In this document: positions 1 through 40,808 of the stretch, piece after piece
Numbering within the stretch: the stretch's first letter is position 1
How the letters are laid out: the number at the start of each line of letters is the position of its first letter
IMG/VR virus record: IMGVR_UViG_3300022602_000197
Span: 1 to 40,808 of that record
Direction: 5' to 3' (one strand)
Length of the DNA stretch: 40,808 nt
Source of the DNA: a virus
Program-made: the position numbers and the translations under genes
The notes under the pieces: model-generated
Databases searched by the model: none
The model's input: the letters and a program-made list of their open reading frames with translations, nothing else
Told to the model about the DNA's origin: nothing

Positions 1-433
1 AACTCAAATATACACAATTCATATTGATCAACTTCTTTTCTATTCTATGTAGATAAAAATTTAAATTGCGTATTGCTGATTTAAGTTCATTATTAGCACC
101 CGCAAATAATCTTGTGGGAGCACCAAACTTGCCGCTTAATGTTTCAAATTTGACATGTAGGTAGTTGAAATAGTCCTGCGGTTGATTTAACAAATCTTTG
201 CGTATCTCTATAAAATCTTTTATATAACGATTAATAGTAATACAAGACTGGGTCAATATCTCGGATGCAGTATCCAAAGACATTAACCCAGCAAACATTT
301 CCTGATGATTAAATTCGCAGTTGTCCAAGCACCATTGAAATTCTTTAGTCCATTTGTGTACAAAAGGATTGTCAATAAGTGTGATGTTAAAAGACGCCTC
401 ACCCGAGGCGCCTAAAACAACTGCCAGTTTCAT
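1..433 (-). CDS. Unknown phage protein, C-terminus cut by window edge
   Basis: The first 144 codons of a minus-strand gene are present, and the rest lies beyond the left edge. It begins with ATG directly after the gp32 stop (TAA then ATG with no gap), so it is probably translated by coupling from the gp32 message. The protein starts MKLAVVLGASGEASFN and looks globular and mostly helical, with several Lys/Asn/Tyr-rich stretches and no motif I recognise. The Gly-rich start (VVLGASGEA) superficially resembles a nucleotide-binding loop but is not a Walker A motif. Its position immediately after gp32 suggests a role in DNA metabolism or late gene expression, but that is only inference from location. 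Confidence 0.6.
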   Translation of the reverse strand, partial: MKLAVVLGASGEASFNITLIDNPFVHKWTKEFQWCLDNCEFNHQEMFAGLMSLDTASEILTQSCITINRYIKDFIEIRKDLLNQPQDYFNYLHVKFETLSGKFGAPTRLFAGANNELKSAIRNLNFYLHRIEKKLINMNCVYLS

Positions 434-1432
434 TTAGGATGTTTTGCGATTGCGAATCATAGCCAAAATGTCTTCGGCTTTCTGACTAGAAGGTTTAGCA
501 ACAGGTGCAGTTACAACTGGCTCATCTGCTTCTGGAACGTCATCGTCAACAGATGCCACTGGGGCAGTTGCCGCCACTGCGGGCTTGGCTTGTGCAACTG
601 GTTTAGCCGCAGGTATTGCATCAGCATCAACACCTTCGCCACCTTTAAAGCCACTGGGCTTGTAGTAATTGGCCCAACGATCTGGATCGTATGGTGCTCC
701 ATCTACGCTTGCTTCAAACATTTCTTTGATTACTTTCAATTCAACGTCTGTGGGCTTCTTAGGTAAAAAGTCGTTTAGGTCATATAAACCATGCTTTTCA
801 ATTGCTTCTGCTTCATCAGCATTAAGAGCAGTTTCTTTACGTGCCCATGTTGATGTGTTGTAGTCAGCATAACCACCCTTGCTTGTCTTTTTAATGTTAA
901 AGTCAAGTCCAGCACTATAGTCTGTGGGCAAGTTCTCCATGTCTGGATCCATCAGGGCGTTCTTGATCAAGTTAAAGATCTGTGGGCTGATGATAAATCT
1001 ACGGATTGGGTTTTCTGGAGTCTTGTCATCTCCAATTGGATTTTCACGTACAAAACCTTGGAACAAATAACTACGCTTCTTCCAATATTTACGACCAAGT
1101 TCTTCCATTGATGGTTCTTTAAACCAAGGACGTACTTCTGCCAAGATTGGACATGCTTCGTTCCACATCTCCATACAGGGAACTTGTACTGTAACTGGTT
1201 TACTGTCTGCTTGGCCTTTGATGCCAGCAAATGGTAAACGGATCATTGCACGTTCTACCCAAAAGAAGTTGTTTTTAGTATTTGCGTCGGGAAGGAATCT
1301 TACGCGAGCAGTTGTGTTTTCTGGGATGTTCCAGTGTGCGTAGATTGCGTTGTCGCCTTGTTGTTTACCGCCTTGTCCGCGGTTCTCATTGGCTTGTAGT
1401 TTTGCTCTAATTTCTGCTAGTGTCATGGCCAT
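434..1432 (-). CDS. 32: Single-stranded DNA-binding protein gp32 (T4-like)
   Basis: This is the T4 gp32-type protein that coats single-stranded DNA during replication, recombination and repair. I chose the ATG at 1432 (332 aa, MAMTLAEIRAKLQ) because AAGGAGA lies at 1445-1439 just upstream. The longer open frame to 1501 only translates the repeated leader. The N-terminal helix rich in Lys/Arg fits the cooperativity region. The core carries aromatic and basic segments such as YWKKRSYLFQGFV and RRFIISPQIF. The C-terminus is a Pro/Ala linker with an acidic patch (DDDVPEADE), as expected for the protein-interaction tail. Only two cysteines (about Cys86 and Cys94) occur where T4 gp32 binds zinc, so zinc binding may be altered or lost. 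The leader contains a hairpin and tandem repeats suggesting autoregulation. Confidence 0.88.
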   Translation of the reverse strand: MAMTLAEIRAKLQANENRGQGGKQQGDNAIYAHWNIPENTTARVRFLPDANTKNNFFWVERAMIRLPFAGIKGQADSKPVTVQVPCMEMWNEACPILAEVRPWFKEPSMEELGRKYWKKRSYLFQGFVRENPIGDDKTPENPIRRFIISPQIFNLIKNALMDPDMENLPTDYSAGLDFNIKKTSKGGYADYNTSTWARKETALNADEAEAIEKHGLYDLNDFLPKKPTDVELKVIKEMFEASVDGAPYDPDRWANYYKPSGFKGGEGVDADAIPAAKPVAQAKPAVAATAPVASVDDDVPEADEPVVTAPVAKPSSQKAEDILAMIRNRKTS

Positions 1433-1438
1433 AATAAT

Positions 1439-1451
1439 TCTCCTTAATAAA
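1439..1451 (-). promoter_or_regulatory. gp32 ribosome-binding site in third AAGG repeat
   Basis: The minus strand reads TTTATTAAGGAGA here, with AAGGAG about 7 bases before the ATG at 1432. It is the last and most divergent of three spaced ATTAAGG units, so the true Shine-Dalgarno follows two decoy-like copies. This site decides the gp32 start. Confidence 0.75.
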
Positions 1452-1475
1452 TGTGCCTTAATGTGTGCCTTAATG
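1452..1475 (-). repeat. Perfect tandem repeat CATTAAGGCACA x2 in gp32 leader
   Basis: On the minus strand CATTAAGGCACA occurs at 1475-1464 and again at 1463-1452 with no interruption. Each unit contains an AAGG core like the real ribosome-binding site downstream. The stretch lacks an obvious internal hairpin, so it could present unstructured RNA to gp32, as the region between pseudoknot and start codon does in T4 gene 32 mRNA. The repeat is seen directly; its role is inferred. Confidence 0.85.
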
Positions 1476-1500
1476 TATACTGCACTCCCGCAAGTATACA
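1474..1500 (-). promoter_or_regulatory. Leader hairpin of gp32 mRNA (candidate autoregulatory element)
   Basis: The minus strand reads TGTATAC-T-TGC, then GGGAGT, then GCA-GTATACA. This gives a 10-bp stem with one bulged T and a 6-base purine-rich loop, placed 42 to 68 bases before the gp32 ATG. The T4 gene 32 operator pseudoknot occupies nearly the same interval. The loop GGGAGT is itself Shine-Dalgarno-like. No convincing downstream partner for the loop was found, so a true pseudoknot is not demonstrated. Confidence 0.7.
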
Positions 1501-1521
1501 TGTTTATTTATGCTAGAGCAA
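1493..1521 (-). promoter_or_regulatory. Possible sigma-70-type promoter of gp32
   Basis: TTGCTC (1521-1516), a 17-base spacer and TATACT (1498-1493) form a plausible early or middle promoter. Its -10 box is the 5' arm of the leader hairpin and its predicted start (about 1486) falls in the loop. The -35 box matches the consensus at only three positions, so this is tentative. Confidence 0.4.
1505..1512 (-). promoter_or_regulatory. Late promoter CATAAATA for gp32
   Basis: The minus strand reads CATAAATA, one base from the T4 late consensus TATAAATA, 73 bases before the gp32 ATG. Transcription would start near 1499, so the RNA contains nearly the whole leader hairpin and the tandem repeats. The motif lies inside the spacer of the possible sigma-70 promoter. 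Confidence 0.7.
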
Positions 1522-1525
1522 TGGA

Positions 1526-1548
1526 AATGGAGAATTAAATTCTCCATT
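1526..1548 (-). terminator. Perfect palindrome, possible terminator after the 504-aa gene
   Basis: Eleven-base arms (AATGGAGAATT and its complement) surround one central base, so a real hairpin would have about 9-10 pairs and a 3-5 base loop. It lies between the 504-aa gene stop and the gp32 promoter. The following bases (CATTTCC) are a poor U-tract, so termination strength is uncertain. Confidence 0.45.
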
Positions 1549-1571
1549 CTAGTTTCCCAATTTGGATCGGA

Positions 1572-3086
1572 TTACTTTAAGCCAGCCAATCTACGCATAA
1601 ACGCCAACGGGTCTGCGCTTTCATTTGCAGGGTTTACTTGTGGACTAGGGTCTGCAGTTCCTGGGCCACCAAATTCTGCATTGCCCTGCGAACGTGCTTG
1701 CATTTGTGCGGCATCGTTTTGATTTGCTTGATCTTGGGCTTGTAATGGTGCGTTGTTTTGTGTATACAATTGATTGTATCGATCAGCCAATTCTGTATAA
1801 CTGTGATCTCTCAACCAATCAATCACAACACCACGTGCGTCTGCATCACCATTTTCAGCATCAGCCAGGGCACCCAATTTGTCAAACAATTCGTCATCTC
1901 CGATAATGTTATACAATACACCAGTGGCATTTTCTGCTTCATCGCCCACTGGCAGTGGTTGTTGCATGATCTTATCCAACTGTTGAACGTCTTCGTCTTG
2001 ATCGGGAAGTTGCCAAGTACCCTCAGTCATTTCATTTGCCCAAGACTCAAATTCTTCGGCCATTGGTGTGTTTAAGTTTTGTTTGTCTTTCATATAAGCC
2101 TTGTATACATAGGGTAGTGCTTCGTCAAATTTGTCGTTGTAAATTTTCTTGGCAAAGCGTTCACGCAAACTTTGTAGATCTATTTCGTGATCGTCATCCA
2201 TATCGGGAATACGACTTTCTAATTTATAGTCACCATAACCACGACGACCACCAATGTGACGCAATTGATGCTTTAATTGATTGTAGCGATTGATCGCAGA
2301 CAGTGCCATTTCGCCAGTTTCTGCATCTTCAAATTGTCTGCGTTTTGCCCCGCGAACAAAATGTCTCATGGCCTCCATCTCTGTGACCATGTTAGTGATA
2401 CCTTCACCAAGTTCGTCATTTATGTCGCCACCTTGGCTCATGTGTTGTGCCATGGCTCGTGCGCCGTGCAAGTTCTTGAATGGCAATAGCCTACGTTCAC
2501 CCAAATGTGTTTCGACAAAAACACATTCAACATTTCGAGTACGTGCTCCACGCTTTTCTTCATCAACATTATCACTGTGGCGTACAATAATTCTTACTGG
2601 GCCACATTCTTGGTAACTGCTACGACTTGTACCAAACATACGACTTTCAGTAACTGAAATATCATCTGTGTCCAATGTAGCGTCTGCTTTGGCCTGTTGT
2701 TTAACGTCTTTGACTTGTAAATTCTTTTTAGCGATATCCCGTGCATCAAAACTCAATAAATTGCGTTTGGCAAATTTACGTACACCGCGTAGGAAATTAT
2801 ACCAAGCCTCTTCTGCGACTGCACCTTCGCCTCCAGTTGCATCCAGTTCTTTGAGGTTGTCTATTATGTCTTTGCCATAGTAGACTTTGAGACTATTCTC
2901 ATCAATCAAACTGATTGTGATGTTGCCGATTTTATCACCGTCCACAGTATAATCAAAGTTAATAAATCGAGCCTTTTCAGGATCTGTGGTGGCTTTTGAT
3001 TTCTCATCACCCAGTCTGACATCATCAAATCGGGTACGGATCTTATCAAATAATGCTGTTGCTATTGCTTCTACTTCACGGGCCAT
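1572..3086 (-). CDS. Large conserved structural-type protein of aquatic T4-like phages
   Basis: A 504-aa protein of the kind found in aquatic T4-like phages, with no assigned function. Residues 1-130 are mixed alpha/beta (SLIDENSLKVYYGKDII). The middle is basic and helical. Residues 340-430 contain FESWANEMTEGTWQLPD followed by an acidic GDDELFDKLGALADAENGDADAR stretch typed here only in short form: GDDELFDKL then ADAR. The C-terminal 60 residues are Gln/Asn-rich and end AFMRRLAGLK. That L-x-x-L-A-G ending recurs in two other proteins of the window, at 5859-6239 and 6655-9021. Its own late promoter (3108-3115) overlaps the edge of the gp17 gene. A head-core or virion role is inferred; function is unknown. 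Confidence 0.8.
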   Translation of the reverse strand: MAREVEAIATALFDKIRTRFDDVRLGDEKSKATTDPEKARFINFDYTVDGDKIGNITISLIDENSLKVYYGKDIIDNLKELDATGGEGAVAEEAWYNFLRGVRKFAKRNLLSFDARDIAKKNLQVKDVKQQAKADATLDTDDISVTESRMFGTSRSSYQECGPVRIIVRHSDNVDEEKRGARTRNVECVFVETHLGERRLLPFKNLHGARAMAQHMSQGGDINDELGEGITNMVTEMEAMRHFVRGAKRRQFEDAETGEMALSAINRYNQLKHQLRHIGGRRGYGDYKLESRIPDMDDDHEIDLQSLRERFAKKIYNDKFDEALPYVYKAYMKDKQNLNTPMAEEFESWANEMTEGTWQLPDQDEDVQQLDKIMQQPLPVGDEAENATGVLYNIIGDDELFDKLGALADAENGDADARGVVIDWLRDHSYTELADRYNQLYTQNNAPLQAQDQANQNDAAQMQARSQGNAEFGGPGTADPSPQVNPANESADPLAFMRRLAGLK

Positions 3087-3107
3087 ATTAAATCTCTGTA
3101 TATTTGT

Positions 3108-3115
3108 TATTTATG
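3108..3115 (-). promoter_or_regulatory. Late promoter CATAAATA for the 504-aa gene
   Basis: CATAAATA starts at the base after the gp17 stop codon (TAG at 3118-3116) and ends 22 bases before the ATG at 3086. The predicted start near 3102 leaves a leader of about 16 bases with a weak AGAG ribosome-binding site. Confidence 0.65.
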
Positions 3116-4678
3116 CTACATCATGATGAAGGGCATGGGAGCAACGAATTCTTCATCGCTACGTAATGTTTCATCAATTGTTGCGTCAAAGTTCTGTATC
3201 AGTTGCATCATACGTATAGCCAGCAACATACTCATAACTAAATCGTCCGTTTCGCCTATTTTTGCTTCAAAACTGGTGCCTTTGGCCACGAAATTCTTTA
3301 ATTCGCTTATCAACATCTTACTGGCCAACTTGAGTTTGTTGGTTTCTACCCAACTCTTTAGTTTACTACAGGCCGCAATTTTGCTTTTGTTTAAAGTTGT
3401 GAATCCTTTGCGATGCCGTCTACTTGCACCAGATTTAGCGGGCTCGCTTATAAAGATACCACGGATGTTTTCCTCACCAATATTGGCTATCTCAACCAAT
3501 GCGGCTTCACCCAGTGTATTATTTTCCACACTATAGTAGATGTCTGTTTCGTTGCCTATACAGTCTTTGATGTGTTGTGTGACTTCTTGCAGAATTCTAA
3601 CTTGCCGTTGCACCATAGTTTTATTATCTCGCCACTCACCCACTTGCATCATACTGGGTAACTCAACAATCTGCATGGCTGCAGGATCGCCACCTGTGCC
3701 CAAACTGGGATCTAATGCCACTACATATATGTTGCCCTTGGTGGGTTTCTTATACCAACGCACTTGTCCCTGTTTCTCAATGGGTTCTATTCCCGCCATC
3801 TCCACAAGTTTAAGCGGATTGATCAGTGTCTCATCAAAGATAATGAATTCACATTCCATTTCACGTCTAAAGCGTTCTTCGCCAAGTTGGGATTTCATTT
3901 GATCGGCCCATGCTTGGTCTCTGCCCGGAGTTTCTTGCCACTTGCTGGTAAATGCTTTGAATCCGTTTTTGCCCAATACTGTTGTATTACCATTTGCATC
4001 AAAGGTATCGTTTGCGGCTCGCCATATTTGTGCAAACTGATCTTCGTCTGAGTTTGGTGTGCTTGTAATAATACACTTACCACCAGTTGACAGTGTAGGT
4101 GTAATCGCAGTCCAAAACTCTGACGCAATGGTGGGCCTTACGAATGCAAACTCGTCACAGTACAGGAGCGATATAGACATACCACGACCTGTGTTTTCTG
4201 TTGTTGTTTGACTTACTATGCGACTACCGTTTTCAAAATCCAAACTGCCCTTGTTGTAACTGGTAACACCGGCACGTATAAAATCTGGACAGTTTTCATA
4301 ACTGTATCGGATACGTTGCATAATTTCCTGTGCACCCAAATACTTGTGCGCCGCAACAAGAATAGTTGAATCCGGACAAAACATTGCATACCACAACAAG
4401 TACCCTGCGGCACTGATAGTCTTACCTGTTTGGCGAGGCATCAGCGATATAGAGAATCTATTATTATGATAAGCATCGATCAAACGTATTTGGTATTCAT
4501 AGGGCTTGTATTGTATACTGCCTCTAGTAGGATGTTGGATGTAAAAGTAATTGGTCATGAAGTATTCAGGACCTGTAACAGGATCTGCACATTTGGCAAA
4601 TTCAAGGATCTGCTCCTCGGTCATACTCATTGCTTTGTATGGACTTCGGACAATCGCGGTTTCTAAATCTTTGCTCAT
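3116..4678 (-). CDS. 17: Terminase large subunit gp17 (DNA-packaging motor)
   Basis: This is the ATPase-nuclease that pumps DNA into the prohead and cuts the concatemer. The 520-aa protein has all the hallmarks. The Walker A loop is PRQTGKT (residues 81-87) and Walker B is LLYCDE (171-176, with D175 and E176). The coupling motif STPN follows at 206-209. The RNase H-like nuclease starts at VVALDPSLGTGGD with D323, then has E385 in YSVENN and the acidic pair D478/D479 in GETDDLVMS. It is shorter than T4 gp17 (about 610 aa), mainly at the ends. It is not adjacent to the small subunit: gp16 lies 5.7 kb upstream, behind two homing-type endonucleases and five unknown genes. The HNH gene diverges from its start. 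Confidence 0.95.
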   Translation of the reverse strand: MSKDLETAIVRSPYKAMSMTEEQILEFAKCADPVTGPEYFMTNYFYIQHPTRGSIQYKPYEYQIRLIDAYHNNRFSISLMPRQTGKTISAAGYLLWYAMFCPDSTILVAAHKYLGAQEIMQRIRYSYENCPDFIRAGVTSYNKGSLDFENGSRIVSQTTTENTGRGMSISLLYCDEFAFVRPTIASEFWTAITPTLSTGGKCIITSTPNSDEDQFAQIWRAANDTFDANGNTTVLGKNGFKAFTSKWQETPGRDQAWADQMKSQLGEERFRREMECEFIIFDETLINPLKLVEMAGIEPIEKQGQVRWYKKPTKGNIYVVALDPSLGTGGDPAAMQIVELPSMMQVGEWRDNKTMVQRQVRILQEVTQHIKDCIGNETDIYYSVENNTLGEAALVEIANIGEENIRGIFISEPAKSGASRRHRKGFTTLNKSKIAACSKLKSWVETNKLKLASKMLISELKNFVAKGTSFEAKIGETDDLVMSMLLAIRMMQLIQNFDATIDETLRSDEEFVAPMPFIMM

Positions 4679-4693
4679 AAATGAATTTTCTGT

Positions 4694-4699
4694 TATAAT
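4694..4699 (+). promoter_or_regulatory. Extended -10 promoter (TGT-TATAAT) of the HNH gene
   Basis: TATAAT at 4694-4699 is preceded by TG plus one base (extended -10). TTGCTC at 4671-4676 sits exactly 17 bases upstream as a weak -35. This is a host sigma-70-type signal, so the HNH gene is probably expressed early. Confidence 0.6.
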
Positions 4700-4706
4700 A
4701 TAAGTA

Positions 4707-4714
4707 TATTTAAC
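4707..4714 (-). promoter_or_regulatory. Possible late promoter GTTAAATA for gp17
   Basis: The minus strand reads GTTAAATA 29 bases before the gp17 ATG, matching the late motif except for T at the second position. It overlaps an AT-rich palindrome (about 4693-4715) shared with the divergent HNH promoter. No good Shine-Dalgarno precedes the gp17 ATG. Confidence 0.45.
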
Positions 4715-4739
4715 ACCATTTCAAAAAGAGGTAATCAAA

Positions 4740-5276
4740 ATGAGTGATACTTTGTTGCTCAACAGCAACTATGAGCCAATTTCAATCCTGCCCCTGAGCG
4801 TTATCAATTGGCAACACGCCATCAAACTTATGTTTTTGGGCAGAGTCAATGTGATCGAAACTTACCCAGATTGGCTGATCCGTAGTGAAAAGTTAACCAT
4901 CAATGTACCGTCAGTATGTGTGACCAAAGACTACTTTCACTTTAAAAAGGGTGTACGTTTTAGTCGCTACAACATGTACCTGCGGGACTTGTTCCAATGC
5001 CAATATTGTAATGATGTTTTTGATTTTGAAGATTTGACCATTGACCACGTTGTGCCTAGGGTAGCGGGTGGTAAAACCACGTGGACAAACTGTGTGACTG
5101 CATGTAAGGATTGTAACTTTAACAAGGGCAGTAAAACCAATATCCTGCCACGTATTAGGCCCTATAAGCCCGACTACTATGCTTTAGTTAAGAAGTGGAA
5201 AGAGATGCCTTTTACTGTTAGACAAGAGTCATGGAACCAATACTTGGGTACAGATAAAAAGGTTGTCGGAAAGTAA
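4740..5276 (+). CDS. HNH endonuclease, probable free-standing homing endonuclease
   Basis: A 178-aa HNH nuclease. The zinc-binding pairs are CQYC (residues 87-90) and CKDC (122-125). The catalytic His lies in TIDHVVPR (His103), followed by WTNCVTACKDCNFNKG, a classical HNH arrangement. The N-terminal 80 residues resemble the leader domain of HNH proteins that open with LLLNSNYEPI. It is one of the few plus-strand genes and diverges from gp17. AGAGG at 4727-4731 is the ribosome-binding site. Its last 48 bases overlap the end of the convergent 209-aa gene, as expected for an insertion between packaging and structural genes. A homing role near gp17 is inferred from position; a restriction-like or packaging-linked nuclease is the alternative. 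Confidence 0.85.
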   Translation: MSDTLLLNSNYEPISILPLSVINWQHAIKLMFLGRVNVIETYPDWLIRSEKLTINVPSVCVTKDYFHFKKGVRFSRYNMYLRDLFQCQYCNDVFDFEDLTIDHVVPRVAGGKTTWTNCVTACKDCNFNKGSKTNILPRIRPYKPDYYALVKKWKEMPFTVRQESWNQYLGTDKKVVGK

Positions 5277-5858
5277 TCGACTGTTCATTTTTGAATCAAC
5301 AGAGCACCAAATGTCTATTAGGCGTTTGGTGTTTTCATTTGTATTGTACAACTCGTCTATTATTCCGTAAGGCACTGTATAACTATAAAAATGCTCCGGC
5401 AATTCTGGAATAGCAGTGACTTCTATTCCGTATTTTGATTTTAAATATTCAGGAAGGCGGGCTATGTTGTCGACGTTTACTAGTACAACATTCTCGGGTA
5501 ACTGGTCACTTAGGTAATTGATTAGATAATTAGTGTGACAAAAATTCTTTTTGATAGGTAGATGACCCACAGCATCAAACCAATTTTTAATAAAGGGCAA
5601 TGCGGTGGATTTGACTTCGTCCCAAGTTTGTTTGTTTAAATTTACTATGCCAGCGTCCAGCATAACTTCATGTAAATCGGCGGCAATTGCTCGAATGATT
5701 CTAGCGTAGGAGTTTCTATAAGGGATTATAAAATCTAAACTTTGAAAATTGTCTTCTTGAATTTGAAACTTGTTTAACTTTGCCCAGTCTTGGATGCTAG
5801 TAAGTCTACATTCCGGAATCAACGGAATAGCCCATGTTCCGTTTGTGACAAATTTCAT
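5229..5858 (-). CDS. Unknown 209-aa protein
   Basis: An uncharacterised 209-aa protein, last in a five-gene minus-strand run (217, 788, 140, 126, 209 aa). It starts right after the stop of the 126-aa gene (TAA then ATG, no gap), pointing to translational coupling. The sequence is rich in aromatic residues and isoleucine, with no membrane segment and no low complexity, so it is probably a folded globular protein. I recognise no catalytic motif. It contains a few Cys and His (FCHTNYL, WCSVD) but not in zinc-finger spacing. Its 3' end runs 48 bases into the convergent HNH gene. It may be accessory rather than structural, since it lacks the repeated linkers of its upstream neighbours. Confidence 0.75.
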   Translation of the reverse strand: MKFVTNGTWAIPLIPECRLTSIQDWAKLNKFQIQEDNFQSLDFIIPYRNSYARIIRAIAADLHEVMLDAGIVNLNKQTWDEVKSTALPFIKNWFDAVGHLPIKKNFCHTNYLINYLSDQLPENVVLVNVDNIARLPEYLKSKYGIEVTAIPELPEHFYSYTVPYGIIDELYNTNENTKRLIDIWCSVDSKMNSRLLSDNLFICTQVLVP

Positions 5859-6239
5859 TTAGTATTTTTTATGGTCTCGGGCGATACGTTCTGCAGGAGC
5901 ATCGCCAATTGGTTTCTCACCAGTTAATTCTGGTTTTGAGAACCATAACTTGAACCATTCATCACTTCCGGGCTTGATGCCCTTTTCTTTTTCAACGGCT
6001 CTTTTATTGATTGCATCAGTGCGGGGCAAACTGCCCACGGGGCTGGGCAAGTTTCTATCATTGTCGTTGGGAGTATCTATTGCAGGATCATGTCCGCCGG
6101 CTTGATAATAGTCTTCGTTAACAGGAACTCCGGCCAGTTGTTTTAGTCTACGTAAATCTGCAGGATCCATGCCGGCGTCAGGATAACCTTGTTCACCCTT
6201 AGGCACAAAGTGTTCTGACGTTACACGGATTTGTTTCAT
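5859..6239 (-). CDS. Conserved 126-aa protein with LAG motif
   Basis: A 126-aa hydrophilic protein, probably part of the virion or prohead. Residues 24-40 contain DPADLRRLKQLAGVPVNE, an L-x-x-L-A-G element shared with the 504-aa and 788-aa proteins of this window. The second half has EWFKLWFSKPELTGEKP, a Trp/Phe-rich segment I associate with conserved proteins of aquatic T4-like phages. The centre is Pro/Asp/Asn-rich and probably disordered. Its ATG overlaps the stop of the 140-aa gene (ATGA), so the two are coupled. Function is unknown; a head-core or scaffold-associated role is inferred from neighbours and the shared motif. Confidence 0.72.
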   Translation of the reverse strand: MKQIRVTSEHFVPKGEQGYPDAGMDPADLRRLKQLAGVPVNEDYYQAGGHDPAIDTPNDNDRNLPSPVGSLPRTDAINKRAVEKEKGIKPGSDEWFKLWFSKPELTGEKPIGDAPAERIARDHKKY

Positions 6240-6658
6240 TTTTTTAGTTTAATAGCACCAACAACACGGTGTGGACTTACTTTATGTACATCATCTTTTT
6301 CAAGACTTTTTCGATCACCAATTTCAATTTGCTCGCCGCCGCCTACAAAATCTGATGCATTTTTAATCATGTCTCGTTCTTCGTCAGCATAGGTAAGAAG
6401 TACAGGATCTCCGGCAAAGGCACCAGCAGGTTCTGTCTTGTAACTTTTATCTTTATCACTGTGTGCGCCGGCTAACGCAATACCAAAACGGTATTGTAAA
6501 TAAGCACTACCATTGGATTTGTTATTGCTAATATCCGGCATGCTCACTGCCCCTTTAAGGCCCGCTACATAAGCACCGTCTAATTTATCCGCATTGGCCG
6601 GGGTATCTGTTTCCATTAATGATTCAGCTTCGGCCAAGTATTCTAAAAATGTTTTCAT
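6236..6658 (-). CDS. Putative internal head protein with T4-like capsid-targeting N-terminus
   Basis: A 140-aa protein whose start, MKTFLEYLAEA, closely resembles the N-terminal capsid-targeting sequence of T4 internal proteins (MKTYQEFIAEA in IPI and IPIII). In T4 that peptide sends proteins into the prohead core and is then removed by protease gp21 after an L/I-x-E site. Here L-A-E followed by A provides such a site at residue 10. The rest has a Gly/Ala-rich folded region (YLQYRFGIALAGAHSDKD, AGAFAGDPVLLTYADEERD) and a Lys-rich end. It is coupled to both neighbours by ATGA overlaps. Targeting and cleavage are inferred from the match. The body has no recognised function, so it could be an ejected effector. 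Confidence 0.72.
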   Translation of the reverse strand: MKTFLEYLAEAESLMETDTPANADKLDGAYVAGLKGAVSMPDISNNKSNGSAYLQYRFGIALAGAHSDKDKSYKTEPAGAFAGDPVLLTYADEERDMIKNASDFVGGGEQIEIGDRKSLEKDDVHKVSPHRVVGAIKLKK

Positions 6659-9021
6659 TTTTGTAGCTTAATAGATTCGTATTGTTTCATTAACTTACGG
6701 CCCATTGCTTCAATAGGATCAAAAGTTGCGGCTTCTTTCATTAAGTCAGCGGCAGTTGTTTCTGATTCCTTGACAGCAAGTGGATTGTCACTGAAACGTG
6801 CCGCACCGTCTTTGTTCATTTTCTTTTCTTGACCAGCAACTTCGCCATCACCACCTCTTAACATAACATCTTCGTCTTGAATTTCTTCATTGGGAGTATT
6901 GTCATATGTGGGTGCTTCATTGAAACTTGTGTCACCGTAGTCCTTGCCTTCTACAGCAATACCTGCTAGTTTGGCAATGTCTTCTAACTTCATTGAAGTT
7001 TCATCTAAATTGCTAGTGTCTTTGTACTGCTTACCATCTAATTCAAATTCGCCACCTTTGGGTGTTTGTGCTAATTTCTTAGTAAACAAGTTACCTTCGG
7101 TGCAATTACATTGGCTTTCGTACATGCCACATTCGTTACATGTTTCTTCATCTAACTGGCTTGTATCTTTGTATGTGTTGCCATCTAGTTCAAAACTGTC
7201 ACCGTGTGCAGTCTTGGCTAGTTTACCAGTGAACGCATTACCTTCATCAGTGATACCGGCTAGTTTGGCAAGTTCATCTAACTCATCGTGTGAGTTATCT
7301 GGTGCACTACTTGCTCCGGGTGGTAATGTATCTTTGTATAGTTTGTCTAGCATTGCATCATCACTTGGATGGCTTAGTTTTTCCCAACCTGTTTTGACTG
7401 CGCTACCAACTTTATCCAATACCTTGGGCATTTTGGCTTCATCGGCCAATTGCTTTTTGCTATGTCCATGTACACGTAGGAATGCATCTAACTTTGGACT
7501 GCACTCGCCGGTTAGTTTAAAATTATGAATATCAGATTGTAACTCTGATAACATTTCTTGAACAGTTTGATCTGTTTCTTTCATCATGTTGGCAAAGTTA
7601 AAACTTTCAAATAGGAAGTTTTGTTTTTTGTAATCGGCGCTTTCGTGCATACTTTCTTTCTTGTTGCTCTTCTCGGGATGCATTCCGTAGTAAGCACCCA
7701 ATGCTTGGTTCTTACGTTGCTCTTTGCTCTTGCCGGCAAACTTGGGATTCTTGCTCTTTTGGAAGTCATGTATAATTTCGCCAGCTGAAGTTTTCTTTGT
7801 TATAACTTCATCGATGTTGCCTTTGCCTTTAATACGTGTACCTTTTTTACCTTTGGGCACTTCACCTGTAGTACGACCAAATGGATCTGCCGGCAACTCT
7901 GCTTTAGCAGGTTTCTCTGCTGGCTTGCGACCCTTAACACCTTGACGTGCTACATACTTGGGTTTGTCTTTTTTCTCTTCGTCACTGGGGTCATACTCAG
8001 TACCGTATGTGCCTTTGTGGATTGTGCCTTCTGCCATACCTTGTCCAGATATAGCCGACTGTGCAGCTTGTTCAGCACGAGCAATAGCTTGATCACCACC
8101 CAATTCTCTAATCTTGAACCAAACTTCTTCAGCATTGTATTCGGCCATGTCGGCACCCTCATCATTGCCCAAGTCATCTTCTTCAACTGCATCTTTCTTC
8201 CAATGAGCATATTCTTTAATCAAACTTTCTAGATCAACTTTGTGTCCCATCGATTGTGGACCTTCTGTCATACCTTTGCTGGTTCTTGGCAAGTAACTCA
8301 ATTGATCAGGAATATAATCTTCGTCATAATTTAGGCAATAACGAATTGATTTTGGACTCATTCCATCTTTCTTCATGTATTGAACCATTAAATCAATAAT
8401 TTCACCTTCTTTTTCACGACTGTATGTAATACCATCATTTGCCATTTGTTGACCAATTGGAACATGTTGTGTATTTGTGCTTTCCGCCATACCATGTGTT
8501 AGGCAATGTTTTAGTTCAGCCATTGCTTCTTCCATGCTATCGTAACCAGCCTGGTCAATGCCATTAACATAACATTTCATATACCATTGACCAGCACCTG
8601 GACTTGATTCTCGATCAATGCCAACTTCACCTACTGGCTTGCCATTTCGTTTAACAACGCGGCGTTGTTGATCTGCATGTCCTTCTGACATATCTTGTGA
8701 TTCATGCATCTTCTTGCCACTGGCTGCGGCTTTCTGAAATGCTTTCTTACCATATTTTTTACGACCAATACTTGCAGCCACTGCGGCTGGATTCTCTGCA
8801 CCGCCCTTCTTGGCAGCCTTTTCCACTGCTTTGAAGCCCATGTACTTTTCGTTCAGTGTTTGCTCAACGCGGTTAACACCCTCAGTGATACTGCCCTGTG
8901 CTTCCACGCTTTCATATATACGACGAGCAGTTTCTTTAACTGTTTGTTCGGGGGTGGGTTCTAAGGATTTTAATGTGCTTAGAATGTTATAGATATTATC
9001 GGTTGCGTGATTTTTGCTCAT
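6655..9021 (-). CDS. 788-aa modular protein with repeated M-x-E-(G/S) linkers and internal repeats
   Basis: A beads-on-a-string protein. Apparent modules are: helical start (1-45); Gly/Lys block with GRKKYGKK (58-104); alpha/beta block with GQWYMKCYVNG (115-177); helical block (186-246); EYAHWKKD helical block (255-326); Lys/Pro-rich stretch, then SKNPKFAGKSKEQRKNQALG (336-450); and a helical block (467-575). Two copies of FT-x-KLA...FELDG..YKDTS.LDE (about 596-625 and 646-674) flank a Cys4 cluster CNECGMYESQCNC (628-640). The modules are separated by MHES, MSEG, MAES, MTEG, MAEG and MHES at residues 105, 111, 178, 251, 329 and 458. LAKLAGI and IAKLAGI occur near 584 and 682. It lies between genes of probable head or virion proteins. 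A cleaved prohead-core polyprotein or scaffold-like role is inferred. Confidence 0.8.
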   Translation of the reverse strand: MSKNHATDNIYNILSTLKSLEPTPEQTVKETARRIYESVEAQGSITEGVNRVEQTLNEKYMGFKAVEKAAKKGGAENPAAVAASIGRKKYGKKAFQKAAASGKKMHESQDMSEGHADQQRRVVKRNGKPVGEVGIDRESSPGAGQWYMKCYVNGIDQAGYDSMEEAMAELKHCLTHGMAESTNTQHVPIGQQMANDGITYSREKEGEIIDLMVQYMKKDGMSPKSIRYCLNYDEDYIPDQLSYLPRTSKGMTEGPQSMGHKVDLESLIKEYAHWKKDAVEEDDLGNDEGADMAEYNAEEVWFKIRELGGDQAIARAEQAAQSAISGQGMAEGTIHKGTYGTEYDPSDEEKKDKPKYVARQGVKGRKPAEKPAKAELPADPFGRTTGEVPKGKKGTRIKGKGNIDEVITKKTSAGEIIHDFQKSKNPKFAGKSKEQRKNQALGAYYGMHPEKSNKKESMHESADYKKQNFLFESFNFANMMKETDQTVQEMLSELQSDIHNFKLTGECSPKLDAFLRVHGHSKKQLADEAKMPKVLDKVGSAVKTGWEKLSHPSDDAMLDKLYKDTLPPGASSAPDNSHDELDELAKLAGITDEGNAFTGKLAKTAHGDSFELDGNTYKDTSQLDEETCNECGMYESQCNCTEGNLFTKKLAQTPKGGEFELDGKQYKDTSNLDETSMKLEDIAKLAGIAVEGKDYGDTSFNEAPTYDNTPNEEIQDEDVMLRGGDGEVAGQEKKMNKDGAARFSDNPLAVKESETTAADLMKEAATFDPIEAMGRKLMKQYESIKLQK

Positions 9022-9674
9022 TATTTCAAATCCTTCGTTGCTCTGATGTAAATTTTATTTTGGTGTTTGCTATCAATCGGGCTATCATTGCCCATTGGAA
9101 CATCGTTTGTAGTCTTGCCGTATGATGATTGCTTGTCGCCACCAATAGTGGTGTCAGTGCCATCAATGTCATATGCTCGGCTCATTTGTGGGCGCTTGGC
9201 TAAATCTTTTAGCAAACTGTCCACACGTTTTTGTCCGGCAATTTCTTGACCACCAGGGGCGTCTTTTAGTTCTGGGTTCTCAATAATAGGACCATCTGCA
9301 CCCTGTTCAAGAATAGTAGCATTTACTTGATCTTCCTGTTCGGCTTGGTTTAGTGTTTCAACACATACGCAATTATTGGGAACCATTGCACGATTAATAA
9401 CCAATTGACGAACTTGTTCGCAAATTGTGGGATAGTTAACTGCTACATCAACCACATAAACTTCACAAGGGCCTAAGTTGCCAAAGTCCTTGTGTTCTTG
9501 TATTGGCAGTCTTTTTGGAGCAGAAATTGATTCTACTTCATAAGCATTTAGTGCATTTTTAATGGCTTCCATTACGGCTTTATTTGTAATGTCCACATTT
9601 GCTACTTTGATTCTAAATTCATACAATTTCTTTGCATTGTAGAAATAATTTTGGTATCTTTGTGTTACTGGCAT
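9021..9674 (-). CDS. Conserved 217-aa virion-type protein
   Basis: First gene of the five-gene run, with its own late promoter and ribosome-binding site (AGGAAC). It starts MPVTQRYQNYFYNAKKLYEFRIKV in essence: after the first 15 residues, KKLYEFRIKVANVDI opens an alternating beta-alpha domain. This is followed by PKRLPIQEHKDFGNLGPCEVYVVDVAVNYP. The order suggests a ferredoxin-like fold of about 115 residues. The last 90 residues are Asp/Gly/Asn-rich and likely flexible (DGTDTTIGGDKQSSYG). I recall similar proteins in aquatic T4-like phages without a proven role. The stop codon overlaps the start of the 788-aa gene (TAATG), so the two are probably made in fixed ratio. A structural role is inferred. 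Confidence 0.75.
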   Translation of the reverse strand: MPVTQRYQNYFYNAKKLYEFRIKVANVDITNKAVMEAIKNALNAYEVESISAPKRLPIQEHKDFGNLGPCEVYVVDVAVNYPTICEQVRQLVINRAMVPNNCVCVETLNQAEQEDQVNATILEQGADGPIIENPELKDAPGGQEIAGQKRVDSLLKDLAKRPQMSRAYDIDGTDTTIGGDKQSSYGKTTNDVPMGNDSPIDSKHQNKIYIRATKDLK

Positions 9675-9694
9675 AGTATATGTTCCTATTACTA

Positions 9695-9702
9695 TATTTA
9701 GT
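9695..9702 (-). promoter_or_regulatory. Late promoter ACTAAATA for the 217-aa operon
   Basis: ACTAAATA lies 21 bases before the ATG at 9674. The TAA inside the motif is the stop codon of the GIY-YIG gene (9700-9698), so promoter and stop are the same bases. The leader also has short arms ATAGTA and TACTAT flanking the ribosome-binding site. Confidence 0.65.
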
Positions 9703-10291
9703 GTTCGTTAAATAAATCAGTTTGTTGTTTTCGTCTCGCCCAAGCCGCTTTAAGAGATATTTTTCTTTTTTCTATTGTTTCTTTGCTTGGCTTTATTCCT
9801 AAATGCGACTGACGTAACTTTTCCTTAGTTTCATTACTAACGGGCTTTCTTGATTTATTTCCTTCATGCATTCGGGCAATAGTTTCATCTGACTTTTTTC
9901 TCCCTTTATGCCAAGACGGTTTACCCCGCATCAATTCAGACATTTTCTGTTTATATTCTTCTGATCTTTTTTTACCTATATTACTTTTTCTTCGTTTTTC
10001 AATTGTTTCTTTTGACGGGACAATTCCGCTAACACCCTCGCCACCATCTGTCAGGTTACGCAATATACCAGTGTTATTGTCTTTTCTGCCATACCACCTA
10101 ATCATTCTTCTTTCTAATGCACAGGCACCGACATCAGTTAAGTTTGATTCAAGGAAAACAATTTTAGATCGATTCTTAGGTACCGATACCCCGTGGGTTG
10201 TGGAATATGCTCTTTTGCCTTTTCCTTTACCAATATAATACGGGGTATTGTCTGATTCACGCAAGTATGCGTAGACATAATAAATATTCAT
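9698..10291 (-). CDS. GIY-YIG homing endonuclease with NUMOD3-type repeats
   Basis: A 197-aa free-standing homing endonuclease of the T4 Seg type. The GIY-YIG core is YVYAYL (residues 5-10) and [11 protein letters not shown] (18-28). It is followed by [14 protein letters not shown] and the conserved LTDGGEG loop. The C-terminal half consists of repeated short DNA-binding units (NUMOD3-like), such as [34 protein letters not shown] and [20 protein letters not shown] lies just before the ATG. It has its own late promoter and a leader hairpin. It sits between gp16 and the structural run. A paralogue at 21019-21537 shares its N-terminal domain and nearly the same first 27 bases. Confidence 0.92.
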
Positions 10292-10323
10292 GCTGATTGC
10301 TCCTCATAGCATTAGAGCGGGTG

Positions 10324-10337
10324 GATGTGCCAACATC
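10324..10337 (-). promoter_or_regulatory. Leader hairpin of GIY-YIG endonuclease 1
   Basis: A perfect 5-bp stem (GATGT and ACATC) closes a 4-base loop in the 60-base leader, next to a second small dyad (GCGAGTCGC). T4 homing endonuclease mRNAs often carry leader structures that limit expression. Whether this one touches the ribosome-binding site is not evident. Confidence 0.45.
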
Positions 10338-10350
10338 GCGACTCGCACTT

Positions 10351-10860
10351 TTATTTATCTTTATTTTGGTTTAATATGGATCGGAGCAGTTCGTTGCGAT
10401 CCAGCACAATGCCCTTGCCCTCAACAGGTTCTTCTTCGGCGGCTCCGCTTTTAGCATCCTTTTTAATCTGATGATCCAATCGGGCTTTGGCCAGTTGCAG
10501 ATTAATCATACGCAACTTCTTATCCATTTTAGCAGTTTTGGCAGTTATGGCATGTCCCAACATTGTGCCCGCAGTCTGCATGATAACGCCGGCGAATCTG
10601 GGATCAATATTCATACCCAAATCCATTAGGTCTTCGGCTTTGCTCTTTGCTAGATCTGCGAGTTCGTCAAGTTCTGCGTCCCCGGCTTCTAAGTCTCGCA
10701 CCAAGGGCAGTGCGGCATCAATTTTGCTGATAGCACTGTCTACATCAGTGATGATATCTAAATTTTCGTTAATGAATTCTTGTGCAGATTCTTGGGTGGA
10801 GTCAACGTCTTCAGATTCTGAAGACTGAAGATTGAGCAATGCTTCTAGTTTTTTAGTCAT
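10351..10860 (-). CDS. 16: Probable terminase small subunit gp16
   Basis: A 169-aa helical protein matching the T4 gp16 pattern (about 164 aa). The acidic N-terminal third is followed by ELADLAKSKAEDLMDLGMNI, then RFAGVIMQTAGTMLGHAITAK and KMDKKLRMINLQLAKARLDHQIKK. This is the long central helical hairpin through which gp16 forms rings that stimulate gp17 ATPase and select DNA. I start at the ATG at 10860, whose A is the last base of the gp4 stop (TGATG), rather than the GTG one codon earlier. It ends NQNKDK, the last codons overlapping the next late promoter. It is separated from gp17 by about 5.7 kb, unlike the adjacent 16-17 pair of T4. Assignment rests on length, helix pattern and recalled similarity. 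Confidence 0.72.
   Translation of the reverse strand: MTKKLEALLNLQSSESEDVDSTQESAQEFINENLDIITDVDSAISKIDAALPLVRDLEAGDAELDELADLAKSKAEDLMDLGMNIDPRFAGVIMQTAGTMLGHAITAKTAKMDKKLRMINLQLAKARLDHQIKKDAKSGAAEEEPVEGKGIVLDRNELLRSILNQNKDK
10352..10359 (-). promoter_or_regulatory. Late promoter GATAAATA for GIY-YIG endonuclease 1
   Basis: GATAAATA overlaps the end of the preceding gp16 gene, whose final codons GAT AAA TAA are the motif itself. It lies 61 bases before the endonuclease ATG. Confidence 0.65.
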
Positions 10861-11309
10861 CACTTATTTATTTTAGGAGGTTTGCCCTGGTGAAACAAAT
10901 CGTGTTCAGTGATTATCCTAAATCCTAGATTGTGTGCCTTGCAGTAGCCCTGGCATGCTTGCCATTTGACCATATTTAATATAGCAGCCGCTTGTGCACG
11001 TTTACTGTTGCCCGCGGCTTCTAGGGTTGTTTCCTTGGTGGGTTTAATTTCCCAAATTTCAGCGTGTTGCTTATTTTGTGCATCCACGTAGACCACGAAG
11101 AAATCCGGAACATATATAGTCATCTTATTAGTAAAGGGGTTCTTATAGTTTATATGGATCGCTTCGTTGGCCCACTGTGTAATACTGGGGTTATTATCGC
11201 ACATTCGCATTACTGCGTGTTCCCATGAACTTCTATAATGCGGAGTGTTCTTGCCCACATATTTTGCGGGATTTAGTAATTGATAAAAACCATTGGCATA
11301 TTTGCTCAT
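10860..11309 (-). CDS. 4: Head completion protein gp4 (nuclease-fold)
   Basis: A 149-aa protein matching T4 gp4 (also called gp50/65; 150 aa), which finishes DNA-filled heads so tails can attach. Shared features in order are the N-terminal Tyr/Lys-rich segment, YRSSWEHAVMRMCDNNPSITQWANE, then YVPDFFVVY and EIWEIKPTKE, then the helix KWQACQGYCKAHNLGFRIITEHDL. Glu in SSWE, Asp in PDF, and Glu-x-Lys in WEIKP form a PD-(D/E)xK-type nuclease constellation. Start codon A overlaps the previous stop (TAATG), and its stop overlaps the gp16 start (TGATG). It therefore belongs to a tightly coupled tail-tube-like / 126-aa / gp4 / gp16 operon. Confidence 0.88.
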   Translation of the reverse strand: MSKYANGFYQLLNPAKYVGKNTPHYRSSWEHAVMRMCDNNPSITQWANEAIHINYKNPFTNKMTIYVPDFFVVYVDAQNKQHAEIWEIKPTKETTLEAAGNSKRAQAAAILNMVKWQACQGYCKAHNLGFRIITEHDLFHQGKPPKINK

Positions 11310-11689
11310 TAGGGTAGGATTGCTCTAGAAATATATTTGTTTACATTGGGCGACGTATTGATGCCCAATAAACTTGTGCCCACACGGTTTAAATTTAAAA
11401 ACATTGCCAAGTATAAATTAAGTTCACCAATTGGTACTGATTGAAATTGCTGAATTATACTCATAGGATCAACTCCCTGAGCCACTGCTGTGTAAATTAC
11501 TGCGCTGGCCAAAACTGCCGCGGCTTCTGCGTTGCCGTTGGTTTGGTTTTGAAAATATGCAACTACCGCATCGTTTTGATTGCTGGATACTGTATTTTGA
11601 TTAATAAAATAATTATTAAAATATGTTTGGGCAGTGGTGTTGCTATTATTAGCAACGTTGACTTGATTTAAATTTGATGGTGAACTCAT
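11309..11689 (-). CDS. Conserved 126-aa protein upstream of gp4
   Basis: A 126-aa protein with an Asn/Gln/Thr-rich N-terminal half (NNSNTTAQTYFNNYFINQN). An Ala-rich helix follows (AEAAAVLASAVIYTAVAQG), then a conserved-looking end ELNLYLAMFLNLNRVGTSLLG. I associate the YL-x-x-FLN-x-N-R pattern with T4-like phages, next to gp4 and tail-tube genes, without an assigned role. It has no signal peptide; the Ala-rich segment is too short and polar at its edges to be a confident membrane helix. Only one base separates it from the preceding stop (TAATATG), and its own stop overlaps the gp4 start. A neck, tail or baseplate role is inferred from the operon. Confidence 0.72.
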   Translation of the reverse strand: MSSPSNLNQVNVANNSNTTAQTYFNNYFINQNTVSSNQNDAVVAYFQNQTNGNAEAAAVLASAVIYTAVAQGVDPMSIIQQFQSVPIGELNLYLAMFLNLNRVGTSLLGINTSPNVNKYISRAILP

Positions 11690-11690
11690 A

Positions 11691-13061
11691 TTAGTTTGAT
11701 CCTACTGGTGTAAAGGATGATAAATCTGCGGGCACTTGATTTGGTTGCGGTGCTCCGTTTGGTAATGCGATAGAATCGCCATTGCTTTGTAAAGTGGATA
11801 CTGCTACTGAATCAGATGCCAATGCCGGTTGTTGCATTGGTTGTGCCGCTGCCGCATACGTGGGAACATTACTTGTACTTGCTAATGGTTGACCTGGGGT
11901 AGCACCAGACGGAGAACTAAACCCATTGTGCCCGCCTATTGACGTAGATAAACCGGCACTTACTCCGGGAACTATTGGTACGTTGGGAATACGCACTCCT
12001 ATTGAATTGCCTGACAACACCACAGATCCAGCCACGCCAGCACTGTTAGTTCCCGATCTATTATTATTGATGCCGGTTCCTCTTAATACACCCGAAATAC
12101 TCAATGCGGGAATTATCAGGTTATTGGGACTTTGTGGACCACCAAGTATACCCTGTGCCACGCCAGTTAATTGTGCGCCGCCGTTATTATATTGATTTTG
12201 ATTTGGATTACCAACAAACCCCGAAGGTTGGAAGCCTGCTTGTGGTGTGCCATAGGGATTACTTGGTGTTAAGTAAGTCGAACCTGGGGGTGCATTTACA
12301 AATGATCCAGTACTGGGGTTATATATTTGTCCTATACTATCTTGAGATGCATATGGGCTTGGAGTATTGTCGTAATTTAATGTCGCAAATCCTGCGGGCT
12401 CATCTCCAATACTAATTGAACCATAACTATACAACACAGTTTCATAACTCACTGTCATAGTATGTTCCATGAAATCATTTTTACCCTGCTCGTGTTGTCC
12501 ATGTTGGAAACTGGTGATAATAGGATTTATCAGTGTGTATTCAGTAAAACGTTTTTGATGCAAACTGTATAATCGAACAGTTCGCAATAATTTTTCATCC
12601 GATGATCCATATCGCAAACTGTTGCTATATGCTTCGGGCGCGAAACCCCACTTGTCATATTGTTGTTCTTGGTATTTGGTTGATTCGAAATATGTATTTT
12701 TTGGATATGAACTATCTGCATAGTAATGGCTCATGTAATCATACCAAAAGTCTCGGATTACGTCAGAACTATCATCGTGAAAAGTAATGGTAATTGGATC
12801 ATACTTTATTTTATTCTGTACAATATTTGGGCGATTGTATGCGTTAAGCGTTTTTACATCTATTGAATACTTGGGTAGTTGCACTGACTTCACCATCAAC
12901 CCCAGTCTGGTGTTGGTTGGATTTGTATTACTAACGGACCGGATATTTGGGTTTAATTCAAAATTGACGTGGAATAAGAAAGAGTACTTGGGGCTTAATG
13001 CATACTTGTCAGATACAAATATCTTACTGGCATGCTGGTAGTCTCGTAAATTTGCGGTCAT
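11691..13061 (-). CDS. Tail-tube-fold protein (gp19/gp54-like) with disordered C-terminal extension
   Basis: A 456-aa protein in two parts. Residues 1-250 look like the contractile-tail tube fold: SFLFHVNFELNPN, LMVKSVQLPKYSIDVKTLNAYNRPN, IKYDPITITFHDD and a beta strand near MEHTMTVSYETVLYSYG. Residues 260-456 are Gly/Asn/Ser/Pro/Gln-rich with no predicted fold. This suggests a baseplate tube initiator (gp48/gp54 type) or tube-end protein rather than the bulk tube, which is gp19 next door. It follows the gp19 terminator and has its own late promoter (13080-13087) and AAGGAT ribosome-binding site. The exact T4 equivalent is uncertain. Confidence 0.75.
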   Translation of the reverse strand: MTANLRDYQHASKIFVSDKYALSPKYSFLFHVNFELNPNIRSVSNTNPTNTRLGLMVKSVQLPKYSIDVKTLNAYNRPNIVQNKIKYDPITITFHDDSSDVIRDFWYDYMSHYYADSSYPKNTYFESTKYQEQQYDKWGFAPEAYSNSLRYGSSDEKLLRTVRLYSLHQKRFTEYTLINPIITSFQHGQHEQGKNDFMEHTMTVSYETVLYSYGSISIGDEPAGFATLNYDNTPSPYASQDSIGQIYNPSTGSFVNAPPGSTYLTPSNPYGTPQAGFQPSGFVGNPNQNQYNNGGAQLTGVAQGILGGPQSPNNLIIPALSISGVLRGTGINNNRSGTNSAGVAGSVVLSGNSIGVRIPNVPIVPGVSAGLSTSIGGHNGFSSPSGATPGQPLASTSNVPTYAAAAQPMQQPALASDSVAVSTLQSNGDSIALPNGAPQPNQVPADLSSFTPVGSN

Positions 13062-13079
13062 TTCTATATCCTTATATAA

Positions 13080-13087
13080 TATTTAGC
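13080..13087 (-). promoter_or_regulatory. Late promoter GCTAAATA for the tail-tube-like/gp4/gp16 operon
   Basis: GCTAAATA lies 19 bases before the ATG at 13061, immediately downstream of the gp19 terminator, so transcription restarts here after gp19. Confidence 0.65.
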
Positions 13088-13091
13088 CAAT

Positions 13092-13114
13092 AAAAAACCC
13101 ACCGAAGTGGGTTT
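13092..13114 (-). terminator. Rho-independent terminator of gp19
   Basis: The minus strand reads AAACCCAC-TTCG-GTGGGTTT followed by TTT: an 8-bp stem, a C(UUCG)G tetraloop and a six-T run (13097-13092). This is the stable loop type common in T4 terminators. It lies 19 bases after the gp19 stop. Confidence 0.92.
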
Positions 13115-13132
13115 AAGATTAAGGCCCTAATA

Positions 13133-13780
13133 TTAGTTAGCGGAAACGCCGCCAGGACTGTTTATTAGGTTATAGAAACCAACACCGCCTGGGTTAGTTT
13201 GTGAGCCCTGTGGTAGTTGCTCTGCATTGTCGTAGCGTACAGTCAATTGAATTGTTGCTTGCTCGTTGGTTGCATAGTTCAAGTCACCGTAATCAACTTG
13301 GCTAATGAAACATCCGTATAGTTGCCAAGATTCAAGTGTAGTTGGTCCAGCGCCACCGTTACCACCATCTAATACTTCTAGTAATAGTTGGAATTTGTAA
13401 TCGATACCAGATGCCGCACTTGCTTGTTCTTCAAAGTCAAATTGACTCTGGATTTGTGCGCCTATTAGGCTAGTTACATAACCACCTGCATCATCACGCA
13501 ATGTAATGGTAATTTCGCCCCACTCTGGTTTACCCTGCAAGTATATCTTACTGTTGTAAACGTCGATTGTAATCGGGTTAAAATTTAAACTAGGACGCTT
13601 TACATCCTGAACTTGTTTCGTTAATTCAACTGTGTCTTGACCGGCTGCTGGGTCTCCAAAGTTGATAAAAGTTAAACGGAATCTAAATTTCAGTTTCGGC
13701 ATCAACAAGCCCTGATTGGGCTGTGATGTACCGCCCCCCTGTAGGGGGACTGAAAAGTTTGTTAATGATCCTATTGCCAT
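13133..13780 (-). CDS. 19: Tail tube protein gp19
   Basis: The 215-aa monomer of the inner tail tube, through which DNA passes. It has the T4 gp19 pattern. After an N-terminal arm (GSLTNFSVPLQGG) come FRFRLTFINFG, TKQVQDVKRPSLNFNPITIDVYNSK, WGEITITLRDD, WQLYGCFISQVDYGDLNYA and ATIQLTVRYDNAEQLP. It is slightly longer than T4 gp19 (163 aa), with an inserted Gly-rich loop (LDGGNGGAG) and a Gly/Pro-rich tail. AGGAG at 13791-13787 sets the start. It follows the sheath gene but is transcribed from its own late promoter and ends at a strong terminator, consistent with high-level, separately controlled expression. Confidence 0.92.
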   Translation of the reverse strand: MAIGSLTNFSVPLQGGGTSQPNQGLLMPKLKFRFRLTFINFGDPAAGQDTVELTKQVQDVKRPSLNFNPITIDVYNSKIYLQGKPEWGEITITLRDDAGGYVTSLIGAQIQSQFDFEEQASAASGIDYKFQLLLEVLDGGNGGAGPTTLESWQLYGCFISQVDYGDLNYATNEQATIQLTVRYDNAEQLPQGSQTNPGGVGFYNLINSPGGVSAN

Positions 13781-13799
13781 ATTCTTCTCCTGTTATTTT

Positions 13800-13807
13800 T
13801 ATTTATC
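13800..13807 (-). promoter_or_regulatory. Late promoter GATAAATA for gp19
   Basis: GATAAATA lies 19 bases before the gp19 ATG and eight bases after the gp18 stop codon. The predicted leader is about 14 bases and contains AGGAG. Confidence 0.7.
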
Positions 13808-13814
13808 TAATTTA

Positions 13815-16800
13815 TTAAGCACTTCCCAGGGTAGCAATAGTACCAGGATTATATAAACGAATTGGGATGTAGATAAACTCAACATCTTTCATCGGTTCAA
13901 TCGCAACGTCTGCATACAGTTCATTGTTTGCAATTGTATCAGGTGTGTTGTTTGTTGTATCACAAACTACCAAGTAGTCATAGATACCACGCTTAGATAC
14001 TAAATCATTCAATGCACTGTTTAGGACTGCTGCAAATTGATCACGAGTTAACTTGTCGTTTGGTTCAAACAAGAACGCATCACCTGCTCTAGCAAAGATA
14101 GTGCGGATATAGTTAACTAAACGACTTACGTTTACACGGTCCATAGACTCTGTATTAGGATCACGAGTCTTTTGTCCCCAAACTACTAAACCAATTCCTG
14201 GTATAATAGTGATCGGATTAATATTGATCTGATATAGCGCATCACGCAATGCTTGGTTAACACCTGTGCGTACAAACTCACCGGTTGTGTAATCTACATA
14301 ACCCAAATCTGTCGCATTGTTAACTAAACCACGACGTGTACCTGCTGGAGCAAACCAAGGATAACTTACGTTATCGCTATACAAGTATGTGCGTAGTGCC
14401 ATATGACTTGGCGGAACTACGATTGTATTTCCACTTAAATCAGTACTCAAACCGCTTGGGTAGTACACTGCAAGGTAAGGATCATTTGTTGCCAATCCAG
14501 TACCATTAGTGTCGTTACTCCAATTTGTCAAGTCAACTACGCTAGTGTCTAATCCCATTGGAGTGTCACCAATAACAAATGCTGTGTTAGCACGGTCGTT
14601 ATTCAATGATACCATGTTAGGAATCAATTCAGGGTATCCTGGAGCGCAAATTAATTGGAAATTAAACTGGCTTTCACGGATCTGTGTGTTGGCTTCAACT
14701 GCCGCATTCATTGCAGAAACAATGATTTGACGTTGTGCATAATGTCCTGCATAAGGAGCACCACTGTTTTGTAATCCGCTGGCAGTTACCCAACTTGCCA
14801 CTTGCAATGGACTCCAACCAGTACCACCAGTTGGAATATTGTTGGTATTTGGACTACCAGTAGTTCCAGATGTTGCAACATATAATGTTGTTCCATATAA
14901 AACTTTATTACCAATTACATAACCTGTAGTTGATGACCATGTTGCTACATTAAACGCTGATGGTGTAAAATAATCTGCAACATATTTCTTAACATTATAT
15001 CCGCTACGGCGTGTGTTTAATAACAACATACCACGTGGATATAGTGCAGGATTAGGCGCATCTAAATCTACATAATTGCTGGTCAATAGTGTTTGAACAG
15101 AAATCTCTGAGCCGCTTACTGGATCGTTAGTACCGCTATTGTCCCAACGTGCATCTGCAAATAAGATACCGTTTTGTGATACTTGATCTGTATTGTCGAT
15201 TGCCACCCACGTAGAACCGTTATAACGACTCAATGCTGGCCAATTTTCCAAATCGCTTGTGTTTAACCATAAGTCACCAGCAGCCAATGCACTACCACTA
15301 GATTGTGTAGTTGGAGCAACTGCGGCTACGATAACACCGTTACTGTCTGTGTTGCCCAGTGCATAACCACGTGCATCAGTACCAGCACCCTTATAGCCTT
15401 TCCAAGCACTTCCTGTATTGATCATAATATCAACAGTCGTTGGATCGCTATAGTACCAGAATGTACCATTAGCAGGATCTGCTACAGGTTCTGAGAAACT
15501 GTATGTATATGTCAATGCTTGGAAACCGCTAATAAGCACTATTCCAGAGCCCAATGCATATACGTTTTGTACTGCGTTTGCTGTACCTTGAGGAATGAAT
15601 CCAGCCTGTTGTGGGATGTTTGGTTGACCTGATATTTGAGTCAATGTAATGTCGCCACCAGCCAAGTGAGTTAATGTAATCGCACCGTTTAATACGCTTG
15701 CAGTTACATAAGGGATATTGGCCTTTAGAACGGCGGTAACGAAATCAGTAGGACCGGTTCCAAGCAATTGTACTGTAGTAGAAATTGGTGTAGAAGTACC
15801 AGGTTGCGTTGCAGTTAATGTGAATGTTGATGGGTTAGTAAATACTCCAGATGCAATTGCATTACCAGTTGCACTTACTTCGCCCGCAACCGCTCTCACG
15901 AATGGTTTATATCCAGCGTAACTGGAATTTCCAACTCCGTATGCAGGCGGCTGATTCAAAAAGTAAATCGATCCTGCAGGAATATTACTACCGCCAGCAG
16001 ATGGATCTAAATTATAAATTGCCAAATTTTGGCTAGAGAACGATGGAGTACTCTGTGGAGTCCACATTCCAGTTATTGAATTATATTGGTCTACTACTAG
16101 GTTTGAACCGCTACCAATTGATCCCACTTTAAACCATACACTACCGCTTGGTGCATTGATGTCACCACTAACTGTGTTGGTCCATGGGGGGATACCTGCG
16201 TAGGTGGTAAACTGTGATGTTGGGGCATTGTAAACGCCCGGTGTCAATCCAACTGAAGTTACCAAAGTTGAACTGTTGCCAGAAAGAGCAATATTCACAG
16301 CAGTACCAGTGCTATAAATCGCCAATTGGTTATTGACACTGTCAGCAGTAACTCCAGCGATATTTGCGATGTTAATTGCTGACACCAAGTTTGCTAGAGT
16401 AGTTCCAGGTGTTGTAACTAGAGTACTGTTGATGTAAACATTACTATTTGCATACAATGGTAAAGAATTACTATAAGTTACTGTGCCCACTACTGTAGGA
16501 TGACTTTGTGCCCATGCTGGAGTACCGACTAGTACCCAAGTATTGTTTAAACCGTTGTGGTTTGCATCACCAGAATTAATACCTGCTTTGTAGAATATTC
16601 TGTTTGCTGATGTTGTTGCAACCACTGCATAATTACCAATTTGGCCAACGCTAGACAGGGGTGTTGGTTCGCTAGTGATAGTACCTTGAGTAACATTTGC
16701 TGTCTGTGATGAACTAGTAATAATGATAGGAGTTTCTAGTGTGAATGATTGTGTAGCCTGAGACCACTCATTAATACCCCATGTTGTGTCTGCCAGATCA

Positions 16801-17204
16801 AACCAATATGTACCACTTGATACTGTACCAGTTGGGCGAACACTTGTTGGTTGTAGTTCGTTTAAATCAATATCTGCACGGATTGCGTACAATTGATTAC
16901 CTAGGCCCAATGCGCTGTAGGCAGCCATCAAACCATATTCGTTTAATTCATTTCCATTTAATGGAGTTCCTGCACTGCTTTGCTGGAATACTGGATATCC
17001 CATTGCTGTGCTTAGATCACGTTGGCTTCCAAATACTTGTAATACACCAGCGTTTGCTTCTGTTGTACCTGTAGCCAATGCTCCATTGATTGTTTTATTC
17101 TCAGCAGTCGCCATGATAACCAATGGAACGGTGCCCACTGCGTTTGATACATATTGACTCTCATCTGTTACGGTTATACTTACACCTGGGGATACTAATG
17201 CCAT
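13815..17204 (-). CDS. 18: Tail sheath protein gp18 with very large central insertion
   Basis: The contractile sheath subunit, 1129 aa against 659 aa in T4. The N-terminus (VSPGVSITVTDESQYV) and the C-terminal 330 residues are typical of gp18. The latter include RTYLYSDNVSYPWFAPAGTRRG, written here in parts as YPWFAPAGTRRG, then WGQKTRDPN, NVSRLVNYIRTIFARAG and FEPND. Between roughly residues 130 and 750 are added beta-rich modules. Several have a repeating G-x-x-WF / YN-x-x-x-x-W pattern (GSVWFKVGS, NGTFWYYSDP, GDLWLNTSD with RYNGSTWVAID). Residues 756-797 resemble a CBM5/12 chitin-binding module (WSSTTGYVIGNKVLYG...W). These would decorate the outside of the tail. It has a consensus late promoter and an AAAGGAAAG ribosome-binding site. 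Confidence 0.92.
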   Translation of the reverse strand: MALVSPGVSITVTDESQYVSNAVGTVPLVIMATAENKTINGALATGTTEANAGVLQVFGSQRDLSTAMGYPVFQQSSAGTPLNGNELNEYGLMAAYSALGLGNQLYAIRADIDLNELQPTSVRPTGTVSSGTYWFDLADTTWGINEWSQATQSFTLETPIIITSSSQTANVTQGTITSEPTPLSSVGQIGNYAVVATTSANRIFYKAGINSGDANHNGLNNTWVLVGTPAWAQSHPTVVGTVTYSNSLPLYANSNVYINSTLVTTPGTTLANLVSAINIANIAGVTADSVNNQLAIYSTGTAVNIALSGNSSTLVTSVGLTPGVYNAPTSQFTTYAGIPPWTNTVSGDINAPSGSVWFKVGSIGSGSNLVVDQYNSITGMWTPQSTPSFSSQNLAIYNLDPSAGGSNIPAGSIYFLNQPPAYGVGNSSYAGYKPFVRAVAGEVSATGNAIASGVFTNPSTFTLTATQPGTSTPISTTVQLLGTGPTDFVTAVLKANIPYVTASVLNGAITLTHLAGGDITLTQISGQPNIPQQAGFIPQGTANAVQNVYALGSGIVLISGFQALTYTYSFSEPVADPANGTFWYYSDPTTVDIMINTGSAWKGYKGAGTDARGYALGNTDSNGVIVAAVAPTTQSSGSALAAGDLWLNTSDLENWPALSRYNGSTWVAIDNTDQVSQNGILFADARWDNSGTNDPVSGSEISVQTLLTSNYVDLDAPNPALYPRGMLLLNTRRSGYNVKKYVADYFTPSAFNVATWSSTTGYVIGNKVLYGTTLYVATSGTTGSPNTNNIPTGGTGWSPLQVASWVTASGLQNSGAPYAGHYAQRQIIVSAMNAAVEANTQIRESQFNFQLICAPGYPELIPNMVSLNNDRANTAFVIGDTPMGLDTSVVDLTNWSNDTNGTGLATNDPYLAVYYPSGLSTDLSGNTIVVPPSHMALRTYLYSDNVSYPWFAPAGTRRGLVNNATDLGYVDYTTGEFVRTGVNQALRDALYQININPITIIPGIGLVVWGQKTRDPNTESMDRVNVSRLVNYIRTIFARAGDAFLFEPNDKLTRDQFAAVLNSALNDLVSKRGIYDYLVVCDTTNNTPDTIANNELYADVAIEPMKDVEFIYIPIRLYNPGTIATLGSA

Positions 17205-17233
17205 AGTAACTTTCCTTTATAATACTGTTCGAA

Positions 17234-17241
17234 TATTTATA
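17234..17241 (-). promoter_or_regulatory. Late promoter TATAAATA for gp18
   Basis: An exact T4 late consensus TATAAATA 29 bases before the gp18 ATG. It is one of only three exact copies in the window, fitting high demand for sheath protein. Confidence 0.8.
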
Positions 17242-17290
17242 TATAATAGTGTTTTTATGGTGTTTTGGGTGCCCTTAATTAAGGTTAGCC

Positions 17291-17298
17291 ACTAAATA
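17291..17298 (+). promoter_or_regulatory. Late-type motif ACTAAATA abutting the zinc-protein start
   Basis: ACTAAATA ends four bases before the ATG at 17303. Using T4 spacing, RNA would start within a base or two of the ATG, giving a leaderless mRNA. There is no Shine-Dalgarno close to the ATG. Confidence 0.45.
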
Positions 17299-17302
17299 CA
17301 AT

Positions 17303-17653
17303 ATGTCAGAACGTAAAATATGCCCCGTATGCCATCAGCGCCCAGTTGCAGTCAATTGCCACCGCGGGGATAAAATATATTATAGGAAAGTTTGTGACGT
17401 TTGTGCCCGGGAAGGCAGAAAAGATAAACCAGTGCCCGCTTGGTACAAGACCGGATATAGAAAAAAGCCGAACTGTGAGAAGTGCGGCTTTAAGTTTAAG
17501 TTCCCAACGGAACAAAGTGCGGTTTATTATTTAGATGGTAATTTAAAAAATAACAATCATTTTAATCTCAAGACTGTGTGTTTAAACTGCGTCCAAGAGG
17601 TACATAAGAGCCGGCTACCTTGGCGACAGAGTCCACTCGTACCAGATTTTTGA
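17303..17653 (+). CDS. Small zinc-ribbon protein, conserved in T4-like phages
   Basis: A 116-aa basic protein with two pairs of CxxC knuckles: CPVC and CDVC near the start, CEKC and CLNC in the second half. It also has YYLDGNLKNNNHFNLKTVCLNC and ends LPWRQSPLVPDF. The Asp-Gly-Asn...Asn-x-x-Asn-Leu-Lys-Thr-Val-Cys-x-Asn-Cys layout resembles the end of an HNH/zinc-ribbon fold, but the catalytic His is not evident. I recall similar small proteins in aquatic T4-like phages without a known role. It runs opposite to its neighbours and its last 86 bases overlap the convergent dNMP kinase gene. DNA binding is inferred. Confidence 0.75.
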   Translation: MSERKICPVCHQRPVAVNCHRGDKIYYRKVCDVCAREGRKDKPVPAWYKTGYRKKPNCEKCGFKFKFPTEQSAVYYLDGNLKNNNHFNLKTVCLNCVQEVHKSRLPWRQSPLVPDF

Positions 17654-18245
17654 GTTGTGTGAATAACTCATCAATAGTATCATTGTTGTCTATTTCGGCA
17701 TCAAATTCCGTTCCTGCCCAAGCAGTTTCTGAGGGATGTATGCCCAAAGTTTTTAAATTTTCCTTGAATATGGGATCTCCGGCGTTTGCTCTCGTAGCAA
17801 CTGGGTACCAAGTGGGTAGTGGGCCACGTTGAATCCAAATTATTCGTCCGCCCTGGGCTCGTATTGCCTTGATCTCGTTGGGAAATCTACAATCAGTGAT
17901 AACAATATTATCCTTGCTGGTACGGATTTTGTTCTCTAGGCTCGCTATCCACATGTCATCGTGGAAGCCATCTCGAATAACTTCTGTGCCCCAATGTTGA
18001 AGAACGTACCTTGGGGTAATGTCTCGCCCCAAACGATTACTCCACCACTCATCTCGTTGCTCGCGCCATTCTCTGCTTTGAGTAGTCCTGCCCTCGAGCA
18101 GTTGCCGATCCCAACCAAATACATTTGCCACTGCATCTTTGAGACTGCTGGCAAAACTTTCTCTACGATAACCGTGAAAATTAACCAAATAATCAGCGGC
18201 TGTATCTTTGCCACTACCAATAAAACCGCATATACCTATAATCAT
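17568..18245 (-). CDS. 1: Deoxynucleoside monophosphate kinase (T4 gp1-like)
   Basis: This enzyme phosphorylates dNMPs to dNDPs for phage DNA synthesis. The P-loop is GFIGSGKDT at residues 7-15 of the start I chose. It is followed by FASSLKDAVANVFGWD, a central ITPRYVLQHWGTEVIRDGFHDDMW, which I cite only as QHWGTEVIRDGF, and a second strand IVITDCRFPNEIKAIRAQGG. These match the gp1 family in order and length (about 225 aa). The ATG at 18245 starts directly before the P-loop strand and has AGGGG eight bases upstream. The longer frame to 18296 would read through the promoter. It carries a near-consensus early promoter within a hairpin. The 3' end overlaps the convergent zinc-protein gene. Confidence 0.87.
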   Translation of the reverse strand: MIIGICGFIGSGKDTAADYLVNFHGYRRESFASSLKDAVANVFGWDRQLLEGRTTQSREWREQRDEWWSNRLGRDITPRYVLQHWGTEVIRDGFHDDMWIASLENKIRTSKDNIVITDCRFPNEIKAIRAQGGRIIWIQRGPLPTWYPVATRANAGDPIFKENLKTLGIHPSETAWAGTEFDAEIDNNDTIDELFTQLKNLVRVDSVAKVAGSYVPLGRSLNTQS

Positions 18246-18246
18246 G

Positions 18247-18273
18247 AATAATGCCCCTATATGGAGCATTATT
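18247..18273 (-). promoter_or_regulatory. SD-sequestering hairpin at gp1 containing the early -10 box
   Basis: The minus strand reads AATAATGCTCC (18273-18263), loop ATATA, GGGGCATTATT (18257-18247): 11 pairs including one G-U. The 3' arm holds the GGGG ribosome-binding site of gp1 and the 5' arm is the -10 box AATAAT. RNA beginning at the predicted start (about 18261) lacks the 5' arm. Confidence 0.75.
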
Positions 18274-18296
18274 ACATTTTTGTGTACATTTGTCAA
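18268..18296 (-). promoter_or_regulatory. Sigma-70-type early promoter of gp1
   Basis: TTGACA (18296-18291), 17-base spacer ending TGT, AATAAT (18273-18268): a perfect -35, a 5/6 -10 and an extended TG. It begins only a few bases after the stop of the DUF6321 gene. Confidence 0.8.
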
Positions 18297-18299
18297 CGA

Positions 18300-18731
18300 C
18301 TAACAATGCCACTTTCTTAGTGATTTATTAATGCGACTATTTGGATCTCGTTTGGTTTTGGCTCCGGTACGATGTTTCTTCATACCTTTCATACGAGCAC
18401 AGAAACTCTTTCTACGCTTGCTGGCTTTACTGCCCTTTTTTAACTTACTGGGCTTGGTGGTTACAGCAGTTTGTAGTTTGCTTCCGGGGTGACTTTTGCG
18501 ATAACTAGCAACACCCTTTTTATTAAGTCCGCCGTTTTTGTTTTTGCCTTTTTTAGTTTGCCAGGCTTCGGCTTCACTTAGTAATTCCTCATCGTCAACC
18601 GATTCCAAGTCTTCCCAAATTAGGTCACTGTCAACTCCGTGAGCATTGGCCCAACTCTCAACCATTTCTTCAATGAGGTCGAACTTTTGATTTAATTCTA
18701 AATCTTCTGTGATAATTTCAGTTATTTTCAT
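18300..18731 (-). CDS. DUF6321 basic protein, possible internal head protein
   Basis: A 143-aa protein in two parts. Residues 1-62 are acidic (MKITEIITEDLELNQKF...DDEELLSEAEAW). Residues 63-143 are very basic and match DUF6321 as I know it: GGLNKKGVASYRKSHPGSKL, TTKPSKLKKGSKASKRRKSF, CARMKGMKKHRTGAKTKRD and a final NKSLRKWHC. The basic half looks like a nucleic-acid binder. The first residues contain I-I-T-E-D, an I-x-E site of the kind cut by T4 prohead protease gp21, near the position expected for a capsid-targeting peptide. A DNA-associated head protein is therefore plausible. It follows gp13 by two bases and has an AGGAT ribosome-binding site. Confidence 0.82.
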   Translation of the reverse strand: MKITEIITEDLELNQKFDLIEEMVESWANAHGVDSDLIWEDLESVDDEELLSEAEAWQTKKGKNKNGGLNKKGVASYRKSHPGSKLQTAVTTKPSKLKKGSKASKRRKSFCARMKGMKKHRTGAKTKRDPNSRINKSLRKWHC

Positions 18732-18734
18732 ATT

Positions 18735-19667
18735 CTATCCTGTTACCCAAGTTAATGGCATACCGTTGTCAACATAATTGACAATCTCATATTCCAAACG
18801 TTCCATTTCAGCCTGCGCTTCTTGTATCATGGCTGGACCATTTAGACTTGTACCTCCCTGTGGACCAGCAATAGAAGCAAACTTGCTGTATGCCTGTCCC
18901 AATAATCTCTTGGAAAAACTATAGGCATATTCCTGTATCCAAGGGAATGAAAAGTTATCATTCAAAATCATTTGATCGGGCTTTAGGTTGTTGATCCAAA
19001 GCAACACACTTTCATAGGGATTTTGTCCGGTGTCATTGCCCGTTGTTCCACCATAACCATATGGCATTTTACGCACAATAGTCAGTTTCTTGGTAGTGGG
19101 GTTGAATGTGTAATTCAAGAATCCACCAAACATCTTCATTGCCAACTTTTGATAGTCAACGAACAATTCGTAGTTAGTCAACCCGCCAACACGTCCCGCC
19201 ACTAGCATATATGTGTTCAAGTAACCACTTGCAAATGGCTCAAATTGGCTGGCTGTTGTTCCTGTCACACTTCCAATACCGCGTCTGAATGCGGCTCTAA
19301 CGTTCATGATCTCTTTGGGCAGTATGTATTCCTGTGTTTCAGGTAACAAGTCCAGGAAGCAATAACTTTCTTCTACACTGTTGGCAGCACGTTGTCTGTA
19401 TTTGATCAGTGCTTGATTGATCGCCATCTCATAATGTTGTTGTTCTAATTCAACATCAACGATACCATCACCCAGTCGCATACGAATGTAATCAGTAATT
19501 GCGGCTCGTTGTAGGTCTGAACTGTTTAGTGTACTGGGATCAAAAGCAATGGGGCCGGGGCCAGTACCTGTATTGGGATTATATAGGGTTTGTGTGGGAA
19601 TACTTCCGAATACACTTAAGTTCCCATCAATTTGGGGTGTTGTTTGTGGTACGCTATATTCACTCAT
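18735..19667 (-). CDS. 13: Neck protein gp13
   Basis: A 310-aa protein of T4 gp13 size (309 aa), which joins head and tail together with gp14. After a Pro/Gly/Thr-rich start comes LQRAAITDYIRMRLGDGIVDVE, cited as DYIRMRLGDGIVDVELE, then HYEMAINQALIKYRQRAANS. FLDLLPETQEYILPKEIMNV, VRAAFRRGIGS and an Ala/Tyr-rich helical end around WIQEYAYSFSKRLLGQAYSK follow. It has an exact TATAAATA late promoter placed inside a perfect inverted repeat that also contains its ribosome-binding site. Its partner gp14 is 2.2 kb away on the opposite strand, unlike the contiguous 13-14-15 of T4. Confidence 0.8.
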   Translation of the reverse strand: MSEYSVPQTTPQIDGNLSVFGSIPTQTLYNPNTGTGPGPIAFDPSTLNSSDLQRAAITDYIRMRLGDGIVDVELEQQHYEMAINQALIKYRQRAANSVEESYCFLDLLPETQEYILPKEIMNVRAAFRRGIGSVTGTTASQFEPFASGYLNTYMLVAGRVGGLTNYELFVDYQKLAMKMFGGFLNYTFNPTTKKLTIVRKMPYGYGGTTGNDTGQNPYESVLLWINNLKPDQMILNDNFSFPWIQEYAYSFSKRLLGQAYSKFASIAGPQGGTSLNGPAMIQEAQAEMERLEYEIVNYVDNGMPLTWVTG

Positions 19668-19672
19668 GATAA

Positions 19673-19703
19673 AATCCTGTTATAGTGTATTTATAACAGG
19701 ATT
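19673..19703 (-). promoter_or_regulatory. Perfect 12-bp inverted repeat gating gp13 translation
   Basis: AATCCTGTTATA (19703-19692), a 7-base loop and TATAACAGGATT (19684-19673) pair without mismatch. The 3' arm contains the gp13 ribosome-binding site AGGA (19678-19675). The late promoter TATAAATA is embedded in the 5' arm and loop. RNA from the promoter (start about 19682) lacks the 5' arm, whereas read-through RNA from the early 391-aa gene would form the stem. The stem plus TTTT could also end that early transcript. Confidence 0.85.
19688..19695 (-). promoter_or_regulatory. Late promoter TATAAATA for gp13
   Basis: Exact T4 late consensus followed by C, 21 bases before the gp13 ATG, inside the inverted repeat 19673-19703. 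Confidence 0.82.
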
Positions 19704-19718
19704 CAGAGGTTGCGGGGC

Positions 19719-20894
19719 TTATTCTACTTTTAGCAGAACAACATCAGTACTGATACGCCCGTTCATTTTGGTTTCAGTTGCCTTGATATCTTCAAGGAAC
19801 TTTCTTAACTGAACTTTACCTGCCTTGGCAAACTCTTTGAGTTTCTCATCAGGCTTCCGCAATGTCTTGCTAACGCTCTTGTCAGTGTCAAAGTTTGTGA
19901 TACTAGTGCCCTTGACGTTGAGTGTTTGATAAGCGGCCGCAACATACTTGCCTAATTTTCTAGACTTAGTGTTGTATACCCATAGGGTCGAAGCACCAAT
20001 GATATCTGCAGGATTAATACTGACAATTTTAAGTGCGGCATCAGTCTTTGCATATTTGAGTTTGGCAATAACCTTTTCTTTGCTGGGTGCTTTACGCACT
20101 TTGGCTTTCTTAGTCGCTTTCTTAACTCCGCGATACTGTTCAATCGCTGCCATTAAGTTGTCGATCCAAGCAATCATTCGCTTGAAGTCTGCGGCCTTGT
20201 AGTGTGCATAACCTTCTTTTAAGTCGGCATCCTTTTTCAGCATGGCTGCTTCAAGTTCTGCTTTGCGTTTTGAGTAAACTGCTTCATACTTGCCCAATTG
20301 ACTTTGCACCACATTCTTGGCAACTAAAAAATCGTAGGGTTTGAAGTCTACTTTGATTGCTTTTGTGACATCGTCATAAACACCCTCGATGTCGCCAATT
20401 ATTTCTGAGGTTTTTTCCTGTAAACGATCTTGAATAGTGGGTGCTTTGTAAACTTCTTTGACCTCTGCTACAACTTCCTCTACGGCTTCGGGTTCTGCTT
20501 TAGCAATCGCTTCTAAAAAGCATTGATCCAAGAATTCAATATGTCTTGGCTTTAGGGGCATGTTGGCACGAATATGCGCCATTACAATGCAACAGGCAGT
20601 CATGGGCATCGCTTTATCTGAACTGCGTTCAAACGCTTTGACTTGTTCTTTTGTATACTTTTTATCGTTACGCTTCAAATACTCCACAATGTTCTTGCGG
20701 GCATCTTTTTGGTTGTAGTAATAATTGTAGTAATAAAAACTACGGCGGAGTTTGTTGTCAAACTCATTGTCTGGCAATGCGAGATCTTCCTCACTCCAGT
20801 CTGGCTCCCCGCCTGTGTACTTTTCGTCATGTAATGCGGGGTTGCGAACCTTGGTTTGCTTTGTCTTGATTTTGATGCCAGCCACAACTGCCAT
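19719..20894 (-). CDS. Early-expressed 391-aa unknown protein
   Basis: A highly charged 391-aa protein with no family I can name. Features in order: a basic start (IKIKTKQTKVRNPALHDEKY); a Tyr cluster SFYYYNYYYNQKDARKNIVE (about residues 52-71); a helical region with MPMTACCIVMAHIRANMPLK; a coiled-coil-like acidic/basic stretch (EAVEEVVAEVKEVYKAPT); a central RKAELEAAMLKKDADLKEGY helix; a Lys-rich linker (KKATKKAKVRKAPSKEK); and a beta-rich end (STLWVYNTKSRKLGKYV). A perfect sigma-70 promoter and a TTAGGAGAA ribosome-binding site precede it. It is thus probably made early by host RNA polymerase despite lying between structural genes. A regulatory or DNA-metabolism role is conjecture. Confidence 0.78.
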   Translation of the reverse strand: MAVVAGIKIKTKQTKVRNPALHDEKYTGGEPDWSEEDLALPDNEFDNKLRRSFYYYNYYYNQKDARKNIVEYLKRNDKKYTKEQVKAFERSSDKAMPMTACCIVMAHIRANMPLKPRHIEFLDQCFLEAIAKAEPEAVEEVVAEVKEVYKAPTIQDRLQEKTSEIIGDIEGVYDDVTKAIKVDFKPYDFLVAKNVVQSQLGKYEAVYSKRKAELEAAMLKKDADLKEGYAHYKAADFKRMIAWIDNLMAAIEQYRGVKKATKKAKVRKAPSKEKVIAKLKYAKTDAALKIVSINPADIIGASTLWVYNTKSRKLGKYVAAAYQTLNVKGTSITNFDTDKSVSKTLRKPDEKLKEFAKAGKVQLRKFLEDIKATETKMNGRISTDVVLLKVE

Positions 20895-20917
20895 AGTATT
20901 CTCCTAACTAAAATTGT

Positions 20918-20946
20918 ATTATAGCAGGTATCCCATTTATTGTCAA
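20918..20946 (-). promoter_or_regulatory. Perfect sigma-70 promoter of the 391-aa gene
   Basis: TTGACA (20946-20941), exactly 17 bases, TATAAT (20923-20918), with TGC forming an extended -10. Start predicted near 20911, giving a leader of about 16 bases with TTAGGAGAA. Confidence 0.92.
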
Positions 20947-20950
20947 ATTC

Positions 20951-20958
20951 AATAAATA
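20951..20958 (+). promoter_or_regulatory. Late promoter AATAAATA for GIY-YIG endonuclease 2
   Basis: AATAAATA, 61 bases before the ATG, the same distance as the late motif of endonuclease 1. It is divergent from and directly adjacent to the early promoter of the 391-aa gene. Confidence 0.55.
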
Positions 20959-20963
20959 GTAGT

Positions 20964-20993
20964 GTAGTTCGCGGAATTGGAGTTCCCAACTAC
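20964..20993 (+). promoter_or_regulatory. Leader hairpin of GIY-YIG endonuclease 2
   Basis: GTAGTT and AACTAC (6 bp) enclose an inner GGAA/TTCC stem with a TTGGAG loop. The structure lies between the late promoter and the AAAGG ribosome-binding site (21006-21010). It is a leader structure analogous to that of endonuclease 1, though with different sequence. Confidence 0.5.
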
Positions 20994-21018
20994 TCTAACG
21001 TCGAGAAAGGACATCAGC

Positions 21019-21537
21019 ATGAATATTTATTACGTCTACGCATACCTACGAAAAGATGGTACCCCGTACTATATCGGCAAAGGTAAAGGGAACCGTGCAT
21101 TCGTTAAACACAAAACCCCGGAAGATTTATCAAGGATCATTATATTACAAAATAATCTAACAGAAGATAAAGCCCACGCACTCGAAATAGCATTAATATT
21201 TTGGTATGGTCGTAAAGATTTGGGTACAGGAATATTACGCAATAGAACGGATGGCGGTGAAGGTACTTCCGGTTTTAAACGAGCGCATAGCGAAGAACAC
21301 CGATATAAAATAGCAACTACCCTCAAAGGAAATGTGCCCTGGAACAAAGGCAAGAGTGGGGTCCAGAGATCAGCACGAAAGGGCAAAACTGCTATAGAAA
21401 TTTACGGTGAGGAAATTGCACAAAAAATGGTAGAGGCGTCTAGAAATAAAAATACCGATTACTTAAAAACTGATGATTATCGCATTGCCCAAAGTAAAAG
21501 AATGAAAGAATGGTGGGCTAAAAGAAAAAGTACCTAA
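21019..21537 (+). CDS. GIY-YIG homing endonuclease (second copy type)
   Basis: A 172-aa GIY-YIG endonuclease. The core is [20 protein letters not shown], then [20 protein letters not shown] and [10 protein letters not shown], closely matching endonuclease 1 at 9698-10291. The C-terminal DNA-binding region differs: one NUMOD3-like unit ([20 protein letters not shown]) and then [20 protein letters not shown] and a basic tail. I start at 21019 because AAAGG lies nine bases upstream and the N-terminus aligns with its paralogue; the frame extends 14 codons further up. It is inserted between two minus-strand early genes, on the opposite strand, as expected of a mobile free-standing endonuclease. 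Confidence 0.92.
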
Positions 21538-21539
21538 CA

Positions 21540-21794
21540 CTACATTTTCAATAAAGTGCCAAATGTGAGGTGTTGCTCTAATACAACAAGAGCCTCATCT
21601 AACTGGCGGGCCAATTCTTCATATTTGGCAGTGAACTTGTTTCTGCGTCTACACTCCACAAATTCCCCGTCCAATTTTGCCCAATATGCAACACAATTTT
21701 GAAACATCAAATGCAATTTGGCATCGCCCAATTTTGCGACGATGGGGCGAGCATCTGCGATTCTATTGTAAAGATTGGGACTGTGCGACTGCAT
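21540..21794 (-). CDS. Small early protein, 84 aa
   Basis: An 84-aa helical protein beginning MQSHSPNLYNRIADARPIVA and ending LEQHLTFGTLLKM. Its centre is LDGEFVECRRRNKFTAKYEEL, which I cite as EFVECRRRNKFT. Proteins with a FVECRR-type centre and a terminal helix occur in T4-like phages without known function. The frame is open to a GTG at 21845, but a perfect sigma-70 promoter lies within that extension, so I prefer the ATG at 21794. The predicted RNA start (about 21795) then makes the message almost leaderless, with only a weak AAGAT before the ATG in read-through RNA. It is separated from the endonuclease gene by two bases. Confidence 0.7.
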   Translation of the reverse strand: MQSHSPNLYNRIADARPIVAKLGDAKLHLMFQNCVAYWAKLDGEFVECRRRNKFTAKYEELARQLDEALVVLEQHLTFGTLLKM

Positions 21795-21801
21795 AATCTT
21801 A

Positions 21802-21830
21802 ATTATAACAGATAAATCAATACGTGTCAA
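21802..21830 (-). promoter_or_regulatory. Perfect sigma-70 promoter of the 84-aa gene
   Basis: TTGACA (21830-21825), exactly 17 bases ending TGT, TATAAT (21807-21802): full consensus plus extended -10. The start is predicted near 21795, next to the ATG at 21794. ATAAT and ATTAT flank a 4-base centre here, so a short hairpin could cover the start codon in read-through RNA. Confidence 0.9.
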
Positions 21831-21834
21831 ATTG

Positions 21835-21842
21835 GCTAAATA
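21835..21842 (+). promoter_or_regulatory. Late promoter GCTAAATA for gp14-gp15-Nudix
   Basis: GCTAAATA, 21 bases before the GTG of gp14. It lies only four bases from the divergent early promoter's -35 box. Confidence 0.65.
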
Positions 21843-21863
21843 CACGATAATCTGGGGAAAATA

Positions 21864-23216
21864 GTGGCAAGACTCTCACTTTGGCAAGACGGCAAACATT
21901 CAAATGACTACAAATTTTTTGATCGCCGTATTTCAGAAATGTTCACAATCGGTGGAACAGGGATTCTGTTGCACAAATATCTAGGTCCCGCTACTCAGGG
22001 CACTCAACTAGCAACCACTGCGGCGCAGGGTTCTCCGGGTCCAGTTATTACTTTGCCCGATACCAGTACAATTAACATCGGCGACACTGTCACTGCCGCG
22101 GGTGTTCCCACAAACAGCACAGTCATTGCCAAAGATGCATCAACTATTACTATCAGTGCCAACACCACAGTGGCTTTGGGCTTGGGTGTCACTATTGGTA
22201 TCAGCAGTAACGCTAGCCAACCCAGTTACACTAACCAAAGCGAACAGAATATACAAGATTTATTATGGCAGGAAAACAGAGATCGCAAGTACGAGCCAAA
22301 TCTTTATAAAATGCGAGGCATATACCAACGTGCCGATCAAGACTTTGACCTAAGTCAATTTGGTTTATTTTTAGCCACCGGAACATTGTTCATGGTGTTT
22401 CATTTGCGTGACATGGTGGACATGATTGGTCGCAAGTTGATGGCCGGTGATGTTTTGGAACTGCAACACCTAACTGATTATGATGCACTAAATCAAGATG
22501 TGCCTGCGGCGCTAAAACGTTACTACGTGGTCAGTGATGGCAGTTTTGCCTCGGAAGGGTTTTCACCCACTTGGTGGCCGCATCTGTGGCGTGTTAAGAT
22601 TAACCCCATGGTGGACAGTCAAGAATACAAAGATATCATTAATGCTATTATCCCAGGCACCACTACAACTACTGGACAAATTTTAAGTACATTGGATACT
22701 AATCTAAGTATCAATGATGCAATTATTGCCGAAGGTACTGGCAACGTTCCACTCAGTGGATACGACACAAGTTCACTATATACACTACCAGCATACATAC
22801 CCGAAACTCCAGACAAGACTGCTGATGATGTTACTGACACTGCTGACGAAATTAGAGACACTGCTGATGAAGGTCCTCCACTTGCCGGACCACCCATTAA
22901 AGGTTATTTGACTGGATCGCCATATGCTCCCAACGGATTCCCGGTACAAGCAGGAATTTCTTTCCCCTATGATCCACACGTTGGTGACTACTTTCTACGT
23001 ACAGATTATCTTCCCAATCGCTTGTTTCAATTTAATGGCAAGATGTGGGTCGCAATCAATAATGTTCAAAGAACAAGTCTAACACAAGGTTCATCTAACG
23101 GAACCCTATTGGGCACGTTCTTAAACGATACAAATACATTTGTAAACAACGATGGTGCTACAGTAAACGAACGACAAAGTCTAAGCACTGCACTAACACC
23201 AAAGGCCGATAACTAA
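21864..23216 (+). CDS. 14: Neck protein gp14 with inserted Ig-like domain
   Basis: A 450-aa homologue of T4 gp14 (256 aa), which with gp13 forms the neck. Start is GTG at 21864 with GGGG just upstream. It begins MARLSLWQDGKHSNDYKFFD, RRISEMFTIGGTGILLHKYL and continues with YTNQSEQNIQDLLWQENRDRKY, cited as NIQDLLWQENRDRKYEP, then DFDLSQFGLFLATGTLFMVF, GRKLMAGDVLELQHL and FSPTWWPHLWRVKI. All of these are gp14 hallmarks. Residues about 47-115 are an inserted beta module (TINIGDTVTAAGVPTNSTVI, ITISANTTVALG). A C-terminal extension carries GDYFLRTDYLPNRLFQFNGK followed by MWVAINN. Its stop overlaps the gp15 start (TAATG). Confidence 0.88.
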   Translation: MARLSLWQDGKHSNDYKFFDRRISEMFTIGGTGILLHKYLGPATQGTQLATTAAQGSPGPVITLPDTSTINIGDTVTAAGVPTNSTVIAKDASTITISANTTVALGLGVTIGISSNASQPSYTNQSEQNIQDLLWQENRDRKYEPNLYKMRGIYQRADQDFDLSQFGLFLATGTLFMVFHLRDMVDMIGRKLMAGDVLELQHLTDYDALNQDVPAALKRYYVVSDGSFASEGFSPTWWPHLWRVKINPMVDSQEYKDIINAIIPGTTTTTGQILSTLDTNLSINDAIIAEGTGNVPLSGYDTSSLYTLPAYIPETPDKTADDVTDTADEIRDTADEGPPLAGPPIKGYLTGSPYAPNGFPVQAGISFPYDPHVGDYFLRTDYLPNRLFQFNGKMWVAINNVQRTSLTQGSSNGTLLGTFLNDTNTFVNNDGATVNERQSLSTALTPKADN

Positions 23217-24601
23217 TGACTACCCCTTCAAATTATTTCTATGACGGCCAGATCCGTAAATTTATAAGTCAATTTATACGTATGGTGTCAAACTTTTATG
23301 TGGAGTTTGGCAAAGACAGTAATGGTGTTACAAGTATTCAACGTGTACCTGTGATGTACGGAGATCCCAGTAGACAGGCCGCACAGATTATTCGCAACAA
23401 CAGTGAGAATACTGTCAATGCAGTGCCTGCAATGGCCGTGTATATTACTGGATTGACTTACGATCAAAACAGACTACGTGATCCATCACTGGTACAAAAA
23501 GTTCAGATTAGACAAAGACAATTTGATCCGGTTACCGGCACATATGGTCCAAACCAAGGTGAAGCATATACTGTGGAACGCTTAATGCCCAGTCCCTATA
23601 AGTTGACGCTCAAGATGGATATTTGGACCAGCAACACAGAACAAAAACTACAACTAATCGAACAATTGGGTGTATTGTTTAATCCTGCATTGGAAATACA
23701 AAGCACAGACAATTATATTGACTGGACCAGTTTGAGTTATGTTATATTAACTGACCTTAATTGGACCAGTAGAAGTGTGCCCACCGGCGGAGATGAGCCC
23801 ATTGACGTTGCCAGTATGACATTTGAATTGCCAATTTGGATAAGCACATCAATCAAAGTCAAGAAGATGGGTGTTATACAAACTGTTATAACAAATATAC
23901 AGGACTTGGATACTTTGGGATCATTGGGCCAGACTATTGTCAGTGTATTGGGTTATAGAGTTTTGTTGAATTCCAATATCAACGGTGGCGCTCCTTTCTA
24001 TACTCTTAAACTTCTAAAACAAGAGGACACAGTCAGTGACAATTTACTCACTGATGATGTCAGCAATGGCACTGGTCACGAGTGGGCAGGCCTATTGGAC
24101 TTATATGGAAAGTTTATTTCCGGGAGCAGTGAGATACGATTAAGTCAACCCAATGGCAGTGAGATAATTGGTACCGTGGCCACACACCCAACTGATCCCA
24201 GTTTGTTGTTGTATTCACCGTTTCCCAATACATTGCCCGCTAACACATTAGAACCCATTAACGCCATCATCGATCCAACTAATGTTAATGTCACCAGTGC
24301 TATAACTAATCCAACAGTTGGTACTCAATATCTTATTATTAATGACATTGGTAGTTTTGAAAACACTCAAGGTGCATTAGCATGGCGTGGGGCAGATGGA
24401 CAAGATTTAGTAGCACATGCCAATGATATTATTGAGTACACAGGCCAACATTGGCAAGTAATATTTGACAGCCAGACTGTAAATACGTTACAATACGTAA
24501 CTAATCTAACAACCGGAATTCAATATAAATGGCAAAGCAATCAATGGACCAAGAGTTACGACGGAGTATACCCCGAGGGCGAGTGGAACCTGTCAATCTA
24601 A
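23216..24601 (+). CDS. 15: Proximal tail sheath stabiliser gp15 with C-terminal extension
   Basis: The 461-aa counterpart of T4 gp15 (272 aa), which caps the sheath and tube at the neck end. The first 250 residues show the family pattern: NYFYDGQIRKFISQFIRMVS, NFYVEFG, RVPVMYGDPSRQA, PAMAVYITGLTYDQNRLRDP, the central ERLMPSPYKLTLKMDIWTSN, FNPALEIQSTDNYIDWTSLS and FELPIWISTSIKVKKMGVI. The remaining 200 residues are a beta-rich extension with no clear T4 equivalent (GTQYLIINDIGSFEN, then GNDIIEYTG-like HANDIIEYTGQHWQVIFDS). It overlaps gp14 by one base and the Nudix gene follows in the same operon. Confidence 0.85.
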   Translation: MTTPSNYFYDGQIRKFISQFIRMVSNFYVEFGKDSNGVTSIQRVPVMYGDPSRQAAQIIRNNSENTVNAVPAMAVYITGLTYDQNRLRDPSLVQKVQIRQRQFDPVTGTYGPNQGEAYTVERLMPSPYKLTLKMDIWTSNTEQKLQLIEQLGVLFNPALEIQSTDNYIDWTSLSYVILTDLNWTSRSVPTGGDEPIDVASMTFELPIWISTSIKVKKMGVIQTVITNIQDLDTLGSLGQTIVSVLGYRVLLNSNINGGAPFYTLKLLKQEDTVSDNLLTDDVSNGTGHEWAGLLDLYGKFISGSSEIRLSQPNGSEIIGTVATHPTDPSLLLYSPFPNTLPANTLEPINAIIDPTNVNVTSAITNPTVGTQYLIINDIGSFENTQGALAWRGADGQDLVAHANDIIEYTGQHWQVIFDSQTVNTLQYVTNLTTGIQYKWQSNQWTKSYDGVYPEGEWNLSI

Positions 24602-25011
24602 TCAGTGCCGGCGCCTTAATATATTGCAAAGCCACACACCGTTATTTGTTTTTACTTCGCAATGGAAGTAAGCATAGCGGATCGTGGGGTTTGGTTGGTG
24701 GTAAAATAGAACGTGGCGAAACTGTAGTTGAAGGATTGAATCGGGAGATTGCAGAAGAGTTGGGTGGTATGATCAAAGACGCCAAACTAATTCCCATAGA
24801 AAAATTCACCAGCGACTCCAGTAAATTTGAATACCACACTTATGTGATCAATGTGGACGAGGAATTTGTCCCAGTGTTAAATCACGAGCATAGGGGCTAT
24901 TGTTGGGTGCATTTGGATGATTACCCCCGACCTCTGCATCCCGGGGTGTGGCGCACTTTTAAATTTAATAGTGTGATAGAAAAAATTAAAACTTTAGAAA
25001 CAGTTTTATAA
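24583..25011 (+). CDS. Nudix hydrolase
   Basis: A Nudix pyrophosphohydrolase of about 142 aa. In the longest frame (ATG at 24529) the Nudix box is at residues 58-80: G-KIERG-E-TVVEGLN-RE-IA-EE-LG, fitting G-x5-E-x7-RE-U-x-EE-x-G. The fold's other strands are ALIYCKATHRYLFLLRNG, SWGLVGG and FEYHTYVINVDEEF. T4 has a Nudix enzyme (NudE) cleaving ADP-ribose and diadenosine compounds; the substrate here is unknown. The start is uncertain. ATG 24529 and 24544 lack ribosome-binding sites and lie inside gp15, while GTG 24583 has GAGGG close by. It shares its stop region with the convergent gene in TTATAA. Confidence 0.85.
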   Translation: MEPVNLISAGALIYCKATHRYLFLLRNGSKHSGSWGLVGGKIERGETVVEGLNREIAEELGGMIKDAKLIPIEKFTSDSSKFEYHTYVINVDEEFVPVLNHEHRGYCWVHLDDYPRPLHPGVWRTFKFNSVIEKIKTLETVL

Positions 25012-25758
25012 GTCTACTTCGTGTACGAATTCTTGAAATGCGATTTGACGCAAGTTAATTTGGTATTTCCATCTGTCAGGCATATACCAATTGGCAGTGG
25101 GCATAACTCTGACAAAATCCACTTTGGGATATGTATTCATTACTTCTGACAGACTTCTAGAGAAGAATTCCTCTGTGGTTGCGTCTACCTTTTCCGGATA
25201 GCCATTTGTGCCTGTGTACACGTTAAAGTTATAGTTGGATTCATTTGAATGTGTGTCAAAGCCCATCAAATAAACAGTAGTGTGCCCGTCAAAACAAGCA
25301 AGGTAAGCAGCCAATGCGCCCATGTCATATTGCGGACTCTGTGGCACTAGATAAAAATTTCCGGGGTAAGCGAGAACCATTTGAGCAGTGCCGTAGATAA
25401 TATTGTTATGGCAGTATCCACCATTTACCAATTCATGAGCCAATGCATCATTTGCCACAACAAAGTCTGGCATGAAATCACGAACAATGGCATTACATCC
25501 ATAAGTTTGTACCGCCCCGGATGCCAATAATCCGCCCTTGTGATTGCCCAATAGTTGCAAAAGATTGCCCTGCGGATATAAATCCAATCTGCTGGGACCA
25601 TTGCCTATAACAACTGCCTTGTTACTGATCTGTGTGTTGGTGACTGCATTAGGCACATACTCTGTGGTCTTTTCCCACTGTGATCCGGAATAAGTCAGTT
25701 TAGTGACTATTTCTTCACCAGCATAATTAGTGCGATACAGTTGTTTAATTTTTTGCAT
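25006..25758 (-). CDS. DUF115/MAF-like Rossmann protein
   Basis: A 250-aa protein with a central nucleotide-binding-like start KAVVIGNGPSRLDLYPQGNL (about residues 47-66). TYGCNAIVRDFMPDFVVAND, NIIYGTAQMVLAYPGNFYLV, a strand VYLMGFDTHSNESNYNFNVY and a C-terminal Trp/Tyr-rich end follow. The GNGPS loop, CNAI and PDFVVANDA pattern resembles the DUF115/MAF flagellin-modification and MptE-like family, which handle nucleotide-linked sugars or pterins. In a phage it could modify a glycan or act in surface-sugar chemistry, but this is inference. It has an exact TATAAATA late promoter, so it is expressed with structural genes. The stop overlaps the Nudix stop on the other strand. Confidence 0.72.
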   Translation of the reverse strand: MQKIKQLYRTNYAGEEIVTKLTYSGSQWEKTTEYVPNAVTNTQISNKAVVIGNGPSRLDLYPQGNLLQLLGNHKGGLLASGAVQTYGCNAIVRDFMPDFVVANDALAHELVNGGYCHNNIIYGTAQMVLAYPGNFYLVPQSPQYDMGALAAYLACFDGHTTVYLMGFDTHSNESNYNFNVYTGTNGYPEKVDATTEEFFSRSLSEVMNTYPKVDFVRVMPTANWYMPDRWKYQINLRQIAFQEFVHEVDL

Positions 25759-25779
25759 AATGGTTGCTCTGTTATAGCG

Positions 25780-25787
25780 TATTTATA
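25780..25787 (-). promoter_or_regulatory. Late promoter TATAAATA for the DUF115/MAF-like gene
   Basis: Exact late consensus followed by C, 22 bases before the ATG at 25758, directly after the stop of the 420-aa fibre gene. Short arms GTTATA and TATAAC (25798-25771) bracket it, a weaker version of the arrangement at gp13. Confidence 0.8.
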
Positions 25788-25791
25788 ATAA

Positions 25792-27054
25792 TTATAACGG
25801 TATCCCGGTTCTAACATATTTTACAGTATTATTGGTGCTGGCTCCGGTGGCCCAAAGGCGAATTATTCCCGAAGTCATATTGGCGCTAAATGTCATTCTT
25901 TGACTGGGCCCGGTATAAAGGATACCGTAAGTTACGATGTTTACGTTGGCCCCATCTTGTGCCAATAAGATTTCTGTGGCTTGGCTCCACGAGTTTGTGA
26001 CATCTTGAGTAGAAATTACATATTTGGCACTACGTATTGTGGTATTAGCAAAACTATCAATTGCAACCGCCCCTGTACCAATGCTGATAATAGTGCTTGA
26101 AATATCTGATACTGTTGCCGATCCATATGTTATATTTCCGCCAACATATAAATTGCCTGCTATACCAACACCACCAGCCACTTGCAAAATACCAGTAGTA
26201 GTGCTAGTCGAAGCAGTGGTACCTGTAATAACTATATTACCACTGACATCTACTTGTAAGTCAGTGGTCCAAGAACTGCCATTATATCTACCAACAGTGA
26301 ATCCAGCAGTTGCACTATTTCTTGTGTCTGTAATAAACTGTGCGCTGCCCCGTTGTGTGCTGTCTGAGTAGTTGTTGCCAAATACTGAAAAGTATGCCCC
26401 ATAAATGCTACCGTTTCCATCCTGCATACCGAATGTTAAACGACTGCCGGTGTCGGGTGAGAATAGCCCTTTGACTCCAGAAGTAAAGAACATATTACTG
26501 CTAATAGTCAAGTTGGCTGATGTTGTTAAATTACTGCCAATCGTAATAGGGTTGTTTGTGGCCGCAAGATTAGCTAACACCTGTGTGTTGCCGTATGTAC
26601 TGCTGACAAATGGGGTTCCATTAGCATAGTAGTATGCGGGACTATACACACCGGTACTGGCTATAACATTGGCAGAGTTTACGTTCCCAAATATACCCTG
26701 TGCACCAGTATTACCGATAGTGACTGCATTGACCCCGCCAATGCTCAAATTGCCCACGACGCCCAGAATACTGCCCTGAACCATTAGCAAATTACCAATG
26801 GTTAGGTTAGCATAACTCTGAACGGAGATATTTGCGTTATTGACGCCGGCACTTGTGGTCAGTGCCGTTATAAAACTCTGAGTGCTTTCGCTCCAATAAA
26901 TTGCGGCATTTGCAACCAATCCACTGGCACGATTGAATACGAAACCTATATCAGCATTTGCTTGAGTAGCCCCGCCATGTAAAACAGTAACAGAATCTGT
27001 AAAGATTGCAGTATTTGTTAATATATTTTCAAAATTCGGGCGAGTTAGAGCCAT
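25792..27054 (-). CDS. Tail-fibre-type structural protein, 420 aa
   Basis: A beta-rich, Thr/Asn/Ser/Gly-rich fibre protein. Near the start, DIGFVFNRASGLVANAAIYW followed by SESTQSF is an adhesin head module also found in the 984-aa and 172-aa proteins. The middle carries repeated GNLxIGG and SANLTISSN shaft-like units. AGGVGIAGNLYVGGNITYG precedes the end. The C-terminal 85 residues (VAIDSFANTTIRSAKYVIST, ATEILLAQDGANVNIVTYG) are shared with the end of the 1682-aa protein, so the two may share a tip or attachment domain. Late promoter GCTAAATA lies 21 bases upstream. A role in host contact is inferred from composition. Confidence 0.8.
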   Translation of the reverse strand: MALTRPNFENILTNTAIFTDSVTVLHGGATQANADIGFVFNRASGLVANAAIYWSESTQSFITALTTSAGVNNANISVQSYANLTIGNLLMVQGSILGVVGNLSIGGVNAVTIGNTGAQGIFGNVNSANVIASTGVYSPAYYYANGTPFVSSTYGNTQVLANLAATNNPITIGSNLTTSANLTISSNMFFTSGVKGLFSPDTGSRLTFGMQDGNGSIYGAYFSVFGNNYSDSTQRGSAQFITDTRNSATAGFTVGRYNGSSWTTDLQVDVSGNIVITGTTASTSTTTGILQVAGGVGIAGNLYVGGNITYGSATVSDISSTIISIGTGAVAIDSFANTTIRSAKYVISTQDVTNSWSQATEILLAQDGANVNIVTYGILYTGPSQRMTFSANMTSGIIRLWATGASTNNTVKYVRTGIPL

Positions 27055-27075
27055 TATTACATCCGTGTTATTCTA

Positions 27076-27083
27076 TATTTAGC
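27076..27083 (-). promoter_or_regulatory. Late promoter GCTAAATA for the 420-aa fibre gene
   Basis: GCTAAATA between the bidirectional-looking terminator 27091-27112 and the ATG at 27054. Confidence 0.65.
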
Positions 27084-27090
27084 ATAAAAC

Positions 27091-27112
27091 GAAAGGGCTT
27101 GGTAGCCCTTTC
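27091..27112 (-). terminator. Terminator of the 461-aa fibre gene
   Basis: GAAAGGGCT and its complement form a 9-bp stem with a 4-base loop, followed on the minus strand by GTTTTA. A TTTT also follows on the plus strand. It lies 18 bases after the stop codon. Confidence 0.85.
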
Positions 27113-27130
27113 TTTTGGAGTTTTGTGCGG

Positions 27131-28516
27131 TTAGACTCGACCCACAACCACCTCAATCACGCCTTTTGCATTGATCGGGTAGTCTTGTAGTGCTTTGCCA
27201 ATAACTTGACCGATTCCCGCATTGTTGTTGGTTTTTGCAAAACCAAACCCAGCAGAAACCATTAGGTCTCCCTTGGCAACCGGACCAACTACATTACAGG
27301 GCACACGTCCCATCAATGCCAGAGGCACAACATTCCCGCCATTGAGTGCACCATTCATCAAATGGGCGGGATTCGTAGAAACAATACCCGCAACTCGAGT
27401 TGTGTCGGGTTCTGCCATAATCACTTCCTGCGGACCACCGAACATTAGAACTGTTCCGGGATTATACTGACGATCTGCTTGATAGTTTTCTGCCAAGTCA
27501 GCGTATAGTGCATGGCTTGATGTACCGTAGAAACTGTTATACCAACTACTTGGGCTACCCAAATTATAGGACAAATTAGCACCAGGAACTATGTTTCCAG
27601 TCAATGTAATATTACCGTTGTTGACTGCACTGTTGCCCTGTAAATAACTTACTTGAATAACGTTGGCTGTTTCTGTGGTAAAGTTAGTAACTGTATTAAC
27701 AACGGTTGTATTTCCGCTAACACTCAAGTTACCGCTGATGTAAACGTTACCGTTACCTGCGATAAACATACTGTCACCGGCGGTATTTACTGCATTAGTG
27801 ATAAAGTGAATACCGTTATTGTTCCAAGTACCCACAACCATATCACCACCGTATGAATAAGCATATGATGCATTTGCGGTATTCAATGCGTTATTGACAT
27901 AACCACTTGATACGGCGTTAAAATTACTGCTGTTAACACCAACGTCGATATAACTCGTACCTGTGTTGTTGTATGCGGTAAAACTAGCACTGGCATTACC
28001 ACCAGTGTTTAAGTTTTGTACTGCAACGTAGGCATAGTTGGGCACGTTGGCTACAAACGATCCAATCAATCCAAAGTCTGGTCCGTAGTTGATGTTACCA
28101 CCAACACTCAATGTACCAGTATTAGATGTATAAGTTGTATTTGTTAATTGGGTTGGTAGAGCAAGATTTCCCGAGTCAGTAACACCAGTGCTGGTCACTG
28201 TCCAAACTTGAACTCCACCGACGCCCATTGTGACGTTTGCGGTATTTACTGTGACGTTTGCGGCACCATTGGTCAATGTAGTTGCACTAGCGGCATTGGC
28301 GCTGGCGATATTTGCCGAAGTCGCTATACCACCCACAGTTGGTACTGATTGAACTGTACCAGAAGGTGTGAATACTGTCGCAGTTGGGTTTGGTACTGCG
28401 GTTGTTGCTGCTGGAACAAAAACCAAAGATCCGGTAGTGCCATCAATTGATATATTTGCACCCGCCGCTCCACCTATATTCAAACCATTCTGTACTATAA
28501 AATTATTATTTGCCAT
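27131..28516 (-). CDS. Tail-fibre protein with C-terminal Peptidase_G2-like domain, 461 aa
   Basis: Residues 1-320 are fibre-like repeats: Ala/Thr/Asn-rich strands with NVYISGNLSVSGNTTV and a NYAYVAVQNLNTGGNASASF module, followed by SYIDVGVNSSNF, that recurs in the 597-aa and 1682-aa proteins. Residues about 330-461 form a distinct globular domain: ADLAENYQADRQYNPGTVLM, FGGPQEVIMAEPDTTRVAGI, VSTNPAHLMN, PLALMGRVPCNVVGPVAKGD and IGKALQDYPINAKGVIEVVV. This resembles the Peptidase_G2-like intramolecular chaperone domain at the end of phage spikes, which trimerises the fibre and may cleave itself off. The catalytic residues cannot be confirmed. Strong AAAAGGAAAAG ribosome-binding site; no clear late promoter. 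Confidence 0.82.
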   Translation of the reverse strand: MANNNFIVQNGLNIGGAAGANISIDGTTGSLVFVPAATTAVPNPTATVFTPSGTVQSVPTVGGIATSANIASANAASATTLTNGAANVTVNTANVTMGVGGVQVWTVTSTGVTDSGNLALPTQLTNTTYTSNTGTLSVGGNINYGPDFGLIGSFVANVPNYAYVAVQNLNTGGNASASFTAYNNTGTSYIDVGVNSSNFNAVSSGYVNNALNTANASYAYSYGGDMVVGTWNNNGIHFITNAVNTAGDSMFIAGNGNVYISGNLSVSGNTTVVNTVTNFTTETANVIQVSYLQGNSAVNNGNITLTGNIVPGANLSYNLGSPSSWYNSFYGTSSHALYADLAENYQADRQYNPGTVLMFGGPQEVIMAEPDTTRVAGIVSTNPAHLMNGALNGGNVVPLALMGRVPCNVVGPVAKGDLMVSAGFGFAKTNNNAGIGQVIGKALQDYPINAKGVIEVVVGRV

Positions 28517-28556
28517 TTCTTTTCCTTTTTCGTTTCACTTTCCACGAAAATAAACT

Positions 28557-28587
28557 TAGTCAGGGCTAGCCCATCCGGCCCTGACTA
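28557..28587 (-). terminator. Terminator of the 1682-aa fibre gene
   Basis: TAGTCAGGGC and GCCCTGACTA form a perfect 10-bp stem around an 11-base loop, followed on the minus strand by AGTTTATTTT. It begins five bases after the stop codon at 28593. Confidence 0.85.
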
Positions 28588-28592
28588 TCTTA

Positions 28593-31500
28593 TTAAATTG
28601 CGTTATACTGTTTAGTCATTCTAATCACAGTATTGTTATTGGTTGTAGTGCCCTGTAATTGAACTGTACCACCGCTTACTACTGCACTCCAACTTGTCAA
28701 ACTGTTACCGGCAGTATTGATTGTACCATAAACTACAATGTTGGCCACTGTACCATTTGATATCACCAATAGTTCTGTTGCTTCCTTCACTGTACCCAAT
28801 GTACTTGTAACAACATACTTGGCTGTACTGTATGTGTTGGCAAAGAAACTGTCTACGGTTGTTGCAGAATTTGCAGTAGAAATTGTTACATTTGGTACAG
28901 TACTTGCAATAGCACCAGTTGTATTAATTGTATACTGAGTCGTTGCCTGTGTAGTACCTGTTGTAAATGTAACACCAGTACCAGTAATCGTGTTAACTGT
29001 ATTATAACCTGTGCTATCGTATAATTGGTTAACTGTAGCCGTCGTTGTAATTAATCTTACATCAATTACGTCAGTTGATTGTGGTGCTTCAGTAAAGGTT
29101 AATGTAGTTCCGCTTACACTGTATGCCAGTGTTGGAATCTGCATAATACCGTTAATACTAACAATAATGCCATTGGTTGTGGCCGTTTGACTTAGTGTGA
29201 AGTTAACTTGACTACCGGTACCAGTGAACTGCTGGTCTTGGACCACAGTAAATGATGATGTTGCAGACTGCCAACTGCTACCATTATACCACTCAATCGA
29301 GTTGGATGTTGTGCTATAACGGAACATACCCGCAGTGTCACTATAGCCAATTTGGCTTGGACGTTGTGCGTTGGTACCGGAAGGTAGCAACATGGTATCG
29401 GTACTGTTAATTACCAGTTTAGCACCACTTGCAAAACTAGAGCCTGCGCCGCTACCACCAACTATAACTGCGTCATAAGAGGATGTTGGCTTTGTATATA
29501 ACAATGTTGCATCGTTGTAACCCTGTACAATAAGCGCATTTTGGTTTGATGTTCCGGCAACTCCTTGGCTATGGTTTATTACCATACCACCCATAACAGT
29601 ATTAGTTACACCACCAGCGTACAAGTTTCCGCTTATACTTGCTCCGCCCCATACTTGCAATGCGCCAGTATTTGCTGAGTTTGAGTTGTTAACCCCCGAC
29701 TTAATAACAAATGTATTGCCATGTGTTATACGAGCAACTTCAAATTGTGTAGTTGTGCCACCTGTGGCAAATATGATGTCGTTGGCTTGATATGTGTTTA
29801 ATATCAAATTACCGCCACCGGTTGTTGTATTACCGGCAACAATTAAATAACCATCGTTGGGCTTGTATAAATTGTATGCACTTTGATTATAACTGGAACT
29901 AACAATACCCATATCAATGTAGGTATCACTGTCACTACCGTTGTTGGCCACAGCCGCAATGTCTGTACTTGCATTGTTTCCAGCACTTGCATTTTGAACT
30001 GCAACCTGTGAATAGTTGTTAATTGCGTATCCAACTTGTATTGGCGCACTTGCTGGAACATAGTTCAATGATGCTCCAAATACCGCAGTTCCACCAACAT
30101 ATAAGTTACCGTTCGCAATGCCTAAACCACCGTTGGGGATTTGTAATGCACCAGTTATGTTGCTGGTTGATTGTATTGCCGCATTAGCATACAAAATACC
30201 AGATGTAACTGTCATTGTTGTTGCATTCAATGAACTAAATGCACCAGTACCCGGACTTACGTTGCCGATCGCACTTGCTTGCAATGAACTTACTGTAGTT
30301 GCACCGCCACTCAGTGTGGTAAATACGCCAGTACCAGGTGTTACGTTACCAATCGCAACTGCTTGCAGGCCACCAGTTGTTGCCGTAGTTAATGTAGTAG
30401 CACCAGTTACACCCAATGTTGAACTAAATGTACCGGTAGTAAATGCGCCAGTACCAGGTGTTACGTTACCAATCGCAACTGCTTGCAGGCCACCAACTAT
30501 TTCAGTTTGTGCGGTTACTGACGTAAACACACCAGTACCAGGTGTTATGTTACCAATTGCAACTGCTTGTAATCCGCCAATATTAGCAGTTGTAGTAGTC
30601 AATGCGTATATCGACGTATTGCCAGAAACAACCAAATTCTTACCAAGACTCAAATTACCACCAGTAAATATATCACCGCCAATACCAGCGCCACCAGCAA
30701 CAACCAATGCCCCGTTTGATGAGTTTAATGAATTTGCATTACCGAACACCGTTACGTTTCCGTTGGGGTATATAAGCATTGCTGGGCTAGCAATATTGGA
30801 GTTTAGTGGTGTTGTATTGAATGTAATACCAGAACCCTGAGCACTGTCTGTAAAGTTTTGTGCCGCATAAATTGTCATACCAGTTGACTGAGCCGCATTG
30901 TTCAACAGGAACCCAGTAGTTCCGTATCCACGCCCAATAAACCCAGCCAGAAGATTATTTGCTTGCGACGCTGTAGGAGCCGCCGCAGTACCGCTTGCAT
31001 TGCGTGCAATAATCATTGATGCGGTATTCGCACCAAAACTATCGACTGTCATCTTACTGGTAGTACCATTGTTACCTGACAAGTGTAGGATAGATGTACT
31101 GTTCAATACATTTGTTTGATTTTGATTAATAACAACAGTAGAATTTGCTAGAGTTTGGGCAACACCCAATCCAGGATATCCGATTAACAAATTGCCTTGA
31201 ATATTGTTATAGGTAGTATTGTATGTGCCAACGTTTAAATTACCTGCAATACCAGCGCCACCTGCAACCTGCAATGCACCAGTTGATGTGTTGGTAGAAG
31301 TTGTTGTACGGTATAAAATCAAGCCAACATTGTTCTGAAATCTTGCTTGTTGATTAGCGATACCTTGGCCGTTTGTTGCTATTACTACGTCTGTTGCGGT
31401 ACCTGTACTTAATAATAGATTACCATTACTACTTGTTGTTCCGTAAGAAACAAGGTATCCATCTAATGGGTATTGCAATTCATTGCCAGCGCCGCCAACA

Positions 31501-33641
31501 AATCCACTGCTATTGATACCCATATCAATGTAGCCCGCAGTTGCTGTACCAGTGTCAGCAGTTGCAACATAGTCAGTACTTGCACTAGTGCCGCTGTTAA
31601 TATTTTGATGATTTACTTGTGCATAGCCATTGAAGTTTGTGCTATTTTGTAATACTGTTTGAGGTTGTAGGGTGTATCCTGATGCAATACCAGTATATAA
31701 TGCACCAAAACCTGCCGCATTACCATAGAAACTACCGCTATTACCAGTAATATTGGTTGTATTTGTATTTGATAAGTTGATGTTACCGCCAACATACAAG
31801 TTGCCAGCAATGTACGCACCACCATTTGTTACCTGTAGTGCACCAGTATTAACACCAGTATTTGGGGTTGAACTTGTGAAAGAAACAGTTCCGCTTGCGC
31901 TTAAAGTTGTAAACGCACCAGTACCAGCAGTAATATTACCAATTGCCACTGCCTGTAAACCACCAGCACTTGCAGTTGTAAATGTAGCAGTACCTGGTGT
32001 AACGTTACCAATTGCCACTGCCTGTAAACCACCAAAAGTAGATGTTTGACCAGTCAGTGAAGTAAAGGCTCCAGTTCCCGGGAATGCATTACCAATAGCC
32101 AAAACCTGTAAACCACCAACGTTGGCCGTTGTTAAAGTTGTTACACCAGTTACACCCAATGTTGAGTTAACTTGAACAGTTGTAAAGGTTGCACCACCCG
32201 GTGTTATATTACCAATTTGGACTGCTTGTAGCCCGCCGACTGTTTCGGCATTGGAGGTCAATGAAGTAAACACACCAGTACCCGGGGTTACGTTACCAAT
32301 TGCTACTGCTTGTAATCCACCAAATGTAGATGTTTGACTAGTTACTGAAGTGAACATACCGGTACTTGCAGTTGCGTTACCAATTGGAGTATTTTGAATA
32401 CCACCGCCTATAAATGCGGCGCCAGTAATACCAGCACCACCCAGTACTTGTAAGGCACCACTTGTAGTGTTTGTACTTGCAGTTCCCGAGTTTGCTAACA
32501 ATGTTCCAGCAACTACTTCGCTTCCAGATAGTTGTGTCACTGTTGTGTTTAGATAAGTTAACGTGCCATCAACTTCCAAGTTTCCGGTGACTTTGACGTT
32601 ACCGCCAACATACAAGTTAGCCTGTGTACTAATACCGCCAGTTACTTGCAGTGCACCAGTTGTAGTGCTTGTGGCTTGGGTCGAATTTGTTATTGATACT
32701 GTAGAGAATGAACCTGAACCTGAAAATACTGTAGCAGCCAGTGTGCCGGTGCTGGGGTTGTATGTTAAACTACTATTAGTAAATGGGGCAGTGTTTGCAG
32801 TCACCCCACCAACATTACCAAATATTGGATAATAAGTTGCGTTGGTTGATGTTGCTTGTTCTGCTAGGTAAAAAGAAGTATTGGCCATAACGGCTTCTAT
32901 AGGAGCATTAACTACAGTACCATAAAAGTTTCCGTAAATTCCATTTGTTGCTACAATATTGCCGGCAGTTACGTTTCCTGTTGCAATATGATTTGGTGCA
33001 TAAATATTGCCATTGGTCAGTACCACATTGCCGTTTACGCTTGTTAGATTACCAGTTACGCTAAGATTTGCGTAGTTAGTGATACCCAATGTACCAGTAT
33101 AAACTGCACCAGTAAAGTAAACAACGTTGGAAACGTTTGCGGCCGCAGTTGGTACGTTTGTATCAGCAAAGTTAAGAATACCTGCTTGATAGTCAAAGAA
33201 CCAAGAGTCGCTGTTTCCAGAACCCGCTACGGGTAAATTGGTAAAGTTTACTGCTTGGGCCGCACTTGCACCCGGGGGGCCTGCATAAATTTTAAGTTGG
33301 TAACCAGATCCAAAACTTGGCGGAATCCAATTAACAATACCAGTACTCCAAGTTTCGTTTGTTTCTGATTCACTTAGAGCAACACCCTGTACCACTGCAC
33401 TTGTTGATGCATTGTACACTGCAACAACCGTACTACCATTGACTGATGTATTTGAAGTTGGTGCGCTTGTCACATTGGGAATTGCGAAGTCTTGTTGTAA
33501 AACTGTTGCGCCAGGTACCAATAACGGACTAGCAATACTCTCGTTAAATGGATACTTTGCAGTGGACAAGTCAGTCTTGGCTACCCCGTATCCAACCTTT
33601 TTATTTAAGTAGTCAACAATTTGTGTTTGTGATATTGCCAT
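28593..33641 (-). CDS. Giant tail-fibre protein with repeat arrays, 1682 aa
   Basis: The largest gene in the window. The N-terminus (MAISQTQIVDYLNKKVGYGV) is likely the attachment domain. It contains two arrays of a GGLQAVAIGNVTPGTGxFTxL unit, about six copies then four, separated by a beta module (FYGNAAGFGALYTGIASGYT, ASTDYVATADTGTATAGYID, MGINSSGF) also present in the 597-aa protein. Shaft-like AGGAGIAGNLNVG segments follow. Near the end are GIIVSINGIMQIPTLAYSVS (a module shared with two other proteins), a Ser/Thr spacer, and a tip domain shared with the 420-aa protein (TVDSFFANTYSTAKYVVTST). It follows the 984-aa gene by 15 bases in one operon. A long receptor-binding fibre is inferred. 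Confidence 0.85.
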   Translation of the reverse strand: MAISQTQIVDYLNKKVGYGVAKTDLSTAKYPFNESIASPLLVPGATVLQQDFAIPNVTSAPTSNTSVNGSTVVAVYNASTSAVVQGVALSESETNETWSTGIVNWIPPSFGSGYQLKIYAGPPGASAAQAVNFTNLPVAGSGNSDSWFFDYQAGILNFADTNVPTAAANVSNVVYFTGAVYTGTLGITNYANLSVTGNLTSVNGNVVLTNGNIYAPNHIATGNVTAGNIVATNGIYGNFYGTVVNAPIEAVMANTSFYLAEQATSTNATYYPIFGNVGGVTANTAPFTNSSLTYNPSTGTLAATVFSGSGSFSTVSITNSTQATSTTTGALQVTGGISTQANLYVGGNVKVTGNLEVDGTLTYLNTTVTQLSGSEVVAGTLLANSGTASTNTTSGALQVLGGAGITGAAFIGGGIQNTPIGNATASTGMFTSVTSQTSTFGGLQAVAIGNVTPGTGVFTSLTSNAETVGGLQAVQIGNITPGGATFTTVQVNSTLGVTGVTTLTTANVGGLQVLAIGNAFPGTGAFTSLTGQTSTFGGLQAVAIGNVTPGTATFTTASAGGLQAVAIGNITAGTGAFTTLSASGTVSFTSSTPNTGVNTGALQVTNGGAYIAGNLYVGGNINLSNTNTTNITGNSGSFYGNAAGFGALYTGIASGYTLQPQTVLQNSTNFNGYAQVNHQNINSGTSASTDYVATADTGTATAGYIDMGINSSGFVGGAGNELQYPLDGYLVSYGTTSSNGNLLLSTGTATDVVIATNGQGIANQQARFQNNVGLILYRTTTSTNTSTGALQVAGGAGIAGNLNVGTYNTTYNNIQGNLLIGYPGLGVAQTLANSTVVINQNQTNVLNSTSILHLSGNNGTTSKMTVDSFGANTASMIIARNASGTAAAPTASQANNLLAGFIGRGYGTTGFLLNNAAQSTGMTIYAAQNFTDSAQGSGITFNTTPLNSNIASPAMLIYPNGNVTVFGNANSLNSSNGALVVAGGAGIGGDIFTGGNLSLGKNLVVSGNTSIYALTTTTANIGGLQAVAIGNITPGTGVFTSVTAQTEIVGGLQAVAIGNVTPGTGAFTTGTFSSTLGVTGATTLTTATTGGLQAVAIGNVTPGTGVFTTLSGGATTVSSLQASAIGNVSPGTGAFSSLNATTMTVTSGILYANAAIQSTSNITGALQIPNGGLGIANGNLYVGGTAVFGASLNYVPASAPIQVGYAINNYSQVAVQNASAGNNASTDIAAVANNGSDSDTYIDMGIVSSSYNQSAYNLYKPNDGYLIVAGNTTTGGGNLILNTYQANDIIFATGGTTTQFEVARITHGNTFVIKSGVNNSNSANTGALQVWGGASISGNLYAGGVTNTVMGGMVINHSQGVAGTSNQNALIVQGYNDATLLYTKPTSSYDAVIVGGSGAGSSFASGAKLVINSTDTMLLPSGTNAQRPSQIGYSDTAGMFRYSTTSNSIEWYNGSSWQSATSSFTVVQDQQFTGTGSQVNFTLSQTATTNGIIVSINGIMQIPTLAYSVSGTTLTFTEAPQSTDVIDVRLITTTATVNQLYDSTGYNTVNTITGTGVTFTTGTTQATTQYTINTTGAIASTVPNVTISTANSATTVDSFFANTYSTAKYVVTSTLGTVKEATELLVISNGTVANIVVYGTINTAGNSLTSWSAVVSGGTVQLQGTTTNNNTVIRMTKQYNAI
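30326..30375 (+). repeat. 50-bp exact direct repeat, copy 1
   Basis: An uninterrupted 50-base identical sequence recurs at 30446-30495, 120 bases away, within the fibre repeat array. The identity exceeds what codon-level conservation of the protein repeat needs and suggests recent duplication or gene conversion. Confidence 0.85.
30446..30495 (+). repeat. 50-bp exact direct repeat, copy 2
   Basis: Second copy of the repeat at 30326-30375. Recombination between the two would add or remove one 40-residue unit in frame. Confidence 0.85.
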
Positions 33642-33656
33642 TTTATAGTTCTCTTA

Positions 33657-36611
33657 TTATGATGTTTGTACTGATAATGCAGTTAGCGATTGACCACTTG
33701 TCAATTTAACTCTGACGTAAACTTCGTGTCCATTATTACCTGCACTTGACGTATTTACTGATCCAAATGTAACGTTTATGTCATAGGTGCCGTTTGAGTT
33801 CAGTGTTGCGTTTCCGCCAACTGCACAACCACTACTACCGTTACCACCTGTACCTGTTCCTGGTACGCCCGATCCTGCATAGGCTGCCGCCGCATTTAGC
33901 CAACCATTGGTTGGGCTTGCTGGGGTGTCTGTTACTCCCGGACATGCTATCCACAACCCAGCAAGGGTTCCTGTATAGTGGATATAAAAACTAGAAAGAG
34001 CCGCATAGGTAAACTTAAATGTAAAGTATTGGCTACTACTACGTCCAGAACTTAAATTTGGGCCCACTGGATAATACCCAGTTGAATAATTGGTTACATC
34101 GTATTTTAATACGGCAGCAACCACTGTTGCATCTGTTGCCAACAACGGGCTTGTTGCGCTATTAAATGCTGATTCACTTCCTGTATAAGTAGGGGTATCT
34201 GCGGCTGTGCCACCGTCTGGGTTAACAATACGATATGTACTACCATAACTACTGGTCAAACTGGTTTCTTCAATTTGGTTACTTGTACCTGTTTTATATA
34301 AAATAATATTTCCTGCTTGGAACGCTGGACTAGTAGTGCTTGTGTAAGGAGTTGTAACTGTAACAGTCGGGCCAGTGGTTGCGGCAGCACTACCAAATCC
34401 TGACGTCACGTTAGCAGTAGTCGTAAATGTATACGGAGTTGTACTATTGCGTGCCAGCGGTAATGACACACCCACTTGTGCCAATGTTCTATTTGCCGGA
34501 ATATTTATTGCACCGCCTGCTGAAGTGCTTGAGAAGAAGCTTTGACTAGTGTTAGTCCAGTTTTGATAATATAAATCACCACTCAAGTTCTGTACGTTAC
34601 CAGTGATTGTGAAACCAGCACTAGAATTTAAATGTGGTATAGTACTTGAATATGAAACTACGTTACTGCTCAACACTATACTTGTTGCCGAGAATGATGG
34701 TGCGCTTGGCGAACTTGAATCATAGTACCAAGTTATTGTGTTTGTACCTGCTGCATCACCAGTATAGTATATGTTTGCTCTATTCCATCCAGGCAACTGA
34801 TTAGTAAGAGAACCCGTTGCTGCAAATATGTACCAGAATCCTGCACTTACTGTGCTTAGGTATGTGTGATAGTCCTCGGACAAACTCAATACCAAGTTAC
34901 CATAAGTTCCATTGTCTGCGGTAGTTGCAGTTGCGCCATACACATGGTAACTGTTTGGTGGAACTGATCCATTAACATAAACTTGTACATTACCACCACT
35001 AGGAGTTGTTCCATTAACACCAATAACACTTGTAGATAGAGTTGCTACTCTAGTAGAGTTAGTTATTAATGTACCACCACTCACACTCAAGTTGCCCCAT
35101 CCCGAATTATCGGTTTGTGTGAATGAGGTCATGTAGCCAGTATATTGTGTTGTTCCCGATATAGATAAACTACCGTTAGGGAAATTTGGTGGTGCACTTG
35201 GTGTTAGTTTGCCTAAAATTGCGTTTAGTTGTGCAATTGCATCGGTTACATCTGTAGTGCTAGTCAATGTCACTGCATTACTAACCAATTGACCGGAAGC
35301 GTTTGCGCCCAACACAATAGCATTGGCCGCAGTAAAGTTTAGTACACCTAGGCCGTTTGTAGTTATTGCATATCCGCTCGCTCCGCCAGTAATACCAACA
35401 TTAGCAATGCTACCTAAACCAATAACACCAGTATTGCTGGTTATTGCATTTCCGGAAATTGATAAACTAGTTGTGTTTACGTTAGAGTATAGCCCAGCAA
35501 ATGTAGGGGTTGCATTGGTTTGTAAATTTTGTGCGCTACCAATAGTAACAGTACTACCAGATACAGTTGCAGTTTCACCGTAAGTGCCTGCAAATGTCAA
35601 TGTACCACCACCTGCAAATGAGCCAGATCCGCTAGTACCTGATAGACTAACAGTAGTACTTACACTATTACCAGTTAAACTGACAATACGTCCGTAGGCA
35701 TCTGTAACAATAGTAGGAATTGTCGTTGAACTACCTACGTTGACTGCACCGGGGCCTGTTTGTGGTAAAGTAATAGCAGTGCCAGAAATGCTTAGGTTAC
35801 CTGCTCCAGAACTTGTGCTGACTACGCGAACACCATTGTCATATACGCCCTGAGCATATAAAGTATTGTTTACTACAGTGTTGGCAGTTAATGTTCCAAC
35901 TTGGGTAATACCTGTATAAGCACCAGAAATCTGTGCGCTTGGGACAGTTCCAGAAGTCAAGTTGCTGGCGTTTAATGCGGTTAGATATGTACCAGTACCG
36001 TTTACGTTGGCACCAATATTACCAATAGTCGCGGCATTTACTGTTGTTGCTGTGGCGGTTGTAAAGAATCCACTAGAAGGTGTAACGTTTCCGATTACGC
36101 CCTGAAAACTTGCACCAGTTGCGGTGTTTAGTGTAGTGGCTCCGGAGACTGCAAACGCACCCCCGACAGTGCCACTTACCATAGAGGTATTGCCCACAAC
36201 CACGTTGGCATAACCAGAGTTGTTGATTGAGGTAGTTCCAGATCCCGTATCTGTTGTTGCTATCGCTACGAATGCACCGGCTGCTTCACTCCAAATCCAA
36301 GCGGTGTTTACTGATCCGTAGGGTGCCAGTGAGGATAAATTTCTATTGACTAAAACACCGATATCGTATCCAGTTAAACTGCCCACGTATCCGCTATTAA
36401 AAACTACAAGCGGATCGTTAATATATGTGTTGGTAGCATTGATTGTATCTGCATTTCCGGTTAAAGTTAAATTTCCGGTAATAGTAACGTTACTATTAAG
36501 TGTAATGCTGGGGGCGAACAAATTACCCGTTAGTGATCCTGCATTGACTTTGGCATATCCAATAATGGTACTATCAGTAATCTGATTATTCTGAATACGG
36601 GTAATAGACAT
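33657..36611 (-). CDS. Tail-fibre/adhesin protein, 984 aa
   Basis: A long structural protein. The N-terminus MSITRIQNNQITDSTIIGYA is an attachment segment, followed by NVTITGNLTLTGNADTINAT with YINDPLVVFNSG and DIGVLVNRN (the adhesin head module seen also at 39279-39797 and 25792-27054). The central part has TGTYLTALNASNLTSGTVPS and IVTDAYGRIVSLTG, common phage fibre motifs. The C-terminal 500 residues are a series of beta-rich domains with Tyr/Trp-containing strands (YYQNWTNTSQSFFSSTSAGG, YFTFKFTYAALSSFYIHYTG) and a Gly-rich loop before the end. Two late promoters precede it, with AAGGAAACC as ribosome-binding site. The next gene (1682 aa) is in the same operon. Confidence 0.82.
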   Translation of the reverse strand: MSITRIQNNQITDSTIIGYAKVNAGSLTGNLFAPSITLNSNVTITGNLTLTGNADTINATNTYINDPLVVFNSGYVGSLTGYDIGVLVNRNLSSLAPYGSVNTAWIWSEAAGAFVAIATTDTGSGTTSINNSGYANVVVGNTSMVSGTVGGAFAVSGATTLNTATGASFQGVIGNVTPSSGFFTTATATTVNAATIGNIGANVNGTGTYLTALNASNLTSGTVPSAQISGAYTGITQVGTLTANTVVNNTLYAQGVYDNGVRVVSTSSGAGNLSISGTAITLPQTGPGAVNVGSSTTIPTIVTDAYGRIVSLTGNSVSTTVSLSGTSGSGSFAGGGTLTFAGTYGETATVSGSTVTIGSAQNLQTNATPTFAGLYSNVNTTSLSISGNAITSNTGVIGLGSIANVGITGGASGYAITTNGLGVLNFTAANAIVLGANASGQLVSNAVTLTSTTDVTDAIAQLNAILGKLTPSAPPNFPNGSLSISGTTQYTGYMTSFTQTDNSGWGNLSVSGGTLITNSTRVATLSTSVIGVNGTTPSGGNVQVYVNGSVPPNSYHVYGATATTADNGTYGNLVLSLSEDYHTYLSTVSAGFWYIFAATGSLTNQLPGWNRANIYYTGDAAGTNTITWYYDSSSPSAPSFSATSIVLSSNVVSYSSTIPHLNSSAGFTITGNVQNLSGDLYYQNWTNTSQSFFSSTSAGGAINIPANRTLAQVGVSLPLARNSTTPYTFTTTANVTSGFGSAAATTGPTVTVTTPYTSTTSPAFQAGNIILYKTGTSNQIEETSLTSSYGSTYRIVNPDGGTAADTPTYTGSESAFNSATSPLLATDATVVAAVLKYDVTNYSTGYYPVGPNLSSGRSSSQYFTFKFTYAALSSFYIHYTGTLAGLWIACPGVTDTPASPTNGWLNAAAAYAGSGVPGTGTGGNGSSGCAVGGNATLNSNGTYDINVTFGSVNTSSAGNNGHEVYVRVKLTSGQSLTALSVQTS

Positions 36612-36643
36612 CTAGGTTTCCTTAATCTTTTAAGTATTACCAG

Positions 36644-36651
36644 TATTTAGT
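36644..36651 (-). promoter_or_regulatory. Proximal late promoter ACTAAATA of the 984-aa gene
   Basis: ACTAAATA, 32 bases before the ATG at 36611, leaving a leader with AAGGAAACC. Confidence 0.6.
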
Positions 36652-36681
36652 GCAGGAATGGTGAATCAACTCTGCTGATGA

Positions 36682-36689
36682 TATTTATG
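36682..36689 (-). promoter_or_regulatory. Distal late promoter CATAAATA of the 984-aa gene
   Basis: CATAAATA, 70 bases before the ATG. It is bracketed by the inverted arms CAACTCT (36667-36673) and AGAGTTG (36691-36697). Confidence 0.55.
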
Positions 36690-36703
36690 TAGAGTTGTAA
36701 AAT

Positions 36704-36725
36704 ATTATTACTGAGGCGTAATAAT
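36704..36725 (-). terminator. Possible weak terminator at the end of the 597-aa gene
   Basis: ATTATTAC and GTAATAAT form an 8-bp AT-rich stem with a 6-base loop that starts in the stop codon of the 597-aa gene and is followed by ATTTTAC on the minus strand. Weak stem, so termination is uncertain. Confidence 0.45.
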
Positions 36726-38518
36726 TAGAAACTGGACAGTGAAACTCGTTTCCAAGTATTAGTAGAAGTGCATACGTATATGTACGAGGAGTCCCACGCA
36801 ATCTGCCCTGGTACTCCAGGCGAATTATCCATCATTGTTGTTGGGGGCGCTGATAATAGCCCACCAATAGTCAAATTACCGCTAACTGATAGATTTCCCT
36901 CTACTTCCGAACCAAATTGTATAACTGTACTCAAATATCTTACATCAACATAATCAGTTGATGCCGGCGGCTGAGAGAATGTAATTGAACTTCCTGATAC
37001 GTTATACGCTATATAGGGTTGCTGAACAACACCGTTGATGCTCACAAGCATACCGTCAGTCTGACCAACTTGAGTTAGACTAAATGTAGCAGTTGATCCG
37101 TCACCTTGAATATTACTGCTGGTAATTTCATTACCCAGTGTTAGCCAACCACCGTTGCTATAGACTTCCATACTGGCATAGTCAGTGTTATATCTAACAT
37201 ATCCATTAACTGGATTGGACGGACGTTGTGCTATATTTCCAACAGGGATTCCTAGAGCAGTAGTGGAATTGAATATCGTGACCGAAGTTTTGTGGGGTGT
37301 GATGGTATCTGCAATTATATTGCCGGTTAATCCGTTGGATATTAAATTGCCAGCAATAGTCGTATTCCCGCCCACATTCAAATTGCCGCCTAGCCCCACA
37401 CCACCACCAACTACCAGTGCACCAGTTGATGTGCTAGATGATACTGTATTGGGGTATAAGATCAATCCCACATTGTTTTTAAATCTTGCCTGTTGATTTA
37501 CAAGTCCGAATCCGTTTGTGGAGATTACGACGTCTGCTTGATCAGCAGTGCCCAATAGTAAATTGCCATTGGTACTGGTTGTGCCGGTAACATATACGTA
37601 GCCGTCATTTGGATAATTTAGTTCGTTACCAGGGCCACCAACAAAACCACTGCTATTGATACCCATATCAATATAGCCTGCAGAGGAAGATCCGTTGTCT
37701 GCGGTGGCTACAAAATCCGTAGATGCGCTGGCACCGTTATTGATATTTTGGGCATTTATTTGTGCGTAACCGTTAAAGTTTGCACTTGATTGTATAATTG
37801 TCTGTGGTTGGACTACATAACCACTGCTTATTCCTGCGTACAGTGCCCCAAAGCCCGCGGCATTTCCAAAGAACTGTGCGCTATTACTGGAGATTAGATT
37901 GACGTTTCCGCTGGATAGATTTAAGTTACCGGTTACAAATAGATTACCAGTCACAGTAGTATTACCAGTTAATGCGGCACCATTGGCAACTATTAGGCTT
38001 CCGCCAATATTTGCATAAGAGGAAACAGTTATATTTGATACTGTAATGCCCTGTGGAAAATTGTGTAGGTTTGCTAAGTTACCCACCATTTCGGAATTTA
38101 GGGTATTTACATAACTCACAACCGCATTATTGGCAGTAATAATTGATGCGTTTGCACCAGCAATGTTGGAGTTTATTTCAACAATGTCCGGAAGAGTAAA
38201 AAGGTCCACAAACTTAACACTACCTGCACCGTCAGTTATCACTACGTTATTTGCAGATCCACCAGTTAGAGTTAGGTTGTTTAATGCACCAAGATTTAGT
38301 TTATACCCATTATCCACTGTGATGGTGTTGGCCAACACATAGACGTTGCCCAAATGAGCATTGCCGGTGATATCTAGGGTATAATTTGGAACTGGGGTAT
38401 TAACGCCCAATCTGTAATTTTGTACATCAAAATAGGCGGCAGCATCTATGGAAATGTTTGTCCCCTGGCGTTCCAGGTTCGCTTGTAACATTGGTCCTGT
38501 TATGCGTGCCAGTGCCAT
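36725..38518 (-). CDS. Tail-fibre protein, 597 aa
   Basis: Starts MALARITGPMLQANLERQGT, a typical fibre N-terminus, followed by SIDAAAYFDVQNYRLGVNTP and shaft-like strands (TVTGNLFVTGNLNLSSGNVN). Residues about 210-370 are a beta module nearly duplicated in the 1682-aa protein (FFGNAAGFGALYAGISSGYV, ASTDFVATADNGSSSAGYID, MGINSSGFVGGPGNELNYP). Near residues 480-530 is the VSINGVVQQPYIAYNVSGSS module. The end, PGQIAWDSSYIYVCTSTNTW followed by KRVSLSSF, matches the common C-terminal strand of phage fibre proteins. Last gene of a 172-101-143-597 aa operon, with AAGGAT before the ATG. Confidence 0.82.
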   Translation of the reverse strand: MALARITGPMLQANLERQGTNISIDAAAYFDVQNYRLGVNTPVPNYTLDITGNAHLGNVYVLANTITVDNGYKLNLGALNNLTLTGGSANNVVITDGAGSVKFVDLFTLPDIVEINSNIAGANASIITANNAVVSYVNTLNSEMVGNLANLHNFPQGITVSNITVSSYANIGGSLIVANGAALTGNTTVTGNLFVTGNLNLSSGNVNLISSNSAQFFGNAAGFGALYAGISSGYVVQPQTIIQSSANFNGYAQINAQNINNGASASTDFVATADNGSSSAGYIDMGINSSGFVGGPGNELNYPNDGYVYVTGTTSTNGNLLLGTADQADVVISTNGFGLVNQQARFKNNVGLILYPNTVSSSTSTGALVVGGGVGLGGNLNVGGNTTIAGNLISNGLTGNIIADTITPHKTSVTIFNSTTALGIPVGNIAQRPSNPVNGYVRYNTDYASMEVYSNGGWLTLGNEITSSNIQGDGSTATFSLTQVGQTDGMLVSINGVVQQPYIAYNVSGSSITFSQPPASTDYVDVRYLSTVIQFGSEVEGNLSVSGNLTIGGLLSAPPTTMMDNSPGVPGQIAWDSSYIYVCTSTNTWKRVSLSSF

Positions 38519-38527
38519 TTATGATCC

Positions 38528-38959
38528 TTATGCTGGCACGTTGGTGCTGTTTATATTGTGAATTACTATAATTGCTGTAGGGCTGGCTAGAGTAACTGCT
38601 GGGGGAGCAACACTGAAACTTATAGTAGTGGTTCCATTAACAGTATAGTTCAATGATGGTTGTTGATAAACACCGCCCACAAATACTGCAACCGCAGTTG
38701 GATCGCTTTCAACTTGACTCATTGTAAAGTTAGTTGTGGAACCGTCGCCAGTAAAACTATCAGTCACTAATTGTACTGATCCAATTTTAGCAACTTGGCT
38801 CCAAGAGCCATTATAATAAAATTCAATACGACTTGTTGCTTGGTTGAATCTAATTAACCCGCTCACAGGTGTATCACCATAAGCACTACTGGGTACTATA
38901 GGTAATATAGCGCCAGTTGCACCCGGGGCAAGTTGTGGGTTTTTAAGAAGTCTTGCCAT
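38528..38959 (-). CDS. Small fibre-module protein, 143 aa
   Basis: A 143-aa beta-rich protein. Residues 30-60 (SGLIRFNQATSRIEFYYNGS followed by W) are the 'R-x-N-x-x-x-x-x-E-x-Y-x-x-G-x-W' strand pair that also ends fibre shafts in the 597-aa and 1682-aa proteins. Residues 65-140 are the VFVGGVYQQPSLNYTVNGTT module with VTDSFTGDGSTTNFTMSQVE before it. It is therefore a stand-alone version of modules embedded in the larger fibres. The ATG is two bases after the previous stop. A fibre adaptor or baseplate-attached tip is inferred. Confidence 0.75.
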   Translation of the reverse strand: MARLLKNPQLAPGATGAILPIVPSSAYGDTPVSGLIRFNQATSRIEFYYNGSWSQVAKIGSVQLVTDSFTGDGSTTNFTMSQVESDPTAVAVFVGGVYQQPSLNYTVNGTTTISFSVAPPAVTLASPTAIIVIHNINSTNVPA

Positions 38960-38961
38960 TA

Positions 38962-39267
38962 TTAAATTCCAATATAACTGATTGTTGCGCTAATTCCAGC
39001 AACGTTTGCATTTGCAAAAATCATATCACCATTACCCAACGCAAATTTTTCCTGTGTAATTAATGTATTGAAAGGAGAAATATAATAATCAGCATAAATC
39101 TGATTTGTGCTGTTTGCTGTAAAGGTACTTGGTACCATATATATGTTGGCATAGGCGTTGACGCCAGTTGTATTGCAAATATGTATTGTGGAAATTACAT
39201 TGTTACCAGAACTGGTATAGATTGCAGTTGCGGTGCTTGTTGTTAATGATGCGTTTTGTAGTGACAT
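38962..39267 (-). CDS. Small beta-sandwich virion protein, 101 aa
   Basis: A 101-aa protein of alternating beta strands: TATAIYTSSGNNVISTIHIC, NTTGVNAYANIYMVP, NQIYADYYISPFNTLITQEK, LGNGDMIFANANVAGISATI and SYIGI at the end. Similar small proteins sit in phage tail-fibre clusters as baseplate or fibre-associated parts. AGGAAC lies before the ATG. It is second in the 172-101-143-597 aa operon. Function is inferred only from position and composition. Confidence 0.72.
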   Translation of the reverse strand: MSLQNASLTTSTATAIYTSSGNNVISTIHICNTTGVNAYANIYMVPSTFTANSTNQIYADYYISPFNTLITQEKFALGNGDMIFANANVAGISATISYIGI

Positions 39268-39278
39268 GTTTGTTCCTA

Positions 39279-39797
39279 TTATCCAAATAAAATACTGTAG
39301 GCAATGCTTCTTTGTTTTAGCATAATCTCTTTGTCAGTATATTGTGTGTTTGTTACGTGTATTCCGGTTCCACCATTACCAAGAACACCGGTATACAGTT
39401 GTACGCTGGCGTTGCTGGTGCTATCCCAAATTGCGTGCCCGCGTAAATCCAAGTTGGCACTAATTGCCGGAGCAGAGTCTGCGTATACGTTTGCAATTAC
39501 TCCTGTCGTAGAAGCAATGTTTGAGAATGTACTTCCGTTATTGGTGATCTGCCAAGATGCTAGGGTCTCGTTCCATCTGATAGCGACGTTGGCACTAGAT
39601 CCGCGATCAACGATGATATTGGCGCCCAATGGATTCGGACTAGTTACACCGTTGTTCAATGTTATAGTATTGTTGGTGATTGCACTATCAGTGCTCACGA
39701 TACTTTGACTATTGCCCGTTACATATAAATTACCATCAATCACCACTGATGGACTTATAATTGTGTAAAGATCGGAAATTCGCTTGGTAGTACTCAT
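39279..39797 (-). CDS. Short fibre/adhesin protein, 172 aa
   Basis: First gene of a four-gene fibre operon. It opens MSTTKRISDLYTIISPSVVI and runs straight into GNLYVTGNSQSIVSTDSAIT, NNTITLNNG, ANIIVDRGSSANVAIRWNET and LASWQIT. This is the same adhesin head module found near the start of the 984-aa and 420-aa proteins, where it is joined to long shafts. The end (KEIMLKQRSIAYSILFG) is Lys-rich. Late promoter GCTAAATA lies 25 bases upstream; the ribosome-binding site AGGG is rather far (about 11 bases) from the ATG. Probably a short baseplate or fibre component. Confidence 0.75.
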   Translation of the reverse strand: MSTTKRISDLYTIISPSVVIDGNLYVTGNSQSIVSTDSAITNNTITLNNGVTSPNPLGANIIVDRGSSANVAIRWNETLASWQITNNGSTFSNIASTTGVIANVYADSAPAISANLDLRGHAIWDSTSNASVQLYTGVLGNGGTGIHVTNTQYTDKEIMLKQRSIAYSILFG

Positions 39798-39821
39798 CTA
39801 AGAAAAACCCTGTTTATCGTA

Positions 39822-39829
39822 TATTTAGC
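39822..39829 (-). promoter_or_regulatory. Late promoter GCTAAATA of the 172-aa operon
   Basis: GCTAAATA between the terminator at 39851-39880 and the ATG at 39797. Confidence 0.65.
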
Positions 39830-39850
39830 ATCTAAAAAAGATTGACTCTC

Positions 39851-39880
39851 CAAAAATAAAGCGGCACAGGGCCGCTTTAT
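39851..39880 (-). terminator. Strong terminator of the 256-aa gene
   Basis: ATAAAGCGGC and GCCGCTTTAT (39856-39880) form a 10-bp stem with a 5-base loop, followed on the minus strand by TTTTTGG. Confidence 0.92.
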
Positions 39881-39915
39881 CAACTAAATGCCATACTCAA
39901 TTATGGCTTCTTGTT

Positions 39916-40686
39916 TTAAGCCGTTGCAACTTGTACAAAGGATCCAGTAGCACCAGATGCTGGGTTAGAAGCCCAATAACGGAATCTTGTTGGGTTATAA
40001 CCAGTTCCAGTGAATCCTGATCCAGATGTTGTTGTGATTGGACTACCGTCTGTGGAAAAATCCCAAACATATTTGTTATTGATTTTACTTGCAAACGTTA
40101 CATCACTGATAGACAAACTTGATTGGCTTGCGATGTTACCAGACACAGCAATAGATACATTGGTTGTAGTATTTACAGCAGTAACTTGAGCGTAAGTTGC
40201 GATGTTTCCGCCAGTAATGCCTGTGATATAATCACCAACACGAGGTGTTGCCACTGGACCAGTTACGTTGGTACCTGTCCAAGTTACGTATGTTGATGAT
40301 GCACCACCTGCAACGTTAGCGGCTGCTAAACTTGCACTAGTGATAGTTGCAAGAGTAATCATAATACTCATTGTGTTTGCAACTGTTGGGGTAGGTAAAT
40401 TTACCAACTTGCAATCTGCATAGTTTGTACCGTCTGTTACGCGGAATTTGTGAATTCCTTTTTGTGCCAGGATACTACCAGCGGCAGCGGCATTGCTTCC
40501 GATTTTGACTGTTGGATCGATTGTTGGGCTTGCCAATGAAGATAAACCACCAACACCGCCAATGTAGTTACCACTGACTTTGATTGGACTAACGTATCTA
40601 TCAACTTCCTGGGCTGTTCCACCTTGGATATAGTTTGCGTTTAAATCTGCGCCACTAGGGCCTTTTGCTATTTTAAGTTTTGCCAT
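39916..40686 (-). CDS. Putative virion surface/structural protein, 256 aa
   Basis: A 256-aa Thr/Ser/Ala/Gly-rich protein starting MAKLKIAKGPSGADLNANYI. A central segment GSILAQKGIHKFRVTDGTNY is followed by ADCKLVNLPTPTVANTMSI, which I associate with structural proteins of aquatic T4-like phages. Then come beta-rich repeats (VGDYITGITGGNIATYAQVT, AVSGNIASQSSLSISDVTFA), INNKYVWDFSTDGSP and a Gly/Tyr-rich end with FRYWASNPASGATGSF. It is a single-gene transcription unit with its own late promoter, structured leader, AAAGGA ribosome-binding site and strong terminator. That is the layout expected for an abundant structural or decoration protein. The exact role is unknown. Confidence 0.78.
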   Translation of the reverse strand: MAKLKIAKGPSGADLNANYIQGGTAQEVDRYVSPIKVSGNYIGGVGGLSSLASPTIDPTVKIGSNAAAAGSILAQKGIHKFRVTDGTNYADCKLVNLPTPTVANTMSIMITLATITSASLAAANVAGGASSTYVTWTGTNVTGPVATPRVGDYITGITGGNIATYAQVTAVNTTTNVSIAVSGNIASQSSLSISDVTFASKINNKYVWDFSTDGSPITTTSGSGFTGTGYNPTRFRYWASNPASGATGSFVQVATA

Positions 40687-40722
40687 TTTATTTTTCCTTT
40701 AATGTTAGCGTTCTAGGCTACC

Positions 40723-40738
40723 CGGAGTGGCTACTCCG
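40723..40738 (-). promoter_or_regulatory. Leader hairpin of the 256-aa gene
   Basis: CGGAGT and ACTCCG form a 6-bp stem with a 4-base loop. Outer arms GTTCT and AGAAC can extend it. It lies between the late promoter and the AAAGGA site, so it may stabilise the 5' end of an abundant mRNA. Confidence 0.5.
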
Positions 40739-40766
40739 AGAACCCCTCTATTGGGAGTGAACACAT

Positions 40767-40808
40767 TTATTTATCCAGTAGACCTAATTCTTTAAGGGGT
40801 TGTAGTAG
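40767..40808 (-). CDS. C-terminal 13 codons of a gene cut by the right edge
   Basis: Reading the minus strand from the window edge gives LLQPLKELGLLDK then TAA, open to the edge. The final GAT AAA TAA is the late promoter of the 256-aa gene, the same ending as gp16 (DK-stop at 10351). The fragment is too short to identify; the frame is supported mainly by this parallel. Confidence 0.45.
   Translation of the reverse strand, partial: LLQPLKELGLLDK
40768..40775 (-). promoter_or_regulatory. Late promoter GATAAATA for the 256-aa gene
   Basis: GATAAATA, 82 bases before the ATG at 40686. It overlaps the apparent stop codon of a gene entering from the right edge (GAT AAA TAA). Confidence 0.6.

Follow-up and report, generated by a model that had tools for sequence, protein, structure and literature searches.

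A hairpin holding the late promoter and ribosome-binding site of a gp13-like neck-protein gene is a probable RNA switch in uncultured phages

Translation of the long RNA of phage T4 gene e, which encodes lysozyme, is repressed about 100-fold. The logic published for e, soc, 49 and I-TevI is that a hairpin hides the ribosome-binding site in early RNA (PMC3014915, PMC2988022). In gene e the late promoter lies in the upstream strand of the stem and the ribosome-binding site in the 3' arm; the early read-through RNA is closed, whereas the late RNA is open (PMC3014915). Likewise, gene 49, I-TevI, I-TevII, segB and Aeh1 mobE carry the late promoter in or next to a hairpin that sequesters the ribosome-binding site (PMC2988022, PMC3014915). 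We analyzed a 40,808-nucleotide stretch of DNA from an uncultured, T4-like bacterial virus (IMG/VR record IMGVR_UViG_3300022602_000197, positions 1 to 40,808; hereafter the window), in which promoter and ribosome-binding site are placed as in gene e and the opening of the late RNA is a folding prediction. The regulated genes differ. Gene e is a lysis gene, and neither its arms nor the genes beside it are related in sequence to those of the window; the others are nuclease genes, whereas the gene in the window encodes a gp13-like neck protein and several of its relatives encode the 5' arm within the upstream protein gene. Switches of the T4 e type are already known; the gp13 neck-protein gene is a site for which we found no earlier description, and a literature search for a hairpin at gene 13, with most subscription journals outside its coverage, returned none.

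The gp13-like gene (18735..19667, minus strand) encodes 310 amino acids, of which residues 49-304 match the family profile phrog_211, 'head-tail adaptor Ad2', at E 7e-27; T4 gp13 bears the same family name. Just before the gene, the minus strand from 19703 to 19673 reads AATCCTGTTATA-AATACAC-TATAACAGGATT, a 12-bp inverted repeat with zero mismatches and a 7-base loop. The 5' arm occupies 19692..19703, the loop 19685..19691 and the 3' arm 19673..19684, all on the minus strand. An exact T4-type late promoter, TATAAATA (19688..19695, minus strand), runs from the end of the 5' arm into the loop, the last four bases of the arm being its first half. The ribosome-binding site AGGA (SD; 19675..19678, minus strand) lies within the 3' arm, and the 7 bases TTTTATC separate it from the ATG at 19667. 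The original prediction had described this hairpin, with the promoter inside it and the AGGA in its 3' arm 7 bases before the ATG, and it was correct to the base. In T4 late geometry RNA starts at the last promoter A plus 6, which would place the late start at 19681..19683 (minus strand).

No other 12-bp inverted repeat with a loop of 3-12 bases occurs in the window, and none with a short loop is longer. The longest arm in 30 dinucleotide-preserving shuffles of the window was 11 bp; hairpin length alone is modest evidence, and it is the comparative data that decide. Exact copies of TATAAATA occur about as often as chance predicts (3 seen, 3.75 expected). All three are on the coding strand about 20-30 bases before start codons, namely those of the gp13-like gene, the tail sheath gene and a 250-aa gene at 25006-25758. 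An Rfam search of window positions 17000-27000 gave zero matches at E up to 1.

Upstream of gp13 lies a 391-aa gene of unknown function (19719..20894, minus strand; phrog_11903). In the window its stop codon is 51 nt before the gp13 ATG and ends 14 nt before the stem. The perfect host-type promoter predicted for this gene was found at 20918..20946 (minus strand) as a 12/12 sigma-70 site, TTGACA-17-TATAAT with an extended -10 TGC, reading TTGACA-17-TGCTATAAT from 20946 to 20918. Among relatives, 19/48 distinct regions upstream of this gene hold a sigma-70-type site of at least 10/12. In several other T4-like phages phrog_11903 relatives adjoin genes for RNase H, ribonucleotide reductase, DNA ligase or sugar-modification enzymes, which suggests that the 391-aa gene is a non-structural early or middle gene. 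Downstream of gp13 are genes for a DUF6321 protein and a deoxynucleoside monophosphate kinase, an opposite-strand ORF, and then the tail sheath gene. Elsewhere in the window, a second perfect 12/12 sigma-70-type promoter with an extended -10 lies at 21802-21830 (minus strand), near the start of a 101-aa ORF (21540-21845), and TTGACA-17-AATAAT, 11/12 and also with an extended -10, lies at 18268-18296 (minus strand), right where the monophosphate kinase ORF begins and inside the late gene cluster.

We compared the predicted folds of the read-through RNA and the late RNA, as the original prediction had proposed. In the read-through RNA starting at 20911 (1352 nt) the predicted pairing of the SD with the 5' arm is 99.9%, which leaves it 0.1% unpaired. 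By contrast, in late RNAs starting at 19683, 19682 and 19681 it is predicted to be 60-67% unpaired, the three starts agreeing. Furthermore, a gp55-type late sigma factor is encoded in five of six long related records, with E values down to 8e-84. Together these results suggest a mechanism in which we infer the transcript ends, the actual read-through and the degree of translational repression. RNA entering from upstream, at the latest from the 20946-20918 promoter by way of the 391-aa gene, would carry both arms; the hairpin would then form, cover the AGGA and leave gp13 untranslated. Once the phage late sigma factor is active, transcription would start at TATAAATA in the hairpin apex. The resulting RNA would begin just past the loop and lack the 5' arm, and its ribosome-binding site would be open a few bases from the 5' end. 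The net effect would be that gp13 is made from its own late promoter only.

A scan of viral contigs yielded 80 loci encoding gp13 relatives with 66-90% identity, and 49 distinct homologous junctions were compared. TAAATA is found upstream of the start codon in all 49 and is invariant in their alignment, and in 40 of them each of the four SD-core bases is predicted to pair with RNA lying upstream of the late start. In most loci stem arms surround TAAATA while their letters differ, as in AATCCTGTTATA/TATAACAGGATT, GCCCTGCTAATA/TATTAGCAGGGT, TATCCTGTAGTCTG/CAGACTACAGGATA and ATTACTCTGTTGTACGGTA/TACTGTATAACGGAGTAAT. RNAalifold found no consensus structure in the full 49-sequence alignment, since the distance of the 5' arm from the promoter varies, and we therefore used arm-swap permutations and a subgroup alignment. 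When arms were swapped between loci, own arms averaged -17.6 kcal/mol and permuted arms -10.1 (sd 0.6), with 0 of 10,000 permutations as low. In an alignment of 23 sequences, two-sided changes occur in 15 of 19 pairs, 84.6% of cells are paired, and none of 500 shuffles matches the observed value on any of five measures. Sliding the partner by one to three columns lowered pairing from 85% to 29-48%, a comparison that favours the reference structure over slid versions since that structure came from one member. The shuffles and arm swaps are free of this bias, and kinship among the sequences inflates both. Labelling SD flanks on the gp13 tree, with hairpin-less rows entered as one label, gave at least 15 changes with pairing mostly kept. 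Covariation across dozens of uncultured phages shows strong selection on the hairpin at the neck-protein gene.

Among neighbouring late promoters the arrangement is also specific to this gene. SD sequestration reached at least 0.9 at 39 of 51 gp13 sites and at 0 of 52 other late-promoter sites in the same loci; with shuffled 5' flanks, 13% of gp13 cases and 4% of controls did so. T4 e, 49 and I-TevII, scored as positive controls with the same metric, each gave 1.0. T4 soc, a published case, scores 0.24, indicating that the metric misses some switches of this kind. When whole contigs of three relatives were scanned, each had 2-6 late-promoter-like sites reaching 0.9, chance sites included.

Sequence and computation thus give the anatomy, conservation, covariation and specificity of the hairpin, the predicted accessibility of the SD and a gp55-type sigma factor in relatives, and with these the hairpin matches a T4 e-type switch in the sequence-level features tested. 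The claim that the long RNA is closed and the late RNA open, as in T4 e, gains support from folding, covariation, gene specificity, upstream sigma-70-type promoters and the late sigma factor of relatives. The inverted repeat very probably acts in cis as an RNA switch of the kind described for T4 gene e, gene 49 and I-TevI. Termination, obligatory translational coupling and a DNA-binding palindrome were weighed and ranked low.

It is very unlikely that the hairpin is mainly a terminator, or a 3'-end protector, of the 391-aa gene, with the overlap of the ribosome-binding site secondary. TTTTAT follows the stem in the window, close relatives have T-rich tails, and no other terminator is called in the 51-nt gap between the genes; however, the terminator scan makes no call at the hairpin, whose stem has four G-C pairs in the window and falls short of a G+C-rich stem followed by a U-tract. 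With every hairpin locus taken together, T occurs 1-5 times, most commonly twice, among the 8 bases that follow the stem, and relatives with GGAGTAATAAATG have no T-tract. Moreover, many relatives place the 5' arm inside the upstream coding sequence, and the features that stay constant are an apical promoter and a 3' arm containing the SD. Termination at the hairpin is weak and not conserved, and the proposal that read-through RNA might end at the stem plus TTTT is not supported as a conserved function, as the scan made no call and many relatives lack the T-tract.

Ribosomes that finish the upstream gene might instead open the hairpin and start gp13 from a polycistronic RNA. In 19 of 43 hairpin loci the predicted structure takes in the stop codon of the upstream gene (an automatic tally, a few of whose calls may be inflated by extra weak pairs), for example in CTTCGTGTACAGTAATAAATA, where the 5' arm encodes the last codons of that gene. 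In such loci translating ribosomes could therefore open the hairpin, which counts against a switch. In the other 24 of 43 loci, however, the stop codon ends before the stem, as it does in the window 14 nt upstream, so coupling is not the conserved feature. Coupling also gives no role to the late promoter inside the hairpin, present in 49 of 49 junctions, and we consider it very unlikely as the main explanation. Least probable, and very remote, is that the palindrome serves in the DNA as a binding site for a dimeric protein regulating the late promoter, such as an endonuclease that acts as a repressor in the way I-TevI does: the symmetry around the promoter is perfect in the window and a homing-endonuclease-like gene lies nearby, but arm letters diverge widely among relatives while complementarity stays, and loop length and 5' arm position vary, whereas a protein site would keep letters and not merely pairing.

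Several loci are exceptions to the switch arrangement. The hairpin is absent in L002, L011, L023, L027 and L049 and weak in L065, and several of these loci still have the 391-aa gene directly upstream, which means that the hairpin is not indispensable. In L002, which is close to the window, an HNH endonuclease gene (4247-4894, minus strand) with its own late promoter stands in the opposite orientation between the 391-aa gene and gp13; the 5' arm of the gp13 hairpin is replaced, and the promoter and 3' arm remain. A same-direction gene or long ORF is interposed between the 391-aa gene and gp13 in L029, L031 and L080, where the hairpin is kept, and a gene like that of L080 is interposed in L049, where it is absent. 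In L011, L023 and L027 the upstream gene is present and the hairpin absent. With loci so mixed, the association of the hairpin with read-through is suggestive and not strict.

A nearby leader shares the TAAATA element with the late promoters. In the window it spans 20952-21029 (plus strand), before a GIY-YIG-like endonuclease gene at 21019-21537. The near-invariant leader reads TAAATA-5 nt-GTAGTTCGCGGAATTGG[CA]GTTCCCAACTAC...AAGGAG...CAGC-ATG, and an exact-pattern search found it in 83 viral-contig stretches (L091-L173; it also occurs in L002 upstream of 4894, minus strand), the invariance of its core being partly by selection. The genes behind it look like homing endonucleases of different families: GIY-YIG-like, HNH, NUMOD3-bearing and, in one case, a small zinc-finger ORF. 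The late start of the leader, if placed by T4 geometry, would be the first G of its 5' hairpin. In its second small stem, which presents the ribosome site, the arms vary but remain complementary. Rfam gave no match to the window copy of the leader, and no match to it was found in cultured phages. Directly behind the start codon, 63 of 63 distinct leaders have TATTTA (21024-21029 in the window), which is TAAATA in reverse complement. That this TATTTA occurs in each of the three reading frames (40/13/10) points to a signal at the level of nucleic acid and not of protein.

A second promoter-bearing hairpin was found in relatives (L200-L278) at a gp6-like baseplate gene behind a gp25-like gene. 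This hairpin around the late promoter is shorter and weaker than that of gp13, and its arms covary (own -8.6, permuted -6.1, sd 0.28; 0 of 10,000). As gp6 and gp25 are both baseplate genes, the arrangement is not confined to early-late junctions. On this point the original prediction is weaker, early-versus-late logic not being the only context of the arrangement. Sequestration may serve the dependence of a gene on its own promoter, beyond blocking early translation. More tentatively, a promoter within a hairpin could be a general device by which phages of this group insulate selected virion genes ('own promoter only'), strongly at gp13, weakly at gp6 and perhaps at others, beyond early/late timing; in many members the 5' arm lies in the last codons of the upstream gene, whose translation could tune the switch.

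Two cultured phages can be compared at the neck-protein gene. T4 gene 13 encodes a protein of the homologous family (head-tail adaptor Ad2), but the gene lies behind wac, and the 70 bases upstream of it contain no TAAATA promoter. Pseudomonas phage PA5oct shares the gene order, a homologue of the upstream protein and TAAATA before the neck gene, but has no hairpin over the ribosome site. The PA5oct type alone, among the cultured phages examined, keeps both genes adjacent in this order, and it does so without the hairpin. Nucleotide comparison of the junction with cultured phages gave nothing useful.

With the comparative approach used here, such switches can be sought in metagenomic phages without any infection experiment. 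The logic of the switch can be tested on natural variants, among them about five junctions where the hairpin appears to have been lost, in one case in connection with an inserted endonuclease gene. A control element known from a few T4 genes, those of lysozyme, gene 49 and homing endonucleases, would thereby extend to a neck-protein gene.
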